64,000 nucleotides of DNA. Origin: Thermus sediminis (GTDB lineage: Bacteria > Deinococcota > Deinococci > Deinococcales > Thermaceae). Location: positions 62,001-126,000 of the forward strand of contig NZ_QURO01000004.1 of assembly GCF_003426945.1 (NCBI RefSeq). Direction: 5' to 3'. The notes beneath the pieces were generated by a model, which made no database searches, was not told the DNA's origin, and worked only from the letters and a program-made list of their open reading frames with translations. Positions 1 to 64,000 of this stretch are shown here, one piece after another. A program made the translations under genes and the position numbers. Within the stretch, counting starts at the first letter, position 1, and each line of letters opens with the position of its first letter.

Positions 1-508
1 CCAGGGCCTCGCCCCCTTCTTTGAGGAGCTCCAGGGCCTTGGGCAGGACCCGGGTGGCGGAGATGAAGGCCAGGTCCATGACCAGGAGGTCCACCCTCTC
101 TGGGAGCTCCACGGTGCGGGCGTCCTCTTCCTCCAAGGCCACCACCCTGGGGTCCTCCCTTAGGCTAGGGTGGAGCTGGCCTCTCCCCACGTCCACCGCG
201 TAGACCCGCCTGGCCCCTCTCTCTAGGAGGACCTGGGTGAAGCCCCCGGTGCCCGCCCCCAGGTCGGCGGCCACCTTCCCCGCCACCGCCAAGGAGAAGG
301 CCTCCAGGGCCCCCAGGAGCTTGTAGGCTCCCCGGCCCACATAGCGGGGCTCCTCCCAAAGCTCCACCTCCGCCCCCTCGGGCACAGGGTGGGCGGGCTT
401 CCGCACCACCTTGCCGGAGACCTTGACCAGGCCCTCCTCTATGAGGCGCTTGGCCTTCTCCCGGCTTTCCACCAAGCCCTTCTCCACCAGGTAGCGGTCC
501 AGGCGCAC
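1..508 (-). CDS. tlyA: TlyA family rRNA methyltransferase (partial, cut by window edge)
   Basis: Probable SAM-dependent 2'-O-methyltransferase of the TlyA/hemolysin A family, which modifies rRNA in studied species. Seen: residues 1-60 form an S4-type RNA-binding domain (starts MRLDRYLVEKGLVESR), followed by a Rossmann SAM motif (ADLGAGTGGFTQVLLERGA) and VDLLVMDLAFIS. The gene runs off the left edge, so the last part of the methyltransferase domain is missing. GTG 508 is chosen because the S4 domain begins there and a -10 element (GATAAT on the minus strand) lies 6 nt upstream. It is divergent from the gene at 526, with only 17 bp between start codons. Confidence 0.85.
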   Translation of the reverse strand, partial: MRLDRYLVEKGLVESREKAKRLIEEGLVKVSGKVVRKPAHPVPEGAEVELWEEPRYVGRGAYKLLGALEAFSLAVAGKVAADLGAGTGGFTQVLLERGARRVYAVDVGRGQLHPSLREDPRVVALEEEDARTVELPERVDLLVMDLAFISATRVLPKALELLKEGGEAL

Positions 509-525
509 GGGGGTATTATCCCCTT
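509..525. promoter_or_regulatory. Overlapping bidirectional -10 element between tlyA and the 526 gene
   Basis: The plus strand reads TATTAT at 514-519, then 6 nt, then GTG 526. The minus strand reads GATAAT at 520-515, then 6 nt, then GTG 508. Both genes would be transcribed as leaderless mRNAs from nearly the same melted region. No convincing -35 is needed or seen. Confidence 0.6.
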
Positions 526-837
526 GTGGAAGGGGATCTGTCTGGGGTCTGGTACGTGCTGGAAGGGGAGCCTGGGGAGCACCTGGTGGTGGAGGCCTTG
601 GGGAGGCGGCTTTCCGGGGTGTGGACGGATAGGGCCCTGGCGGAGGGGTTTTTGGCCTTCCACCCGGAGCTCTCTATGCGGGTAAGCCCCCTGGAGACCC
701 GGGCCCTAAAGGAGGCCTTTTTAAGGGCTTTGGGTATGCTCCAGGTGGAGGCGGTCCTGGTGGACTACCAGCCCGGGGCCCACCGGGCCCGCCTGGTGGG
801 GTTGGAAGACCTTTTAGAGGAGGTGCGGCGTGCGTAG
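526..837 (+). CDS. Hypothetical protein, 103 aa
   Basis: I do not recognise a family. The predicted protein is soluble and mixed alpha/beta, with no signal peptide or membrane segment. It has a tryptophan near the N-terminus (SGVWYVLEG) and an acidic C-terminus (LEDLLEEVRRA). Start GTG 526 follows a -10 element by 6 nt, so the mRNA is probably leaderless. The 3' end overlaps the next gene by 8 nt, which suggests the two are co-transcribed and translationally coupled. Codon use resembles the neighbours, which supports it being a real gene. Confidence 0.6.
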   Translation: MEGDLSGVWYVLEGEPGEHLVVEALGRRLSGVWTDRALAEGFLAFHPELSMRVSPLETRALKEAFLRALGMLQVEAVLVDYQPGAHRARLVGLEDLLEEVRRA

Positions 838-1258
838 GACCTGGCTTTTGCTCTTGGCGCTTCTGGGTATGGCCTGGGCCCAGCGGGCCGAGGTGAGCGT
901 GGGAAGCCCCTTTGGCCTCCAGGGGGGCCTTCGCTTTCCCCTGGTTCCCCTCCTTTTGGAGGGGCGGGCCTACGGGGGGGTGGGCCTTCAGGCCCTGGGC
1001 GGGGGCGTGGACCTCCTCCTCAAGGTGCCCTTGACCGACCTCTACCTGGGCCTTGGGGGCTTTTACGGCACGGGGAAGGCCTTCTCCCTGCCCCAGGACG
1101 AGGCGGGGCAGGGGGGAGTGAGGGGGGTCTTCGGCACCTGGCTCAACCTGCCCTTGCCCTTCGTAGGGGTTTACCTGGAACTCCATCCCATCTACTACCT
1201 GGTCCCTAGCCAGGACTTTGGCCTGGGGATAGCTCTGGGGGTGAGCCTGGGGTTTTAA
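830..1258 (+). CDS. Exported small beta-rich protein, probably outer-membrane or periplasmic
   Basis: The 142-aa product starts with a clear Sec signal peptide (MRRTWLLLLALLGMAWAQ, cleavage likely after AWA or AQ). The mature part consists of alternating hydrophobic/glycine beta-type segments (GVGLQALGGGVDLLLKVPL, LYLGLGGFYGTG) and ends in Phe (GVSLGF), a pattern seen in small outer-membrane barrels. Start GTG 830 overlaps the preceding stop. Function is unknown; barrel topology is inferred from pattern only. The next 80 bp, before the glnS stop, hold nothing recognisable. Confidence 0.6.
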   Translation: MRRTWLLLLALLGMAWAQRAEVSVGSPFGLQGGLRFPLVPLLLEGRAYGGVGLQALGGGVDLLLKVPLTDLYLGLGGFYGTGKAFSLPQDEAGQGGVRGVFGTWLNLPLPFVGVYLELHPIYYLVPSQDFGLGIALGVSLGF

Positions 1259-1341
1259 GTGCCCCACCGCGGCTTCCGCCAGGGTAGGGACTCCAGAAAA
1301 CCCACGGCCCTAGTCTAGGTTCAATCCAGCATGTTGCCCCA

Positions 1342-3006
1342 TCAAGGCGCGGACACCAAGTCGGCCCGGTACCCCTCCTTGAGGGGGACGATGCGGTTCA
1401 GGACTAGGGCCTCCGGGCTAGAGTCCAGGGGGTCCTGCCAGAAGTAGCCCAGGCGCTCCAACTGGTAGCGGGTGTCCTTGGGGTCCTTGGCCACGCTGGG
1501 CTCTATGAAGCCCCGCCTGACCTCGAGGGCCTTGGGGTTCAGGTTCTTGAGGAAGTCCCCGCCCTCCTCGGGGTCCTCCGTGAGGAAGAGGCGGCCGTAG
1601 AGGCGGAACTCCGTGGGGAGGGCGTGGTTGGCGGAGACCCAGTGGATCACCCCTTTGGGCTTCCCCCCGTCCTCGGGGTTGGCCCCCAGGGTCCCGGGGA
1701 CCACCCGGGCCTTCAAGAGCCTCACCTCCCCCCCCTCCTCCACCACCTCCTCCAGCTCGATGACGTAGGCGTGCCTTAGGCGCACCCTCTGCCCAGGGGC
1801 GAAGCGCTTCCAGCCCTTGGGGGGGTTGAGGCTAAAGTCCGAGCGCTCTATGTAAATCCTCCCCGAGAAGGGGAGGGGGCGGCTTCCTTCCTTGGGGATG
1901 TCCCGGGGCCAGTAGGGGGCCTCTATCCACTCCTCCCCCTGGTAGTTGGTGAGGACCACCTCCAGGGGGTCCAGGACCCCCAGGACCCTGGGGGCCACGG
2001 GGTTCAGGTCGTCCCGGACCACCTCTTCCAGGAGCTCCATCTCAATCCGGGCCTCGTTCCGGGAGATCCCCGTCCGGCGCACGAACTCGAGGATGGCCTC
2101 GGGCCTAATCCCGCGCCTTCTCAGGGCCCTCAGGGTGGGGAGGCGGGGGTCATCCCAGCCGGAGACGTACCCCCCTTCCACCAGCCGGATGAGCTTCCGC
2201 TTGGAGAGGACGGTGTGGGTGAGGTCCAGCCTGGCGAACTCGTACTGGTAGGGCCTGGGGGCGAGGGGAAAGCCGCACTTCCCCTTCACGTTCTCCATGA
2301 CCCAGTCGTAGATGGCCCGGTTGTTCTCAAACTCCAGGGTGCAGAGGGAGTGGGTGATGCCCTCTATGAAGTCCTCCAGGGGGTGGGCGTAGTCGTACAT
2401 GGGGTAGACCACCCAGCGGTCGCCCACGTGGTAGTGGGGGGCGTGGACGATGCGGTAGAGGACGGGGTCCCGGAGCTTGAAGTTGGGGTGGGTGGGGTCA
2501 ATCTTGGCCCTTAAGACCCGGCTTCCCGTGGGGAACTCCCCTTGGGTCATGCGGAGGAAGAGCTCCAGGTTCTCCTCCACGCTCCTCTCGCGGTAAGGGC
2601 TCGGCTTCCCCTCGGCCCTTAGGGCGCTCATCTCCTCCTCGGGCAGGTCGTCCACGTAGGCCTTGCCCTCCTCTATGAGGGCCAGGGCGCAGGCGTACAT
2701 CCTCTCAAAGTAGTCGGAGGCGTAATAGATCCCGTCCGGCTCAAAGCCTAGCCACTTCACGTCCTCCAGGATGGCCCGGGCGTACTCCTCCTTCTCCGTC
2801 TCCGGGTTGGTGTCGTCCATGCGCAGGTAGCACTCCCCGCCGAAGTCCCTGGCCAGGCCGAAGTTGAGGACGATGCTCCGGGCGTGGCCGATGTGGAGGT
2901 AGCCGTTGGGCTCAGGGGGGAAGCGGGTCTTGAGCCTCTCGTACTTCCCCTCCCGGAGGTCCCTCTCCACGATCTCGGTGATGAAGCACTCGGGAACGAG
3001 GCCCAT
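1342..3006 (-). CDS. glnS: Glutaminyl-tRNA synthetase
   Basis: Class I aminoacyl-tRNA synthetase charging tRNA-Gln with glutamine. Seen: HIGH signature at residues 38-41 (PPEPNGYLHIGHARS context), a KMSKS-like VLSKRK at 266-271, and C-terminal anticodon-binding beta-barrel regions. The 554-aa length is typical of bacterial GlnRS without an extra YqeY domain. ATG 3006 is preceded 6 nt upstream by TAAACT (minus strand, 3018-3013), so it is probably leaderless. This -10 overlaps the stop codon of the upstream enoyl-CoA hydratase gene. A tRNA-Gln gene lies in the same window at 40129. Confidence 0.95.
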   Translation of the reverse strand: MGLVPECFITEIVERDLREGKYERLKTRFPPEPNGYLHIGHARSIVLNFGLARDFGGECYLRMDDTNPETEKEEYARAILEDVKWLGFEPDGIYYASDYFERMYACALALIEEGKAYVDDLPEEEMSALRAEGKPSPYRERSVEENLELFLRMTQGEFPTGSRVLRAKIDPTHPNFKLRDPVLYRIVHAPHYHVGDRWVVYPMYDYAHPLEDFIEGITHSLCTLEFENNRAIYDWVMENVKGKCGFPLAPRPYQYEFARLDLTHTVLSKRKLIRLVEGGYVSGWDDPRLPTLRALRRRGIRPEAILEFVRRTGISRNEARIEMELLEEVVRDDLNPVAPRVLGVLDPLEVVLTNYQGEEWIEAPYWPRDIPKEGSRPLPFSGRIYIERSDFSLNPPKGWKRFAPGQRVRLRHAYVIELEEVVEEGGEVRLLKARVVPGTLGANPEDGGKPKGVIHWVSANHALPTEFRLYGRLFLTEDPEEGGDFLKNLNPKALEVRRGFIEPSVAKDPKDTRYQLERLGYFWQDPLDSSPEALVLNRIVPLKEGYRADLVSAP

Positions 3007-3015
3007 AGGGAGAGT

Positions 3016-3777
3016 TTAGAACCTGGGCTTGCGCTTCTCAAAGAAGGCCCTTATCCCCTCCTTGAGGTCCCCTGTCTCCCGCACCCAGGCGTTGGCCAGG
3101 GCGGCCAGGCGGAAGCCCTCCTCGAGGCCCATGCCCGGCAGGGCCGAAAGGAGTTCCTTGGTGAGGCGCAAGGAGGTGGGGGCGTTCCCCGCCACCTCCG
3201 CCGCCAAGGCTTGGGCCTCCTCCAGAGCGCGCCCCTTGGGGGCGATGCGGTTGACGAGGCCCAGGGCCTTGGCCTCTTCGGCCCCTATGAGCCTTCCCGT
3301 GAGGAGGAGGTCCTTGGCCACCTTCTCCCCTGCGGCCCGGGTGAGGAGGACGGAGACCAAAGCAGCCACGAAGCCGATCCTCACCTCGGTGAAGCCCAGC
3401 CTGGCCTCCTCGTCCATCACCACCAGGTCGCAGGCCAAGGCGAGCCCCGCCCCTCCGGCCACCGCCGGGCCGCTCACCGCGGCCACCGTGGGCTTGGGGA
3501 AGGTGTAGAGGCGGCGGAATAGGCCCATGAGGGAGAGGGAGTGGCGGTAGTTCTCCTCCGCCCCCTGTTCCGTGACCCTCTCCAAAAAGGCCAGGTCCGC
3601 CCCGGCGCTGAAGGCCGGGCCCCGGCCGGCGAGGACTAGGGCCCTTACCTCCGGGTCGGCCTCCAGCCCCTCTAGGGCGGTCAGAATCCCTTCCACCATT
3701 TCTGGGGACAGGGGGTTGCGCCTTTCGGGGTCGTTCATAAAGAGCGTGGCTACCCGGCCTCCTTCTACCTGGACCAT
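3016..3777 (-). CDS. Enoyl-CoA hydratase/isomerase family protein
   Basis: Crotonase-fold enzyme, probably hydrating 2-enoyl-CoA in beta-oxidation or a related pathway. Seen: oxyanion-hole region GRGPAFSAGADLAFLE, GPAVAGGAGLALACDLVV, and the second catalytic glutamate in LGFTEVRIGF. The first canonical glutamate (rat ECH Glu144 position) appears as Gly in the GGAGLAL segment, so the exact reaction may differ from classical hydratases. The length of 253 aa is typical, and the protein closely resembles the T. thermophilus enoyl-CoA hydratase as I remember it. ATG 3777 sits 6 nt after TACAAT, so it is probably leaderless. It is divergent from infC. Confidence 0.9.
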   Translation of the reverse strand: MVQVEGGRVATLFMNDPERRNPLSPEMVEGILTALEGLEADPEVRALVLAGRGPAFSAGADLAFLERVTEQGAEENYRHSLSLMGLFRRLYTFPKPTVAAVSGPAVAGGAGLALACDLVVMDEEARLGFTEVRIGFVAALVSVLLTRAAGEKVAKDLLLTGRLIGAEEAKALGLVNRIAPKGRALEEAQALAAEVAGNAPTSLRLTKELLSALPGMGLEEGFRLAALANAWVRETGDLKEGIRAFFEKRKPRF

Positions 3778-3783
3778 ATCCCC

Positions 3784-3789
3784 ATTGTA
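3784..3789 (-). promoter_or_regulatory. -10 element of the enoyl-CoA hydratase gene
   Basis: TACAAT on the minus strand, then GGGGAT, then ATG 3777. This is a leaderless-type promoter. The same base pairs form the probable -35 (TTGTAG, 3785-3790) of the divergent infC promoter, so the two polymerases would compete. Confidence 0.6.
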
Positions 3790-3814
3790 GCCCGGGGGCT
3801 TTTCCTGCTACACT
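3785..3814 (+). promoter_or_regulatory. infC operon promoter
   Basis: TTGTAG (3785-3790) and TACACT (3809-3814) are 18 bp apart. The transcript would begin near 3820, right at the base of the leader hairpin. Confidence 0.5.
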
Positions 3815-3820
3815 CCCCTT

Positions 3821-3854
3821 AGCCCGCAAAGCCGGCGAAGGCCCTTTGCGGGCT
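3821..3854 (+). promoter_or_regulatory. infC 5' leader hairpin
   Basis: A perfect 11-bp stem pairs AGCCCGCAAAG (3821-3831) with CTTTGCGGGCT (3844-3854) around a 12-nt loop. It is followed immediately by the Shine-Dalgarno GGGAGGTGG (3855-3863). It would form the extreme 5' end of the mRNA. It could stabilise the message or regulate initiation; no U-tract follows, so it is not a terminator. Confidence 0.6.
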
Positions 3855-3868
3855 GGGAGGTGGTGTAG

Positions 3869-4384
3869 ATAAAGGAGTACCTGACCAACGAACGCATCCG
3901 CGCGAAGCAGGTGAGGGTGATCGGTGCCGATGGGCAGCAGCTGGGCATCATGGACACCCGGGAGGCCCTGCAACTGGCCTGGGAGCAGGATTTAGACCTG
4001 GTTCTGGTAGGCCCCACCGCCGACCCGCCGGTGGCCCGCATCATGAACTACTCCAAGTGGCGCTACGAGCAACAGGTGGCGGAGAAGGAGGCCCGGAAGA
4101 AGGCCAAGCGCACCGAGGTCAAGTCCATCAAGTTCCGGGTCAAGATCGACGACCACGACTATCAGACCAAGCTGAACCATATCCGGCGCTTCTTGGATGA
4201 GGGCCACAAGGTCAAGGTCACCATCATGTTCCGGGGGCGGGAGGTGAGCCACCCCGAGCTGGGCCAGCGCCTCTTGGAAAGGGTGGCCGAGGACCTCGAG
4301 GGGATGGCCGTGGTGGAGATGAAACCCGAGCTCTTGGGCCGGGACATGAACATGCTCCTGGCCCCGGCCAAGGTCTCGGCGTAG
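3869..4384 (+). CDS. infC: Translation initiation factor IF-3, AUA start codon
   Basis: IF-3 binds the 30S subunit and discriminates against non-canonical start codons and wrong initiator tRNA. The reading frame has no ATG/GTG/TTG before GTG 3911. However, the conserved IF-3 N-terminus ([13 protein letters not shown]) is encoded upstream of that GTG, starting exactly at ATA 3869 after a strong Shine-Dalgarno (GGGAGGTGG) about 5-6 nt away. From ATA the protein is 171 aa, the length I remember for T. thermophilus IF-3. The body ([39 protein letters not shown]) is standard. A rare start codon fits the IF-3 autoregulation known from E. coli, where infC starts with AUU. First gene of infC-rpmI-rplT. 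Confidence 0.92.
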
Positions 4385-4473
4385 ATCTCCTCTTGGCCTT
4401 TTGGTATAGTGGGAGGGCTTTGGGGAGCACCCAAGACCCCCAGCGGGGGCGCTTCCCAGGGCGGAGGAAAACC
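4385..4473 (+). promoter_or_regulatory. infC-rpmI spacer with possible internal promoter and hairpin
   Basis: TATAGT at 4405-4410 could be an internal -10. Downstream lies a short CCCCC-AGC-GGGGG hairpin within about 4435-4449, then the L35 Shine-Dalgarno GGAGG. In other bacteria L20 autoregulates rpmI-rplT at leader structures, and this spacer is the place to look for it. Assignment is tentative. Confidence 0.35.
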
Positions 4474-4671
4474 ATGGGCAAGATGAAGACCCACAAGGGC
4501 GCCAAGGGGCGGGTGAAGGTGACCGCTTCGGGCAAGGTGGTGGCCATGAGGACGGGCAAGCGCCACCTGAACTGGCAGAAGTCGGGGAAGGAGATCCGGC
4601 AGAAGGGGCGGAAGTTCACCCTGGCGAAGCCGGAGGCGGAGCGCATCAAGCGCCTCATGCCTTACGAGTGA
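4474..4671 (+). CDS. rpmI: 50S ribosomal protein L35
   Basis: Small basic large-subunit protein of 65 aa, the usual length. Seen: [20 protein letters not shown] at the start and [12 protein letters not shown] at the end, both family hallmarks. ATG 4474 is chosen over upstream in-frame codons because MGKMKTHKG is the known N-terminus and GGAGG lies about 7 nt before it. It is flanked by infC and rplT in the classical order, 11 bp before rplT. Confidence 0.96.
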
Positions 4672-4682
4672 GGGGGTAGGGG

Positions 4683-5039
4683 ATGCCGCGCGCCAAGACC
4701 GGGGTTGTCCGCCGCCGCAGGCACAAGAAGATCCTCAAGCTGGCCAAGGGGTACTGGGGCCTCCGCTCCAAGAGCTTCCGCAAGGCCCGGGAGACCCTCT
4801 TCGCCGCCGGGAACTACGCCTACCGGGACCGTAAGGCGAGGAAGCGGGAGTTCCGCAAGCTCTGGATCGTGCGCATCAACGCTGCCTGCCGCCAGCACGG
4901 CCTCAACTACTCCAGCTTCATGCATGGCCTCAAGAAGGCGGGGATTGAGCTGGACCGCAAGGCCCTGGCCGACCTGGCGGTGCGGGAGCCAAAGGCCTTC
5001 GCCGAGCTCGTGGAGAAGGCCAGGGCCGCCCAGGCCTAA
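4683..5039 (+). CDS. rplT: 50S ribosomal protein L20
   Basis: Large-subunit assembly protein of 118 aa (family length). It begins [20 protein letters not shown] and contains the conserved [19 protein letters not shown] and [15 protein letters not shown] segments. ATG 4683 follows a purine-rich Shine-Dalgarno. L20 is the known translational repressor of this operon in other bacteria. It is the last gene of infC-rpmI-rplT and is followed by a terminator hairpin. Confidence 0.97.
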
Positions 5040-5051
5040 GGCCCCCAAGGT

Positions 5052-5083
5052 GGGCGCCAGGCGCCGGGCCCTGGCGCCCCTTT
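5052..5083 (+). terminator. Intrinsic terminator after rplT
   Basis: A 10-bp stem pairs GGGCGCCAGG (5052-5061) with CCTGGCGCCC (5070-5079), with an 8-nt loop, followed by CTTT. The U tract is short, so some read-through into the next gene (ATG 5092) is likely. Confidence 0.6.
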
Positions 5084-5091
5084 CCGTGAGG

Positions 5092-5556
5092 ATGGTGGCC
5101 GAGATCTACGTTCTCCTGGTGGCGGCCCTGCCCGTGGTGGAGCTCCGGGGGGCGATTCCCCTGGGGGTAGCCCTGGGCCTCTCCCCTTGGGAGGCCTTTC
5201 TGTTGGCCCTCTTGGGGAACCTCCTGGTGGCCCCGGTGGCCCTTATCCTCCTCCCCTGGGCCCTTGGGGTGGCCACCCGGGTGCCCCTGCTCCTCCGGAT
5301 CTGGCGGGCCCTCGAGGCCCGGGTCCGCTTGAGGGGCGAGGAGCGGGTCCAGCGCCTGGGGGCCTTGGGCCTTTTCCTCTTCGTGGCCGTGCCCCTTCCC
5401 GGCAGCGGGGCCTGGAGCGGGAGCCTCCTCGCCGTGGTCCTGGGCCTCAGACGCCGCTACGCCCTCCTCGCCATCTCCCTTGGGGTGGTGGCCGCAGGCC
5501 TCCTGATCCTCCTCCTCACCGGCGGGGCCGTGGCCGGGCTAAACTACCTGGGATGA
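5092..5556 (+). CDS. Small multidrug export-type membrane protein (COG2426-like)
   Basis: A 154-aa integral membrane protein with four or five hydrophobic segments. It contains ALPVVELRGAIPLGVALGL near the N-terminus and the PLPGSGAWSGSLLA loop; both are typical of the small multidrug-export family whose members are largely uncharacterised. ATG 5092 is used; GTG 5086 in frame is an alternative. It overlaps the following fusion gene by 4 nt (ATGA), so the two are probably translated as one unit. Substrate unknown. Confidence 0.75.
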   Translation: MVAEIYVLLVAALPVVELRGAIPLGVALGLSPWEAFLLALLGNLLVAPVALILLPWALGVATRVPLLLRIWRALEARVRLRGEERVQRLGALGLFLFVAVPLPGSGAWSGSLLAVVLGLRRRYALLAISLGVVAAGLLILLLTGGAVAGLNYLG

Positions 5557-7214
5557 CCGCCCTCCTCCTTCCCCTGGCCTACCTGGTGGGGGCCCTCCCC
5601 TTGGGCTACTGGCTGGCCAGGAGGCGGGGGGTGGACCTGCGCACGGCGAGCCCCTACGCCCTGGGCCTGGAGAGCGCCCTGAAGCGGCTAGGTTTCGGTA
5701 CCCTTGTCCTTTCCTTCCTCCTGGACCTCCTCAAGGGCTACCTGCCCCTCCTCTTGGGTCGGGCCTTGGGCTTGGGGCTTGGGGAGCTCCTGCTCCTGGG
5801 GGTGGCCATCTACCTGGGCCACCTCTACCCCCTCCTCCTCCGGGACCCCTGGCCCCTGAGGGCCAAGGGGGCGGGGGTGCTCCTCGGGGTCCTGGCGGGC
5901 CTCCCCCTCGCGCCCGCCTTGGGGATGGTGCCCCTGGCCCTGGCCCTCGTCCTCTACGCCCTCACCGGCTACGCCTCCTTGGCCGCCTTGGCCCTGCCCC
6001 TGGGCCTCTTCCTGGTCCTCCTCTTCGGGGGGTTTGCCCTGGGCGAGGCGCTCCTAGGCCTCCTCCTCTTCCTCCTCGCCCTCTGGCGGTACAAGGAGAA
6101 CCTGGGGCGGATCCTCGAGGGCACCGAGCCCAAGCTGGGGGAGCCTCTGCCCCTCCCCTCGGAGAGGCAGGTGGTCTGCGCCTTCCTTATCCACCCCCTC
6201 ACCGTGGAGGACTTCTGGCAAAGCCCCCGCTTCCGCTGGCTTAGGCCCCTCGTGCGCCTGGGCCTCCTCAGGCAGGCCACCATGGAGCGCCTGGCCGAGC
6301 GCTTCCGCCCCATGAAGGTGGGGGAGGTGCGGGGGGTGAGGACGGCGGACGGCCGGGAGGTCCTCTGCCACCTCATCTCCGCCCCCCTCCTGCCCCACCA
6401 GATCAAGGGAAAGCCCGATCTGGCGGTGAAGCGGGCCATCCAGGGGGCGAGGCTCGCCAGGGAGCTTGGGGCCACGGTGGTGGGCCTCGGGGCCTTTTGG
6501 AGCGTGGTGGGGGAGAAGGGCCTAAGGGTGCAGGAGGCCGTCCCCGGGATAGAGGTCACCAACGGCGGGGCCTACACCGCGGGCACGGTGAGGGCGGCCA
6601 TCCCCAGGATCCTCGCCCACTTCGCCCAAAGCGGCAAGGACCCCAAGGCGGCCACGGCGGCGGTGGTGGGGGCGAATGGGGTGGTGGCCTTCGGCATCGC
6701 CCGGCAGATCGCCCCCTACGTGGGGCGGCTCATCCTGGTGGGACGGGACCGGGAGAGGCTTTCCCGGGCAGCGGAGACCCTGAAGAAGAACCTGGAAAGG
6801 AAGGGGGAGGCCCCGGAGATTCTGGTCACCACCGAGATCGGGGCCATCCGGGAGGCGGACCTGGTCTTCACCGCCACCAGCGACCCCAACCCCGTCATCT
6901 ACCCGGAGCACGTGAAGCCCGGAGCCTGGATCTACGACGAGGGCGTCCCCCCGGACGTGCACGGGAGCGTGCGGCAGGTGCCGGGGGTCAGGGTCATCCC
7001 CGGGGGGGTGGTGCGGCTTCCCGGGGAGGCCCGGGCCACCCTGGACCTCCACTTCGGGGCCCCGGACCAGGTCCCCGCCTGCCTGGCGGAGACCATGATC
7101 CTGGCGGCGGAAGGGGCCTTTGAGCGGAAGAGCCTGGGGGGCGAGGTGAAGGCGGAGAACATCCAGTTCTTCGTGGACCGGGCCGAGGCCCTGGGCTTTA
7201 AGGTGGTGGAGTAG
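5553..7214 (+). CDS. PlsY-like membrane domain fused to acyl-ACP reductase-like domain
   Basis: A 553-aa two-part protein. Residues 1-200 form a membrane domain like the acyl-phosphate:glycerol-3-phosphate acyltransferase PlsY. DLLKG and a KENLGRILEGTE segment resemble PlsY motifs, but the GSGN motif (here TASPYALG) and the GGKG motif (here LRAKGAG) are lost, so acyltransfer activity is doubtful. Residues about 207-553 resemble cyanobacterial long-chain acyl-ACP reductase (AAR, which makes fatty aldehydes): a nucleotide-binding VVGANGVVAFG near 370-380, GGVVRLPGEA, and PACLAETM with Cys510 at the position of the AAR catalytic cysteine. ATG 5553 overlaps the upstream stop. A canonical plsY exists separately at 25734. 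The role is unknown; fatty-aldehyde formation at the membrane is an inference. Confidence 0.75.
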   Translation: MTALLLPLAYLVGALPLGYWLARRRGVDLRTASPYALGLESALKRLGFGTLVLSFLLDLLKGYLPLLLGRALGLGLGELLLLGVAIYLGHLYPLLLRDPWPLRAKGAGVLLGVLAGLPLAPALGMVPLALALVLYALTGYASLAALALPLGLFLVLLFGGFALGEALLGLLLFLLALWRYKENLGRILEGTEPKLGEPLPLPSERQVVCAFLIHPLTVEDFWQSPRFRWLRPLVRLGLLRQATMERLAERFRPMKVGEVRGVRTADGREVLCHLISAPLLPHQIKGKPDLAVKRAIQGARLARELGATVVGLGAFWSVVGEKGLRVQEAVPGIEVTNGGAYTAGTVRAAIPRILAHFAQSGKDPKAATAAVVGANGVVAFGIARQIAPYVGRLILVGRDRERLSRAAETLKKNLERKGEAPEILVTTEIGAIREADLVFTATSDPNPVIYPEHVKPGAWIYDEGVPPDVHGSVRQVPGVRVIPGGVVRLPGEARATLDLHFGAPDQVPACLAETMILAAEGAFERKSLGGEVKAENIQFFVDRAEALGFKVVE

Positions 7215-7879
7215 TGTGGCTCCTCCTTTCCCCCACCCGCCTCGAGGCCCCCTTCCTAAGGGGGGAGCCCTTCGCCTTCCTGGTCTGGAGAGGGCTTAGG
7301 GGTGAGGGCTTCGTCTACCTGGAGACCGGGGTGGGCAAGGTGAACGCCGCCATGGCCCTCACCGCCTACGCCCTCAGGCACCCGGTGGAGAGGGCCCTCC
7401 TCTTCGGCCTCGCCGGGGCCTACCCGGGCTCGGGCCTCGCCCCGGGCCAGCTGGTCCTCATCGGGGAGGAGGTGGAGGCGGACCTGGGCCTCCGGGAAGG
7501 CCTGGAACCCCTGGGCTTTCCCGCCCTCAGGAAGGGAGGGAAGCGCTACTACAACCGCTTTCCCCTAGACTCAGCCCTCACCGCTTCCCTGGCGGAGGCC
7601 CTGGGCCTAACGGTGGTCACCGGCCTCACCCGGGACCTGGTCTCGGAGAGCCCGGGGGAGGCCGCCGCCTTGGCCGAGGGGTGGGGGGCCCAGGTGGAGA
7701 GCATGGAGGGGGCGGCCTTCGCCCGGGCCTGCCTGGCCCTGGGGCTCAGGGGGGCGGAGCTCAGGGCCATCTCCAATCCCGCCGGGGTGCGGGACAAGGG
7801 GGCCTGGCGGGTGGAGAAGGCGGTGAAGAGCCTGGGGGAGGCCCTTCTCCGCATCCTGGAAGGAAGGGGAGGGCCTTAG
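7214..7879 (+). CDS. mqnB: Futalosine hydrolase
   Basis: Nucleosidase that removes hypoxanthine from futalosine in the alternative (Mqn) menaquinone pathway, which Thermus uses. The 221-aa protein has the purine nucleoside phosphorylase fold, with VYLETGVGKVNAAMALTAYAL, ALLFGLAGAYPGSGLAPGQLVL, QVESMEGAAFARACLALGL and a late catalytic AISNPAGVRDKGAW. The start GTG 7214 overlaps the last base of the fusion-gene stop codon, so it is probably in the same operon. No other mqn gene is in the window. Confidence 0.88.
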   Translation: MWLLLSPTRLEAPFLRGEPFAFLVWRGLRGEGFVYLETGVGKVNAAMALTAYALRHPVERALLFGLAGAYPGSGLAPGQLVLIGEEVEADLGLREGLEPLGFPALRKGGKRYYNRFPLDSALTASLAEALGLTVVTGLTRDLVSESPGEAAALAEGWGAQVESMEGAAFARACLALGLRGAELRAISNPAGVRDKGAWRVEKAVKSLGEALLRILEGRGGP

Positions 7880-7888
7880 GCCCTCCCC
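7866..7888. terminator. Bidirectional hairpin between mqnB and sodA
   Basis: GGGGAGGGCC (7866-7875) pairs with GGCCCTCCCC (7879-7888) around a 3-nt loop. It spans the mqnB stop and lies between convergent genes. No long T run follows on either side, so terminator function is likely but not strong. Confidence 0.5.
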
Positions 7889-7903
7889 AAAGGGCACTGC
7901 GCC

Positions 7904-8518
7904 TCAAGCGCTCTTGTAGACCTCCTCGGCCACCTCCCAGTTGAGGACGTTCCAGATGGCCTGGAGGTAATCCGCCCGGCGGTTTTGGTACTTGAGGTAG
8001 TAGGCGTGCTCCCAGACGTCAATCCCCACGATGGGGGCCAAGCCCTCCATCAGGGGGTTGTCCTGGTTGGCCGTGGAGAGGACGTGGAGCTTGCCGAAGG
8101 GGTCCTTGACCAGCCAGGCCCAGCCGGAGCCGAAGCGGCCCATGGCCGCCTGGGTGAGCTTCTCCTTGAGGGCGGCGAAGCCGCCAAACTGCTCGTCAAT
8201 GGCCTTCTTAAGCTCCCCCACGGGCTCCTGGGACCCACCCGGGGTGAGGAGGCGCCAGAAGAGGCTATGGTTCAGGTGCCCGCCCCCGTTGTTGCGCACG
8301 GCGGTCTGGATGTCGGCGGGGAGGGCGGCGAGGTGCCGAAGGAGGGTCTCCACCTCGGCCCCCTGGAGGTAGGGGTACTTCTCCAGGGCGGCGTTGAGGT
8401 TGGTGACATAGGCCCCGTGGTGCTTCTGGTGGTGGATCTCCATGGTCTTGGCGTCGATGTGGGGCTCGAGGGCCTCGTAGGGGTAGCCTAGGTCGGGAAG
8501 CTTGAACGGGTAGGGCAT
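7904..8518 (-). CDS. sodA: Superoxide dismutase, Mn type
   Basis: Converts superoxide to peroxide and oxygen in the cytoplasm. The 204-aa protein matches the known T. thermophilus MnSOD length. Metal ligands are visible: His29, His84, Asp167 and His171 ([27 protein letters not shown]). Gln152 in TANQDNP supports manganese rather than iron. ATG 8518 follows GGAGG about 7 nt upstream. It has its own promoter and lies downstream of fumC on the same strand with a 61-bp gap. Confidence 0.96.
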
Positions 8519-8542
8519 AACACACCTCCGCCTTCCACTATA
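8519..8542 (-). promoter_or_regulatory. sodA promoter and ribosome binding site
   Basis: TATAGT on the minus strand (8542-8537) is followed by a very short leader carrying GGAGGTG and ATG 8518. Unlike many genes here, sodA keeps a Shine-Dalgarno. Confidence 0.5.
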
Positions 8543-8579
8543 AGGGGCCCTTTTCCTTGGGCCGTGGCGGCCCTCACCT

Positions 8580-9980
<1,401 letters not shown>

Positions 9981-10001
9981 AAGCTACCTCCAAGCCCGAT
10001 T

Positions 10002-10745
10002 TTACGCCTCCTCCTCGTAGGGGTCGCGGAGCTCCACGGGCCTGCCCCTAAGCCCCGCCCTCAAGTTCAGCCACTCCACGAAGACGGCGAAGCCCATGGC
10101 GAAGTAGACGTACCCCTTGGGGATCTTCACCCCCGTGCCCTCGGCCACCAGGGTGAAACCGATGAGGAGGAGAAAGCTTAGAGCCAGCATCTTCACCGTA
10201 GGGTGGCGGTTGACGAAGGCGTAGATGCCCTTGGAGGCCAGGAGCATGAGGCTCACGGAGGTCAGGATGGCCGCCACCATCACCGGCACATGGGGGGTGA
10301 GGCCCACGGCGGTGATCACGGAGTCAACGGAGAAGACAATGTCCAGGAGGAGCACCTGGGCGATGACGCTCCTGAAGCTTGGGGCCACCCGCTTCACGGC
10401 GTGGCCCGGTTCCCCCTCCAGCTTTTCGTGGATCTCCTTGACGGACTTGTAGAGGAGGAAAAGCCCCCCGGCGATGAGGACCAGGTCCTTCCCCGTGACC
10501 TCCTGGCCCAGGAGGGCGAAGAGGGGCTTTTTTAGGGCCAGGATCCAGGCGATGGAGAGGAGGAAAAGGATGCGGGTGACGGCCGCCAAGGAAATCCCGA
10601 TGACCCGGGCCCGCTCCTGCTCCTTCTTGGGGAGCTTGGAGGCCAGGATGCTGATGAAGATCACGTTGTCCACGCCCAGGACCACCTCGAGGGCCGTGAG
10701 GGTCAGGAAGGCCAGCCAGATCTCGGGGTTAGTGAGCCACTCCAC
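10002..10745 (-). CDS. TerC family integral membrane protein
   Basis: A 247-aa membrane protein with about seven to nine hydrophobic helices. It carries the TerC-family acidic membrane motifs EVVLGVDNVIFISIL (N-terminal half) and DIVFSVDSVITAVGL (second half). Characterised members export Mn2+ or support metal loading of exported proteins; the substrate here is unknown. Start GTG 10745 is supported by TAGACT 7 nt upstream (minus strand, 10758-10753), so the mRNA is probably leaderless. The neighbouring fumC and MnSOD may hint at metal or redox physiology, but this is only context. Confidence 0.88.
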   Translation of the reverse strand: MEWLTNPEIWLAFLTLTALEVVLGVDNVIFISILASKLPKKEQERARVIGISLAAVTRILFLLSIAWILALKKPLFALLGQEVTGKDLVLIAGGLFLLYKSVKEIHEKLEGEPGHAVKRVAPSFRSVIAQVLLLDIVFSVDSVITAVGLTPHVPVMVAAILTSVSLMLLASKGIYAFVNRHPTVKMLALSFLLLIGFTLVAEGTGVKIPKGYVYFAMGFAVFVEWLNLRAGLRGRPVELRDPYEEEA

Positions 10746-10752
10746 GGGCAGG

Positions 10753-10775
10753 AGTCTACCCCTTCGCTGTAGACT
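10753..10775. promoter_or_regulatory. Palindromic divergent promoter of terC and ypdA
   Basis: AGTCTAC (10753-10759) and GTAGACT (10769-10775) form a perfect 7-bp inverted repeat with a 9-bp centre. Each arm contains TAGACT, the -10 of one of two divergent leaderless genes: 7 nt before GTG 10745 on minus and 6 nt before ATG 10782 on plus. The symmetry also makes it a candidate operator. Confidence 0.6.
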
Positions 10776-10781
10776 TTTCCC

Positions 10782-11753
10782 ATGGTGGACGTCCTGGTGG
10801 TGGGGGCGGGGCCGGTGGGGCTTGCGGCGGCCCTTTGGGCCAAGCGCTTGGGGCTTTCTCATCTGGTTCTGGAAAAGGGCACCGTAGCCGAGACCATCCG
10901 CCGCTTTCCCCGCGACCTGGTCTTCTTCTCCGAGGCCAAAAACATTGAGATCGGCGGGCACCCTCTGGTGGCCCATGGCCCCAAGCCCACCCGCAAGGAG
11001 GCCCTCCTCTACTACCAGAAGGTGGCGGAGCGGGAGGGGCTTCGGCTTGAGACCTACACCGAGGCCCTTTCCGTGGAGGGGAGGGAAGGGGGGTTTCGGG
11101 TGCGGGCCAGGGACCTCCTGAAGGGGGAGGAAAGGGTCTACGCCGCCCGGTACGTGGCGGTGGCCACGGGCTACTTTGACCGTCCCAACCGCCTTGGGGT
11201 CCCGGGGGAGGAGCACCCCCACGTCCTCCACCGCTACGAGGAGGCGGCCCCCTTTTGGGGCCGGAAGGTGGCCGTGGTGGGGGGGAGCAACTCCGCCGTG
11301 GAGGCGGCCTTGGACCTCTACCGGGGTGGGGCCCAGGTGACCCTGGTCCACCGGGGCCCATGGGTGCGGCCCAGCGTGAAGTACTGGCTCCTCCCCGACT
11401 TTGAGAACCGGGTCAAGGAGGGGAGTATCCGGGCGGTGATGGAGGCCAGGGTGGAGGCCATCGCCCCCGAGGGCCTTTGGCTCTTGCGCCCTTCGGGGAG
11501 GGAGTTTTTGGAGGCGGACTTCGTCCTGGTCCAGATCGGCTACCGGGCCGAGGACCGCCTCCTGAGGGAGGCGGGGGCGGCCTACGAGGGGGAGAGGCCT
11601 CTCCTTACCCCAGAAGGGGAGGCCTCCATCCCCGGGCTCTTCGCCATCGGCTCCTGCGCCTACGGGCCCGACACCCGCTCGGTCTTCATTGAAAACGGCC
11701 GGGAGGAGGCGGAAAGGGCCCTAAAGACCATAGCCCGGCGGCTCGCCCCTTGA
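10782..11753 (+). CDS. ypdA: YpdA family FAD/NADPH oxidoreductase, putative bacillithiol disulfide reductase
   Basis: A 323-aa flavoprotein of the thioredoxin-reductase-like class. Seen: FAD-binding VVGAGPVGLAAALWAKRLG at the N-terminus, NADPH-binding VAVVGGSNSAVEAALDLYR near residue 165, and a C-terminal FAD segment ALFAIGSCAYGPDTRSVFIE. It lacks the CxxC of thioredoxin reductase, as YpdA does. YpdA reduces oxidised bacillithiol in Firmicutes. A bshB-like deacetylase at 26573 fits bacillithiol metabolism. Leaderless start at ATG 10782. The stop codon lies inside the -35 of the ilv promoter. Confidence 0.82.
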   Translation: MVDVLVVGAGPVGLAAALWAKRLGLSHLVLEKGTVAETIRRFPRDLVFFSEAKNIEIGGHPLVAHGPKPTRKEALLYYQKVAEREGLRLETYTEALSVEGREGGFRVRARDLLKGEERVYAARYVAVATGYFDRPNRLGVPGEEHPHVLHRYEEAAPFWGRKVAVVGGSNSAVEAALDLYRGGAQVTLVHRGPWVRPSVKYWLLPDFENRVKEGSIRAVMEARVEAIAPEGLWLLRPSGREFLEADFVLVQIGYRAEDRLLREAGAAYEGERPLLTPEGEASIPGLFAIGSCAYGPDTRSVFIENGREEAERALKTIARRLAP

Positions 11754-11778
11754 CACCTTTCAAGGGCCCGGCTACCAT
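11750..11778 (+). promoter_or_regulatory. ilv operon promoter
   Basis: A consensus TTGACA (11750-11755) and TACCAT (11773-11778) are separated by 17 bp. The -35 includes the stop codon of the preceding gene. The start site should be near 11785, just before the leader peptide ATG. Confidence 0.75.
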
Positions 11779-11788
11779 AGGGGCCAAG

Positions 11789-11857
11789 ATGCGCTCCGTC
11801 CTCGCCCTATCCCTAGGCCTGGTCCTAATCGTAGGGCCGGCGGGGGGTAGGGCGTAG
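11789..11857 (+). CDS. ilv leader peptide (22 aa, Leu/Val/Ile-rich)
   Basis: ATG 11789 to TAG 11855-11857. The peptide has Val4, Leu5, Leu7, Leu9, Leu11, Val12, Leu13, Ile14 and Val15, so 9 of residues 4-15 are the end products of the operon. It sits only a few nt after the predicted transcription start and upstream of a terminator hairpin. This is the architecture of ribosome-mediated attenuation in branched-chain amino acid operons. Six of the codons are CTC/CTA/CTG leucine or GTA/ATC types; CTA and GTA are rare in this GC-rich DNA, which would strengthen stalling. Confidence 0.75.
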
Positions 11858-11877
11858 CCTTTTAGCGGCGCATCCTC

Positions 11878-11910
11878 AAACCCCCCGGAGAACCCGGGGG
11901 GTTTCGGTTT
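11878..11910 (+). terminator. ilv attenuator terminator
   Basis: AAACCCCCCGG (11878-11888) pairs over 11 bp with CCGGGGGGTTT (11894-11904) around AGAAC, followed by CGGTTT. The upstream GGGGGGT (11842-11848), lying in codons 18-20 of the leader peptide, can pair with ACCCCCC (11880-11886) to form an antiterminator when the ribosome stalls earlier. Confidence 0.7.
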
Positions 11911-11921
11911 GGGAGGGGGAG

Positions 11922-13609
11922 ATGAAGGGAGCGGAAGCACTCTTAAAGGCGTTGGAGCGGGAAGGGGTGGAGGTGATCTTTGGCCACCCGGGCGGGGCCA
12001 TCATGCCCACTTACGATGCCCTCTACGATAGCCCCATCCGCCATATCCTGGTGCGCCACGAGCAAGGGGGTATCCATGCGGCCACCGCCTACGCCCGGGC
12101 CCTGGGCAGGGTGGGGGTGGTCATGGCCACCTCGGGCCCCGGGGCCTTGAACCTGGTGACGGGCCTAGCGGACGCCATGATGGACTCCACCCCGGTGGTG
12201 GCCATCACCGGGAACGTGCCCCGGGCCCTGATCGGTACCGACGCCTTCCAGGAGGCGGATGTGACCGGGGTCACCATGCCCATCACCAAGCACAACTACC
12301 TGGTCCAGGACGTGAACGAGATCCCCCGAATCGTCAAGGAGGCCTTTCACATCGCTTCAACCGGCCGCCCTGGCCCCGTGCTCATCGACATCCCCAAGGA
12401 CGTGCAGCTGGCGGAGTTCACCGGGGAGTTTGACGTAGAGCTGGACCTCCCCGGCTACAAGCCCACCCTGAAGGGCCACCCCAAGCAGATAGAAAGGGCC
12501 CTGGATGCCCTGGAGAAGGCGGAGCGCCCCATCCTCATGGTGGGGGGCGGGGCCCAGCACGCCCACGCGGAGCTCCTGGCCTTCGCCGAGAGGACGGGCC
12601 TTCCCGTGATCACCACCCTGATGGGCCTCGGGCCTTCCCCGGGAACCATCCCCTTTGGCTCGGCATGCCGGGGATGCACGGCACCGTGACCGCCAACCGG
12701 GCCATCCACCACGCAGACGTGATCCTGGCCATCGGCCTCCGCTTTGACGACCGGGTCACGGGGAAGGTCTCCCGCTTCGCCCCCCACGCCCACACCATCG
12801 TCCACGTGGACATAGACCCGGCGGAGATCGGCAAGGTGGTGCGCACCCACATCCCCATCGTGGGGGACTCGAGGCTGGTCCTCAAGGAGATGCTCAAGGG
12901 GGCCAAGGCCCTTCGCCTTGCCAGCTGGTGGCGGGAACTAGAGGAGTGGCGCACCCGCCACCCCCTCCGCTGGAAGCCCAAGCCCCACCTGCAGAGCCAG
13001 GAGGTCATCCGGGCCTTCCACGAGGCCACGGGGGGGAACGCCATCGTCACCACCGGGGTGGGGCAGCACCAGATGTTCGCCGCCCAGTACTTCCCCGTGA
13101 CCCGTCCCCGGAGCTTCCTCACCTCCGGGGGCCTCGGCACCATGGGCGTGGGCCTGCCCTTCGCCATCGGGGCCCAGATCGCCAGGCCCGAGGAGCTGGT
13201 CATAGACTTTGACGGGGATGGCTCCTTCCAGATGACCCTGCAGGAGCTGGCTACGGTGGTGAAGTACCGGCTCCCCGTCAAGGTGGTCGTCCTCAATAAC
13301 GGCTACCTGGGCATGGTCCGCCAGTGGCAGGACCTCTTCCACGCCAGGCGCTACTCCGAGGTCTACCTGGCCGATTCCAACCCCGACTTCGCCAGGCTCG
13401 CCGAGGCCTACGGCATCCGGGGGGTGCGGGTGGAGCGGAAGGAGGACCTGAGGCGGGGCGTGGAGGCGGTCTTAAACGCCGATGGCCCCGTGGTGGCGGA
13501 GTTCAAGGTGTACCACGAGGAGGGGGTCTTCCCCATGATCCCCGCCGGGGGGGCGGCGGAGGACATGATCGTGGAAGACCCGCGGGAGAAGGAGGAGGTG
13601 GGGGCGTGA
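11922..13609 (+). pseudogene. ilvB: Acetolactate synthase large subunit, frameshifted by one missing G
   Basis: ThDP-dependent enzyme for the first common step of Val/Leu/Ile synthesis, partner of ilvN. The first half is in frame from ATG 11922 ([32 protein letters not shown]) to about 12630. The second half continues in the -1 frame ([19 protein letters not shown], then the ThDP motif IDFDGDGSFQMTLQEL and NNGYLGMVRQWQ) to 13609. The break is at GGG 12630-12632: adding one G restores the usual TLMGLGAFPG-type segment and one full-length protein of about 562 aa. All motifs are otherwise intact, so this is either a sequencing indel in a G run or a very recent mutation. The two frames taken separately end at 12689 and begin at 12665. 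Confidence 0.85.
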
Positions 13610-14118
13610 GGCACATCATCTCGGTCCTGGTCCAGGACCGTCCCCGGGTGTTGAACCGCATCACGAGCCTGTTTGCCCGGAGGGGCTTCAACCTGGAGAG
13701 CTTAGCCGTGGGCACCACCCACCAGCCGGGGCTTTCCCGCATCAGCCTGGTGGTCTCCGGGGACGACCGCACCTTGGAGCAGGTGGAGAAGCAGCTCAAC
13801 CGGCTCATAGAGGTCCTGAAGGTGACGGACCACACCGAGCCCCACGTGGAGCGGGAGCTTTGCCTGGTCAAGGTCCACGTGGCGGGGTTGGAGGAGCGCC
13901 TGGCGGTCAAGGACATCCAGGAGGCCTTCCGGGCCCGGGTGGTGGACGTGGCCCAGAGGAGCCTGATCCTGGAGCTCACCGGCGACTCCGGCAAGGTGGA
14001 CTCCTTCGTTGAGGCCCTGAGGCCTTACGGGATCCTCGAGGTCATGCGCACCGGCGCCGTGGCCATGAGCCGGGGCGAGAGGGTCCTGAAGGTCAGGGAG
14101 AAACGGGAGGCGGTATGA
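13606..14118 (+). CDS. ilvN: Acetolactate synthase small (regulatory) subunit
   Basis: A 170-aa regulatory subunit giving valine feedback control to IlvB. An N-terminal ACT domain is seen ([33 protein letters not shown]), followed by the usual C-terminal ALS small-subunit domain ([20 protein letters not shown]). Start GTG 13606 overlaps the ilvB stop (GTGA), so translation is coupled to the downstream ilvB frame. ilvC follows with an ATGA overlap. Confidence 0.94.
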
Positions 14119-15128
14119 AGATCTACTACGAGCACGACGCGGACCTAGGTTTCCTTTCCGGCAAAAAGGTGGCGGTCCTGGGCTTCGGCTCCCAGGGGCA
14201 CGCCCACGCCCTGAACCTCAAGGACTCAGGGGTGGACGTCAGGGTGGGCCTCCGCCCAGGCTCCAAGAGCTTTGCCAAGGCGGAAGGGGCGGGGCTTCGG
14301 GTCCTCCCCACCCGGGAGGCGGTGGCCGAGGCGGACCTGGTCATGGTCCTCCTCCCCGACGAGGTCCAAGGACGGGTCTACCGGGAGGAGGTGGAACCCC
14401 AACTGAGGGAGGGAGCCGCCCTAGCCTTCGCCCACGGCTTCAACATCCACTTCGGCCAGATCAAGCCCCGGCGGGACCTGGACGTCTTCATGGTGGCCCC
14501 TAAGGGCCCGGGCCACCTGGTGCGCTCGGAGTACCTGAAGGGAAGCGGGGTGCCCGCCTTGGTGGCGGTGCACCAGGACGCCTCAGGGAGCGCCTTCCCC
14601 ACCGCCCTCGCCTACGCCAAGGCCATCGGCGCCGCCCGGGCCGGGGTCATCCCCACCACCTTCAAGGACGAGACGGAGACCGACCTCTTCGGGGAACAGG
14701 CGGTCTTGTGTGGGGGGCTCACCCGGCTCATCCAGGCGGGGTTTGAGACCCTGGTGGAGGCGGGCTACCCTCCGGAGATGGCCTACTTCGAGACGGTCCA
14801 CGAGGTGAAGCTCATCGTGGACCTCATCTACGAGGCGGGGCTTTCCGGCATGCGCTACTCCATCTCCAACACCGCCGAGTACGGGGACTACACCCGGGGG
14901 GACCTGAGCGTGCCCGTGGAGGAAACCAAAAGGCGCATGCGGGAGATCCTGCGCCAGGTCCAGACCGGGGAGTTTGCCCGGGAGTGGATGCTAGAAAACC
15001 AAGCGGGCCAGCCCGTCCTGGAGGCGGGGCGCAAGCGCTGGAAGGCCCACCCCATTGAGGAGGTGGGGGCTAGCCTTCGGGCCATGATGCCCTTCCTGAA
15101 GGCCCGGGTCTTGGAGGAGGTAGGCTAA
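14115..15128 (+). CDS. ilvC: Ketol-acid reductoisomerase
   Basis: NADPH- and Mg2+-dependent isomeroreductase acting after IlvBN in valine and isoleucine synthesis. The 337-aa length is that of class I short KARI. Seen: nucleotide-binding [21 protein letters not shown], the [12 protein letters not shown] segment, and metal-binding [22 protein letters not shown] 14115 overlaps the ilvN stop. A strong terminator follows, separating ilvBNC from leuA. Confidence 0.97.
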
Positions 15129-15138
15129 AGGGTGCTTT

Positions 15139-15167
15139 AGGGGCCCCTTCGGGGGCCCCTTGTGTTT
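15139..15167 (+). terminator. Terminator between ilvC and leuA
   Basis: AGGGGCCCC (15139-15147) pairs with GGGGCCCCT (15152-15160) around a TTCG tetraloop, followed by TGTGTTT. leuA starts only 13 nt later, so the hairpin probably reduces rather than blocks read-through into leuA. Confidence 0.65.
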
Positions 15168-15179
15168 AGGGGAGGGAAG

Positions 15180-16742
15180 ATGGAGAAAGAAAGGCACATC
15201 CGGATCTTTGACACCACGCTCAGGGACGGTGAGCAGAGCCCAGGGGTGGCCCTTTCCCTGGACCAGAAGCTGGAGATCGCCCAGGCCCTGGCCCGGCTCA
15301 ACGTGGACATCATCGAGGCGGGCTTCCCCGTATCGGGGCCCCTGGAGTTTGAGGCGGTAAGGCGCATCGCCGCCGAGGTCAAGGGACCCGTCATCGCCGC
15401 CCTCGCCCGCACCCACGCCCTGGACATCGACCAGGCGGCGAGGGCTTTGGAGAAGGCGGAAAAACCCCGGATCCACGTCTTCACCTCCGCCTCCAAGATC
15501 CACCTGGAGCACATGCTCAGGAAGACGGAGGAGGAGGTCCTGGAGATGGCGGAGGAGATGGTCCGCTACGCCAGGAGGTACGTGGACGACGTGGAGTTCT
15601 CCGCTCAGGACGTGATGCGGGCGGACTGGGACTTCGTCAAGCGGCTCTACGAAGTGGCCATTGAGGCCGGGGCCACCACGGTGAACATCCCCGACACCAC
15701 GGGCTACGGCACGCCGGAGGAGTATGGGGCCCTCATCCGCCGCATCCGGGACGAGGTGGTCCGGGGCCGGGACGTGGTCATCTCCACCCATACCCACGAC
15801 GACCTGGGCCTGGCCACGGCCAACGCCCTGGCCGGGGTCCTGAACGGGGCCGGGCAGGTGGAGTGCACGGTGAACGGCATCGGGGAAAGGGCGGGGAACA
15901 CCTCCTTGGAGGAAGTGGTCATGGCCCTTTACGTGCGCCGCGACTTCTACAGGACCTACACGAGGATCAACACCCGGGAGATCTACCGGGTTTCCCGGCT
16001 GGTGGAGCGCTACACCGGGATGCCCGTCCCCCCCAACAAGGCCATCGTGGGGGACAACGCCTTCGCCCACGAGTCCGGCATCCACCAGGACGGGGTCTTG
16101 AAGCACCGGGGGACCTACGAGATCATGGACGCCGAGCTCATCGGCAGGAAGCCTGCGGTCATCGTTCTCGGCAAGCACTCGGGCCGGGCCGCCTTCAAGA
16201 AGGCCCTCGAGGACCTGGGCTACAAGAACCTTTCCGAGGATCAGCTCAAGCTCCTCTTCAGCCGCTTCAAGGAGATCGCCGAGAAGAAGGGGCCCCTCTC
16301 CGCCGAGGAGCTCCAGGCCCTGGCGGAAAGCCAGCTGGAGTCCGCCTCTAGCTTCTTTGAGCTCAGGCACGTCCAGTTCTTCTCCGGCTCTGGCCTCCTG
16401 CCCACGGCCACGGTGCGGGTGAAGACCCCAGACGGGGAAAGGGTGGCCACCCACACCGGGGACGGGCCCGTGGACGCGGTCTATAAGGCCATAGAGGAGG
16501 CCATCGGCCTCAAGCCCGAGCTTGAGCTCTACCGGGTGGAGGCCGTCACGGGGAGCACCGAGGCCCTGGGCCAGGTGACCGTGCGCCTCCGGCTTGGGGA
16601 GCTCCAGGCGGTGGGGGTGGGGGTCTCCCCGGACATCGTGGAGGCCAGCGCCCTGGCCTTCCTGGACGCCGCCGGCAAGCTGGCCAGCGGCCGGGCCACC
16701 CGCCACCCGCCCTCCATTGAGGAGGTCCAGCGGGGGATGTGA
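15180..16742 (+). CDS. leuA: 2-isopropylmalate synthase
   Basis: Condenses 2-ketoisovalerate with acetyl-CoA in leucine synthesis. The 520-aa protein has the HMGL-like TIM barrel (IFDTTLRDGEQSPGVALS), catalytic STHTHDDLGLATANALAG, NGIGERAGNTSLEEVV, and a C-terminal allosteric LeuA domain (VEAVTGSTEALGQVTVRL). ATG 15180 follows GGGAGGG; an in-frame upstream ATG at 15162 lies inside the terminator tail and is unlikely. It is downstream of ilvBNC and upstream of a GNAT gene and cimA. Confidence 0.95.
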   Translation: MEKERHIRIFDTTLRDGEQSPGVALSLDQKLEIAQALARLNVDIIEAGFPVSGPLEFEAVRRIAAEVKGPVIAALARTHALDIDQAARALEKAEKPRIHVFTSASKIHLEHMLRKTEEEVLEMAEEMVRYARRYVDDVEFSAQDVMRADWDFVKRLYEVAIEAGATTVNIPDTTGYGTPEEYGALIRRIRDEVVRGRDVVISTHTHDDLGLATANALAGVLNGAGQVECTVNGIGERAGNTSLEEVVMALYVRRDFYRTYTRINTREIYRVSRLVERYTGMPVPPNKAIVGDNAFAHESGIHQDGVLKHRGTYEIMDAELIGRKPAVIVLGKHSGRAAFKKALEDLGYKNLSEDQLKLLFSRFKEIAEKKGPLSAEELQALAESQLESASSFFELRHVQFFSGSGLLPTATVRVKTPDGERVATHTGDGPVDAVYKAIEEAIGLKPELELYRVEAVTGSTEALGQVTVRLRLGELQAVGVGVSPDIVEASALAFLDAAGKLASGRATRHPPSIEEVQRGM

Positions 16743-16797
16743 TGCCACCCTACCCTGGCTTGCATCAAGAAGGAGGCCCTGTAAGGTTCCTAGAGGG

Positions 16798-17331
16798 GTG
16801 CACGTGGTGGAGGTGAGGCCAGCCCGCCCCGAGGACCTCCCGGGGGTGGCCCGGGTCCAGGTGGACACGTGGCGGGCCACCTACCGGGGTGTGGTTCCGG
16901 AGGCCTTTTTGGAGGCGATGTCCTACGAGGAGCGAGAGACCAGGTGGGCGCGGACGCTTGCCGACCCCGGGTGGCCCGGGCGGCTTCTCGTGGCCGAGGT
17001 GGAAGAGGTGGGGGTGGTGGGTTTTGCCGCCCTTGGTCCTGACCGAAACTCGGGCTTTCCTAGCTACACCGGGGAGCTTTGGGCTCTTTACGTACTTCCT
17101 GCCTGGCAGGGCCAGGGGGTGGGGCGGGCCCTTTTTGCCGAGACAGTCCGGACGCTGTTGGCGCAGGGCCACGGGCGGATGCTCGTCTGGGTTCTCAAGG
17201 AGAACCCCAGGGGACGGGGCTTTTACGAGCGCCTGGGTGGGGTGCTCTTAGGGGAAAGGGAGTTGGAACTCTCCGGGTCCAGGCTCCTGGCAGTGGCCTA
17301 CGGGTTTGATCTGGGGGAGGGAAGATGGTAG
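16798..17331 (+). CDS. GNAT family N-acetyltransferase
   Basis: A 177-aa acetyltransferase. Seen: GNAT motif A with the acetyl-CoA loop LYVLPAWQGQGVGRALFAETV (residues about 97-117), followed by KENPRGRGFYERLGG. The substrate is unknown. Three in-frame GTG codons (16798, 16804, 16807) are possible starts and none has a clear Shine-Dalgarno; a weak TAGAGG lies at 16791. Its end overlaps the start of cimA by 7 nt, so it is embedded in the branched-chain amino acid locus and probably translated with cimA, though no role there is known. Confidence 0.78.
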   Translation: MHVVEVRPARPEDLPGVARVQVDTWRATYRGVVPEAFLEAMSYEERETRWARTLADPGWPGRLLVAEVEEVGVVGFAALGPDRNSGFPSYTGELWALYVLPAWQGQGVGRALFAETVRTLLAQGHGRMLVWVLKENPRGRGFYERLGGVLLGERELELSGSRLLAVAYGFDLGEGRW

Positions 17332-18905
17332 AGATTCTAGACACCACCCTGCGGGACGGCACCCAAGGGGAGGGGGTGAGCCTCTCCGTGGAGGACAAGG
17401 TGGCCATCTGTAGGCGCCTCGCCGCCTTCGGCCTCCACCTCATCGAGGGGGGCTGGCCCGGCTCCAACCCCAAGGACGCGGAGTTCTTCGCCCGCATGAG
17501 GGGGGTGGACCTGGGGGCGTCTAAGCTCGCCGCCTTTGGGGCCACAAGGCGGAAAGGGCTCCTCCCCGAGGAGGACCCCTCGGTCCTGGCCCTTCTGGAG
17601 GCCGGGACCCCGGTGGTGGTCCTCTTCGGGAAGAGCTGGACCCTGCACGTGCTGGAGGCCTTGGAGACCTCCTTGGAGGAGAACCTCCGCATGATCCGGG
17701 ACACCGTGGCCTTCTTCGCCGGGCGGGGGAGGCGGGTGGTCTACGATGCCGAGCACTTCTTTGACGGGTACAAGGAGGACCCGGGCTACGCCCTGGCCAC
17801 CCTCGAGGCCGCCCTAGCGGGCGGGGCCGACACCCTGGTGCTTTGCGACACCAACGGGGGCACCCTCCCCGAGGAGGTCTACGCCATCACCAAAGGGGTG
17901 GTGGAGCGCTTCCCCGGGGTGAGGGTGGGGATCCACCCCCACAACGACGCCGATCTGGCCGTGGCCAACGCCCTCTCTGCTGTCAGGGCCGGGGCTACCC
18001 ACGTGCAGGGCACCATCAACGGCTACGGGGAAAGGTGCGGCAACCTGAACCTCACGAGCTTCCTCCCCACCCTGGTTTTCAAGTACAGGATCCCCGCCAT
18101 CCCCCCGGAAAGGCTAAAGGGCCTCAAGGAGCTTTCCCACTTCGTGGACGAGCGGGCCAACCTCACCCCCAACCGCCGCGCCCCCTATGTGGGGGAGGCG
18201 GCCTTCGCCCACAAGGCGGGGGTCCACGTCTCCGCCGTCTTGAAAAACCCCCGCACCTACGAGCACATTCCCCCGGAGTGGGTGGGAAACGGCCGCCGCT
18301 TCCTGGTCTCGGACGTCTCCGGCCGCTCCAACCTTCTCGCCAAGCTCCAGGAGCTGGGGGTGGACCTCTCCAAGGAGGAGGTCAAGCGCCTTCTGGACGA
18401 GGTGAAGGCCCTGGAGTACGAGGGCTACGCCTTTGAGGGGGCGGAGGCCAGCTTCTACCTCCTGGCCCACCGCCTGAAGGGGGGAGGCCTCCCTTTCCAG
18501 GTGGAGGGCTTCTCCGTCTTCGTCCACGGCACCGGCCTCGCCACCGCCTGGGCCGAGGCCACGGTGCGGGTGCGGGTAGGGGAGAGCCTGCAGCACACCG
18601 CCGCCGAGAGCCCCCATGGCCCCGTCTCCGCCCTGGACCGGGCCTTCCGCAAGGCGGTCTTGGGGTTTTACCCGGAGCTCGCCGATGTGGAGCTTGTGGA
18701 CTACAAGGTGCGCATCCTCTCCGGCCAGGAGGCGGGGACCAACAGCGGCGTGCGGGTGATGGTGGAGCTGAGGCGGGGAGGGGAGCGCTTCAGCACCGTG
18801 GGGGCCAGCGAGAACATCCTCGAGGCCTCCCTCAAGGCCCTCACCGACGGCTACGCCTACGCCCTCCTCTACCCCGTGCGGGAGGCTACGCCCAGCGCAG
18901 GCTGA
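17325..18905 (+). CDS. cimA: (R)-citramalate synthase
   Basis: Condenses pyruvate with acetyl-CoA to citramalate, giving a threonine-independent route to isoleucine. A 526-aa paralogue of LeuA: ILDTTLRDGTQGEGVSLSV at the N-terminus, CDTNGGTLPEEV, GIHPHNDADLAVANAL, NGYGERCGNLNL, and a C-terminal regulatory LeuA dimer domain. The TQGEG motif and length match the TIGR00977-type citramalate synthase rather than LeuA. ATG 17325 follows GGGAGGGAAG. It overlaps the convergent Uma2 gene by 20 bp at the 3' ends. Confidence 0.9.
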   Translation: MVEILDTTLRDGTQGEGVSLSVEDKVAICRRLAAFGLHLIEGGWPGSNPKDAEFFARMRGVDLGASKLAAFGATRRKGLLPEEDPSVLALLEAGTPVVVLFGKSWTLHVLEALETSLEENLRMIRDTVAFFAGRGRRVVYDAEHFFDGYKEDPGYALATLEAALAGGADTLVLCDTNGGTLPEEVYAITKGVVERFPGVRVGIHPHNDADLAVANALSAVRAGATHVQGTINGYGERCGNLNLTSFLPTLVFKYRIPAIPPERLKGLKELSHFVDERANLTPNRRAPYVGEAAFAHKAGVHVSAVLKNPRTYEHIPPEWVGNGRRFLVSDVSGRSNLLAKLQELGVDLSKEEVKRLLDEVKALEYEGYAFEGAEASFYLLAHRLKGGGLPFQVEGFSVFVHGTGLATAWAEATVRVRVGESLQHTAAESPHGPVSALDRAFRKAVLGFYPELADVELVDYKVRILSGQEAGTNSGVRVMVELRRGGERFSTVGASENILEASLKALTDGYAYALLYPVREATPSAG

Positions 18906-19410
18906 TCTCGGGGAGGAGGGCGGGGCTCACCTCTTCCTCGGGGGAGAGGAGCCGGATCTCCCGGTAGCGGCCCCCCCGCGGGTCCCGGTGGACCTCCAGG
19001 AGATTTTCCTGGAGGTTGACCAGCCATACCTCGGGGATCCCCGCCTCGGCGTAGAGGGGAAGCTTGACCTCCCGGTCAAAGGGGAGGGAGGTGTCCGCCA
19101 CCTCTAGGAGGAGGAGGACGTCCTCGGGGGTGGGGAGCCTTTCGGCGTAGCGGTCCAGAGGGGGCTTCAGCACCATCAGGTCCGGCTCGGGCTCGGAGTC
19201 CTCGGAGAGGCGCAAGGGGGACTGGACCAAGACCGCCGCCTCGCCCTTTAGGGCCTCCTGGAGCCTGGCGTCCAACTGGGCCACCTTGTGCACGTGCTTG
19301 GGTCCGATGGGGCTCATCTGGTACACCTCCCCCCGGAGGAGCTCCACGTGGGGCACCCCTTGGAAGGCCCGCTCAAACTCCTCTACCCGGAAGCGGTAGC
19401 GGGTGGCCAT
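18886..19410 (-). CDS. Uma2 family (DUF820) restriction-endonuclease-fold protein
   Basis: A 174-aa protein of the Uma2/DUF820 family, PD-(D/E)XK nuclease-like and of unknown cellular role. Seen: HVELLRGEVYQMSPIGPKH, PEPDLMVLKP (metal-binding acidic segment) and LLLEVADTSLPFDREVKLPLY. A paralogue lies inside the arginine operon at 28210. ATG 19410 is preceded 6 nt upstream by CATAAT (minus strand), so it is probably leaderless. The -10 lies at the end of the ABC permease gene. Confidence 0.85.
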   Translation of the reverse strand: MATRYRFRVEEFERAFQGVPHVELLRGEVYQMSPIGPKHVHKVAQLDARLQEALKGEAAVLVQSPLRLSEDSEPEPDLMVLKPPLDRYAERLPTPEDVLLLLEVADTSLPFDREVKLPLYAEAGIPEVWLVNLQENLLEVHRDPRGGRYREIRLLSPEEEVSPALLPEISLRWA

Positions 19411-19417
19411 GCCTCCA

Positions 19418-20194
19418 TTATGCCCCGTGGCCCGAGTAGCGCCTAAGGCCGAGCCAAAAGAGGAGGCGGGCAAGGAGGAGGAAGGCCACACCCCAGAAGA
19501 GCATGATCCAAAGCCCCGGGAAGAGGGCCACTTCCTGCCCTGCCAATAGGGCCGCAGGTAGGTAGACCAGGTAGGGGAAGGGGGTGAGGAGGGCGAGCTC
19601 CCTTAGGGGCTCGGGGAAGACCTCGAGGGGGGCGATGGTCCCGGAGAGGAAGAGGTAGAGGAGGAAGAAGACCTCCTCAACGCTGGTGGCCCGCTCCGTC
19701 CAGAAGGTGAGCATGGCCGTGGCGTACTGCATGGTGTAGCGGAGCAGGAAGGCCAGGAGGGTGAGGAGAAGGCCGAGGAGGAAGGGCCCGGGCTCCGGCA
19801 GAAAGCGGGCCTCGGGGAAAAGCCCAAAGAAGAGGAGGGTGAGGAGGAGGACGAAGGGAAGCCGGGCCAGCCTTTCGGCCACGTGGGCCGCCAGGTGCTC
19901 AAAGAAGGGGTCCAGAGGCCTCAGGAGCCGGAAGGAGAGGCGGCCCTCCACCACGTCCCTTTCAAACTCCCACACCACCCAGACCACCGTGGCCTGGCGC
20001 ACCAGGAAGACCATGAGGAAGTAGCGGGCGAACTCCCCTGGGGAGAGGGGGAAGTCCCCGCCCCGGGCGGCCTCGGTCCAGACCCCCATGAGGATGAGGG
20101 GGAGAAGCCCGGCCAGGGCCCAAAGGAGGAGCTCCGCCCGGTACTCCAGCATGTAGGCCAGGTAGACGGAAAGGAGGGTCTTGGCCTTTCTCAC
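19418..20194 (-). CDS. ABC-2 type transporter permease
   Basis: A 258-aa membrane protein with six predicted helices, of the ABC-2 family that pairs with the adjacent ATPase (COG4587/COG3694-like). Seen: YLAYMLEYRAELLLWALAG at the start, RLSFRLLRPLDPFFEHLA, and PFPYLVYLPAALLAG near the end. ATG 20194 overlaps the ATPase stop by 4 nt. A second, divergent permease at 21213 has the related PLDPQFWLSSR and NRIVEHVQQGTLDFVLLKPL features; together the three would make an exporter of unknown substrate. Confidence 0.85.
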   Translation of the reverse strand: MRKAKTLLSVYLAYMLEYRAELLLWALAGLLPLILMGVWTEAARGGDFPLSPGEFARYFLMVFLVRQATVVWVVWEFERDVVEGRLSFRLLRPLDPFFEHLAAHVAERLARLPFVLLLTLLFFGLFPEARFLPEPGPFLLGLLLTLLAFLLRYTMQYATAMLTFWTERATSVEEVFFLLYLFLSGTIAPLEVFPEPLRELALLTPFPYLVYLPAALLAGQEVALFPGLWIMLFWGVAFLLLARLLFWLGLRRYSGHGA

Positions 20195-21189
20195 AGGGCC
20201 TCCTGGGGGCTTTTGAACACCCGGGCGATGACCTCCTCCAAAGGGGGGTCGCGAACCTCGAGGTCCTCCACGGGAAGCCTTCTCAGGATCTCCGCCACCC
20301 TTTCCGTGAGCCTCTCCCGGGGGACCAGAAGCCTCGCCTCCCGCCCCTCTAGCTCCCGCACCTCCCCCAAGGGGAGGAGGGCCTCCCTGGGCAGAGGGGC
20401 CTTCAGGACGAGGCCCACCTCCCGGTAGGGGGCGAAGCGGTCCAGGAGGCCTTCTAGGGCCCCGTCGTAGAGGAGCCTCCCCTGGTGAATGACCAAGACC
20501 CTCTCGGAGAGGGCAGCGATGTCCGCCATGTAGTGGCTGGTGAGGAGGACCGTGGCCCCATAGCGGCGGTTATATTCCCGGATGAACTCCCGCACGGCTA
20601 CTTGGGCGTTCACGTCCAGGCCCAGGGTGGGCTCGTCCAGGAAGAGCACCTCTGGGCGGTGGAGGAGGGCGGCTAGGAGCTCCGCCTTCATCCTCTCCCC
20701 CAAGGAGAGCTTGCGCACAGGCTGGTGGAGCTTCTTCTCAAGCCCTAGCATCTCTGCGAGCTCCCCCACCCGCCTTTTGAACTCGCCTTCGGGCACCTCG
20801 TAGATGGCGGCGTTGAGGCGGAGGGAGTCCATGGCGGGGAGGTCCCAGAGGAGCTGCTGCTTGTTGCCCATGACCAGGGTGATCCTTTTCAGGAAGGCCT
20901 TCTCCCGCCTTTTGGGCACGTGCCCCGCCACCAGAGCCTTCCCCCTCGTGGGGTGGACCAGGCCGGTGAGCATCTTCAGGGTGGTGGTCTTGCCCGCCCC
21001 GTTGGGCCCCAAGAAGCCCACTACCTCGCCCGGGTAAATCCGGAAGGAAACCCCCTCCACCGCCCGGATGGTCTGGTACTGACGGCGGAAAAAGTGGCGC
21101 AAGGTACCGAGGAGGGAGGCCTCCTTCAGGGCCACCCGGTAGTGCCGGGTGAGGTCCTCGGCCAAGACGATGGGACTTGCGTCCTCCAT
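20191..21189 (-). CDS. ABC transporter ATP-binding protein
   Basis: A 332-aa ATPase of the DrrA/NatA-like export class. Seen: Walker A FLGPNGAGKTTTLKML, signature KLSLGERMKAELLAALL, Walker B EVLFLDEPTLGLD and the H-loop LLTSHYMAD. A C-terminal extension of about 80 residues follows the nucleotide-binding domain. ATG 21189 has TAGACT 7 nt upstream (minus strand), so the mRNA is probably leaderless. It drives the permease at 19418 by an ATGA overlap and is divergent from the permease at 21213. Confidence 0.93.
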   Translation of the reverse strand: MEDASPIVLAEDLTRHYRVALKEASLLGTLRHFFRRQYQTIRAVEGVSFRIYPGEVVGFLGPNGAGKTTTLKMLTGLVHPTRGKALVAGHVPKRREKAFLKRITLVMGNKQQLLWDLPAMDSLRLNAAIYEVPEGEFKRRVGELAEMLGLEKKLHQPVRKLSLGERMKAELLAALLHRPEVLFLDEPTLGLDVNAQVAVREFIREYNRRYGATVLLTSHYMADIAALSERVLVIHQGRLLYDGALEGLLDRFAPYREVGLVLKAPLPREALLPLGEVRELEGREARLLVPRERLTERVAEILRRLPVEDLEVRDPPLEEVIARVFKSPQEAL

Positions 21190-21212
21190 GCCTCCAAGTC
21201 TACCTTGGAGGG
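21190..21212. promoter_or_regulatory. Divergent leaderless promoters of the ABC ATPase and second permease
   Basis: Minus: TAGACT (21202-21197), 7 nt, ATG 21189. Plus: TACCTT (21201-21206), 6 nt, GTG 21213. The two -10 elements overlap by two bases, so ATPase and permease may be expressed together from one melted region. Confidence 0.5.
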
Positions 21213-21986
21213 GTGCGCTACCTGAGGGTCCTCCGCCTCTTCCTCCTCACCAGCCTGGCGGCGGAGATGGAGTACCGGGGGAACTTCCTCCTGGGCCTCC
21301 TTTCCTCCCTCCTCACCCTCTTTGGGGCCCTCTTCGGCCTCCTCCTCCTCTACCAGGGGGGGTACCGGCCTGGAGGGTGGGCCCTCGAGGAGGCCCTCTT
21401 GGTCCTCGCCGCCTTCACCCTCCTCCAGGGCCTCGCCTCCACCCTCCTAGCCCCCAACCTCAACCGGATCGTGGAGCACGTGCAGCAGGGTACCCTGGAC
21501 TTCGTTCTCCTCAAGCCCCTGGACCCCCAGTTCTGGCTCTCCTCGCGCACCTTCTCCCCTTGGGGCCTAGGGGACTTCCTCCTGGGGGCGGGCCTTCTCC
21601 TCTATGCGGGGGCCCGCCTGGAGCTTTCTCCCGGGGACTACGCCCGCTTCGCCCTCTACTTCGCCTTCGGGGCCCTGACCCTCTATAGCCTGTGGTTCCT
21701 CCTGGCCACCACCAGCATCTGGTTCGTGAAGATCTACAACGTCACCGAGGTCCTGAGGGGGCTTCTGGAGGCGGGGCGGTTCCCCGTGGGGGCCTACCCC
21801 GCCCTTTACCGGGTCTTCTTCACCTTCGTGGTGCCCGTGGCCTTCCTCACCACCGTGCCCGCGGAGGCCGCCTTGGGAAGGGGAGAGGCCCCCTTCCTGG
21901 CCGGGGGGCTCGCCCTCCTCCTCTTCCTCCTGGCGCGGGGCTTCTTCCGCCTGGCCTTGAGGAGCTACACCTCGGCTAGTAGCTAG
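21213..21986 (+). CDS. ABC-2 type transporter permease (second subunit)
   Basis: A 257-aa membrane protein with about six helices (LLTSLAAEMEYRGNFLLGLL, LYSLWFLLATTSIWF, PVAFLTTVPAEAALG). It is related to the permease at 19418 and probably forms a heterodimer with it, served by the ATPase at 20191. GTG 21213 is chosen because the conserved RYLRVLRLFLLTSLAAEMEY begins there and a -10 sits 6 nt upstream. In-frame codons further 5' lie inside the ATPase gene. Confidence 0.85.
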   Translation: MRYLRVLRLFLLTSLAAEMEYRGNFLLGLLSSLLTLFGALFGLLLLYQGGYRPGGWALEEALLVLAAFTLLQGLASTLLAPNLNRIVEHVQQGTLDFVLLKPLDPQFWLSSRTFSPWGLGDFLLGAGLLLYAGARLELSPGDYARFALYFAFGALTLYSLWFLLATTSIWFVKIYNVTEVLRGLLEAGRFPVGAYPALYRVFFTFVVPVAFLTTVPAEAALGRGEAPFLAGGLALLLFLLARGFFRLALRSYTSASS

Positions 21987-22054
21987 GCTTCATCCCCTCT
22001 CTGAGGGCACCCTGGCCCCCTTAGGACCATCCTCCTCTTAGGGGCTTCCCCAGC

Positions 22055-23914
22055 CTAGGGACGTTCAAACTCCCTGAGGAAGCGCTCCTGTCTTAGGTAG
22101 ACGAATCGTGGGGAGAGGGGCGGCAACTGGCCCTGAGAGAAGCGCACCTCGTAGGACCAATTTCTCCGTGGGGCCTCATAGGTCCCGTAGAAGGTGGAAT
22201 ACCTGTTGCAGTTGTCATTCCTGTAGCACCACCTGCCCGCCGCTTTCCTTGAGTTACCTAGGCTGACGAAGGATCCCCTATAGGTGAAGGTGGCGTACTC
22301 GCGATTATTTCCACTACTCCATTGCCAGGCTTCGTGGAAACGGGGGTAGTTTTCCAGACCGCCGTTGTACTGGCCCCGGTCCTGGCCTCCACTCCCCTCC
22401 TGCCCCCCCGTGGTGTCCGTGCCCCCAAGGAAGGCCGCGTTGACCTCTGTGTCGCTGGCCCGTCTGTTGGTGAGAGGTTGCCGGCTTCGGTTGTCATCGT
22501 TCCAGGCGTTGGATAGGATATTTATAGCATCCGTCAGAAAGGCCGCGGGAATCCAGTCGTCGGGTACGTCTGGGTCGTCCCGGTTGAAGTCCCCCTGGAT
22601 GTAGACAGGCTGGTCGCTAACGATGGTGAGGCCCCGGGGACGGGGAGCTCCTGGTATGGTAGAGGCAATGCGGGCTCCGTTCCGGATGCGCACCCCATAG
22701 CCGTTCCCCCGGGTGCCGCTCTCTGGTCCGTGCACGGTCAAGTGGAAGACCAGGCCCCCGTTGGTCTCGTCGTCAAGCCTCACCCCCGCCCCGAGGAGGT
22801 TGTGAAGGTGAACACAATCTAAGAGCCCCCGGAGGTCCACCTCCAGCATCTGGATGGGCTTGCCTTCCCGGTTGTCAAAGAAGGTATTGCTGTTGCCTAC
22901 GGCCCTACCTGTTATGGTCCCAGGGCATAGGTTTAGCGTTTGGCTAGCCAAAGGATCCACGGTCCCATCTGGGCGGACGACCTCCGCGCTTTGGTTGAAG
23001 AGGTTGAGCCTGAGCCGGAGCTGGGCCCTGGAGAAGTAGAGCCGGCTGGGATCCGGATCCAGCTCTTCAGGGGAAGGCACGGTCACCCGGTTCACCCCTA
23101 CCTGGATGCGCCCCTCCCAAGGGGCCACGTCCTCCTGGCGGTACTCCCGCCGCACCCCCCCGGCGCAGTCCAGCGCACGGTAGCTACGGGGATCGTTGGG
23201 GTCGTTGTTCGGGGCGTTGGGAAGCTTGACTTTGACGGTGCCGCTGCAATGGTTCTCCTCCTTTCGTCCGCGGTAAAGCCTGCCTGCCGTGCTCACCTGA
23301 CCCTCTATGGTCAAGGTATTTCCCGCGTTTAGGTACAGATCCCCGTTGGTGTGCACCCGGCCGTTCAGGGTCATGGGTGGCCCGGGGAGGATCTCCAGGT
23401 CTTTGTCGTAGAAGGCGGCGAACTGGAACATGGGCACCAGACGGCTCTTGAAGACCAGTTCCAAAACAGCCTCCGTCCGGCCGTCGGGGCCGATGGCTTC
23501 GGAGAAAAGGGAGTAGCGGTACTCCTGGGCCTCCAGGTTCTCAAAGAGCTCCCCGGGGGGGATTTGCACGGTCTCAGGGTTACCTGGGGGTTCCACCATG
23601 TAGGTGCGCACCGTCCGCCCAGAGATGGAGTAGGTTTTGCAGGCGAAGTCCCCCGAACCCAGGTTGCTCCCCTGGCAGGGGTTGTTGCTTGAGGGGCTGG
23701 TTCCCGAAGGCCTCCCGTAGCCCAGAAACTTGGCCCGGACTTCCTCGGCCCTCAGGTTCAGCCCGGCCTCGGCGGCGTAAAACCCCGTGGTCTGCCGCAC
23801 GCTGGCCTGGGTGGCCCCTAGCTCAATCTGCGTCAGGGTGAAGTAGGCGGTGAGCAGGGACATGAGTACCGCCAGCATGATGAGCACGCTCACCAAGGCG
23901 AAACCCTTCCTCAT
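22055..23914 (-). CDS. comZ: ComZ-like competence minor pilin
   Basis: A 619-aa protein starting with a type III (prepilin) signal, MRKG|FALVSVLIMLAVLMSLL, with a PilX-like N-terminus. Position +5 is Ser, not the usual Glu. A large polar domain follows, rich in Asn/Asp/Gly and with paired cysteines, consistent with the beta-solenoid domain described for Thermus ComZ, an unusually large minor pilin needed for natural transformation. It is the fourth gene of pilA1-pilA2-pilA3-comZ, 13 nt after pilA3. Codons contain visibly more A/T than most neighbours. In T. thermophilus pilA4 follows; here the next gene is a convergent ABC permease. Confidence 0.85.
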   Translation of the reverse strand: MRKGFALVSVLIMLAVLMSLLTAYFTLTQIELGATQASVRQTTGFYAAEAGLNLRAEEVRAKFLGYGRPSGTSPSSNNPCQGSNLGSGDFACKTYSISGRTVRTYMVEPPGNPETVQIPPGELFENLEAQEYRYSLFSEAIGPDGRTEAVLELVFKSRLVPMFQFAAFYDKDLEILPGPPMTLNGRVHTNGDLYLNAGNTLTIEGQVSTAGRLYRGRKEENHCSGTVKVKLPNAPNNDPNDPRSYRALDCAGGVRREYRQEDVAPWEGRIQVGVNRVTVPSPEELDPDPSRLYFSRAQLRLRLNLFNQSAEVVRPDGTVDPLASQTLNLCPGTITGRAVGNSNTFFDNREGKPIQMLEVDLRGLLDCVHLHNLLGAGVRLDDETNGGLVFHLTVHGPESGTRGNGYGVRIRNGARIASTIPGAPRPRGLTIVSDQPVYIQGDFNRDDPDVPDDWIPAAFLTDAINILSNAWNDDNRSRQPLTNRRASDTEVNAAFLGGTDTTGGQEGSGGQDRGQYNGGLENYPRFHEAWQWSSGNNREYATFTYRGSFVSLGNSRKAAGRWCYRNDNCNRYSTFYGTYEAPRRNWSYEVRFSQGQLPPLSPRFVYLRQERFLREFERP

Positions 23915-23927
23915 CCCAGCCTCCTCT

Positions 23928-24824
23928 CTAGCGGGAGAAAACGTTCCGCGGGACCGCCTGGGTGGAAAGCGCCCGCTCCACGTTGCCCAGCCGGCTCCTT
24001 ATGGCCACCTCCACGTGCTCCAAAGAGGTCCAGCTCAGGCCCGCGGGGGGGAAGTTGGTGTACGTCCGGTTCCCAGCCCGGGCCCTAACCTGGAAGTGGA
24101 CCACGTCCCCGACCAAGCCCTTGCCCGTTCCCCCGTTCTCGGCCAGCATCAGGACGTTTCCCGAAAGGTAGTAGCGCCTTTCCTCCAGCAGGTAGAGCCT
24201 GGACAGGGGGCCGTAGCTGTTCTGCCAGCGGCTTGCGTTATCCTTGTGGATGTGCTCCCCATCTTCATGATCGTAATCAAACCACTCCCCCAAGCCCGTA
24301 TTCGGGTCGTGTATGTAGGCCCGGACCACCTCCCTGCGGTTACCCGTCTGGCAGGTGGGGTCCCCGTCCGAGCCGCAACGGTAGTTCCTCCAGGCGTCTA
24401 TTCGGTCGTCAAAACCGTTGTTGTCCTCGTCGCGGAAGCGGCAGGCTTCAATGTAGTCGGTGGGGGCGTTGGGCGGAAAGTTCCTTTGGGCCACCGGGAT
24501 AATGTCCTGATTACCGCTTATGCCGTTCCTGTCGCAGAGGTTCAACACAACGTCAAAGAGGTTTCTCCGCAAGACCAGTTCCGTTCCGTCATTCCGCACC
24601 TCTACGGCTGGGAAGTCCAAGGGAAGCCTCTCCCCTGCCTGGCGCAGGTCGGCCACCAGGATGTCCAGCGAAGCCCGCAAGTTTTGGTTGGCGGCGGTGC
24701 GGTTCGTGTCCAGCACATAGAGCTGCCTGTGCCCCAGGGTGGTGCTGAGGACGACCCCCAGCAGGAGGCCCGCGATGCCCAGGGCCACCAGGATCTCCAC
24801 CAGCGTAAAGCCCCTTCCCCTCAT
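23928..24824 (-). CDS. pilA3: Pilin-like protein PilA3 (PilW/GspJ-like minor pilin)
   Basis: A 298-aa minor pilin with prepilin motif MRGRG|FTLVEILVALGIAGL and Glu at +5, for cleavage and methylation by PilD. A globular domain follows with several cysteines (LNLCDRNG, EACRFRDEDN, CGSDGDPTCQTG) and an Asp/Asn-rich, possibly calcium-binding stretch (DEDNNGFDDRID). It probably belongs to the type IV pilus/DNA uptake machinery at the inner membrane. It lies 12 bp after pilA2 and 13 bp before comZ. Confidence 0.85.
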   Translation of the reverse strand: MRGRGFTLVEILVALGIAGLLLGVVLSTTLGHRQLYVLDTNRTAANQNLRASLDILVADLRQAGERLPLDFPAVEVRNDGTELVLRRNLFDVVLNLCDRNGISGNQDIIPVAQRNFPPNAPTDYIEACRFRDEDNNGFDDRIDAWRNYRCGSDGDPTCQTGNRREVVRAYIHDPNTGLGEWFDYDHEDGEHIHKDNASRWQNSYGPLSRLYLLEERRYYLSGNVLMLAENGGTGKGLVGDVVHFQVRARAGNRTYTNFPPAGLSWTSLEHVEVAIRSRLGNVERALSTQAVPRNVFSR

Positions 24825-24836
24825 CCCTACACCTCC

Positions 24837-25208
24837 CTACCGCAACTGGGTGAAGACCGTCTCCACCCGGTAGACCAGCTGGTCCTCGTTGCCCAAAAAG
24901 ACCTGGACCATGATATGACGGGCCCCCTGGCCGCAAAGCTGGGGATTTGCGCAGTAGCAGGTTTGCACCCTGAAATTGCGGCCAGCTCGCGATATGGTAC
25001 TTTCGCTACAGCCCCGGGAGGGAAGGCTTTGTGGGTTGAGGAGCCTCAAGCTTTCCAGGGTTTCTTGGGCCAGGGTGACGGCCGCGCCACGGACCTCGGA
25101 GCGGGTGTTTACCTGGAGGTAAGTGATGAAGCCCGCCAGAACAGGTCCCAGCAAGGCGAGGACGGCCAAAGCTACCAGAACCTCTACCAGGGTCAGACCC
25201 TTCCTCAT
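24837..25208 (-). CDS. pilA2: Pilin-like protein PilA2
   Basis: A 123-aa minor pilin with prepilin signal MRKG|LTLVEVLVALAVLALLG. A short globular region has four cysteines (RGCSES, QTCYCANPQLCGQG). It resembles PilV/GspI-type minor pilins of the Thermus competence cluster. ATG 25208 overlaps the pilA1 stop by 4 nt, so the two are translationally coupled. Confidence 0.82.
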   Translation of the reverse strand: MRKGLTLVEVLVALAVLALLGPVLAGFITYLQVNTRSEVRGAAVTLAQETLESLRLLNPQSLPSRGCSESTISRAGRNFRVQTCYCANPQLCGQGARHIMVQVFLGNEDQLVYRVETVFTQLR

Positions 25209-25666
25209 TGCCGTACCACCCCCCCTCCCAAGAAGAGCCTTAGGGTCCCTTGCCTCCCTTGGGGGTCCGTGAAGCGGTAATAGGGCTCCCCAGAGTAGTT
25301 GCCGGCGTTCTGCAGGATTAGAAGACCCCGGCTGTTGAAGCAGGGTACCCCCCCTTGGGGTGTGAAGGTCACGATAACCTCAGCCGGAATTTCCGCCTGA
25401 AGAGAGCGATCCTCGGTGAAAGAGGCGCTCCGGCAGGTAGGGGCATAGGCAGCTTTTAGCCGATTCCCCTCGAGGGTGATGCGATATGCCGAGGTGGTGG
25501 CCATGGCTTTGGAGCGCACCTGCTTCACGAATCCCTCGGTTCGGGAAAGCGCATCCTGCACGGGGTTATAGAAGGGACGGACATTCAAGGCCATAATGCT
25601 GGAGGCAATGGCCAGAACGGCCAAGACCACCACCAGCTCTATCAAGGTTAGGCCCTTGGGTATCAT
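25205..25666 (-). CDS. pilA1: Pilin-like protein PilA1 (GspH/FimT-like)
   Basis: A 153-aa minor pilin with prepilin motif MIPKG|LTLIELVVVLAVLAI and a GspH/FimT-like body (VRSKAMATTSAYRITLEGN, VIVTFTPQGGVPCFNSRG). ATG 25666 is chosen because it places the cleavage site five residues in. Upstream in-frame ATG 25711 would add 15 residues before the prepilin motif. A weak TAGCCT lies 8 nt upstream. First gene of the pilin operon, divergent from plsY. Confidence 0.82.
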   Translation of the reverse strand: MIPKGLTLIELVVVLAVLAIASSIMALNVRPFYNPVQDALSRTEGFVKQVRSKAMATTSAYRITLEGNRLKAAYAPTCRSASFTEDRSLQAEIPAEVIVTFTPQGGVPCFNSRGLLILQNAGNYSGEPYYRFTDPQGRQGTLRLFLGGGVVRQ

Positions 25667-25719
25667 CACCACATAGGCTAGCACGGGGCATGAGACCCAG
25701 ACATCCCCCAAATGGGGGG

Positions 25720-25725
25720 TAGAAT
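25720..25725 (+). promoter_or_regulatory. -10 element of plsY
   Basis: TAGAAT, then 8 nt, then GTG 25734: a leaderless-type promoter. A short CCCCC-AAAT-GGGGG palindrome lies just upstream (about 25704-25718). Confidence 0.5.
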
Positions 25726-25733
25726 GGTACCCC

Positions 25734-26333
25734 GTGATTGGGGCGCTACTTGTTCTCCTGGTGGCCTACCTCTTTGGCTCCATCCCCGCCGGGGTTCTGG
25801 TGGCCCGGACCTATGGGGTGGACATCCGCAAGGTGGGCTCCGGCAACATCGGGGCCACCAACGTCCTCAGAACCCTGGGCTGGGGGCCGGCCTTGGTGGT
25901 GGCCTTCTTTGATGTGTTCAAGGGAGGCATCGCCGTCCTCGTCGCCCGGGCCTTGGGGCTGGAGGGCTGGCTTTTGGGAGGGGTGGCGGTGGCGGCGGTT
26001 TTGGGCCACAACTACTCCCTCTTCCTGGGGTTCAAGGGGGGGAAGGGGGTGGCCACCAGCTTCGGCGCCCTCCTCTTCCTGGACCCGATCCTGGCCCTTT
26101 GGACCTTTCCCATCGGGGTCAGCGTGACCCTCCTCACCCGCTACGTGTCCGCGGGGAGCATGACGGGGGGTGTGGCGGCCCTGGTCCTCTCCCTGGCCTT
26201 GGGAAGGCCCCTTTGGGAGGTGGCCACGGTCTTCCTCATGGCGGCCCTCATCTTCTTTACCCACTGGGAAAACCTCAAGCGTCTTCGGGAGGGAACGGAG
26301 AGGCGGTTTGGGGAGCGGGTGGAGGTGCGCTAG
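25734..26333 (+). CDS. plsY: Glycerol-3-phosphate acyltransferase PlsY
   Basis: Transfers the acyl group from acyl-phosphate to glycerol-3-phosphate, the first step of phospholipid synthesis, in the inner membrane. The 199-aa protein has about seven helices and all three catalytic motifs: VGSGNIGATNVLRTLG, GHNYSLFLGFKGGKGVAT and FTHWENLKRLREGTE, plus DVFKGG. These intact motifs contrast with the degenerate PlsY-like domain in the fusion at 5553. Start GTG 25734 is consistent with the -10 eight nt upstream. Confidence 0.95.
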   Translation: MIGALLVLLVAYLFGSIPAGVLVARTYGVDIRKVGSGNIGATNVLRTLGWGPALVVAFFDVFKGGIAVLVARALGLEGWLLGGVAVAAVLGHNYSLFLGFKGGKGVATSFGALLFLDPILALWTFPIGVSVTLLTRYVSAGSMTGGVAALVLSLALGRPLWEVATVFLMAALIFFTHWENLKRLREGTERRFGERVEVR

Positions 26334-26342
26334 ACTGGAAGC

Positions 26343-26580
26343 GTGCGGAAGGAGGAGGTCCTAGCCCCCCTTCGCTCCTATGGCCCGGGGCGAGGCCACA
26401 TCTGGGAGCGGCGCGGACCTCTGGACCTGGTGATGAGGGGAGCTTTGAAGCCTTGGGCGGCTCCTGAGGTTTTGAGGTAGGCCGTTGGTGTGGCGTAGCT
26501 ATCGGCTGGACGTCGTGGTCCACGGGGTACCGTTGCTCTCGGAGGTGCTTCGGCGGATCTTGGAGGAGGAGGATGCTTGA
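26343..26580 (+). pseudogene. Degenerate nucleotidyltransferase-like remnant
   Basis: From GTG 26343 a short frame reads MRKEEVLAPLR...LDLVMRGALKPWAAPEVLR and stops at about 26478. The next frame continues VWRSYRLDVVVHGVPLLSEV to TGA 26578-26580. The pieces together look like the start and the GALKPW/WRSYRL-type tail of a small nucleotidyltransferase, with the catalytic GSxxRGE...DxDL region missing. TAGACT lies 6 nt before the GTG, so the old promoter survives. The family assignment is tentative. The end overlaps bshB by 8 bp. Confidence 0.4.
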
Positions 26581-27256
26581 CCTTTTGGTGGTAGCCCCCC
26601 ACCCCGACGACGGGGAGCTGGGGTGCGGCGGCACCCTGGCCCGGGCCAAGGCGGAGGGGCTTTCCACGGGGATTCTGGACCTCACCCGGGGGGAGATGGG
26701 CACCAAGGGCACGCCGGAAGAGCGGGAAAGGGAGGTGGCGGAGGCAAGCCGCATCCTGGGCCTGGACTTCCGGGGCAACCTGGGCCTTCCCGATGGGGGT
26801 TTGGCCGACGTGGCCGAACAGCGCCTGAAGGTGGCCGAGGCCCTGCGCCGGCTTAGGCCCAGGATTCTCCTCGCTCCCCTAGAGGCCGACCGCCACCCCG
26901 ACCACACCGCCGCAGGCCGCCTTGCTGTGGCCGCGATCCACTTGGCCGCTCTCCCCAAGGCTCCCCTGGAGGGGAGGCCCCACCGGGTGGAAAGGCTCTT
27001 CTTTTACCCGGGGAACTACCCCTTCACCCCGAGCTTCCTGGTGAAGATCTCCGCCTTCATAGACCAGTGGGAAGGGGCGGTTCTGGCCTACCGGAGCCAG
27101 TTCTCCGGGGAGGCGGTGAGCGAGACCGTGGGGCCCAAAGGGGTGGAGGCCCGCAAGGCCATGCGGCGCTACTTCGGGAACTACCTGGGGGTGGACTACG
27201 CCGAGCCCTTTGTGAGTCCTCTTCCTATCCTCCACGTGCCCTGGGCCCGGTCCTAG
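26573..27256 (+). CDS. bshB1: PIG-L deacetylase, bacillithiol biosynthesis type (BshB1-like)
   Basis: A zinc-dependent deacetylase of 227 aa. It carries the AHPDD-type metal motif VVAPHPDDGELGCGG at the N-terminus, TRGEMGTKGTPEER, and the second metal/His region EADRHPDHTAAGR. The length and TRGEMGT motif fit BshB1, which deacetylates GlcNAc-malate in bacillithiol synthesis. With the YpdA-like reductase at 10782 this suggests a bacillithiol system, although bshA and bshC are not in the window. ATG 26573 overlaps the preceding remnant. Confidence 0.82.
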   Translation: MLDLLVVAPHPDDGELGCGGTLARAKAEGLSTGILDLTRGEMGTKGTPEEREREVAEASRILGLDFRGNLGLPDGGLADVAEQRLKVAEALRRLRPRILLAPLEADRHPDHTAAGRLAVAAIHLAALPKAPLEGRPHRVERLFFYPGNYPFTPSFLVKISAFIDQWEGAVLAYRSQFSGEAVSETVGPKGVEARKAMRRYFGNYLGVDYAEPFVSPLPILHVPWARS

Positions 27257-27260
27257 GGGG

Positions 27261-27290
27261 TTGCATAAGTTTACAGGCCCGCGGTATCCT
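27261..27290 (+). promoter_or_regulatory. argF operon promoter
   Basis: TTGCAT (27261-27266) and TATCCT (27285-27290) are 18 bp apart, with ATG 27300 nine nt after the -10. The A/T-rich spacer (CATAAGTTTACA) could hold an ArgR-type operator, but no clear ARG box is resolved. Confidence 0.5.
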
Positions 27291-27299
27291 GTAGGCCTC

Positions 27300-28205
27300 A
27301 TGGGGGGAGAGGCCCTGACCCTGCCCAAGGATCTTTTGGACTTCTCCGGCTTCGGCAAGGAGGCCCTGAAGCGCCTCCTGGACCTGGCGGAGCGCCTGAA
27401 GCGGGAGCGCTACCGGGGGGAGGACCTAAGGGGCAAGACCCTGGCCCTCCTTTTTGAGAAGCCCTCCCTGCGTACCCGGACCACCCTCGAGGTGGCCATG
27501 CTCCACCTGGGGGGGCATGCCATTTACCTGGACCAGAAGCAGGTGGGCATCGGGGAAAGGGAGCCCGTCAGGGACATCGCCAAGAACCTGGAGCGCTTCG
27601 TGGAGGGGATCGCTGCCCGGGTTTTCCGCCACGGGACCGTGGAGGAGCTTGCCCGCTACGCCTGCGTTCCCGTGATCAACGCCCTCTCCGATCGGGCCCA
27701 CCCCCTGCAGGCCCTGGCCGACCTCCTCACCCTGAAGGAGGCCTTCGGGGGGCTGGAGGGCCTCGAGGTGGCCTGGGTGGGGGACGGGAACAACGTCCTG
27801 GCCTCCCTCCTGGAGGTGGCCCCCCTGGTGGGCCTAAGGGTGCGGGTGGCCACCCCCAGGGGTTACGAGCCCCAGGCCTGGCTTTTGGAAAGAGCCGGGG
27901 CCCTCCTCACCCACGACCCCAAGGAGGCCGCCTTCGGGGCCCACGCCCTCTACACCGATGTCTGGACCAGCATGGGCCAGGAGAGGGAGCGGGCAAGGCG
28001 CCTTCGGGACTTCCAGGGCTTCCAGGTGAACGGCTCTCTCCTGGACCTCCTCCACCCCGGTGGGGTCTTCCTCCACTGCCTCCCCGCCCACTACGGGGAG
28101 GAGACCACGGAGGAAGTGGTCCACGGGGAGAGGAGCCGGGTCTTTGACCAGGCGGAAAACCGCCTCCACACCGCCAAGGCCGTCCTCCTCACCCTGCTAA
28201 GCTAG
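27300..28205 (+). CDS. argF: Ornithine carbamoyltransferase
   Basis: Makes citrulline from ornithine and carbamoyl phosphate in arginine synthesis. The 301-aa protein has the carbamoyl-phosphate motif FEKPSLRTRTTLEVAM, HPLQALADLLTL, the ornithine-binding VNALSDRAHP region, and HCLPAHYGEETTEE. The N-terminus MGGEALTLPKDLLDFSG matches the remembered T. thermophilus OTC, which supports ATG 27300 over an upstream ATG at 27261. First gene of argF-Uma2-argC-argJ. Confidence 0.96.
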   Translation: MGGEALTLPKDLLDFSGFGKEALKRLLDLAERLKRERYRGEDLRGKTLALLFEKPSLRTRTTLEVAMLHLGGHAIYLDQKQVGIGEREPVRDIAKNLERFVEGIAARVFRHGTVEELARYACVPVINALSDRAHPLQALADLLTLKEAFGGLEGLEVAWVGDGNNVLASLLEVAPLVGLRVRVATPRGYEPQAWLLERAGALLTHDPKEAAFGAHALYTDVWTSMGQERERARRLRDFQGFQVNGSLLDLLHPGGVFLHCLPAHYGEETTEEVVHGERSRVFDQAENRLHTAKAVLLTLLS

Positions 28206-28209
28206 GGGT

Positions 28210-28728
28210 ATGGTCCGGCCCTACCGCTTCCGCTTGGAAGAGTTCCTGAAGCTTCCCCTGCCGGAGAGGGGGGTGGAGCTTCTGAAGGGGGAGATCTACC
28301 AGATGGCCCCGATAGGTCCTCGTCACGCTTATACCGTGAACCGCTGGAACCGGGTTTTGCAGGAGGCGTTTCCCCACCTTCTCGTCCAGGTGCAAGGCCC
28401 CTTGGTTTTGCCCTCCGAAACCTACCTGGAGCCCGATCTTCTCCTCCTCAGGCCGGGAGATTACAGTCACCGCCTCCCCGAGCCTATGGACGTTCACCTG
28501 GTCCTAGAGGTGGCCGAGTCCAGCCTGGACTACGACCTGGGCAAGAAGCTTCCCCTTTACGCCGAAGGGGGTGTGCCGGAGGTCTGGGTCCAGGACCTTT
28601 TGGGCGGGCGGCTTCTTCTCTTCCGCACCCCCGAGGGAGACCACTACCGGGAGCAGATCTGGGTCAGGCCCGGGGAGAGGGTGGCCCCCCTGGCCTTTCC
28701 CGAGGCCTCCTTGGAGGTGCCGTGGTAA
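28210..28728 (+). CDS. Uma2 family (DUF820) protein within the arginine operon
   Basis: A 172-aa Uma2-family protein with a PD-(D/E)XK-like fold. Seen: GVELLKGEIYQMAPIGPRHAY, YLEPDLLLLRPGDYS and HLVLEVAESSLDYDLGKKLP. It is a paralogue of the gene at 18886, with the same segment order. It starts 4 nt after argF and overlaps argC by 7 nt, so it must be co-expressed with the arginine enzymes. No biochemical role is established. I recall an unassigned ORF at this place in the T. thermophilus argF cluster (memory only). Confidence 0.85.
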   Translation: MVRPYRFRLEEFLKLPLPERGVELLKGEIYQMAPIGPRHAYTVNRWNRVLQEAFPHLLVQVQGPLVLPSETYLEPDLLLLRPGDYSHRLPEPMDVHLVLEVAESSLDYDLGKKLPLYAEGGVPEVWVQDLLGGRLLLFRTPEGDHYREQIWVRPGERVAPLAFPEASLEVPW

Positions 28729-29768
28729 GGGTGGGGATCCTGGGGGCTTCGGGCTACGGGGGGGCGGAGCTCATCCGCCTCCTCAAGGGGCACCCGGAGG
28801 TGGAGCTCGTGGGCTTCGCAAGCCGCAAGCACGTGGGAAAGCCCCTAGGGGAGGCCTGGCCCCAGCTTTGGGACGAGGCTCCCTTCGCCTCCCAGGAAGA
28901 GGTCCTGGAGAGGGCAGAGGTGGTCTTCCTGGCCCTGCCCAATGGCCTTTCCATGGGGATCGCCCCCCAGGCCCTAAGGGAGGGGAAGCGGGTCATTGAC
29001 CTCTCCGGGGACTTCCGCCTCCCCCCCGGGGTCTACGAGGCCTGGTACGGCATCCCCCACAAAAGCCCAGAGCTCTACCAGGAGGCGGTCTACGGCCTTC
29101 CCGAGCTCCACCGGGAGGAGCTTGGGGGGGCGAGGCTCGTGGCCAACCCGGGGTGCTACGTGACCGGGGCCACCCTGGCCCTCGCCCCTCTGGCGGCGGC
29201 GGGGGTCCTGAGGGGGGGCTTTCTGGTGGGCTTAAGCGGGGTTTCTGGGGCGGGGAGGGAAGGGGAGGGCACCTTATTCGCCGAGGTGAACGAGAACCTG
29301 AGACCCTACAAGGCGGGGGGCACCCACCGGCACATCCCCGAGATGGAAGAGAACCTGGGAAGGGTCCTGGCCCAGGGGCGCCATCCCCGCACCCATGGGG
29401 CTAGGGCGGAGGTCCGCCTGAGCTTCACCCCCCATCTGGTCCCCATGACCCGGGGGATCCTCCTCACAGCGGAGGCGGTGGTGGAGGGGGACTGGAACCA
29501 GGCGAGGCTGGATGCCCTCTACCGGGAGTTTTACCAGGGGGAGCCCTTCGTGCGCCTCCTTTCGGACCTTCCCCAGACCAAGGCCACCTACGCCTCCAAC
29601 CGGGTGGACCTGAGGCCCCTCCTCGAGGCCCGCACCGGGCGGGTCTTGGTCTTCGCCGCCTTGGACAACCTAGTGAAGGGCATGGCAGGCCACGCGGTGC
29701 AGAACCTGAACCTCATGCTGGGCCTCCCCGAGGACCTGGCCCTGCCCAAGGAGGGAATATGGCCGTGA
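28722..29768 (+). CDS. argC: N-acetyl-gamma-glutamyl-phosphate reductase
   Basis: NADPH-dependent third step of arginine synthesis. The 348-aa protein has the Rossmann motif [19 protein letters not shown], catalytic cysteine in [31 protein letters not shown] and [15 protein letters not shown]. Start GTG 28722 overlaps the Uma2 stop. A second in-frame GTG lies at 28731. The gene overlaps argJ by 10 nt. Confidence 0.95.
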
Positions 29769-30904
29769 GGCTTCCCAGGGGGTTCCGCGCGGGAGCGGTG
29801 CGGGCGGGGATCAAGCCCTCGGGCAGGCCCGATCTGGCCCTGCTTGTCTCCGGCCTTCCCGCCCATTGGGCCTATGCGGCCACGCAGAACCGGGCCGCCG
29901 CCCCCTCCATCCACCGGGGCAGGGCCCTTTACGCCCAAGGGGGCCCCTTGCGGGCGGTGGTGGTCAATGCGGGCAACGCCAACTGCGCCACAGGGGAGCG
30001 GGGCTTTAGGGACGATGCCCGGATGGCGGAACTGGCCGCCCAGAGGCTTGGGATTTCTCCGGAGGAGGTCCTCACCGCCTCCACGGGGGTCATCGGGGTT
30101 CCCCTGCCCGTGGAAAGGATAGAGAGGGGCCTGCCCCAGATAGACCTCACCCCCTTCGCCCAGGCCTTCGCCGAGGCCATCCTCACCACGGACCTGGTGG
30201 TCAAGGTGGCCGAGGCTGAGGTGGCTGGAGCTAGGATCGTGGGCGTGGCCAAGGGAAGCGGGATGATCCACCCCAACCTGGCCACCATGCTGGCCTTTCT
30301 GGTCACGGACGCCTGGGTGCCCCAGGAGGTCCTCAGGGAGGCCTGGAGGGGCATCGTGGACCGCACCTTCAACCAGGTGACCGTGGACGGGGACACCTCC
30401 ACCAACGACCTGGCCCTCCTCATGGCCAACGGGGCCTACGGCGAGGTGCCCCTGGAGCCCCTCCTCGAGGCCGTGGAGGGGGTGGCCCGGGAGCTTTCCC
30501 GGAAGATCGCCCGGGACGGGGAAGGGGCCACCAAGCTCATGACCGTACGGGTCCAAGGGGCGGCCACGGAGGAGGAGGCCCGGCGGGCGGCCAGGGCGGT
30601 AGCGGCTAGCCTCCTTTGGAAGAGCGCCCTCTACGGCAATGACCCCAACTGGGGCCGGATCCTGGCCGCCTTGGGCAACTCCGGGGCCCGGTTTGACCCC
30701 CTAAGAGTGGAGATCCGCCTCCAGGGGGTTCCCCTCTACCGGGGCGGGGCCCTGCCCTTTGACCGGGAAAGGGCCAGCCAGGCCATGCGGGCCGAGGAGG
30801 TGGAGGTCTTCGTGGATCTGGGGGAGGGCCCCTTCAGGGCGGAGGCCTGGGGCTGCGACCTCACCGAAGGGTATGTGCGCATCAATGCGCTTTACACAAC
30901 TTGA
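29759..30904 (+). CDS. argJ: Glutamate N-acetyltransferase/ornithine acetyltransferase
   Basis: Transfers acetyl between N-acetylornithine and glutamate, closing the acetyl cycle of arginine synthesis. The 381-aa precursor contains the self-cleavage/nucleophile site ATMLAF after [13 protein letters not shown], plus [25 protein letters not shown] and [18 protein letters not shown] 29759 overlaps the end of argC. Last gene of the operon. The next promoter begins 12 nt after its stop codon. Confidence 0.95.
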
Positions 30905-30915
30905 TTTTATTCCGC

Positions 30916-30944
30916 TTGACAGGAAACGCATTGCACGCTAATCT
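30916..30944 (+). promoter_or_regulatory. Strong promoter of the outer-membrane protein gene
   Basis: Consensus TTGACA (30916-30921) and TAATCT (30939-30944) are 17 bp apart. The 35-nt leader begins with a stem-loop (GTGAGCC...GGCTCGC around CGTAAA) and carries GAAGGAGG 7 nt before ATG 30984. This fits an abundant, stable mRNA. Confidence 0.75.
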
Positions 30945-30983
30945 ACTGGCGTGAGCCCGTAAAGGCTCGCGAAGGAGGCTAAA

Positions 30984-31643
30984 ATGAAAAGGACGCTTAT
31001 GGGCATCGTGGCGCTTCTAGGTGCGCTCGCTATGGCGCAGAAGTTCAGCGTGGAGGTTAGTGCTGGCTACATCTACAGTGGCCTTGGCGGCCAGCTGGCG
31101 GTGGTGACCGAGGACCTGGCCCCCGGCCTTCCCCTGGCGGTGCGCCTGGGGTTAGGGTTTGCTACCAGTGATGCGCTCGATGACAATTTCATCGATCCGG
31201 TATCGGGAATTACTTGGGGACAATTCAAGCAAGCTAACAACCTTACTGAGTGGGGCCAGAACATTACCCTGAGCCTGGACGCTCTCTACAAGCTTCCCGT
31301 CCAGGGTCTGCCTGTATCCCTGGCTCCCTACCTAGGGGTTCGCTACAACATGTTTGAGGGCGGTTTCTATGACAACAGCGGCAATTGGGGCAGAGTGTCT
31401 TCCAACGCCTTTGGCTTCGGTGGGGGGGTTAGGGCGGCTTACGCCGTGATCCCCAATCTGGATGTGGTGGCCGATCTTGGGGCCGACTACTACCTGCAGT
31501 CCTGCATCAGCGGCTCTAACTCTTCGGGTTTTTCCGGTACTACCTGCCCCGGTGACAGCGGTTACACGAACGATAACGCCCTTGTTACCCAGCCTGACGG
31601 CTTCGTTTTCAGGGTTCGCCTGGGTGCCGCCTACCGGTTCTAG
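30984..31643 (+). CDS. Outer-membrane beta-barrel protein
   Basis: A 219-aa protein with a signal peptide (MKRTLMGIVALLGALAMAQ) and about eight amphipathic beta strands (FSVEVSAGYIYSGL, LPLAVRLGLGFATS, SLAPYLGVRYNMFEGG, FRVRLGAAYRF). It ends in the C-terminal Phe typical of BAM substrates. It resembles the small 8-stranded barrel type known from T. thermophilus (TtoA-like); this is by architecture, not alignment. Two cysteines occur in a late loop (QSCISG...TTCPGDSG). It has a consensus promoter, strong Shine-Dalgarno and terminator of its own. Base composition is less GC-rich than in neighbours. Confidence 0.8.
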   Translation: MKRTLMGIVALLGALAMAQKFSVEVSAGYIYSGLGGQLAVVTEDLAPGLPLAVRLGLGFATSDALDDNFIDPVSGITWGQFKQANNLTEWGQNITLSLDALYKLPVQGLPVSLAPYLGVRYNMFEGGFYDNSGNWGRVSSNAFGFGGGVRAAYAVIPNLDVVADLGADYYLQSCISGSNSSGFSGTTCPGDSGYTNDNALVTQPDGFVFRVRLGAAYRF

Positions 31644-31656
31644 GGTCTAGCTGATG

Positions 31657-31692
31657 GGCTGGGAGGGGGTGCCCTCCCAGCCTCGCTTTTGG
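31657..31692 (+). terminator. Terminator after the outer-membrane protein gene
   Basis: GGCTGGGAGGG (31657-31667) pairs perfectly with CCCTCCCAGCC (31672-31682) around GGTG, followed by TCGCTTTT. Confidence 0.8.
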
Positions 31693-31706
31693 GTTATCCT
31701 CGGGAC

Positions 31707-32276
31707 ATGCGATGGATTTGGCCCATAACCCTTCTCCTGACCGCCTGTGCTCGGCCAGACGCTTCGCCGCCCCTGGTGGGCCTGGTGGAGCCCCTGGGGG
31801 GTGGGGTGGCCCCGGGGAGGGAGGTGGTGGCCCAGGGCTACGCCTTTGACCCCTCGGGGGTGGTGAGCGTCCAGGTCAACGGACAAGAGGTGCTTCCCGA
31901 GGCGGAGCGGGGCAAGCAACTTGTCCACTTTCGCTTCCGCATCCAGGCCCCCACCTCGGGCCAGGTGGAGGTGCGCCTGCAGGCCGAGGACGGGGTGGGC
32001 AACCGGGGGGAGAGAAGGGTTTCCTTGACCCTGGACGCCACTCCGCCCCGCATCCGGGTAGACCGCATGGAGCGGGAGGGAAACCTCCTGCGGGTCTATG
32101 GGGTGGTGGAGGACAACGTGGGAGTGGAGCGGGTCTCCCTCCGGGTGGGGGATCGGTACACCCCGCTTTCCCTCCCCAAGGGGACCTCGGTGGCCTTCGT
32201 GGTAGAGGCCCCCCCTGGGGCCTCCCTGGTGGCGGTGGACGCCGCGGGCAACCGCACCGTCCGCCCCCTGCCCTAG
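31707..32276 (+). CDS. Lipoprotein with immunoglobulin-like repeats
   Basis: A 189-aa protein starting MRWIWPITLLLTAC, a signal peptide with a lipobox (LTAC), so the mature protein would be lipid-anchored at the cysteine. The rest contains two similar beta-sandwich-like segments (GYAFDPSGVVSVQVNGQEVLP and VEDNVGVERVSLRVGDRYTPL) of the kind seen in Ig-like/Bacterial Ig domains. Function unknown. TATCCT lies 6 nt before ATG 31707, so it is probably leaderless. Confidence 0.7.
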   Translation: MRWIWPITLLLTACARPDASPPLVGLVEPLGGGVAPGREVVAQGYAFDPSGVVSVQVNGQEVLPEAERGKQLVHFRFRIQAPTSGQVEVRLQAEDGVGNRGERRVSLTLDATPPRIRVDRMEREGNLLRVYGVVEDNVGVERVSLRVGDRYTPLSLPKGTSVAFVVEAPPGASLVAVDAAGNRTVRPLP

Positions 32277-32362
32277 CGGAGGCGGGGACAGAAAACCCTG
32301 GCCCGGGGCCATCGTTGCCGGGGCGCCAATGGGCGGCCCCTGGGCGTGGTAAACTCCTCCCC

Positions 32363-32638
32363 GTGCGGGGTTTAGGGAGTACTTTGGTCGATCTGACCCG
32401 TGCCCTGCGGGAGACTCCCCTCGAGGCCCAGGGGGAAGGCCGCCTGCGGGAGATCGCCAAGCTGCTCCACCGCCTGCCCCCAGGCCGGGAACGGGACGGG
32501 CTTTTGGCGCTGGTCTACCTGAGGCTTTACCGGCTCACACGGAAGGAAGAGCATTACCTGAGGGGGTATAGCTACGCCCGCACCGCTCGGCTGGAGCCCG
32601 TGCGGCTTCTGGCGGAAAGGCTTTCGGAGGAAGGATGA
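32363..32638 (+). CDS. Hypothetical protein, 91 aa, helical
   Basis: I do not recognise a family. The protein is predicted all-helical and charged (REIAKLLHRLPPGRERDGLLA, LRLYRLTRKEEHYLRG), with no signal or membrane segment. GTG 32363 is chosen because TAAACT stands 7 nt upstream, the leaderless pattern used elsewhere in this window. It overlaps the next gene by 4 nt (ATGA), so both are probably expressed together. Confidence 0.6.
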   Translation: MRGLGSTLVDLTRALRETPLEAQGEGRLREIAKLLHRLPPGRERDGLLALVYLRLYRLTRKEEHYLRGYSYARTARLEPVRLLAERLSEEG

Positions 32639-33072
32639 AGGAGCTTCTCAGTAACCTTGCGGTTTGGTCCATCGTGCTATCGGGGGCGGCCCTGTTGGCG
32701 GGTTTGGTCCTCATCCGCAGGGGGGACCGGGTGAACCACCCCCGGGCCATGCTGGCGGCCACGGCCCTGGCAGCCCTCTTCCTGGTCTTCTACCTGACCC
32801 GCTGGGCCCTCTACGGCACCACCGCCTACGGGGGGCCGGAGGCGTGGAGGGGGGCCTACTACGCCCTCCTCCTCACCCACACCGTCTTGGCGGCGGTGAA
32901 CGGTCCCCTCGCCCTCTATGTCATCTGGAGGGCCTTCAAGGGGCAGTTCTCCCACCACAGGCGCTGGGCCCGGGTGCTGGTACCCATCTGGCTTTACGTG
33001 GCCCTTTCGGGCTGGGCCATCTACCTGGTCCTGAAGCGCCACGGGGTGGAAACGGGGACCTTCACCTTTTAG
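32635..33072 (+). CDS. DUF420 family membrane protein
   Basis: A 145-aa protein with four hydrophobic helices and conserved histidines (RVNHPRAMLAATAL, LTHTVLAAVNGPLAL, FSHHRRWARVLVPIWLYV). This pattern is typical of DUF420 (YozB-like) proteins, often found near cytochrome oxidase genes. No oxidase gene is in this window. ATG 32635 overlaps the upstream stop. The 3' end overlaps convergent minC by 11 bp. Confidence 0.78.
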   Translation: MKELLSNLAVWSIVLSGAALLAGLVLIRRGDRVNHPRAMLAATALAALFLVFYLTRWALYGTTAYGGPEAWRGAYYALLLTHTVLAAVNGPLALYVIWRAFKGQFSHHRRWARVLVPIWLYVALSGWAIYLVLKRHGVETGTFTF

Positions 33073-33589
33073 CCCAAGCCTCCACCACGATCCGCCCCTC
33101 CTCTACCCGGGCCAGCTCCGCTCCCCGCCCCCTCTCTCCCTCGGGGGCCTGGGCCAGATGGGGGCCGATGCGCACCTGCTTGGCAGAAAGCTCCAGAGCG
33201 AAGATAAAGCGCCCCTCGTCCCCGAGGGCTCCGGCGTGGGCGAGGCCCCGGAGCTTCCCCACCACGATCACATCCCCCCCCGCCGCTACCTCGGCCCCGG
33301 GGTTCACGTCCCCTAGGACCACCACGGTTCCCGGATGCTCCACCCGCTCCCCCGCCCGGAGGGTCTTGGGGATCACCAGGGTGCCCGTGGGCCGCTTTCC
33401 CCTGGGGGGCAGGAGGGTGAGGGGTCGCCCCAGGGAGAGGAGGGCCCGCAGCACCTCCTCCCCCACGGGGCCCGCCACCTCCACCTCGAGGGGCGGCCCC
33501 TCGGGGAGGTTTAGGGCCAGGAGGTCCTCTGGGGTCTCGTTCCCGTCCAGGCGGAGGGCCAAGGCCTTGGGGGTGGCGCGAAGCCGCAT
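33062..33589 (-). CDS. minC: Septum site-determining protein MinC
   Basis: Inhibitor of FtsZ assembly away from midcell. The 175-aa protein has the C-terminal MinC beta-helix (VEHPGTVVVLGDVNPGAEV, GGDVIVVGKLRGLAHAG, FIFALELSAKQVRIG) and a short N-terminal domain, at the low end of the family length. Start ATG 33589; mrdA ends 9 bp upstream, so it is the last gene of the mre operon. minD, normally its partner and often adjacent, does not follow; a convergent DUF420 gene does. Confidence 0.9.
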   Translation of the reverse strand: MRLRATPKALALRLDGNETPEDLLALNLPEGPPLEVEVAGPVGEEVLRALLSLGRPLTLLPPRGKRPTGTLVIPKTLRAGERVEHPGTVVVLGDVNPGAEVAAGGDVIVVGKLRGLAHAGALGDEGRFIFALELSAKQVRIGPHLAQAPEGERGRGAELARVEEGRIVVEAWAKR

Positions 33590-33598
33590 GGCCTCATT

Positions 33599-35329
33599 CT
33601 AGGGGGAGGCCACCCCCCAGTAGGCGGCCATGACCCTCTTCACCGCGGGGAGGGCCACCCGGCTCCCCTCACCCCCGTTTTCAAAGAAGGCCACCACTAC
33701 CAAAGGGGGGTAAGGGGTTCCGGGTTCGGCCGGGCCGTAGCCCATGTACCAGGCGTGCTCCAGACCCCGGCGCTTGCCCGGGGTTTCCGCGGTCCCCGTC
33801 TTGCCCCCGGTGGGTACGGGGAAGTTGCCCAGGACGTGCCGGGCCGTGCCCTGGGTCACGGTCTCCCGCATCCCCGCTTTCAGGGTCCGCCAGTGCCGAC
33901 CGGGCACAGGGTCCAGGCGGGGAGCCGTGGGGGTGTCCCCTATGCGCTTCACCAGGCGGAGCCTAGGCTTTTTTCCCTCGTTGGCGATGGTGGCCAGCAT
34001 CCGGGCGATCTGGGCCGGGGTGGTGAGGACGGGTCCTTGGCCGATGGCCACGGAGAGGGTCTCCCCCGGGTACCAGGGTTCCCCCAGGGCCTCCCGCTTC
34101 CAGGCCCGGGTGGGGAGGAGGCCCCTCCTTTCCGCTACCTCCAGGCCTGTGGCCTCCCCCAGGCCCAGGAGCCTGGCTCTTGCGGCCAAGCGGTCCACGA
34201 GGCCCAGGGGGTCCCGGGCCGCCACCTGGTAGTACCAGGTGTTGCAGCTATGGGCGATGGCCTCCCCGGCGGTCATGGGGCCCATGTCCCAGCTGGCCCA
34301 GTTCCGGCGCACCTGCCCCCCGTGGACGATGTAAGGGCTGCACCGGTAGGCGGTGGTGGGGTTCACGTACCCCTCCTCCAGGAGGGCGTAGCTCGTGGCC
34401 AGCTTGAAGACGGAGCCTGGGGTGTAGGCCTGGAGCGCCCGGTTCAGCAGGGGGAGGTCCGGGTCCCGGAGGAGGTTCTGGACCTCCTGGGGCACGGGCC
34501 TTCGGGAGAAGAGGTGGGGATCAAAGGAGGGGGCGGAGGCCATAGCCAGTACCTCCCCCGTGGTGGGGTCCAGGGCTACGATGGCCCCCCGGACCCGGTC
34601 CGTAGGGGGAAGCCCATGGCGGCGGCGTCCGGCGTTGATGTCCGAGAGGGCTTCCTCCAGGGCCCTTTCCGCCGCCCTTTGCAGGTCCAGGTCCAGGGTG
34701 AGGACCACGTCCCGTCCCGGGGTGGGCTCCTCCAGGACCGTCTCCCTGAGGCGTTCGCTCCGGACGTTCACCTCCACCGCCCTCGCCCCCGCCTTGCCCC
34801 TCAGGTGGGGTTCCAGGGCGGCCTCGAGGCCGGCCTGGCCCACCTGCTCCTCGGGGTGGTAGCCCCTTTGCACCTGCTCGGCGTTGGCCAGGAGGACGTA
34901 GCCCAGGACGGGGCCGGAGATGGGGTTGGGGTAGGTGCGCTCAATGCGTTCCAAAAGCCTCAGATTTCCCTGGCCCGCCGTGAGCTCGGCCAGGGTGGGG
35001 AGCAGGTGCTCGGGAATCCCCGCCTTGAGGACGGCAGGACCCTGGGGCAGCTCCTCTAGACCCAAGAGGGGGAGGAGCCTTTCCCTGAAGGCCACCTCCC
35101 CCCCCTCGTAGACCAGGTCCACCACCAGGCGGTCCTGGGCGATGACCCGGCCCTTGCGGTCCAGGATGCGGCCCCGGGGGGCGGGGATCCTCTCCGTCTT
35201 CAGGTAGTTTCCCTGGCTCCTCAGGGCGTACTTCTCGTGCTCCAGGATCTGAAGCTGCCAAGCCCTTAGGCCCAGGAGGCCAAGGCTGAGGAGGAAGAAG
35301 GCCATGAGGGCGTAGAGGCGGCTCTTCAT
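33599..35329 (-). CDS. mrdA: Penicillin-binding protein 2 (peptidoglycan transpeptidase)
   Basis: Class B PBP for cell elongation, anchored in the inner membrane by one N-terminal helix (LYALMAFFLLSLGLLGLRAW). A PBP dimer domain follows (APRGRILDRKGRVIAQDR), then the transpeptidase with SxxK in YTPGSVFKLATSYALL, SxN in IAHSCNTWYYQ and KTG in GGKTGTAETPG. The length of 576 aa is normal. ATG 35329 overlaps the mreD stop by 4 nt. No rodA is in the window. Confidence 0.95.
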   Translation of the reverse strand: MKSRLYALMAFFLLSLGLLGLRAWQLQILEHEKYALRSQGNYLKTERIPAPRGRILDRKGRVIAQDRLVVDLVYEGGEVAFRERLLPLLGLEELPQGPAVLKAGIPEHLLPTLAELTAGQGNLRLLERIERTYPNPISGPVLGYVLLANAEQVQRGYHPEEQVGQAGLEAALEPHLRGKAGARAVEVNVRSERLRETVLEEPTPGRDVVLTLDLDLQRAAERALEEALSDINAGRRRHGLPPTDRVRGAIVALDPTTGEVLAMASAPSFDPHLFSRRPVPQEVQNLLRDPDLPLLNRALQAYTPGSVFKLATSYALLEEGYVNPTTAYRCSPYIVHGGQVRRNWASWDMGPMTAGEAIAHSCNTWYYQVAARDPLGLVDRLAARARLLGLGEATGLEVAERRGLLPTRAWKREALGEPWYPGETLSVAIGQGPVLTTPAQIARMLATIANEGKKPRLRLVKRIGDTPTAPRLDPVPGRHWRTLKAGMRETVTQGTARHVLGNFPVPTGGKTGTAETPGKRRGLEHAWYMGYGPAEPGTPYPPLVVVAFFENGGEGSRVALPAVKRVMAAYWGVASP

Positions 35330-35772
35330 GGTCTAAGGCGCCAGGCCAGGAAGAAGAAGGGTAGGGTGAAGAGGCCCTCGAGGAGGAGGTCCAGGGGGAC
35401 GAAGGGAGGGATTTCCAGCCTGAGCCAGTAGGCCACCAGGAAGTAGCCCAGCCACTTGGCGAGGAAGGCCCACGTGAAGACCAAGAGGGCGGGAAGACCT
35501 TCCCCAAAGGCCAGCCTCCGGCTCGCCGCGTAGTAGGCGTAGCTCGCCAAGAGGAGACCCACCCCGTGGAGGCCCAGAAGGCCAAAGCCCAGCAGGTCCT
35601 GGAAGAGGCCAAAGAGGAAGGCCACGGGAAGGCCCAGGTAGTAGGGCCTTTCCGCAGCGTACCACAAGGCCAGGACCAGGAAGAGGTCCGGGGCCATGAC
35701 CCCTTGGGGCCAGAGGGCCGAGAGGAGCCCGGAGAGAAAGAGGGTGAGGAGAAGGGCCAGCAGGGCCTTCAT
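35326..35772 (-). CDS. mreD: Rod shape-determining protein MreD
   Basis: A 148-aa inner-membrane protein with five or six helices. Sequence conservation is low, as usual for MreD; assignment rests on its hydrophobic pattern (APDLFLVLALWYAAERPYYLG, FGLFQDLLGFGLLGLHGVG) and on its position between mreC and mrdA. It overlaps both neighbours by 4 nt. It acts in the elongasome with MreC and PBP2. Confidence 0.88.
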   Translation of the reverse strand: MKALLALLLTLFLSGLLSALWPQGVMAPDLFLVLALWYAAERPYYLGLPVAFLFGLFQDLLGFGLLGLHGVGLLLASYAYYAASRRLAFGEGLPALLVFTWAFLAKWLGYFLVAYWLRLEIPPFVPLDLLLEGLFTLPFFFLAWRLRP

Positions 35773-36557
35773 AGCGGCCTCAGGACCATAACCTCTTCCA
35801 GAAGGGAAAGGTCCACCAGGGGGCGAACCCAGGCTCGTTGCTTGAGGCCCCCCTGGACCCTTTCCACCCGCTCCACCCGGCCCACGGGGATGCCGTCGGG
35901 GAAGAGGCCCAAGGGGGCTCCGGTGAGGAGGAGGTCCCCGGGGGAGAGCCTCACCGAGGGGGGGAACTCCGCCAGGAGCCTATCGGGAGGGGCCCCCCGG
36001 GCCACCCCCCGCCCCGGGCCCTTTTCCGGCCGCACCCCTACCTGGCTTTCCGGGTCCACCAGGGTGCGCACCAAAGCCCGCCTCTCCTCCACCTCCACGA
36101 TGAGGCCCACCAGGCCCTCGGGGGCGGTGACGGGCATGCCCACCCTGAGGCCCTCCCGTTCCCCCATCCCGAGGAGGAGGCGGCGGTAGAGGCCAGAGAG
36201 GTCCTCCCCGATCACCGGGGCCACGGCGAGGAGGCCGGGCGCCTGGGTCTGGCGCACGGCTAGGGCCCGCTCCAGCCGGGCCACTTCCAGGGCCAGGCGG
36301 CGGTTTTCCCCTTCCAAAAGGGCCACCCTGGCCCTCAGGGCCCGGTTTTCCGCGTAGAGGTCCTGGCGGTTACGGAGGGCGTCCCAGGCAGCCCTCAGGT
36401 TCTGCCCTAGGCGGAAGCCCAGGGCGGGGAGGGGGGCGGTGAGGGGGGAGAGGGTGAGGGAGAGATGGGGGGCCAGGGGCCGGGTGAGGGCGGCGAGCCC
36501 AAACCCCAAGAGGAGCAGCAAGAGGAAGAGCCCCCGGCGGAGGGCCACCTCCCTCAC
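35769..36557 (-). CDS. mreC: Rod shape-determining protein MreC
   Basis: A 262-aa bitopic protein: a short cytoplasmic N-terminus, one helix ([17 protein letters not shown]), a coiled coil ([20 protein letters not shown]) and the double beta-barrel periplasmic domain ([46 protein letters not shown]). It activates PBP2 in the elongasome. It overlaps maf and mreD by 4 nt each. mreB is not in the window. Confidence 0.92.
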
Positions 36558-37117
36558 GGGCGGAACCCCCTTTCCCAGAGGAGGGCGAAGACCCGGGAGA
36601 CGGGGAGGCCCACCACGGTGTAGAAGTCCCCTTCCACCCTCTCTACAAGGGCCATGCCCAGGCCCTGGGCCCCATACCCCCCCGCCTTGTCCAGGCCCTC
36701 GCCGCTATGGACGTACCAGAGGATCTCCTCTTCGCTTAGGGGGCGGAAGCGCACCTTGGCGGTGTGTACCTCCTCCACCAGGTCTAAGGGGGTGCGCAGG
36801 TAGAGGGCGGTGTGGACCAGGTGGTCCCGCCCCGAGAGGAGGCGCAGGAAATGGCGGTTTTCCTCCCGGTCCTTGGGCTTGCCCAGGACCTTCCCGTCCA
36901 GGTCCACCACGGTGTCGGCGGCCAGGACCCACAAGCCCTTTACCCCCTCCCCCTTCCTCCTGGCCAGGGCCTGGGCCAGGGCCTTGGGGGGGAGGTCCAG
37001 GCCCTCCTCCCCTACCCCAGGGGGTTGGAGGCGCAAGGGGTAGCCCAGGGCCTCGAGGAGGGCCTTCCGCCTCGGGCTTCCCGAGGCCAGGATCAGAGGG
37101 GTTCTCCTTCCTCCCAT
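36554..37117 (-). CDS. maf: Maf family nucleotide pyrophosphatase
   Basis: A 187-aa house-cleaning enzyme that hydrolyses non-canonical or pyrimidine nucleoside triphosphates. Seen: [36 protein letters not shown] and [21 protein letters not shown], all signature regions. It overlaps the end of the PLD gene by 25 nt and mreC by 4 nt. maf next to mreCD is a common bacterial arrangement. Confidence 0.94.
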
Positions 37118-38238
37118 AGCCTTAGGACCTCCTCCCGGTAGCGCTCGGCCAGGATGGGGCTACGCAGGATCAGGAGGTTTTCGTTGTTGACCTGCCAGGC
37201 CCGCAGGGAGAAGTTGTAGCTTCCCGTCACCACCCACTCCCCATCCAAGACCATCACCTTGTGGTGCATGGTAAAGGGGTTCCCGTCTCGGCGCACGGGG
37301 ATGCCCGCCTGGACCAGGGCCTCCCAGCGGCTATCCCTCAGGTTCCGGGTCTCCAGGAGGACCTTGAGGGAAACCCCCTGACGGTGGGCCTCCTTGAGGG
37401 CCTCCACCAGGGCCTGATCCGTGAGGACGAAGGCGGCCACGAGGATCTCCCGCCTTGCCCGGCGCACGGCCTCCAGGAGGGCCCGCCTCCCCTCCCTGCC
37501 CCCCCTGGGGCTGAAGTGGGCGGTGCCCTCCAGGGGAGGGTCCTCCAGGCGGAAGGCCACGGGCCTCCCCAGGCCTTCCTTCTCCCCCCGGAACAGGGCC
37601 TGGAACTCGGCCCCGAACCCTGCGGCCAGGGTGGGGGAGGCGAGAAGGAGGCCGTTTTCGTTGTTGCGGGCGAAGGCGTTCCAGGTCATGTTGGCGCTCC
37701 CCGTCCAGACCACCCTTCCGTCCACCACCAGGAACTTGTGGTGCATGAACCCTTCCCGCTCGTCAAAACAGACGGGGATGCCCACGATCTCCTCGCAGTC
37801 TATGGAGGTGGGCCGGACCCTTTCCCGCAAAAGGGCTTGGGCCACCCTGGGGGGCTCCCGGGTCTGGCCGAGGCTAGCGGCCACCAGGTAGCGGCGGAAG
37901 TCCTGCCGGAAGTCGCTTTCCCCGTAGATCTCCACCCTCACCCCCCGCTCCCTGGCCCTCAGTAACCCCCGGGCGATCTCCAGGCTGCGAAACTCGTAGA
38001 AGGCCCCCTTTAGGCTCTCCTCGGCCTCCTCCATGAGGGAGAGGATCCTGGCCTTGGCCCGCTCCCCGTCTTGGGGCATGAAGTAGACCTCCGCCTGCCC
38101 CGCCTCCGCTGGGGCCTGGAGGGGGGAGGGGCCGGGGCGTAGCTCTTGGAAAAGCCAAAGGAGGAGGACGGCGAGGAGGACCACGTACCCCGGGAGTCCG
38201 GCGATCCGCCTTGGCCTCCGCCGCCTCCTAGTACCCAT
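37093..38238 (-). CDS. Phospholipase D-like (HKD) membrane-anchored protein
   Basis: A 381-aa protein with a basic N-terminus ([11 protein letters not shown]), one hydrophobic segment ([17 protein letters not shown]), and two HKD motifs: [20 protein letters not shown] and [19 protein letters not shown]. It could be a nuclease or a phosphodiesterase acting on the outer side of the inner membrane; HKD proteins differ widely in substrate. ATG 38238 is chosen over in-frame codons 5' of it, which lie inside deoC. Second gene of the deoC-minC operon. Confidence 0.85.
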
Positions 38239-38887
38239 GGGCCTCCCCTTGCCCCACCAGGGCCACCCCGCTGGAGGTGCCAAGCCGGGTGGCCCCAGCC
38301 CGGAGGAGCCCTAGGGCGGCTTCCCGGTCGCGGATGCCCCCCGCCGCCTTCACCTGGGCCCGGCCCTGGGCCACCTGGACCAGGAGCTCCACATCCTCCA
38401 GGCTGGCCCCCCGGGGCCCGAAGCCGGTGGAGGTCTTGAGGAAGTCCGCCCCGCCCCGGATGGCTGCCTCGGCCATGGCCCGAATCTCCTCCGGGGAAAA
38501 GAGGCCTGTCTCCAGGATGACCTTGAGGACCGCCCTGGGCACCGCCTGGCGCACGGCGCGGACCTCGGCCTCCAGGTAGGCCAGGTCTCCCGCCTTGGCC
38601 CGGCCCAGGTGGGGGACCATGTCCACCTCGTCCGCTCCCCGGGCGAAGGCCAGGGCGGCCTCGAGGGCCTTTACCTCCTTCTCCTGGTAGCCCAGGGGGA
38701 ACCCCACCACGGTCACCAGGCGGAAGGGGGCATGAGGGTAGGCGCGCCGCACCCACCCCACGTAGGAGGGAGGGATGCAGAGGCCAAAGAAGCCGTGTTC
38801 CAGGGTTTCTTCCGCCGCCTTTAGGACCTCTTCCGGGGTGGCGGTGGGCTTCAGGAGGGTGTGGTCAATGTGGGCGGCCAGGTCCAT
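38228..38887 (-). CDS. deoC: Deoxyribose-phosphate aldolase
   Basis: Class I aldolase cleaving 2-deoxyribose-5-phosphate to glyceraldehyde-3-phosphate and acetaldehyde. The 219-aa protein starts MDLAAHIDHTLLKPTATPEE. It has the Schiff-base lysine in ADFLKTSTGFGPRGAS and VKAAGGIRDREAAL. ATG 38887 is preceded by TATGAT nine nt upstream (minus strand). It appears to be the first gene of a minus-strand operon running to minC. Confidence 0.95.
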   Translation of the reverse strand: MDLAAHIDHTLLKPTATPEEVLKAAEETLEHGFFGLCIPPSYVGWVRRAYPHAPFRLVTVVGFPLGYQEKEVKALEAALAFARGADEVDMVPHLGRAKAGDLAYLEAEVRAVRQAVPRAVLKVILETGLFSPEEIRAMAEAAIRGGADFLKTSTGFGPRGASLEDVELLVQVAQGRAQVKAAGGIRDREAALGLLRAGATRLGTSSGVALVGQGEAHGY

Positions 38888-38914
38888 ACCCTGACCATCA
38901 TAGGGGGGTTTTCC

Positions 38915-38945
38915 TTGAGAAGGTGAGGAGGCCTTGTGCTAGGAT
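38915..38945 (+). promoter_or_regulatory. Probable ychF promoter
   Basis: TTGAGA (38915-38920) and TAGGAT (38940-38945) are 19 bp apart. A start near 38952 would put the T-tailed hairpin at the very 5' end of the mRNA. Confidence 0.4.
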
Positions 38946-38951
38946 GGGGCG

Positions 38952-38974
38952 AGCCCCCGAACGGGGCTTTTTTT
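38952..38974 (+). terminator. Terminator-like hairpin in the ychF 5' region
   Basis: AGCCCC (38952-38957) pairs with GGGGCT (38963-38968) around CGAAC and is followed by an uninterrupted T run to 38974, the longest in the neighbourhood. No plus-strand gene lies upstream to need a terminator; it sits between the promoter and ATG 38984. It is either an attenuator or a 5'-protecting stem-loop. Confidence 0.55.
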
Positions 38975-38983
38975 GAGGTCAGG

Positions 38984-40090
38984 ATGCTTGCCGTAGGCAT
39001 CGTCGGTCTGCCCAATGTGGGCAAGTCTACCCTGTTCAACGCCCTCACCCGGGCGGGGGCCTTGGCCGCCAACTACCCCTTCGCCACCATCGACAAGAAC
39101 GTGGGGGTGGTGGCCCTGGAGGACCCGCGCCTTTTCGCCCTGCAGAAGGTCTTCGCCAAGGGGGGGCGCCTTCCCCCCGTAGTTCCCACCCACGTGGAGT
39201 TCGTGGACATCGCCGGCCTGGTGAAGGGGGCCCACCGGGGGGAGGGGCTTGGCAACCAGTTCCTGGCCCACATCCGCGAGGTGGCGGCCATCGCCCACGT
39301 GGTGCGCTGCTTCCCTGACCCCGGGGTGGTCCACGTGATGGGGAGGGTGGATCCCATGGGAGACGTGGAGGTGGTGGAGACGGAGCTCCTCCTGGCGGAC
39401 TTGGCCTCCTTGGAGCGTCGGGTCGAGCGCCTCAGGAAGGAGGCCCGGGCCAACCGGGAGATGGCCCCCCTTCTGGAGGCCGCCGAGGCCCTCCGCGCCC
39501 ACCTGGCCGAGGGCAGGCCCGCCCGCACCTTTCCTCTTCCTGAGGAGGGGCGCCGCCTCCTCAAGGAAACCCCCCTCCTCACCGCCAAGCCGGTGATCTA
39601 TGTGGCCAACGTGGCCGAGGAGGATCTGCCCGAGGGGGCAGCAAACCCCCACGTAGCCGCCCTGAGGGCCAAGGCGGAAGGGGAAGGGGCGGAGGTGGTG
39701 GTGGTCTCTGCCAGGCTGGAGGCCGAGCTTTCTGAGATTGCCCAGGAGGAGGCCAGGGAACTTCTTGCCGCGTACGGACTGGAGGAGAGCGGCCTTCAGC
39801 GCCTAGCCCGGGCGGGTTACAAGGCCTTAGACCTATTTACCTTCTTCACCGCCGGGGAAAAGGAGGTGCGGGCCTGGACCGTGCGCCGGGGCACGAAGGC
39901 CCCGGAGGCTGCTGGGGAGATCCACTCCGACATGGAGCGAGGCTTCATCCGAGCCGAGGTCATCCCCTGGGACAAGCTGGTGGAGGCCGGGGGATGGGCC
40001 AAGGCCAAGGAACGGGGCTGGGTGCGCCTCGAGGGCAAGGACTACGGGGTCCAGGACGGGGACGTCCTCCACATCCTTTTTAGCGTTTGA
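38984..40090 (+). CDS. ychF: Redox-regulated ATPase YchF (Obg-family)
   Basis: A universal Obg-related P-loop protein that binds ATP and interacts with the ribosome. Length 368 aa. Seen: G1 GLPNVGKSTLFNALTRAG, NYPFATIDKNVGVV, G3 FVDIAGLVKGAHRGEGLGN, and a C-terminal TGS domain (LFTFFTAGEKEVRAWTVR, DYGVQDGDVLHILFSV). The specificity loop (YVANVAEEDL) carries the NVxE pattern of YchF, which explains ATP preference. ATG 38984 is chosen because MLAVGIVGLPNVGK is the usual start. The stop codon lies inside the -35 of the tRNA promoter. Confidence 0.95.
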   Translation: MLAVGIVGLPNVGKSTLFNALTRAGALAANYPFATIDKNVGVVALEDPRLFALQKVFAKGGRLPPVVPTHVEFVDIAGLVKGAHRGEGLGNQFLAHIREVAAIAHVVRCFPDPGVVHVMGRVDPMGDVEVVETELLLADLASLERRVERLRKEARANREMAPLLEAAEALRAHLAEGRPARTFPLPEEGRRLLKETPLLTAKPVIYVANVAEEDLPEGAANPHVAALRAKAEGEGAEVVVVSARLEAELSEIAQEEARELLAAYGLEESGLQRLARAGYKALDLFTFFTAGEKEVRAWTVRRGTKAPEAAGEIHSDMERGFIRAEVIPWDKLVEAGGWAKAKERGWVRLEGKDYGVQDGDVLHILFSV

Positions 40091-40115
40091 CGGGAAAGGC
40101 GCTTTGCCCTAAAAT
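40087..40115 (+). promoter_or_regulatory. tRNA-Gln promoter
   Basis: TTGACG (40087-40092) and TAAAAT (40110-40115) are separated by 17 bp, and the mature tRNA begins 13 nt after the -10. The -35 contains the ychF stop codon. Confidence 0.7.
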
Positions 40116-40128
40116 CACCCTTGGCCGC

Positions 40129-40202
40129 TGGGGCGTCGTCTAACGGTAGGACAGCGGACTTTGGATCCGCCGGTCGTGGTTCGAGTCCACGCGCCCCAGC
40201 CA
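40129..40202 (+). tRNA. tRNA-Gln (anticodon TTG), CCA encoded
   Basis: A full cloverleaf can be drawn. Acceptor TGGGGCG pairs with CGCCCCA, the D-arm includes TAACGGTAGGA, the anticodon stem GCGGA/TCCGC encloses CTTTGGA with anticodon TTG, and the T-arm is CGTGG-TTCGAGT-CCACG. Discriminator G40199 is followed by an encoded CCA (40200-40202). The U1-A72 pair is typical of bacterial tRNA-Gln. It is a substrate for the GlnS encoded at 1342. Confidence 0.95.
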
Positions 40203-40246
40203 AACCCTTTCACACGGCTTTCGCATGGCTTCCGTAAACTTTCCCC

Positions 40247-40621
40247 GTGGCGGCGGAATATCCGGGCCTCCTCCTATTAAGCCGCAGCGAGGCCCTGAGG
40301 GCCTACGTGGAACTCCTCCTTTCCGAACGAGGGGTTCCCGTTCGCTACTTTGATGCCGCCCGGGAGGGACTTTTCTGGCTAGTGGACAACACCCCGAGCT
40401 TTATCCTCGTGGACGAGGACTTGGACGTGGATCCCTTTGCTGTGGCCTCCCGCATCCGCCATGTCAAGCGCCTGAAGTTGGTGCCCTTGGCGGTCCTCAT
40501 CTCCCCCAAGGAAAACCTCCGCACCACCGCCGAGGTGGTGCGGGTGACGCCCATAGAGAAGCCCCTCACGCGGGAAAGGCTATTCCGCTTCTTGGGCGCT
40601 GCCCCAGAAGGCTCCCCATGA
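40247..40621 (+). CDS. Receiver-domain-like protein with incomplete acidic pocket
   Basis: A 124-aa stand-alone CheY-fold protein. Asp56 in FILVDEDLD would be the phospho-acceptor and Lys105 in IEKPLTRERL the conserved lysine. The acidic pair expected after strand 1 is absent (GLLLLSRSEALR), so Mg2+-dependent phosphorylation is doubtful; it may be a pseudo-receiver. GTG 40247 follows TAAACT by 6 nt (leaderless). It stands alone between tRNA-Gln and the class A PBP gene; the histidine kinase at 43540 is not adjacent. Confidence 0.7.
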   Translation: MAAEYPGLLLLSRSEALRAYVELLLSERGVPVRYFDAAREGLFWLVDNTPSFILVDEDLDVDPFAVASRIRHVKRLKLVPLAVLISPKENLRTTAEVVRVTPIEKPLTRERLFRFLGAAPEGSP

Positions 40622-40648
40622 AGGCCCGCCTCGGGTAAACTGAGGATC

Positions 40649-42813
40649 GTGCGCTGGCTTCGCCTTCTAGCCCTTGTGCTTCTGGCGTTGCTCTTCGGGG
40701 TGGGGCTGGCCTTGGGTTACATCCTCTACGCCTACACCCGGGACCTCCCCGACCTCTCCCAACTGGATCGCCTGCGCCTCACCGCCACCTCCACCCTCTT
40801 GGCCCGGGACGGATCCCTTTTGGCCCAGATCGCCAGCGTGGAGGACGGACGGGCCATCCACCGGGGCCTGGTGCGGCTTTCCCAGGTCTCCCCGGCCGCT
40901 TTGGCCGCCATCGTCTTTTCCGAGGACCGCCGCTACTACGGGCACTACGGGTTGGACCCCATCCGCCTCTTGGGAGCCCTTTACGCCGTCCTACGGGGGG
41001 ACCTCCAGGGGGGGAGTACCATTAGCACCCAGGTTATCAAGAACACCCTCCTCAAGGACCTGGCCCAGGAGAGGACCCTGGAGAGGAAGGTGAAGGAATG
41101 GGTTTTGGCCCTGGAGCTGGAGCGCCGCTACACCAAGGAGGAAATCCTGGAGATGTACCTCAACGTAATTCCCTGGGGGGGTAACGCGGTGGGCATCGGG
41201 GGGGCGGCGGAGGCCTATTTCGGCAAGGACCCCGCTGCCCTGACCTTGGCCGAGGGCCTCTACCTGGCCTCCTTGGTGCCCGCCCCCAACGCCCGCTATG
41301 GGGACCTTAGGGGGGTGCGGGAGCGCATGCGCCGCCTCCTTGCGGAGATGGTGGCCGAGGGCTGGGTGAGCCAGGAGGTGGCCGAGGCCGCCTGGCGGGA
41401 GCCCCTCTCCCCCAGGGGCTGGCGGGTGCGGTACGACGAGGAGGGCGAACTCCTGGAGGCGGAGCTCGTAGACCCCGAGGCCCGGCTGGTGCGCCCCGTG
41501 GACTCCCGCATGGCCCCCCACTTTGTCCTCGAGGTGCGGCGCTTCCTGGAGACCCGCTTTGGCAAGGAGAAGGTCTACGGGAAGGGGGGCTTAAGGGTCT
41601 ACACCACCCTGGACCCCGCTATGCAGCGGGCAGCGGAGTCCGTGGCCCGGAGGGCGCGGCTACCCGAGGGGGCGGAACTGGCCCTGGTGGCCTTGGACCC
41701 GGAGACTGGAGAGGTCTTGGCCCTGGTGGGGGGGATAAGGCGGGAAGGGGACGAGTACAACCGGGCTACCCGGGCCCTCAGGAACCCCGGAAGCGCAGTG
41801 AAGCCCTTCGTCTACGCCACAGCCTTTGAGGCGGGCTGGACCCAGGCCACTCTGGTGCCCGACCGCCCCCTGGAGTTCCCCGACCCCAGCCAGCCCGGAG
41901 GGATCTGGCGGCCCAGGAATTTCTCCAGAACCTTTCTAAATAAGAGCGTCACCGTCCGCTACGCCTTCAACCTTTCCCTAAACCTGCCCGCCATCTACAC
42001 CGCCCAGCAGGTGGGGGTGGAGAGGGTGGCGGAGAAGCTTTCCCAGGCGGGGTTTGCCGTACGCTACCCCACCCTGGCCATCGCCATCGGGGGGCCTCCA
42101 TTACCCCTATAGACCTAGCTGCCGCCTACGCCGCCTTTGTGAACGGGGGGTACCGGGTGGCCCCCATCTTGGTGGAACGGGTAGAGGACGCCCGCGGGGA
42201 GGTCCTCTACCGGGCCACCCCGGAGCGCCGCCGCCTCTTTGATCCCTTGGCGGCCTACCAGGGCTGGGATCTCCTCAAGGGGTACGTGTACGACCTGGGG
42301 GAGAGGGGGCTGGCCAGGACGGCCCGCATCCCGGGCAGGGTGGTGGGGGGTAAGACGGGCACCACCAACGAGGCCCGGGACCTCTGGTTCGCCGGAGTGA
42401 CCAGGGGGCTTTCCGCGGTGGTCTGGGTGGGTCGGGACGACAACCGCCCCCTGCGCATGGGGGGGCGGGAGCCCTCCAGCTCGGTGGTCAACCCCCCCAT
42501 CTGGCGGGACTTCGCCGCCGAGGCCCTAAGGGGCCGGCCCGGGGGGGAGGTGCCCGCACCCCAGGGCCTGGCGCGGGCGCGGGTGGACCTGCTTTCGGGC
42601 CAGCCTTCGGGGAGCGGGATAGAGATGCTCTTCCCCACCGACAGGGTGCCCAGACCCCCTCCGCCCGCGCCTGGGCCCCAGGCCGGTGCCCCGCCCTTCC
42701 CTGCGGGAGCTGCCCCCGAGCTGGGGTCCTCCGAGCTACTGAGGCTTCCGGATCTCGCTTTGCCCCAGGCCCCCGAGGCCGCACCCGATGGCGGCCAGGA
42801 GGAAGCTCCTTGA
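40649..42813 (+). pseudogene. Class A penicillin-binding protein (PBP1A), frameshifted by one missing G
   Basis: Bifunctional peptidoglycan glycosyltransferase/transpeptidase. The first frame (GTG 40649 to TAG near 42112) holds an N-terminal helix, the glycosyltransferase domain (FSEDRRYYGHYGLDPIRLLG, GGSTISTQVIKN) and transpeptidase SxxK in RNPGSAVKPFVYATAFE. The -1 frame (to 42813) carries DLAAAYAAFVNGGYRVAP, GGKTGTTNEARDLWFAG and a Pro-rich tail. The break is at the G run 42089-42094: one extra G restores IGGASITPIDLAAAY. TAAACT stands 7 nt before GTG 40649 (leaderless). No other damage is seen, so it is a sequencing indel or a recent mutation. Confidence 0.85.
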
Positions 42814-43547
42814 GGGAGGCCCTGGACTGGGTGCGGATCGTCCTAGTGGGGCCCCAGGAGCCCATGAACCTTGGGGCGGTGGCCCGGGCCATGCGCAACT
42901 TCGGCCTTTCCCGCCTCTACGTGGTGAACCCTTCGCCCCGAGTGGGACCGCCTTGGGCCAAGGAGGCCTACTGGCTGGCCGTGCACGCGGAGGAGGTCCT
43001 GGACCGGGCGGTGGTGGTGGGAAGCCTAGGGGAAGCCCTTGCGGATGTGCAGCTGGTGGTGGCCACCACGGGGAGGCCAAGGGAGGTCTATCCGGCTCCC
43101 GTGGTCCCCGCCTCCGAGGTGCCTGGGCACGTCCTTCGGGCGGAGGGAGAGGCGGCCTTGGTCTTCGGCCGGGAGACCTTTGGCCTCACCAATGAGGAGC
43201 TGGAGCTGGCCCACGTGATCGGCACCGTCCTCACCGCCCCGGAGCAGCCTTCCTTGAACCTGGCCCAGGCGGTGGCGATCTTCGCCTACGAGCTTTTCAA
43301 GGCCGTCCAGGGGGGTGCTCGGCCCGCCCGGGAGGAGCTTGCGGAGGTGGCGGCCCTCGAGGCCTTCTTCCAGGACCTGGGGCGCTACCTCCTGGAGATC
43401 GGCTTCACCGATAGGAACCGCTTTCCCTACGCCATGCGCCGCCTGAGGCGCATCTTCCACAAGGCCCGGCTCACCCCGGGGGAGGTGCAGATGTTAAGGG
43501 GCCTCCTTCACCAGAGCCGGTACCAGATGGGGAAGAGGGATGGCTAG
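42810..43547 (+). CDS. trmJ: SpoU/TrmJ family tRNA/rRNA 2'-O-methyltransferase
   Basis: A 245-aa SPOUT methyltransferase. Seen: motif 1 VGPQEPMNLGAVARAMRNFGL, motif 2 LVFGRETFGLTNEELELAH and motif 3 PSLNLAQAVAIFAYELF. A C-terminal helical extension is typical of TrmJ (Nm32 in tRNA). The start TTG 42810 overlaps the preceding stop (TTGA) and has AGGAGG 7 nt upstream, which decides the start against GTG 42831. It overlaps the kinase gene by 8 nt. Confidence 0.82.
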   Translation: MREALDWVRIVLVGPQEPMNLGAVARAMRNFGLSRLYVVNPSPRVGPPWAKEAYWLAVHAEEVLDRAVVVGSLGEALADVQLVVATTGRPREVYPAPVVPASEVPGHVLRAEGEAALVFGRETFGLTNEELELAHVIGTVLTAPEQPSLNLAQAVAIFAYELFKAVQGGARPAREELAEVAALEAFFQDLGRYLLEIGFTDRNRFPYAMRRLRRIFHKARLTPGEVQMLRGLLHQSRYQMGKRDG

Positions 43548-45087
43548 CGAGAACCTGGTCCGCTTGGTGCGCTTAGCCCAAGGCCTCCTGCCCCCGGTCA
43601 TCGCCTTGGTGGTGGTGGTCTACGAGTTGGCCTTCCTGCCCTACCGCCACCAGGACCTCACCCTTTGGTTCCGCCTGGGCTTTTACGGCCTGGTGGGCCC
43701 CTTGGTCACCTACGCCGTCCTGGAGTGGATCGCCCAGGAGGTGGTGGAGAGGGCCCGGGCGGAAAAGGCCCTGGAGGAGGCGAACCGGAGGCTCCTTGCG
43801 GCGGGTAGGGTCTTCCGCGAGGCCCTGGAGAGCGAGAACCTGGAGGAGGCTGTTCACCGGGTAGCCCGGGTCCTGGAGGAGAGCCTGGGCTTCCCCCTGG
43901 CCCTGGAGGTGGAGGGGGTGCGGGCGGGAAGCCCGTGCGAGGGCCTCAGGGTGGATCTTCCCGGGCTTAGGGGCTACCTGGAGGCCTGCGCGCCCCACCC
44001 GGACCGGGGCTCCCTGGAGGTGCTGGCCCACGAGGTGGCGGGGGCCCTCCAGGCGGTGGTGGCCCGGAGCCGGGACCTCCTCACCCTCTACGAGGTGGAC
44101 CAGGCCCTGAAGGCGGAGGCCAACCTGGACCGGCTTTTGGAGGGGCTTTTGGAGCGCATCCGCGCCTGGGCCGAGGCGGAGGGGGTGGGGGTCCTCCTCT
44201 TGGACGAGGAGGGCTTCCTGGCGCCTCGGGTGGTGCGGGAGCTTCCCCTTCCCGGCCACCCCTTCTTACCGGAGGGGCCCTGGAAGATTGCCCTTGAGGA
44301 ACCCATCTTCGTGGCCCCTGAGACCCTGGCCCTGCCCTTGAAGGCCCGCGAGACGGTGGGGGTCTTGGCGGTGAAGGGAGGGGAGCTTTCCCACCGCACC
44401 CCCTTTCTCTCCTTCCTGGCCTCCCAGGTGGCCCTGGCGGTGCGGAACGCCCAGGCCTACCTGCGGGCAGAGGAGCTCGCCATCAACGAGGAGCGCACCC
44501 GCATCGCCCGGGAGATCCACGACGGGCTGGCCCAGAGCCTGGCCTTCATGGCCCTGAAGCTGGACCTGGTGGAGCGCCTTTTGGACAAGGACCAGGAGAC
44601 CGCCTTAAGGGCCCTTCGGGAGGTGAAGGACACCCTAAGGTCCCAGATCCGGGAGGTGCGGCGGAGCATCTTTGCCCTGAGGCCCATCGACCTGGAGCGC
44701 TACGGCTTCCTGGAGTCCTTGCGCCGCTACACCCAGGCCTTCGCCGAGCAGGCGGGGTTTCGGGTGCATCTGGTCCTGCCCAAGGGGGTGGGCCTTTCCC
44801 AGGCCAGCGAGCTCGTTCTCTTCCGGGTCCTTCAGGAGGCCCTCACCAACGCTGCCAAGCACGGCAAGCCCACCCGGGTGGAGGTGGTCTTGGAGCCCAT
44901 GGGGGAGCGGGGGGCAAGGCTTTCGGTGCGGGATAACGGCCGGGGGTTCGTCCACCCCGAGGCCGGGGGCCTAGGAGGTTTCGGCCTCACCCAGATGCGG
45001 GAAAGGGTGGAGGCCCGGGGCGGGCGCTTCCTAGTGCGCTCGGAGCCGGGGAAGGGCACGGAGGTGGTGGCGGAACTGCCCTACTAG
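43540..45087 (+). CDS. GAF-containing sensor histidine kinase (NarL/DesK type)
   Basis: A 515-aa membrane-associated kinase. Two N-terminal hydrophobic segments (LLPPVIALVVVVYELAFL, WFRLGFYGLVGPLVTYAVL) are followed by a coiled coil, a GAF-like region (about 170-310), a HisKA_3 dimerisation motif with the phospho-accepting His (RIAREIHDGLAQSLAFMALK) and a HATPase domain (LQEALTNAAKHGKPT, RDNGRGF, GGFGLTQMRERV). The signal is unknown. No NarL-type response regulator is adjacent, so its partner is elsewhere. ATG 43540 overlaps trmJ. Confidence 0.92.
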   Translation: MASENLVRLVRLAQGLLPPVIALVVVVYELAFLPYRHQDLTLWFRLGFYGLVGPLVTYAVLEWIAQEVVERARAEKALEEANRRLLAAGRVFREALESENLEEAVHRVARVLEESLGFPLALEVEGVRAGSPCEGLRVDLPGLRGYLEACAPHPDRGSLEVLAHEVAGALQAVVARSRDLLTLYEVDQALKAEANLDRLLEGLLERIRAWAEAEGVGVLLLDEEGFLAPRVVRELPLPGHPFLPEGPWKIALEEPIFVAPETLALPLKARETVGVLAVKGGELSHRTPFLSFLASQVALAVRNAQAYLRAEELAINEERTRIAREIHDGLAQSLAFMALKLDLVERLLDKDQETALRALREVKDTLRSQIREVRRSIFALRPIDLERYGFLESLRRYTQAFAEQAGFRVHLVLPKGVGLSQASELVLFRVLQEALTNAAKHGKPTRVEVVLEPMGERGARLSVRDNGRGFVHPEAGGLGGFGLTQMRERVEARGGRFLVRSEPGKGTEVVAELPY

Positions 45088-45104
45088 GCGGGTATCATGG
45101 GGGC

Positions 45105-45590
45105 ATGGAGCGCCCGATGCGCGTGCTTTTCGTCTGCTTGGGCAACATCTGCCGAAGCCCCCTGGCGGAAGGGGCCTTCCGCAAGCTGCTGAGGGAGAGG
45201 GGCCTCGAGGCCCACTTTGAGGTGGACTCCGCGGGCACCGGGGCCTGGCACGCCGGGGAGCCCATGGACGGGAGGGCCAGGCGGGTCCTGGAGGAGGAGG
45301 GGGCCTATTTCCCCCACGTGGCCCGGTCCATGACCCGGGAGGATGCCCGCCACTACGACCACATCCTGGTCATGGACCGGGAAAACCTTAGGGAGGTCCT
45401 CCGCCGCTTCCCCGAGGCCCAGGGGAAGGCCCGCCTCCTCCTGGACTACCTGGGAGGGGGGGAGGTGCCCGACCCCTACTACGGGGACCTCCAGGACTGC
45501 CGGGAGGTCTACTGGACCGTGGAGGCCGCCTGTAGGGCCTTCTTGGAAAGGCATGGACCCCCTGTCCCTCTTGAGGAAGGCAGGGCTTGA
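45105..45590 (+). CDS. Low-molecular-weight phosphatase (LMW-PTP family)
   Basis: A 161-aa cysteine phosphatase. P-loop CLGNICRS with nucleophile Cys11 and Arg17; general-acid Asp in EVPDPYYGDLQD. Family members dephosphorylate phosphotyrosine, but homologues next to fructosamine-kinase genes act on protein-bound ribulosamine-5-phosphate. This gene overlaps such a kinase by 38 nt, so a deglycation role is plausible. TATCAT lies 6 nt before ATG 45105, supporting that start over ATG 45117. Confidence 0.9.
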   Translation: MERPMRVLFVCLGNICRSPLAEGAFRKLLRERGLEAHFEVDSAGTGAWHAGEPMDGRARRVLEEEGAYFPHVARSMTREDARHYDHILVMDRENLREVLRRFPEAQGKARLLLDYLGGGEVPDPYYGDLQDCREVYWTVEAACRAFLERHGPPVPLEEGRA

Positions 45591-46341
45591 GGCCAAGGGG
45601 TTTCCTGCGCCCCTCCACGGGGGAGATATCTCCCGGGTCTTTCGGGTGGGGCCTTATGTGGTGAAGGTTGCGGACCACCCCCCTCCCGGCCTCTTCCTGG
45701 CGGAGGCCAAAGGGCTTAGGGCCCTGGAGGAGAGGGGGGTGCGGGTGCCCCGGGTCCACTGGTGGGGGGAGGAGGGGATCGTCCTGGAATACCTGCCCCC
45801 CGGGCGGGAGGACTGGGAGGGCCTGGCCCTGATGCTGGCCTGTCTACACCGGAGGCAGGAGGAGACGTATTGGGCCGAGGCAGGCTTCTTGGGCACCTTT
45901 CCCCTGCCGGGGCGGAAAGGGGGGGAGTGGACCGAGTTCTTCTTCTCAAGGTGCGTGGAGCCCCTGCTCAGGGCCACCTGGAGCCAGCTGGGGGAGCTTG
46001 GCCCCCGGGTGGAGGCCCTTTACCGGAGGCCCCTCCCGGCAGAAGGCCCCACCCCCCTTCATGGGGACCTGTGGCGCGGGAACGTGCACTTCGCCCAAGG
46101 GGGCCCCGCCCTCCTGGACCCCTCCTTCTTTGCAGGGGAGCGGGGGGTGGACCTGGCCATGATGCGCCTCTTTGGGGGCTTCCCCGGGGCCTTCTGGGGG
46201 GCCTACCAGGAGCTTTACCCCGTTCCCGAGGAGGTGGAAAGGGCCCTTTCCCGCTACCAGGTCTACTACCTCCTGGCCCATGTACACCTCTTTGGGCAAG
46301 GGTATCTGGGAGCCCTATGGAGGGCGATTTCCGCCTCTTAG
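45553..46341 (+). CDS. Fructosamine/ribulosamine 3-kinase family protein
   Basis: A 262-aa kinase of the fructosamine-3-kinase (aminoglycoside phosphotransferase-like) fold. Seen: GGDISRVFRVGPYVVKVAD (N-lobe lysine), EYLPPG hinge, catalytic LHGDLWRGNVHF and metal-binding LLDPSFFAGERGVDLAMMRL. Such kinases phosphorylate sugar adducts on protein lysines so that they fall off, a repair of glycation. ATG 45553 lies inside the phosphatase gene (38-nt overlap). It overlaps the DUF4388 gene by 25 nt. Confidence 0.88.
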   Translation: MDPLSLLRKAGLEAKGFPAPLHGGDISRVFRVGPYVVKVADHPPPGLFLAEAKGLRALEERGVRVPRVHWWGEEGIVLEYLPPGREDWEGLALMLACLHRRQEETYWAEAGFLGTFPLPGRKGGEWTEFFFSRCVEPLLRATWSQLGELGPRVEALYRRPLPAEGPTPLHGDLWRGNVHFAQGGPALLDPSFFAGERGVDLAMMRLFGGFPGAFWGAYQELYPVPEEVERALSRYQVYYLLAHVHLFGQGYLGALWRAISAS

Positions 46342-47060
46342 GACCCATTGACCTCCTGCAGCTTCTGGCCCAGGGGAGGAGGACGGGGGTCTTCCTGGTG
46401 GAAGGGGGCGAGGTGTTTCTGGAGGGGGGAAGGCCGGTCCACGCCTCCTACCGGGGAAAGGTGGGCAAGGAAGCCCTCTTAGAGGTGCTGGCGCTCAAGG
46501 AAGGGCGTTTTCGCTTCGTCCTGGGGGAAAGGGCGCCCCTCACCTCCCTCCAAGGGGTGTTGGAGGCCTACCTCCTCGAGGCCCTCCGCCTCCTGGACGA
46601 GGGGGTGGCGGTGGGGCCCTTTGACCTGGTGCGCCCCGCGCCCAAGGCCAGAGGGGCCACCCTGGAACCCCAGGACCACGCCCTCCTCTTGGCCCTGGGG
46701 GAGGGAAGAAGCCCCCTGGACCTCCTGCCGGCCAAAGGCCTTTCCCTAAAGGAGGTCCTGAAGCGGTTGGGGCACCTGGCCCGCCTGCGCTTGGTGGAGG
46801 TCCATCCCCGCATTCCCCACGCCGCCCGCCTGCGGGTGGCCTTGGGGGGGCGGGGAGCCCAGGTGGAGGCCCTTCTCCTCTCCGCCTGGCGGGCCCACTA
46901 CGGGAGGTTCGCCCGGGTAAAGGTCCGGGGGAAGGGGGAGGCCGCCTTGAGCGTGGAGGGGGTGGAGGGGCTAGGGGTGGAGCTTCGCCTGGCCCCGGAG
47001 CACCTCCTCTTCCTGGGCCTGAGGGTGGGGGAGGAGGTGCTAGTCTGGCCCGAGGTCTGA
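46317..47060 (+). CDS. DUF4388 (PATAN-like) domain protein
   Basis: A 247-aa protein. Residues 1-90 form the DUF4388/PATAN-type domain (LLGPIDLLQLLAQGRRTGVFL, GEVFLEGGRPVHASYRGKVG, ALLEVLALKEGRFRF), often found in two-component or gliding/polarity systems. The rest includes a possible winged-helix-like region (DHALLLALGEGRSPLDLLP) and a C-terminal beta part. Function is unknown. ATG 46317 overlaps the kinase gene by 25 nt, so the three genes from 45105 are co-expressed. Confidence 0.72.
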   Translation: MEGDFRLLGPIDLLQLLAQGRRTGVFLVEGGEVFLEGGRPVHASYRGKVGKEALLEVLALKEGRFRFVLGERAPLTSLQGVLEAYLLEALRLLDEGVAVGPFDLVRPAPKARGATLEPQDHALLLALGEGRSPLDLLPAKGLSLKEVLKRLGHLARLRLVEVHPRIPHAARLRVALGGRGAQVEALLLSAWRAHYGRFARVKVRGKGEAALSVEGVEGLGVELRLAPEHLLFLGLRVGEEVLVWPEV

Positions 47061-47063
47061 ATA

Positions 47064-47091
47064 CCCCACCGTGGCGGCAGCCACGGTGGGG
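47064..47091 (+). terminator. Hairpin after the DUF4388 gene
   Basis: CCCCACCGTGG (47064-47074) pairs perfectly with CCACGGTGGGG (47081-47091) around CGGCAG. No T run follows, so it may be a weak terminator or a processing site. It ends the 45105-47060 cluster. Confidence 0.5.
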
Positions 47092-47165
47092 GCCCCAGGG
47101 AAAACCCCACCTCCCGCTAAGCCGAACCCTTCCGGCCACAAGGTCCTCGTGCGAGGGCGTGGGTG

Positions 47166-47171
47166 TATACT
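47166..47171 (+). promoter_or_regulatory. -10 element of psuG
   Basis: TATACT, then 7 nt, then ATG 47179: a leaderless-type promoter. Confidence 0.6.
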
Positions 47172-47178
47172 TGGGCCG

Positions 47179-48024
47179 ATGCCGGAAGCCTCCGTGGCCC
47201 TGGAGTCCGCGGTCCTCACCCACGGTCTGCCCTACCCCTTGAGCCTGCGCACCGCCTTGGCCCTGGAGGAGGTGGTGCGGGCCGAGGGGGCCGTGCCCAA
47301 GACCATCGCCTTGGTCCGGGGGGAGGTGCGGGTGGGCCTCACCCCGGAGGAGATGGAGGCCCTGGCCCAAGGTGGGGCGGACAAGGCCAGCCTCTGGAAC
47401 CTGGCGGCCCTCCTGGCCCAGGGGAGGAGCGCCGGGACCACGGTGGCGGCCACCGCCCACCTGGCCCACCTTCATGGGATCAGGGTCTTCGCCACCGGGG
47501 GCATCGGCGGGGTCCACCCCGAGCCCTATGACGAGAGCGCCGACCTCCTCGCCCTCGCCCGCACCCCCATCCTGGTGGTCTCCTCGGGCCCCAAGGCCAT
47601 CCTGGACCTGGGCGCCACCCTGGAAAGGCTGGAGACCCTGGGGGTGGCCCTGGTGGGCTACCGCACGGACCGCCTCCCCGCCTTCTATGCCCCTTCCTCC
47701 CCCTACCCCGTGCCCGCCCGGGTGGAGACCCCCCTCGAGGCCGCCCAGGTCCTCCGGAGGGCCCGGGAACTGGGCCTGGGGGCGGTCCTCCTGGTGAACC
47801 CCGTCTCCCAGGGCCTTCCCTACGAAGAGGTGGCCCGCATGGTGGAGGAGGCGAACCGCCAGGCGGCCCGGGAGGGCGTCCACGGCAAGGCCCTCACCCC
47901 CTATCTCCTCCGGAGGCTTTCGGAGCTCTCAGAGGGGGAGACGGACCGGGTGAACGGGAGGCTCCTCCTGGAAAACGCCCGCCTGGCGGCCCAGGTGGCC
48001 TTGGCCCTGGCCGGGCTAGAATAG
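47179..48024 (+). CDS. psuG: Pseudouridine-5'-phosphate glycosidase
   Basis: Cleaves pseudouridine-5'-phosphate to uracil and ribose-5-phosphate (reversible). The 281-aa protein shows the family landmarks: VALESAVLTHGLPYP, GAVPKTIALVRGEVRVGL, KASLWNLAALLAQGRSAGTT, FATGGIGGVHPE, DESADLLALARTPI and VLLVNPVSQGLP. The lysine in ADKAS is the expected catalytic Schiff-base residue. No pseudouridine kinase gene is adjacent. Confidence 0.93.
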   Translation: MPEASVALESAVLTHGLPYPLSLRTALALEEVVRAEGAVPKTIALVRGEVRVGLTPEEMEALAQGGADKASLWNLAALLAQGRSAGTTVAATAHLAHLHGIRVFATGGIGGVHPEPYDESADLLALARTPILVVSSGPKAILDLGATLERLETLGVALVGYRTDRLPAFYAPSSPYPVPARVETPLEAAQVLRRARELGLGAVLLVNPVSQGLPYEEVARMVEEANRQAAREGVHGKALTPYLLRRLSELSEGETDRVNGRLLLENARLAAQVALALAGLE

Positions 48025-48028
48025 CCTT

Positions 48029-48904
48029 GTGTGCGAGCTAGGGGAGAGGCTTAGGCGGGCCAGGGAGGAGAAGGGGCTCTCCCTGAAGGAGGCTGCCTCC
48101 CGGCTAGCCCTAAAGGTCGGTATCCTCGAGGCCCTGGAGGCCTGCCGCTTTGAGGACCTCCCCGAGCCCCCCCTGGCCCGGGGCTACCTGCGCCGCTACG
48201 CCCTCCTCCTGGGTTTGGACCCCGAGCCCCTCCTGGCCCTTTACCCCGGTGCGCCCACCCCGCCCCCTGTCCCCTCTCCCGAAAGGCCCCGGCGGGGCCG
48301 CCTTCCCTTGGGGTTTCTCCTCGCCTTCCTGCTCCTTCCCTTCCTGGGTTATGGGGGCTACCTCCTCTTGAGGCCAAGCCCTGGCCAGGTAGTGGAGGTG
48401 GCCCCAGAACCCCCCCCCAAGCCCCCCGAGCGCCACCCCTTGCGGGTGGTCTCCGAGCCGCCGGGAGCCCGGATCTACCTGGACGGCTTCTACCTGGGCC
48501 AGACCCCCTTGCAGAGCCCGCCTTTGGAAGGGGGGAGGCGCCTGTTACGCCTGGAACTCTCGGGCTATGAGCCCCTGGAGGAGGAGGTCCTCCTGGACAA
48601 ACCCCTCGCCCTCACCTACCGGCTGAGGCCCCTTCCCCAGCCCTCCCCCGCGTCCGAGGCCCCTTCTCCCGCTGGGCAGACGGGCAAGCTGGTCCTCAGG
48701 CTCGAGGGCCGGAGCTGGCTCAGGGTGATCCAGGGGGAAAGGCGCCTTTACGAGGGGATCCCTGAGGTGGGGGCGGAGCTCGCCTTTGACCTGCCCGTGG
48801 AGGTGCGGGCCGGGAACCCCGGGGCGGTGCGGGTCATCCTCGAGGGGAGGGACCAAGGCCTCTTCGGCGAGCCCGGCAGGCCCCTCACCCGAAGCTTCCC
48901 CTAA
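48029..48904 (+). CDS. RodZ-like protein: HTH, membrane helix, PEGA and C-terminal domain
   Basis: A 291-aa bitopic protein. The N-terminal HTH_25-type domain ([39 protein letters not shown]) is that of RodZ. A Pro-rich linker and one helix ([20 protein letters not shown]) follow, then an external PEGA domain ([19 protein letters not shown]) and a C-terminal DUF4115-like part ([18 protein letters not shown]). The PEGA insertion is unusual for RodZ. It may link cytoskeleton and envelope, as RodZ does with MreB. TAGAAT lies 6 nt before GTG 48029 (leaderless). Confidence 0.78.
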
Positions 48905-48908
48905 GGGG

Positions 48909-48943
48909 TATACTCTTTCCCCGTTGGGACTCCGGTCCCGGGA
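48909..48943 (+). promoter_or_regulatory. rimO promoter and leader
   Basis: TATACT at 48909-48914, then a short leader containing a GGGAC-TCCG-GTCCC hairpin (48926-48939) directly before the Shine-Dalgarno GGGAGG and ATG 48949. Confidence 0.5.
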
Positions 48944-48948
48944 GGCCT

Positions 48949-50253
48949 ATGGCGAAGATCGGCTTTGTCAGCCTGGGATGTCCCAAGGCCCTGGTGGATT
49001 CCGAGCAGATCCTCTCCCGCCTCAGGGCCCTGGGCTACGAGACCGTCCCCACTTACGGGGAGGCGGAGCTCGTGATCGTCAACACCTGCGGCTTCATCAC
49101 CCCGGCGGTGGAGGAGAGCCTAAGCGCCATCGGGGAGGCCTTGAGGGAGAACGGGAAGGTGGTGGTTACCGGGTGCCTGGGGGCCAGGCCCGAGGTCATC
49201 AAGGAAAACCATCCCGCCGTGCTGGCGGTGACGGGACCCGGGGAGGTGGAGCGGGTGCTGGAGGCGGTCCAGAGGGTTCTCCCCGCCCCCCGGGACCCCT
49301 TCTTGGACCTCGTCCCGCCCCAGGTGAAGCTCACCCCCCGCCACTACGCCTACATAAAGCTCTCGGAGGGGTGCGACCACCGTTGTAGCTTCTGCATCAT
49401 CCCCAAGCTCCGCGGAGGCTTGCGTTCCCGGGACGCCGCCCAGGTCCTCGCCGAGGCCAGGAGGCTCGTGGCCACGGGCACCCAGGAGCTCCTCCTCATC
49501 GCCCAGGACCTCTCCGCCTACGGGGTGGACCTGGGCCACCGGGAGAGCCTCTACGGGGACCGGCGGGTCCGGGCCCACCTCAAGGACCTCCTGGAGAACC
49601 TGGCGGAGCTTGGGGTCTGGATCCGCCTCCACTACGTCTACCCCTACCCCCACGTGGCCCAGCTCCTCCCCCTGATGGCCCAGGGGAAGGTCCTCCCCTA
49701 CCTGGACGTCCCCCTGCAACACGCCTCGGAGAGGATCCTCCGCCTCATGCGCCGCCCCGGAGGGTACGAGAGCCACCTCAAGACCCTGAGGGCCTGGCGG
49801 GAGGTGGTGCCGGAGCTCGCCCTCCGTTCCACCTTCATCGTGGGCTTTCCTGGGGAGACGGAGGAGGACTTCCGGCTCCTTCTGGGGTTTTTGGAGGAGG
49901 CGCGGCTGGACCGGGTGGGGGCCTTCGCCTACTCCCCGGTGGAGGGGGCGGAGGCCAACCTCCTCCCCGACCCCATCCCCGAGGAGGTCAAGGCGGAGCG
50001 CCTGGCGAGGCTGATGGAGGTCCAGTCCAGGGTGAGCCTTGAGAAAAACCGGGGCTTCGTGGGCCGCACCCTCGAGGTCCTGGTGGACGACCTCCCCGAG
50101 CCGGGCTTGGCGGTGGGCCGGTCCTACCGGGACTCCCCCGGGATAGACGGGGTGGTCTACGTGAGGACCGACGGCACCGTGCGGGTGGGGGAGAGGATAC
50201 GGGCGCGCATCACCCGGGCGGACACCCACGACCTCTTCGGAGTCCAGGTTTAG
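48949..50253 (+). CDS. rimO: Ribosomal protein S12 methylthiotransferase RimO
   Basis: Radical-SAM enzyme adding a methylthio group to Asp of S12. The 434-aa protein has an N-terminal UPF0004 domain ([41 protein letters not shown]), the radical-SAM CxxxCxxC in [19 protein letters not shown], and a C-terminal TRAM domain ([15 protein letters not shown] onward). SLGCPKxxVDSE is diagnostic for RimO as against MiaB. Start ATG 48949 follows GGGAGG. Confidence 0.95.
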
Positions 50254-50265
50254 GATAGGGGCGGT

Positions 50266-51603
50266 ATGTACATCGTCATCGCCGGGGGCGGAGAGGTGGG
50301 CGGGGAGCTGGCCCGAACCCTGGAAAGAGCCCACGAGGTGGTGGTCATTGACCGCAACCCCCAGGCCCGGGAGCGCTTGGCCTCCTTGGACGTGAAGGTG
50401 GTGGTGGGGGGGGCCACGGACCCCGATGCCCTTAGGGAGGCGGGGGTGGACCGGGCGGACCTCTTCATCGCTAGCACCAACTCCGACGAGGTCAACCTCC
50501 TGGCCTCCCTTCTGGCCAAGGGCCTGGGGGCCAGGCAGGTCCTCTGCTTTGTGGGCAAGGGGGGGTACGTGGACGTCCTGGCCGACCCCAGGACGGCGGA
50601 GATCCTGGGCACCCGCATTGACAAGGTCCTCTGGCCGCAACGGGCCATGGCCCGGGAGATCGTGGAGGTGATCCTGGTGCCCGAAGCCGTGGACGTGGAG
50701 ATTCTGGCCGAAGGGCGCCTTCGCTTCGCGGAGTACCGGGTGAAGGAAGGGGGGCCTTACGCCCGCCGCCTCCTCGCCGAGCTCACCTGGCCGGAGGGGG
50801 TTTTGGTGGTGGGGGTGGTGCGGGACGGGATCTTTTTGGGCTTTGCCCACCCCGATTTCCCCGAGCTGGTCCTGGAGCCTGGGGACAAGCTCCTCTTCAC
50901 CACCACGGCCAGAGCCTTCGCCGAGTTGGAGGCCTGCTTCACCGTGGGGCGGGGGGTGCGCCGGGTGATGATCCTGGGAGGGGGTAACGTGGGCCTTATG
51001 GTGGCCCAGGAGCTCCTTAGGCGGCGGGTGGAAGTGGTGGTCGTTGAGTCCAACCGTGTGCGCTGCGAGTGGCTTTCCCAGGAGCTCCCCCAGGCCCTGG
51101 TCATCCATGGGGACGGCACGGACATAGAGCTGTTGGAGGCGGAGGGTGTAAGGGAAACGGACGTGGTGGTGGCCGTCACCGACAACGATGAGAAGAACCT
51201 TCTCGCCTCCCTCCTGGCCAAAAGGCTGGGGGTGAGCAAGGTCATCACCCGGGTCTCCCGTTCGGAGACCCGCAGGCTCTTTGAGCAGGTGGGCATAGAC
51301 CTGGCCCTGGCCCCGAGGCAGGCGGCGGTGCGCTCGGTCTTGGACTTCCTGGGCCCGGAGAACGTGGAGCACGTGTCCACTATGGAAGAGAACATCGAGC
51401 TCTTGGAGGTTGAGCTTCCCCAGGAGTTCCGGGCCAGGCCCCTCAAGGCCCTGGCCCTGCCCGAGATCGTGCCCATCGCCTTGGAGCGGGACCACCGGGT
51501 CATGCTCTACCGGGAGCCCCTCGAGGCCCTCCCCGGGGACCGGCTCTTCCTGGTGGCGGCCCGGGAGGTGGCGGATGAAGCCCTGGCCAAGGTCCTCGGC
51601 TAG
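50266..51603 (+). CDS. trkA: Trk potassium uptake system peripheral protein TrkA
   Basis: A 445-aa cytoplasmic nucleotide-binding regulator of TrkH. Two RCK domains are seen: YIVIAGGGEVGGELARTLE with VVGGATDPDALREAGVDRAD in the first, and RRVMILGGGNVGLMVAQELL with GDGTDIELLEAEG in the second. TAGGAT lies 9 nt before ATG 50266. The stop codon overlaps trkH, which starts inside its 3' end. Confidence 0.95.
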   Translation: MYIVIAGGGEVGGELARTLERAHEVVVIDRNPQARERLASLDVKVVVGGATDPDALREAGVDRADLFIASTNSDEVNLLASLLAKGLGARQVLCFVGKGGYVDVLADPRTAEILGTRIDKVLWPQRAMAREIVEVILVPEAVDVEILAEGRLRFAEYRVKEGGPYARRLLAELTWPEGVLVVGVVRDGIFLGFAHPDFPELVLEPGDKLLFTTTARAFAELEACFTVGRGVRRVMILGGGNVGLMVAQELLRRRVEVVVVESNRVRCEWLSQELPQALVIHGDGTDIELLEAEGVRETDVVVAVTDNDEKNLLASLLAKRLGVSKVITRVSRSETRRLFEQVGIDLALAPRQAAVRSVLDFLGPENVEHVSTMEENIELLEVELPQEFRARPLKALALPEIVPIALERDHRVMLYREPLEALPGDRLFLVAAREVADEALAKVLG

Positions 51604-53047
51604 ACGGGGCTTCCGGGCGAGCCTCCACCTCCTGGGCATCACCTACCAGGGGATAGGCCTCCTTTTGGGCCTCTTCGCCCTACTGGCCCTGGCCCTGGGA
51701 GAGGATACCCGGGGCTTCGCGGTGGCCGCCCTCCTGGGGTTAGGAGTGGGGCGGCTTTTCCGGGTCCTTGGCCATCCTGAAACCCAGCCCCGGCGGGCCG
51801 AGGTCTTCGCCAGCGTGGCCCTCTTGTGGTTCTCCGTTCCCGCCCTGGGGGCTGTGCCCTACTGGCTTTCCGGGGGGATGAGCTACTTGGACGCCCTCTT
51901 TGAGGCCATGTCCGGTTTCACCACCACTGGGGCCACGGTCCTCAAGGACTTCAGCCAGTTTGGGCAGAGCCTCTTCCTCTGGCGAGCCCTCTCCCAGTGG
52001 ATGGGGGGGATCGGCATCGTGGTCCTCTTTTTGGCCGTCTTTCCCCAGCTCCAGGTGGCGGGCCGCCAGGCCTTCTTCGCCGAGACCACTGGGGTGGAGA
52101 AGGAAAAGCTCACCCCCAGGCTCCGGGAAACGGCCCAGGCGGTGCTCCGCGTCTACGCCCTCCTTACGCTGCTGGCCTTTTCGGCTTACGTGGCGGCGGG
52201 CGTGCCCCTGTTTGAGGCCCTGGCCAACGCCTTCACCACCACCCCCGCTGGGGGGTTCAGCCCCAACCCCCAAAGCTTCGCCGCCTACGCGCCCCTGGCC
52301 CAGTGGGCGGGCGCCTTCTTCATGTTCTGGGCCGGGGTGAACCTCCTCCTGCAGTACCGCCTCATCTTCCAACGGGAGGCCCGGCCCCTCCTCCGGGATG
52401 CGGAGTTTCGCGCCTATGTGGGCATCGTCCTTCTGGTGGGGTTGGGCCTCGCCTTTCTCCTGCGCTACCACCACGGGTACGGCCTCGAGGCCAGCCTGCG
52501 CCACGCCTTTTTCCAAACCCTGACCATTCTCACCGGAACCGGCTACGCCAGCGCCGACTTTGCGGCGTGGGCCGTGCCTGCCCAGGCCATCCTCGTGGCC
52601 CTCATGTTCATCGGGGGGAGCGCGGGTTCCGCGGCCGGAAGCGTAAAGCTCGTGCGTTGGCTCCTGCTTTTTGGGCTTCTGCGCCGGGAGGTCATCCGCA
52701 CCCTTCACCCCCAGGCGGTCCTGCCCCTTAGGCTCGGGGGGCGGGTGGTGGGGGAGGAGGCCTTGAGGCAGGTTTCCGTCTTCGTCTTCCTCTACACCCT
52801 CTTCTTCGCCTTTGGGGCGGTGGTCCTGGGCGTTTTGGAGGGGGACTTCGTGGTGGCCTTTTCCGCCAGCGCCCAGGCCATCGGGAACATCGGCCCTGGG
52901 CTCGGAGAGGTGGGGCCCTTTGGGTCATATGGGGACCTTCACCCCCTATCCAAAGCGGTCCTGATCCTGCAGATGTGGGCGGGCCGGATAGAGATCCTCC
53001 CCGTGGCCCTCCTTCTCAGCCCCGAGCTCTGGCGCAGGCTGCGGTGA
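51575..53047 (+). CDS. trkH: Trk potassium uptake system membrane protein TrkH
   Basis: A 490-aa K+ transporter subunit with repeated membrane-pore-membrane units. The four pore loops are visible: MSGFTTTGATVL, FTTTPAGGFSPN, TILTGTGYASADF and QAIGNIGPGLGEVG, each with the conserved selectivity glycine. Start ATG 51575 overlaps trkA by 29 nt and gives a short basic N-terminus (MKPWPRSSARRGFRA) before the first helix. No other in-frame start near the first helix is as good. Confidence 0.92.
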   Translation: MKPWPRSSARRGFRASLHLLGITYQGIGLLLGLFALLALALGEDTRGFAVAALLGLGVGRLFRVLGHPETQPRRAEVFASVALLWFSVPALGAVPYWLSGGMSYLDALFEAMSGFTTTGATVLKDFSQFGQSLFLWRALSQWMGGIGIVVLFLAVFPQLQVAGRQAFFAETTGVEKEKLTPRLRETAQAVLRVYALLTLLAFSAYVAAGVPLFEALANAFTTTPAGGFSPNPQSFAAYAPLAQWAGAFFMFWAGVNLLLQYRLIFQREARPLLRDAEFRAYVGIVLLVGLGLAFLLRYHHGYGLEASLRHAFFQTLTILTGTGYASADFAAWAVPAQAILVALMFIGGSAGSAAGSVKLVRWLLLFGLLRREVIRTLHPQAVLPLRLGGRVVGEEALRQVSVFVFLYTLFFAFGAVVLGVLEGDFVVAFSASAQAIGNIGPGLGEVGPFGSYGDLHPLSKAVLILQMWAGRIEILPVALLLSPELWRRLR

Positions 53048-53281
53048 GCCAAGGGGTGGGCGCGGTGCCCCTTTCCCCAGAATCCCTCGCCCTTCCCGAC
53101 CGAGGAGGGCCTTGTTTAGGGGGCCGGCCGGCTTGGTCGGGGACCCCGGTGTACCTTTCCGGGGTACGCCTTGTGAGTTGGGCGGTGGGCAGGGCTCGAG
53201 GAACAGGGTGTGATCCTTGCCTGTGAGGGCGCTAGGGTGGCCTAGGCCCGCATGCCCCCATGTGACGTATAATCCTTACCT
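53048..53281 (+). promoter_or_regulatory. trkH-glgP intergenic region with duplicated promoter/start unit
   Basis: Holds a 7-bp inverted repeat (ACCCCGG 53143-53149 with CCGGGGT 53159-53165). It also holds two copies of a roughly 29-nt unit 59 bp apart (53211-53239 and 53270-53298, about five mismatches). Each copy contains a -10-like hexamer (TGTGAT at 53209; TATAAT at 53268), 8 nt, and a GTG codon. The second copy is the glgP promoter and start. The GTG of the first copy (53223) opens a 20-codon frame whose stop TGA overlaps the glgP start. Confidence 0.6.
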
Positions 53282-55738
53282 GTGAGGACGCTAGGGCACA
53301 TCACGGCCATGCCCCAGCTACCGGAAACCCTAGAGGGGCTCAGGGTACTGGCCCTCAACCTCTGGTGGAGCTGGAATCCGGAGGCGGCGGGGCTTTTCCA
53401 GGAGGTAGACCCTTCGCTTTGGAAGCGCTTCCGGGGGAACCCGGTGAAGCTCCTCCTCGAGGCCGACCCCGACCGGCTGGAGGCCCTGGCCGCCACCAGC
53501 TACCCCGCCCGGGTCCAGGCGGTGGTCCAGGCCCTTCGCGACTACCTGAGGGCGCGGCAGACCAAGAGGGGACCCCTCACCGCCTACTTCTCGGCGGAGT
53601 ACGGCTTCCACAGCTCCTTGCCCATCTACTCCGGGGGGCTTGGCGTCCTGGCGGGGGATCATGTGAAGGCAGCCAGCGATCTGGGGCTGAACCTGGTGGG
53701 GGTGGGGATCTTCTACCACGAGGGCTACTTCCACCAGCGCCTTTCCCCCGAGGGGGCTCAGGTGGAGGTCTACGAGGCCCTGCGTCCCGAGGAGTTGCCC
53801 CTCATCCCGATGAGGGACAAGGAGGGCAGGCCCCTCACCGTGGCGGTGGAGTTCCCAGGGCGGTCTGTGCGGCTTGCTGCCTACCGGGTGCAGGTGGGGG
53901 CGGTGCCCGTTTACCTTCTTACCGCCAACCTTCCCGAGAACGCCCCGGAAGACCAGGCCATCACCGCCAGGCTCTACGCCCCAGGCCTGGAGATGCGCAT
54001 CCAGCAGGAGCTGGTCCTGGGGATTGGGGGGGTGCGCCTCCTCCGGGCCTTGGGGCTGGCCCCCGAGGTCTTCCACATGAACGAGGGGCACTCGGCCTTT
54101 TTGGGCCTGGAGCGGGTGCGGGAGTTGGTGGCCGAGGGGCACCCCTTCCCTGTGGCCCTGGAGATAGCCAAAAGCGGAGCCCTCTTCACCACCCATACCC
54201 CCGTACCCGCCGGGCACGACACCTTTCCCCTGGAGATTGTGGACCGCTACCTGGAAGGTTTCTGGGAGAAGTTGGGCACGGACCGGGATGGGCTCCTGGG
54301 GCTGGGCCTCGAGGAGAAACCCTGGGGCAAGGTCTTTTCCATGTCCCACCTCGCGCTTAACACCAGTGCCCAGGCGGGCGGGGTGAGCCGCCTGCACGGG
54401 GAGGTCTCCCGGGAAATGTTCCGGCACCTTTGGCCTGGGCTCCTCCCCGAGGAGGTGCCCATCGGCCACGTGACCAACGGGGTCCATACCTGGACCTTCC
54501 TCCACCCGCGGCTGCGCCAGCATTATGCGGAGGTCTTCGGCCCCGAGTGGCTGAGGCGCCCCGAGGATCCCAGCACCTGGAAGGTGGAGGACCTGGGGGA
54601 GGTGTTTTGGCGCATCCACAAGGACCTTAGGGCCGATCTGGTCCGGGAGGTGCGGCGGCGGATCTACGAGCAGCGCCGCCGCAACGGGGAAAGCCCAAGC
54701 CGCCTGAGGGCTGCGGAGCGCCTCTTGGACCCCGAGGCCCTGACCATTGGCTTTGCCCGCCGTTTCGCTACCTACAAGCGGGCCATCCTCCTCTTCAAGG
54801 ACCCGGAGCGCCTCCTGAAGATTCTCCAAGGGCCCCATCCGGTGCAGTTCGTCTTTGCTGGCAAGGCCCACCCCAAGGACGAGCCGGGTAAAGCCTACCT
54901 GCAGGAGCTTTTCTCCAAGATCCGGGAGTACGGCCTCGAGGACCGCATGGTCTTCCTGGAGGACTACGACATGTACCTGGCCCGGGTCCTGGTCCAGGGC
55001 TCGGACGTCTGGCTCAACACCCCCCGCCGCCCCATGGAGGCCAGCGGCACCAGCGGGATGAAGGCGGCCTTGAACGGCGTCCTGAACCTGAGCGTCCTGG
55101 ACGGGTGGTGGGCCGAGGCCTTCAACGGTAAGAACGGCTTCGCCATCGGGGACGAGCGGGTTTACGAGAACGAGGAGGCCCAGGACATGGCGGACGCCCA
55201 GGCCCTGTACGACGTGCTGGAGGCGGAGGTCCTCCCCCTCTTCTACGCCAAGGGGCCTGAGGGCTACTCCTCGGGGTGGCTTTCCATGGTCCACGAGAGC
55301 CTGCGCACCGTGGGCCCCCGCTTTAGCGCCGCCCGGATGGTGGGGGAGTACCTGGCCCTTTACGAAAGGGGGGCGGAGATGGCCAAAAGGGCCCGGGAGG
55401 AGAAGGACCTCCTCCTCGCCTTCCACCAAGCCCTTCCTGCCTTCCACGCCCTGAGCCTCCGGGTGGAGGCCCCCGGCCACCTCACCCTGAACGGGGAGGC
55501 CCTAAGGGTGCGGGCCTTCCTGGAGGGGGATGTGCCCGAGGCCCTGGGGCCCTTCCTCGAGGTGCAGCTGGTGGCCAGGCGGAGCACCGGGGAGGTGGAG
55601 GTGGTGCCCCTTTCCCTGGGGAAGGAGGGGTACGAGGTCGACTACCGGCCTTCCCGCCCGGGAAGCTACAGCTATGGGGTGCGCCTGGCCCTACGGCACC
55701 CCGTCACGGGGCGGGTGAACTGGGTGCGCTGGGCCTAG
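53282..55738 (+). CDS. glgP: Alpha-glucan (glycogen/maltodextrin) phosphorylase
   Basis: GT35 enzyme releasing glucose-1-phosphate from alpha-glucans. The 818-aa protein is of the TIGR02094 type, also known from T. aquaticus. It has an N-terminal DUF3417-like segment (ALNLWWSWNPEAAGLFQ), AEYGFHSSLPIYSGGLGVLAGD, HMNEGHSAFLGLERVR, ARRFATYKRAILL and the PLP-lysine region EASGTSGMKAALNG. Start GTG 53282 lies 8 nt after TATAAT; the remembered T. aquaticus N-terminus also begins with a short stretch before ITAMP. Stands alone, not in a glycogen operon. Confidence 0.95.
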   Translation: MRTLGHITAMPQLPETLEGLRVLALNLWWSWNPEAAGLFQEVDPSLWKRFRGNPVKLLLEADPDRLEALAATSYPARVQAVVQALRDYLRARQTKRGPLTAYFSAEYGFHSSLPIYSGGLGVLAGDHVKAASDLGLNLVGVGIFYHEGYFHQRLSPEGAQVEVYEALRPEELPLIPMRDKEGRPLTVAVEFPGRSVRLAAYRVQVGAVPVYLLTANLPENAPEDQAITARLYAPGLEMRIQQELVLGIGGVRLLRALGLAPEVFHMNEGHSAFLGLERVRELVAEGHPFPVALEIAKSGALFTTHTPVPAGHDTFPLEIVDRYLEGFWEKLGTDRDGLLGLGLEEKPWGKVFSMSHLALNTSAQAGGVSRLHGEVSREMFRHLWPGLLPEEVPIGHVTNGVHTWTFLHPRLRQHYAEVFGPEWLRRPEDPSTWKVEDLGEVFWRIHKDLRADLVREVRRRIYEQRRRNGESPSRLRAAERLLDPEALTIGFARRFATYKRAILLFKDPERLLKILQGPHPVQFVFAGKAHPKDEPGKAYLQELFSKIREYGLEDRMVFLEDYDMYLARVLVQGSDVWLNTPRRPMEASGTSGMKAALNGVLNLSVLDGWWAEAFNGKNGFAIGDERVYENEEAQDMADAQALYDVLEAEVLPLFYAKGPEGYSSGWLSMVHESLRTVGPRFSAARMVGEYLALYERGAEMAKRAREEKDLLLAFHQALPAFHALSLRVEAPGHLTLNGEALRVRAFLEGDVPEALGPFLEVQLVARRSTGEVEVVPLSLGKEGYEVDYRPSRPGSYSYGVRLALRHPVTGRVNWVRWA

Positions 55739-55838
55739 GCCCTCCGCCAAGGCTTTCGCCTCGGCGGGGGGCGGGGGGAAACCTGGGCAAAGCCCTGGAG
55801 CCTTCTCTCCCAGGGCTGGGCCCACCCCTCCTCGGGTG

Positions 55839-55867
55839 TATAATCTTCCCGTGCGCCCTAAGGAGGT
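55839..55867 (+). promoter_or_regulatory. Promoter of the amino-acid ABC operon
   Basis: Consensus TATAAT (55839-55844). The transcript would start near 55851 and carries AAGGAGGTG (55860-55868) just before GTG 55873. A GTG at 55851 is out of frame. An AGCCCTGG/CCAGGGCT inverted repeat lies upstream (about 55787-55816) and may terminate glgP transcription. Confidence 0.6.
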
Positions 55868-55872
55868 GAACC

Positions 55873-56637
55873 GTGCGCAAGGCCTTGCTTTTCCTCGGCG
55901 TGCTGGCCCTTGGCTTGGGCCTGGCCCAGGTGCGGACCCTGGACCAGATCCGGAGGGGTGGGGAGATCCGCATCGGCACTGAGGGGGAGTTTCCCCCGTT
56001 CAACTACTTTGACGAGCGGAACCAGCTGGTGGGCTTTGAGATAGACCTGGGCAACGCCATCGCCCGCAAACTCCAGCTAAGGCCCCGCTGGATCGCCCAG
56101 CCCTTTGACACCCTCCTCATCCAGCTGGGCCAGGGGCGGTTTGACTTCGTCATCGCCTCCCACGGCATCACCGAAGAGCGGGCCCGGGCGGTGGACTTCG
56201 CCAACCCCCATTACTGCACGGGGGGCATCCTGGTGAGCCGGAAAGGGGGTCCGAAGACCCTCGGGGATCTCAGGGGCAGGGTAGTGGGGGTCCAGATCGG
56301 CACCACCTACATGGAGGCAGCCCAGAGGATCCCCGGGATTCGGCAGGTGCGCACCTACCAGAGGGACCCCGACGCCCTGCAGGACCTCCTGGCGGGCCGG
56401 ATAGACACCTGGATCACCGACCGCTTCGTGGCCAAGGAGGCCATTCGGGAAAGGAGGCTGGAGGGAACCTTGGAGGTAGGGGAGTTGGTTTTCCAGGAGA
56501 GGGTGGCCATGGCCGTGGCCAAAGGGAATAGGAGCCTCCTGGAGGCCTTGAACAGGGCCCTGGCCGACCTGATGCGGGACGGGACCTACGCCGAGATCTC
56601 CAAGAAGTGGTTCGGGGAGGACGTGCGCTGCAAGTAG
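55873..56637 (+). CDS. Amino-acid ABC transporter substrate-binding protein
   Basis: A 254-aa periplasmic SBP (SBP_bac_3, polar amino acid family). Signal peptide MRKALLFLGVLALGLGLAQ; then RIGTEGEFPPFNYFDERNQLVGFEIDLG-type binding-lobe motifs, FDFVIASHGITEERARAVDF and GTTYMEAAQRIPGI. It probably delivers a polar amino acid to the permease at 56686 and ATPase at 60521. Start GTG 55873 follows AAGGAGGTG. Confidence 0.92.
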   Translation: MRKALLFLGVLALGLGLAQVRTLDQIRRGGEIRIGTEGEFPPFNYFDERNQLVGFEIDLGNAIARKLQLRPRWIAQPFDTLLIQLGQGRFDFVIASHGITEERARAVDFANPHYCTGGILVSRKGGPKTLGDLRGRVVGVQIGTTYMEAAQRIPGIRQVRTYQRDPDALQDLLAGRIDTWITDRFVAKEAIRERRLEGTLEVGELVFQERVAMAVAKGNRSLLEALNRALADLMRDGTYAEISKKWFGEDVRCK

Positions 56638-56685
56638 GCGCTTGGGGCCCGGGGGAGGTCGGCTCCCGGGCCCCCCCTTTGGCCC

Positions 56686-57477
56686 ATGATGAACCCCTGG
56701 CATCGCTGGCTTCTCCTTCTCGTCCTGCTGGTTCTCGGCTATTTGGCCTTCTTCGCCCTCCTGGGGCTGGCCCTGGAGCGGTACTTCCTCCTTGTGGGCT
56801 TCGGCCCGGAGCGGGCGGCCTCGGCGGGGCAGGCCATGGCCCTGGGGGCGGAGATCACCCTGAAGCTCACCCTGATCTCCGGCCTCGCCGGGCTTTTCAT
56901 CGGCATCCTCGCCGGGGTTTGCCGGCTTTCCTCCCGGGCCTGGGTAAGGCTTCCCGCCGCCTTCTACATCTGGGTGACCCGGGGCACGCCCCTCCTGGTG
57001 CAGATCCTCTTTGCCTACAACGCCCTGCCCCTCCTCCTCCAACCCCTTTGGCCGGGGGCGCAGGAAGCCCTTACCCCCTACTGGGCGGCCTTCATCGCCC
57101 TCGCCTTCAACGTGGGGGCCTACAACGCCGAGGTGGTGCGGGCGGGCATCCAGGCCATCCCCAAGGGGCAATGGGAGGCCGCCTGGTCCTTGGGCCTCTC
57201 CCCGCTGGACACCCTGCGCTTCGTCATCCTGCCCCAGGCCTTGCGCATCGTGGTGCCCCCCCTGGTCAACAACGTGGTGGCCCTTCTCAAGGACTCCTCT
57301 CTGGCCAGCGCCATCGCCCTGACCGAGCTTGCCCTCTCCGGCCAGCGGATCATCTCCGCCACCTTCCGCCCCGTGGAGGTCTACCTGGCCGTGGCCGCCA
57401 TCTACCTCCTCCTCACCACGGTGCTCACCCAGTTCACCAACCGCCTGGAGCGCCAGCTCAGGGAGGAGGGCCGCTAG
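56686..57477 (+). CDS. Amino-acid ABC transporter permease (HisM family)
   Basis: A 263-aa inner-membrane permease with about five or six helices. Seen: WVTRGTPLLVQILFAYNALP (family N-terminal signature) and the EAA loop GQWEAAWSLGLSPLDTLRFV that contacts the ATPase, followed by QALRIVVPPLVNNVVALLKDSS. Start ATG 56686; a second ATG follows at once. It lies 48 bp after the SBP gene. Its ATPase is not next but after two TRAP genes. Confidence 0.92.
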   Translation: MMNPWHRWLLLLVLLVLGYLAFFALLGLALERYFLLVGFGPERAASAGQAMALGAEITLKLTLISGLAGLFIGILAGVCRLSSRAWVRLPAAFYIWVTRGTPLLVQILFAYNALPLLLQPLWPGAQEALTPYWAAFIALAFNVGAYNAEVVRAGIQAIPKGQWEAAWSLGLSPLDTLRFVILPQALRIVVPPLVNNVVALLKDSSLASAIALTELALSGQRIISATFRPVEVYLAVAAIYLLLTTVLTQFTNRLERQLREEGR

Positions 57478-57480
57478 AGC

Positions 57481-57509
57481 TTGAAGGGGGCGGATGCATG
57501 GGGTATACT
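57481..57509 (+). promoter_or_regulatory. TAXI-TRAP promoter
   Basis: TTGAAG (57481-57486) and TATACT (57504-57509) are 17 bp apart, immediately after the permease stop. The leader carries GAAGGAGGTG before ATG 57536. Confidence 0.6.
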
Positions 57510-57535
57510 TCTGGCGGCCAGAAGGAGGTGGGTTT

Positions 57536-58486
57536 ATGCGGATGAGGCGCGCGATCTTGGTCGGTTTGGCCTTTCTAGGGCTAGGTTCCGCCCAGGAGTT
57601 CCTCACCATCGGCTCCGGGGCGACCACGGGGGTCTACTTTCCCGTGGCCACGGGCATGGCCAGGCTGGTGAACGAGGCGGGCGTGGGTATCCGGGCCAAC
57701 GCCCGCTCCACGGGGGGGAGCGTGGCCAACATCAACGCCATCGCCGCCGGGGAGTTTGAGATGGCCCTGGCCCAGAACGACATCAGCCACTACGCCTTTC
57801 AGGGGTGCTGCATCCCCGCCTTTGACGGCCGGCCGGTGAGGGGCATCCGGGCCCTGGCCGCCCTCTACCCCGAGGTGGTCCACATCGTGGCCCGGGCGGA
57901 CGCGGGCATCCGCACCGTGGCCGACCTCAGGGGCAAGCGGGTGGTGGTGGGCGATGTGGGCTCGGGCACGGAGCAGAACGCCCGGCAGATCCTCGAGGCC
58001 TACGGCCTGCGCTTTGAGGACCTGGGCCAGACGATCCGGGTGGGTCCCGTGCAGGGCATCCAACTGGTGCAGGACCGGCGGGCGGATGCCCTCTTCTACA
58101 CCGTGGGCCTGGGGGCCTCCGCCCTCCAGCAGCTGGCCCTCACCACCCCCATCGCCCTGGTGGCGGTGGACCTGGACCGCGTCCAGGCCCTTGCCCAGAG
58201 GTACCCCTTCTACGTCCGCTTCAACATCCCAGGGGGAACCTACAGGGGTGTGGAGGTCGTCACCCCCACGGTGGCGGTGCAGGCCATGCTCATCGCCTCG
58301 GAGAGGCTTGCTCCCGACACGGTGTACCGGTTCATGAGGGCGGTCTTCGGCGACCAGGAGGCCTTCAAGAGGATCCACCCCAACCTGGAGCGCTTCTTCG
58401 CCCTGGAAAGGGCAGTGAGGGGCCTGCCCATCCCCTTGCACCCCGGGGCGGAGCGCTTCTACAGGGAACTGGGGGTCTTGAGGTAG
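57536..58486 (+). CDS. TAXI family TRAP transporter substrate-binding protein
   Basis: A 316-aa periplasmic binding protein. Signal peptide MRMRRAILVGLAFLGLGSAQ; the TAXI hallmark LTIGSGATTGVYFPVATGMA, ARSTGGSVANINAIAAGEFE, and GKRVVVGDVGSGTEQNARQI. A close T. thermophilus homologue (TT1099) was crystallised with glutamate, as I recall, so glutamate/glutamine is a likely ligand. ATG 57536 is chosen from the Shine-Dalgarno and signal peptide. Followed by a terminator and the TRAP permease. Confidence 0.93.
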   Translation: MRMRRAILVGLAFLGLGSAQEFLTIGSGATTGVYFPVATGMARLVNEAGVGIRANARSTGGSVANINAIAAGEFEMALAQNDISHYAFQGCCIPAFDGRPVRGIRALAALYPEVVHIVARADAGIRTVADLRGKRVVVGDVGSGTEQNARQILEAYGLRFEDLGQTIRVGPVQGIQLVQDRRADALFYTVGLGASALQQLALTTPIALVAVDLDRVQALAQRYPFYVRFNIPGGTYRGVEVVTPTVAVQAMLIASERLAPDTVYRFMRAVFGDQEAFKRIHPNLERFFALERAVRGLPIPLHPGAERFYRELGVLR

Positions 58487-58503
58487 GCTCCCCCTGGCCC
58501 CCA

Positions 58504-58527
58504 GGGGCCCCCCTGGGGGCCCCTTTT
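58504..58527 (+). terminator. Terminator between TAXI binding protein and TRAP permease
   Basis: GGGGCCCC (58504-58511) pairs with GGGGCCCC (58516-58523) around CCTG, followed by TTTT. It probably lets the binding protein be made in excess over the permease. Confidence 0.7.
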
Positions 58528-58540
58528 GCCTGGAGGCGAT

Positions 58541-60514
58541 ATGGAAAGGGACGCTTTGCGCTTGGCCGAAAAGGGCGAGCTGGGGGGAAGGAGGCCTAAG
58601 GGCGGGACCCGCTTCCTCCTCCTTGCCCTGGGGGTGGCGTGGAGCCTCTTCCAGATCTGGGCCACCCAGGCGGGGACGCTGGACCCCGTGCGCCTCAGGG
58701 CCATCCACCTGGCCTTCGCCCTAGCCCTGGCCTTCCTGGCCTACTCCGGCAGGCGGGGTCCTGTGGACCGCATCCCCCTTTTGGACTGGATCCTCGCCCT
58801 CCTGGGGGCGGCGGGGGCCCTTTACGTGGTGGCGGACTACTACGGCATCACCCAGCTCCGGGGCGGGATTCCCAGCGAGCGGGACGTCTTCTTCGGCACC
58901 CTGACCCTTGCCGTCCTCTTCTTAGCCGCCTGGCGGGTGGTGGGGCCCGCCCTGCCCCTCATCGCCTCGGTCTTCATCCTCTACGCCCTCACGGGGCCTA
59001 GGGGCCTCATCCCCTTTACCCTTCCCCCCTGGCTCCAGCTCCACGCCGGCAGCGGGTGGGGCTCGCTCATGGGCCAGCTCTACACCACCGCCGAGGGCAT
59101 CTTTGGGGTGCCCTTGGGGGTCTCCGCCACCTTCGTCTTCCTCTTCGTCCTCTTCGGGGCCCTCCTGGAGAGGGCAGGGGCGGGCTACTTTTTCATCCAG
59201 GCGGCCTACGCCCTCCTGGGCCACTTCCGGGGGGGGCCGGCCAAGGCGGCGGTGGTGGCCAGCGCCCTCACCGGGGTGGTCTCGGGGAGCTCGGTCTCCA
59301 ACGTGGTCACCACGGGGACCTTCACCATCCCCCTGATGCGGCGGGTGGGCTACCCCCCGGAGAAGGCGGGGGCGGTGGAGGTGGCCAGCTCCTCCAACGG
59401 CCAGCTCATGCCCCCGGTCATGGGGGCGGCGGCCTTCATCATGGCGGAGTTCCTGGGCATCCCCTACGCCAACCTGATCCTGATCGCCGTGGTGCCGGCC
59501 CTCCTGGCCTACGCCACCCTCTTCATCACCGTGCACCTCGAGGCCCTGCGCCTGGGCCTCAAGGGGGTGCCCCGCTCCGAGCTTCCCCCCCTGGCCCCGG
59601 TCCTCCGCTCTGGGCTCCACTACCTCCTGCCCCTGGTCTACCTGATCTACGCCCTGGTGGTCCTCCGCCTGACCCCGGAGCGGGCCGCTCTGAACACGGT
59701 CTTCCTCATGGCCCTCCTCATCCTCCTGCAGGAGGCTTGGCGCGCCTGGCGGGGTGGGGCGGGGCTAGGCTTCGGGGTCCTCAGGGGTGTCCGGCTTCTC
59801 GTGGAGGGCCTCGAGGCGGGCGCCCGGAGCATGGTGGGCATCGCCCTGGCCACGGGGAGCGCTGGGATCATCGTGGGCATCGTCACTATGACCGGGATCG
59901 GCTTCGGCCTCGCGGACATCGTGGAGAGGCTTTCCGGAGGGAACCTGGTCCTGGTCCTCCTCCTGGCCCAGCTCACGAGCCTCCTCCTGGGCATGGGGCT
60001 TCCCACCACGGCCAACTACATCGTCATGGCCTCCTTGGTGGTGCCGGTGGTGCTAGGGCTTTCCGAGAAGGCGGGCTACCCCGTCCCCCCTGTGGCCGCG
60101 CACATGTTTGTCTTCTACTTTGGCATCATGGCTGACTCCACGCCCCCTGTGGCCCTGGCCGCCTACGCCGCTAGCGCCATCGCCCGCTCCAACTTCTGGA
60201 AGACGGCGGTGCAGGGCTTCGTCTACGAGCTGAGGACTGCCCTTTTGGCCTACATGTTCTTCTTCAACCCCAAGCTCCTCCTCCTGGGGGTGGACTCCTG
60301 GGGGGAGGGCCTCGGGATCTTCCTCACCGCCCTCCTGGGCTTGACCGCCTTCAGCGCCAGCCTGGTGGGCTTTCTTCACAAGCCCACGAACCTCCTGGAT
60401 CGGGCCCTCCTCCTCCTTGCGGCCCTCGCCCTGGTGGTGCCGGGGCTGGCCACGGACCTCGTTGGCCTCTCGCTCCTCGGCCTTGTCTACATAGCCCAGC
60501 GGGTGCGAAAATAG
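58541..60514 (+). CDS. TRAP transporter fused permease (DctQ-DctM, TAXI type)
   Basis: A 657-aa membrane protein with about 16-18 helices. The N-terminal part (to about 180) corresponds to the small DctQ subunit. The rest is the large DctM subunit, with SALTGVVSGSSVSNVVTTGTF, SSSNGQLMPPVMGAAAF, LGMGLPTTANYIVM and MADSTPPVALAAYAASAIA. It uses an ion gradient and the binding protein at 57536. ATG 58541 follows GGAGGCGAT; ATG 58526 lies in the terminator tail. Confidence 0.93.
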   Translation: MERDALRLAEKGELGGRRPKGGTRFLLLALGVAWSLFQIWATQAGTLDPVRLRAIHLAFALALAFLAYSGRRGPVDRIPLLDWILALLGAAGALYVVADYYGITQLRGGIPSERDVFFGTLTLAVLFLAAWRVVGPALPLIASVFILYALTGPRGLIPFTLPPWLQLHAGSGWGSLMGQLYTTAEGIFGVPLGVSATFVFLFVLFGALLERAGAGYFFIQAAYALLGHFRGGPAKAAVVASALTGVVSGSSVSNVVTTGTFTIPLMRRVGYPPEKAGAVEVASSSNGQLMPPVMGAAAFIMAEFLGIPYANLILIAVVPALLAYATLFITVHLEALRLGLKGVPRSELPPLAPVLRSGLHYLLPLVYLIYALVVLRLTPERAALNTVFLMALLILLQEAWRAWRGGAGLGFGVLRGVRLLVEGLEAGARSMVGIALATGSAGIIVGIVTMTGIGFGLADIVERLSGGNLVLVLLLAQLTSLLLGMGLPTTANYIVMASLVVPVVLGLSEKAGYPVPPVAAHMFVFYFGIMADSTPPVALAAYAASAIARSNFWKTAVQGFVYELRTALLAYMFFFNPKLLLLGVDSWGEGLGIFLTALLGLTAFSASLVGFLHKPTNLLDRALLLLAALALVVPGLATDLVGLSLLGLVYIAQRVRK

Positions 60515-60520
60515 CGGGAA

Positions 60521-61255
60521 GTGGAGCCCATCATCCAGATCCGCAACCTCCACAAGTGGTTTGGCCCTTTGCACGTCCTGAAGGGGATCAACCTGGAGGT
60601 GGCCCCGGGGGAGAAGTTGGTCATCATCGGCCCTTCGGGTTCGGGGAAGAGCACCCTGATCCGCACCATAAACCGCCTGGAGGACTTCCAGGAGGGGGAG
60701 GTGGTCGTGGACGGGCATAACGTGAAGGACGAGCGGGCCCTGCGGGCGGTGCGGCGGGAGGTGGGGATGGTCTTCCAGCAGTTCAACCTCTTCCCCCACA
60801 TGACGGTCCTGGAGAACATCGCCCTGGCCCCCATGCGGGTTAGGGGCTGGTCCCGGGAGCGGGCGGAGCGGAAGGCCTTGGAGCTTTTGGAGCGGGTGGG
60901 GATCCTGGACCAGGCGGGGAAGCGCCCGGGGCAGCTCTCCGGAGGGCAGCAGCAGCGGGTGGCCATCGCCCGGGCCCTGGCCATGGAGCCCAAGGTGATG
61001 CTCTTTGACGAGCCCACGAGCGCCTTGGACCCGGAGATGGTGGGGGAGGTGTTGGACGCGATGCGGGACCTGGCCCGGGGCGGGATGACCATGGTGGTGG
61101 TGACCCACGAGATGGGCTTCGCCCGGGAGGTGGCGGACCGGGTGGTCTTCATGGACGGGGGGCAGATCGTGGAGGAGGGGAGGCCGGAGGAGATCTTCAC
61201 TCATCCCAAGGGGGAGCGCACCCGGAGTTTCCTCCAACGGGTGCTCCACCACTAG
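60521..61255 (+). CDS. Amino-acid ABC transporter ATP-binding protein (GlnQ/HisP type)
   Basis: A 244-aa ATPase. Walker [22 protein letters not shown]-loop [15 protein letters not shown], signature [16 protein letters not shown], Walker [19 protein letters not shown] and the H-loop [11 protein letters not shown] are all present. It is the expected partner of the SBP at 55873 and permease at 56686, from which it is separated by the TRAP genes. Start GTG 60521, 6 nt after the TRAP stop. Confidence 0.94.
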
Positions 61256-61257
61256 GC

Positions 61258-61656
61258 ATGGAGGGGCTTTTCCGGGCCCTCCTGAACCCCAAGGCGGACC
61301 CCGCCCAAAGGCGGAGGGGTCTTAGGCTTTACGCCCTGGCCCTTTTGGCGATCCAGGGGATGGTCCTCCTTCCCCTGGCCTTCCTCCTTCCCCCCGCACC
61401 CCACCCCGCCCTGTTCCTCCTGGCCCTTCTGGGGGCGGCCGGGCTTTACCTCCACGCCCGAGGGGCCTTGGGGGGCAAGGGGGAGGGCCTCCTGGCCCCC
61501 CTTGTGGCCGTGGGCCTGGGGGCTGGGGCCTTCCTCTTCCTGGGGGTGATAGGCCTTCTCTTAAGGCCCTGGGGATTGGGGCTCTTCCCCCTGGGCCTGG
61601 GGCTCTTCCTCCTCCTCCTCCGCCAAGGGGAGGCCCATCTGGGGAGGGGGTCCTGA
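61258..61656 (+). CDS. Hypothetical membrane protein, 132 aa
   Basis: No family recognised. Four hydrophobic segments rich in Leu/Ala/Gly are visible (YALALLAIQGMVLLPLAFLL, LFLLALLGAAGLYLHA, GLLAPLVAVGLGAGAFLFL, LGLFPLGLGLFLLLL). It begins 2 nt after the ATPase stop and so is probably the last gene of the transport operon. It is convergent with the patatin gene, 7 bp away. Confidence 0.6.
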   Translation: MEGLFRALLNPKADPAQRRRGLRLYALALLAIQGMVLLPLAFLLPPAPHPALFLLALLGAAGLYLHARGALGGKGEGLLAPLVAVGLGAGAFLFLGVIGLLLRPWGLGLFPLGLGLFLLLLRQGEAHLGRGS

Positions 61657-61663
61657 GGCGGGC

Positions 61664-62503
61664 TCAGAGGGCCAGGCGGCGGGGAAGGAGGTCCCTAAGG
61701 CGCACCTGGGCCAGAGCCTGGACCTCCCTGAGCCATTCCCGGGCCCGCCTTTGCCCAAGCCCGTAGACCAGGGAAAGCTTCTCCTGGTCAAAGGTGGCTA
61801 TGGGAAAAGGGGGGTCCAGGGGGATGACCAGGTCCGCCCCCTTGAGGGCCAGGGCCTTGAGGCGGGAGCGGCTGGCCTCCCCCGCCAGGAGAGCGGCCTC
61901 GAGGGCCGTCTTGGGCGGCTCCTTGGGCGGGGGGTTGGACACGTCCACGGCCACCACCTTGGGGAAGAGGGCCTTGGCCGCCCGCACGGGCACCTTCTCC
62001 GCCACGTCCCCATCCACCAAGAGCCTCCCCTCCCAGAGGACCGGGGGGAAGAGGCCGGGGATGGCCATGCTGGCGAGGACGGCCTTCCAGACCGGGCCTT
62101 GCCTTAGGACCACCGCCTCTCCCATGAGGAGGTCGGCGGCCTGGATGGCTAGGGGTATGGGGCTTTCCTTCAGCAGGGCTTCGCCGAAGAGGGTTTTCAA
62201 ACCCTCTTCCAACCGCCTGGTCTCGGCCAGGTAGGGGCGGCGGAGGGCCCTGAAGAGGCGGGCCAGGGCCCCGAGGCCGCCGCCTTGGGCCAGGCGGGCG
62301 ATCTCCGGATCAAAGACGGCCTCGTGCACCTTGTAGGGATCCCGGTGGCCGAAGGCAAAACCCGCGGCGGCCAGGGCCCCGGCGGAGCTTCCCGAGAGGC
62401 CTTGGATGGGAATCCCGGCCCCTTCCAGGACCTCGAGGACCCCCAGGTGGGCGTACCCCCTGACACCCCCACCCCCCAAGGCCAAGGCCACGCCCCGTTT
62501 CAA
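61664..62503 (-). CDS. Patatin-like phospholipase
   Basis: A 279-aa RssA-like lipid acyl hydrolase. Oxyanion loop GGGGVRGYAHLGVLEVLEG, nucleophile serine in GLSGSSAGALAAAGF and the dyad aspartate in LLVDGDVAEKVPVRAAK. The start is TTG 62503 overlapping the stop of the upstream DNA-binding gene (TTGA), which implies coupled translation. Substrate unknown. Confidence 0.88.
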   Translation of the reverse strand: MKRGVALALGGGGVRGYAHLGVLEVLEGAGIPIQGLSGSSAGALAAAGFAFGHRDPYKVHEAVFDPEIARLAQGGGLGALARLFRALRRPYLAETRRLEEGLKTLFGEALLKESPIPLAIQAADLLMGEAVVLRQGPVWKAVLASMAIPGLFPPVLWEGRLLVDGDVAEKVPVRAAKALFPKVVAVDVSNPPPKEPPKTALEAALLAGEASRSRLKALALKGADLVIPLDPPFPIATFDQEKLSLVYGLGQRRAREWLREVQALAQVRLRDLLPRRLAL

Positions 62504-62913
62504 TATCCGAGCCCCAACTCCTGAGCTTCCGCCGTCAGCTGGTTCACGAGGTCCTTACCTTGCCGGCGGGAGCGCTCCAAGTACTCCAAAAGATCCTTGC
62601 CCCGAATGCGCCGATGCGTTCCCACCTTGTGGTAGGGGATGGCCCCTTCCTCCAAAAGCCGGACTAGGTAAGGCCGGGACACCCCGAGGATCGCCGCCGC
62701 TTCCCCCGTGGTGAGCTCGGCTTCCAAAGGTACCACCCTTACGGGGGTCCCGTGGGCAAGGGACTCCAGGATCTGCCGGAGAAGGTGTTCCAGTTCGGGC
62801 GTCACCCTCAGGGAAACTTCTCCCAAGTGAATCCGCTTGCCTGGGGCCAGGTTTTTGAGGAAGAGAAGGATCTCCTCCTTCGCTTCCGGTGGGGCGAAGA
62901 CCAGGCCTGCCAT
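62500..62913 (-). CDS. Excisionase-family DNA-binding protein, probable antitoxin
   Basis: A 137-aa protein. The central MerR/excisionase-type HTH (LTTGEAAAILGVSRPYLVRLL, IPYHKVGTHRRIRGKDLLEYL) matches the DNA-binding antitoxins paired with PIN toxins. The N-terminal 65 residues are a separate alpha/beta part. The broken PIN gene lies upstream on the same strand, 77 bp away. That gap contains a CCTCCGG/CCGGAGG hairpin and an A/T-rich stretch with repeated CGTTT that could be its operator. Confidence 0.8.
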   Translation of the reverse strand: MAGLVFAPPEAKEEILLFLKNLAPGKRIHLGEVSLRVTPELEHLLRQILESLAHGTPVRVVPLEAELTTGEAAAILGVSRPYLVRLLEEGAIPYHKVGTHRRIRGKDLLEYLERSRRQGKDLVNQLTAEAQELGLGY

Positions 62914-62990
62914 ATCAAGAACAGGGTAGCACGCAAACGAAATAAACGCAACAGGGCCTCCGGATGCCCGGAGGTGAAAGCGGGTGGGGG

Positions 62991-63611
62991 CTAGAGGAAG
63001 TTCTTATAGGCCTGTAGGAGGCTAACAAACCGCTCTAGCCCTATACGGGCAAGTCTATCTAGGAAGGCATCCCTATCCAGGGGAGGGTTCTTGAGCGCCT
63101 CCCTTTGCTCCCTCAAGATCCGAAGGAGGGGTTCGGGCAAGCTGCTCCTTCGGATCAAGCTTTCCGCTAGCTCCAAGAGGTACGCATCGGGGTGGAAGGC
63201 CACCAGCTCCCAAGGCTCCAGGGCCTCTTCTGGGAAGTCCTGGAGGTTGAAGGTGAGGATGGCCTCGGCCCCACCCCAGAAAGCGGCGGCCACCACGTGG
63301 CGGTCTTGCTTATCGGGCAGGTGGACCTCCGGGACTAGGTGTTCGTACCCCTCCACAAGGGGTTCTTGAAAGGCCAGAGCCTGGAGCATGCGGGCTGGGG
63401 TCTGCCGCAGGCGGCTCCGCTGGTCCTCGTTTAGATCCGCCCGGTCTTATAGGAGGCGGGAAAGCCACTCCTCTTGCACCCTCTGGCTCCACTTGAGGCG
63501 AATCCCCAGTCTTTCGTCCAGGGCCAGGCGCATGAAGAGGTCCCGTGTGGGGGCTGGATACAGGACGCATGCATCTAAAAAGAGTACGCCAGGAAGGGGG
63601 AATGGGCCCAT
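62991..63611 (-). pseudogene. PIN-domain toxin, interrupted by an in-frame stop
   Basis: From ATG 63611 the frame reads [19 protein letters not shown] (first catalytic Asp), RLGIRLKWSQRVQEEWLSRLL, then TAA at 63449-63447 (codon 55). The same frame continues open through LPDKQDRHVVAAAFWGGAEA and ILTFNLQDFPEEALEP to 62991. The reading frame is otherwise intact at about 206 codons, so a single point change created the stop. An internal ATG (63389) could give only the C-terminal part. TATTCT lies 8 nt before ATG 63611. Confidence 0.75.
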
Positions 63612-63631
63612 TGGGATTTAGAATAACCCTC
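63612..63631. promoter_or_regulatory. Overlapping bidirectional -10 between the PIN gene and trpC
   Basis: Plus: TAGAAT (63619-63624), 7 nt, ATG 63632. Minus: TATTCT (63625-63620), 8 nt, ATG 63611. The two hexamers overlap by five bases in the near-palindrome TTAGAATAA. Both genes would be leaderless. Confidence 0.6.
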
Positions 63632-64000
63632 ATGCGGCCGGACCTTTCCCGTGTGCCCGGGGTCTTAGGGGAGATCGCCAGGAGGAGGGCCCTGGAGGTG
63701 GTCCCCTACCCCCTTCCCGAGCCTCCCTCCGTTCCCTCCTTCGCCCAGGCCCTGGCCCTTCCCGGGCTTTCCCTCATCGCCGAGGTGAAGCGGCAAAGCC
63801 CCTCCGAGGGGCTCATCCGGGAGGTGGACCCCGTGGAGGCCGCCTTGGCCTACGAGCGGGGCGGGGCCCGGGCCATCAGCGTCCTCACCGAACCCCACCG
63901 CTTTGGGGGAAGCCTTTTGCACCTGAAGCGGGTGCGCCAGGCGGTGGGCCTCCCCCTTCTGCGCAAGGACTTCGTGGTGGACCCCTTCATGCTGGAGGAG
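63632..64000 (+). CDS. trpC: Indole-3-glycerol-phosphate synthase (partial, cut by window edge)
   Basis: Tryptophan pathway enzyme converting CdRP to indole-3-glycerol phosphate. The first 123 residues are visible. They include [18 protein letters not shown] (catalytic lysine region), [18 protein letters not shown]-like text (here [18 protein letters not shown]), [14 protein letters not shown] and [11 protein letters not shown]. The gene continues past 64000. ATG 63632 is set by the -10 seven nt upstream. Confidence 0.93.

Follow-up and report, generated by a model that had tools for sequence, protein, structure and literature searches.

A PlsY-like membrane domain joined to an acyl reductase-like domain in Thermus sediminis: a candidate enzyme of alkylamine lipid synthesis

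Gene organization and family matches of the fusion

The window, i.e., the whole stretch of 64,000 nucleotides of Thermus sediminis DNA that was analyzed (contig NZ_QURO01000004.1), contains a gene whose product combines a PlsY-like membrane domain with a domain resembling the cyanobacterial acyl-ACP reductase (AAR). This gene, its immediate neighbors and the separate plsY gene of the window are listed below.

5092–5556, + strand: small multidrug exporter (PF06695), upstream, with an ATGA overlap with the fusion gene at 5553–5556; local context only
5553–7214, + strand: PlsY-like/acyl reductase-like fusion gene, a single uninterrupted orf (553 aa; the coordinates include the stop codon)
5553–6149, + strand: PlsY-like membrane domain, residues 1–199 (PF02660, E 5.4e-26), modeled with about seven membrane helices and with a TM-score of 0.84 (by target length) to 5xj7, the acyl-phosphate form of PlsY
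5820–5822, + strand: codon of His90, equivalent to the acyl-phosphate contact His92 of PlsY; invariant in 34 fusions
5859–5870, + strand: codons 103–106 (R-A-K-G), at the place of the PlsY GGKG loop; Arg103 is invariant in 34 fusions
6165–7211, + strand: predicted NADPH-dependent acyl reductase domain of the AAR/PigE type, residues 205–553, assigned from profile, PDB-sequence and Foldseek matches and from the tree
7080–7082, + strand: codon of Cys510 (VPACLAET), aligned to Cys294, the catalytic residue of cyanobacterial AAR
7214–7879, + strand: mqnB, futalosine hydrolase (TIGR03664, above cut-off), downstream, with a 1-base overlap at 7214; local context only
25734–26333, + strand: separate canonical plsY (GSGNIGATN, GGKG, HWENL; E 7e-50)

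A sequence-only reading had proposed that one gene carries both domains, and the intact frame and the matches of its two halves agree with this. Residues 8–187 passed the gathering score of PF02660 (92.1 bits against 24.1), but the protein did not reach the equivalog cut-off of TIGR00023, which denotes functional PlsY (68.7 vs. 137.2 bits). The C-terminal half matched the PigE reductase domain (E 9e-32), with 110.3 bits against the 850 of the PigE equivalog NF053554; the fusion protein has no aminotransferase domain. The likeness of this half to AAR proved significant in the profile search (TIGR04058, E 5e-14), although its 52.4 bits lie far under the equivalog cut-off of 449.7. The sole Pfam cut-off passed by the C-terminal half was that of PF01488, Shikimate_DH (31.1 bits, cut-off 24.3). 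A search of PDB sequences returned PlsY 5xj5 (E 8e-21), PigE 4ppm (E 2e-13) and AAR 6jzu (E 7e-12).

An AlphaFold2 model of the full chain, built from an alignment of 22 relatives (mean pLDDT 90.2, pTM 0.88), recovered both the AAR and the PlsY folds. Foldseek ranked AAR at the top (6jzz, E 1.9e-18, TM-score 0.76 by target length), followed by a domain of the carmabin NRPS and then by PlsY; the C-terminal half has the three-domain AAR fold.

With cyanobacterial AAR (TIGR04058; PDB 6jzu) the fusion protein shares the fold and the position of the catalytic Cys, likely also the use of NADPH and probably a fatty aldehyde product, but it is only about 24% identical, remains below the equivalog cut-off, carries a membrane domain, and its NADPH motif region reads G373-ANG-VVA, i.e., two glycines followed by Ala (GxxGxxA) instead of the GxxGxxG of AAR. 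With PlsY (PF02660; PDB 5xj5–5xj8) it has in common the whole membrane fold, the acyl-phosphate His92, DxxK(G) and the C-terminal GTE, and in the Deinococcota fusions also the basic residue and the final Gly of the loop; the differences are that every fusion has Arg in place of the first GGKG glycine, that the Deinococcota proteins have lost the residues for glycerol 3-phosphate (G3P), and that a reductase domain is added. Proteins of the PigE type (NF053554; PDB 4ppm) pair a related reductase domain with a class III aminotransferase. PigE, however, is a soluble enzyme of prodigiosin synthesis that includes the aminotransferase in the same chain, whereas the window protein has the PlsY part instead and its candidate aminotransferase is a separate gene. 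The terminal reductase-like domain TAD of the carmabin NRPS (PDB 9e4s) is similar in fold (Foldseek E 1e-13), but acts in an NRPS and is 17–19% identical to the C-terminal half.

The gene had also been described as coupled to the exporter and mqnB. The overlaps are real, but this neighborhood was found only in Thermaceae and Marinithermaceae, and being local it has no weight for function; the Thermus operon (exporter, mqnB, rplT) was rejected as a functional clue on this ground. In Trueperaceae the fusion gene adjoins apparent prmA and rsmE genes. The normal plsY claimed at 25734 is confirmed and has canonical motifs. In total, four PF02660 proteins are encoded in the Thermus genome, two of them outside the window (G000:C4:470422-470931 and 1979757-1980173), and the tested Thermus genomes each have four, compared with one in the Armatimonadota fusion genomes.

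Conservation of PlsY residues among the fusions

In PlsY, acyl-phosphate is contacted by His92, the backbone of the GGKG loop and Thr41, and G3P by Ser35, Arg45, Lys104, Asn180, Ser142 and His177 (PMC5700162). We compared the corresponding positions in 34 fusions from three phyla, 22 of them from Deinococcota and six from Armatimonadota. H90, D58, K61, R103, E192 and C510 are invariant. The PlsY DxxK pair and the terminal Glu are thus unchanged in all 34 proteins, the first Gly of GGKG (Gly102) is replaced by Arg in every one of them, and the placing of Cys510 at the catalytic position, proposed from the window alone, holds throughout. In the Deinococcota fusions the GGKG loop has become RAKG or RGRG, with the basic residue and the last Gly retained. 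At the acyl-phosphate site the His (34/34) and the loop's basic residue are kept, while Gly102 is changed to Arg and, in Deinococcota, Thr41 to Glu.

The G3P site is less uniform. At the places of Ser35, Arg45, Lys104, His177 and Asn180 the window protein has P34, K44, K105, Y180 and N183, and so lacks the full set of G3P-binding residues, which within the fusions is intact only in Armatimonadota. In the Deinococcota and Bacillota fusions Ser35 and Thr41 are gone, mostly together with His177 (in Deinococcota, Ser35 was found in 1/22, Thr41 in 0/22 and His177 in 5/22 proteins). The Armatimonadota fusions have Ser35, Arg45, Lys104, His177 and Asn180 in 6/6 cases and Thr or Ser at position 41, and in all six genomes the fusion is the sole PF02660 protein. 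These genomes are probably draft assemblies, so a second plsY may have been overlooked in one of the six, which is unlikely for all six. Thus, the PlsY part of the Armatimonadota fusions very likely still acylates G3P, and we infer that the ancestral fusion probably combined a functional PlsY with a reductase, the Thermus form having specialized later.

These data refine the description of the N-terminal half as a degenerate PlsY. The loss of the G3P residues fits it in Deinococcota, but His90 is kept in 34/34 fusions, an invariant Arg has been gained and the Armatimonadota copies are intact. Similarly, of the motif changes listed for Thermus, the loss of GGKG and the presence of DLLKG and KENL..GTE stand, whereas the loss of GSGN is only partly general (SPYA in Thermus, xYN or xHN in most relatives) and KEN is often KxS in Trueperaceae.

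Distribution, phylogeny and associated genes

The survey of Deinococcota suggested earlier revealed that the fusion is widespread there and also occurs in a few Armatimonadota and Bacillota. Matches were found in 111/111 Deinococcota genomes examined, a set containing no Deinococcaceae, and nearly all of them spanned both halves, which rules out a frameshift artefact or chance. Four of the 111 genomes gave weak matches only, of the strength expected for canonical PlsY; the other partial matches were mostly in fragmented assemblies. In Armatimonadota, the stand-alone reductase was detected in about 175 of 201 genomes (E < 1e-40) and the fusion in six, so that about 181 have either form. One Bacillota class contained the stand-alone reductase in about 77 of 121 genomes and the fusion in six. 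Run against 14 named control genomes, the AAR profile gave matches in four only (S. elongatus, Thermus composti, Deinobacterium chartae and M. jannaschii).

A maximum-likelihood tree built from 83 reductase domains placed the 34 fusions together in one clade (support 100/100), in which the Deinococcota proteins were nested (100/99) and the Armatimonadota fusions branched outside them. A long branch of 1.85 changes per site separates this clade from the stand-alone reductases, and for this reason the same function of both forms is not assured. On the other hand, of nine fully searched genomes only one, a probable Thermaerobacter MAG, had both a fusion and an unambiguous stand-alone copy; that the two forms so rarely coexist suggests that their roles are equivalent.

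Ten complete orfs from sampled Bacillota genomes encode an N-terminal class III aminotransferase followed by a C-terminal reductase of the fusion's type. The aminotransferase halves are 43–49% identical to a Thermus protein encoded outside the window (G000:C4:481269-482510). The ten proteins are about 880–1450 aa long (L267:6178-8901 and L270:4149-7313, also in L266, L268, L269 and L271–L275), and their hosts presumably include Symbiobacterium and Thermaerobacter. In PigE-like reductase-aminotransferases of Proteobacteria the aminotransferase half also best matched this Thermus protein (306 vs. 214 bits). It is the only Thermus class III aminotransferase for which all best matches are below curated cut-offs and include PigE; three other ones, clustered within about 11 kb, were rejected as candidates, as they match GABA-type and PRK06062 families. 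Orthologues, recognized by length and score, were present in 25/25 sampled Thermus genomes (one of them fragmented), in 4/4 Marinithermaceae-type genomes and in about 35 of the 42 Armatimonadota and Bacillota genomes that have a reductase. None was found in 12 sampled genomes of three further Deinococcota families (f2, f3, which is Trueperaceae, and f5), where the fusion is kept. It should be mentioned that the Thermus gene (L278:9267-10511) lies directly downstream of a gene for a putative hotdog-fold acyl thioesterase (L278:10521-10919), judged by sequence inspection, which points to a possible lipid link.

Another gene associated with the reductase encodes a 300-aa protein (G000:C4:449788-450672; L253:9765-10679), present in 41/41 Deinococcota relatives, the genome of the window included. 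As read by inspection, in Deinococcota it is usually the first gene of the operon efp-accB-accC-nusB-folD. The stand-alone reductase adjoins it in 14/20 Armatimonadota and 7/14 Bacillota loci, and in four sampled Bacillota loci it is directly upstream of the aminotransferase-reductase gene. All 121 genomes of the Bacillota class contained the 300-aa gene, including those without a reductase in the profile table, some of which have the aminotransferase-reductase form. Presence and absence thus do not discriminate there, the gene was rejected as a strict partner by this measure, and adjacency alone is informative. The protein had no match in Pfam, NCBIfam or PDB sequences; its model (pLDDT 93.9) revealed in a fold search only a weak two-domain Rossmann-type likeness, including to AAR (TM 0.47) and glutamate dehydrogenases, by which no function could be assigned.

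Possible role in the synthesis of alkylamine lipids

In Thermus and Meiothermus, the main phosphoglycolipids are of the N-glyceroyl-alkylamine type (PMC3398001, PMC3035268), which has been described as an unambiguous chemical marker for the Deinococcus-Thermus line (PMC3035268). All phospholipids of Chthonomonas calidirosea (Armatimonadota) are also of this type (PMC3367263), and such lipids have been reported from Moorella thermoacetica and several Bacillota (PMC13274423 and its reference 43). The reductase family is found in the same three phyla, a match at the phylum level that involves few lipid-analyzed species, the lipid and the gene data being mostly from different species and genomes. 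According to a paper of 2022, it was not yet known which enzymes make the third chain in the lipids of T. thermophilus (PMC9636437).

We propose, with a probability of about 0.58, that the fusion is a membrane-bound NADPH-dependent fatty-acyl reductase providing the aldehyde for the alkylamine of these lipids; its substrate, its product and its place in alkylamine synthesis are what we infer. The PlsY-like domain would hold the activated acyl chain, probably as acyl-phosphate, or may only anchor the protein in the membrane next to acyl-ACP. In the cytosolic AAR-like domain, Cys510 would take the acyl group of PlsX-derived acyl-phosphate or of acyl-ACP as a thioester, and NADPH would reduce it to the fatty aldehyde, a mechanism established for AAR (PMC9743570). 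The class III aminotransferase could then convert the aldehyde to the alkylamine, to be amide-linked to glyceric acid, and the 300-aa protein would probably act in some further step. The membrane domain might serve to place the reductase near the pool of acyl-phosphate, or at the membrane as the site at which its product is used. That the aldehyde is transaminated to an amine is suggested by the aminotransferase-reductase fusions of Bacillota and the PigE-like pairing in Proteobacteria. The link to unusual Thermus lipids anticipated in the sequence-only reading is supported for Deinococcota, but the best-supported fate is the alkylamine rather than long-chain lipids in general.

Other interpretations have to be weighed against this one. 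The aldehyde could instead serve the synthesis of long-chain diols, reported in Meiothermus (PMC3035268) and probable in Truepera (PMC3072082), and in its favor some families retain the fusion without the Thermus-type aminotransferase; still, the aminotransferase-reductase fusions of Bacillota and Proteobacteria favor amines, and nearly all Armatimonadota carry a reductase of this family, with alkylamine lipids in the only member of the phylum that has been studied, so we regard diols as unlikely. It is equally improbable that the PlsY-like part remains an acyltransferase for G3P or another acceptor, uncoupled from the C-terminal half and merely co-located with it as a second acyl user. The Armatimonadota fusions, with Ser35, Thr/Ser41, Arg45, Lys104, His177 and Asn180 kept in the only PF02660 protein of all six genomes, would suit this, but most Deinococcota fusions have lost residues reported to be needed for activity (PMC5700162) and a canonical plsY exists beside the fusion.

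Even more doubtful is the assignment of the C-terminal half to another NAD(P)-dependent enzyme of the shikimate dehydrogenase/glutamyl-tRNA reductase superfamily that does not act on fatty acyl groups. The remoteness from AAR (23–24% identity), the missed AAR and PigE equivalog cut-offs and the single Pfam match to PF01488 would allow it; against it speak the AAR chains as best fold matches among solved structures (E 2e-18), the invariance of Cys510 and the acyl-binding membrane domain as its partner.

A narrower version of the proposed reductase, which we put forward tentatively, is a fatty acyl-phosphate reductase, in which the PlsY-like domain would pass PlsX-made acyl-phosphate straight to Cys510, the Armatimonadota protein doing both jobs and the Deinococcota one having lost the acyltransferase half. 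If this is true, the routes to ester lipids and to alkylamine lipids would diverge at acyl-phosphate, and one Armatimonadota protein would both acylate G3P and reduce the acyl group. A possible evolutionary route is the fusion of a phospholipid acyltransferase to a reductase, to which it was later subordinated. The alkylamine proposal would supply three candidates for the third-chain gap in a genetically tractable group (the reductase fusion, the class III aminotransferase and the 300-aa partner), and the findings predict which lineages are expected to make N-glyceroyl-alkylamine lipids.

The lipids of D. radiodurans are related to the N-glyceroyl-alkylamine type of Thermus and Meiothermus (cited in PMC3398001 and PMC3035268). 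No Deinococcus was among the named genomes that matched in a pattern scan. In a plasmid of Deinococcus sp. QL22 (L135:5990-6130), a 40-residue remnant of a fusion-type reductase (VTVTNGGAFTSGTVQAAIPKLLEHF) directly borders a transposase; the remnant is typical of the fusion clade and hints that Deinococcus has or had the gene.
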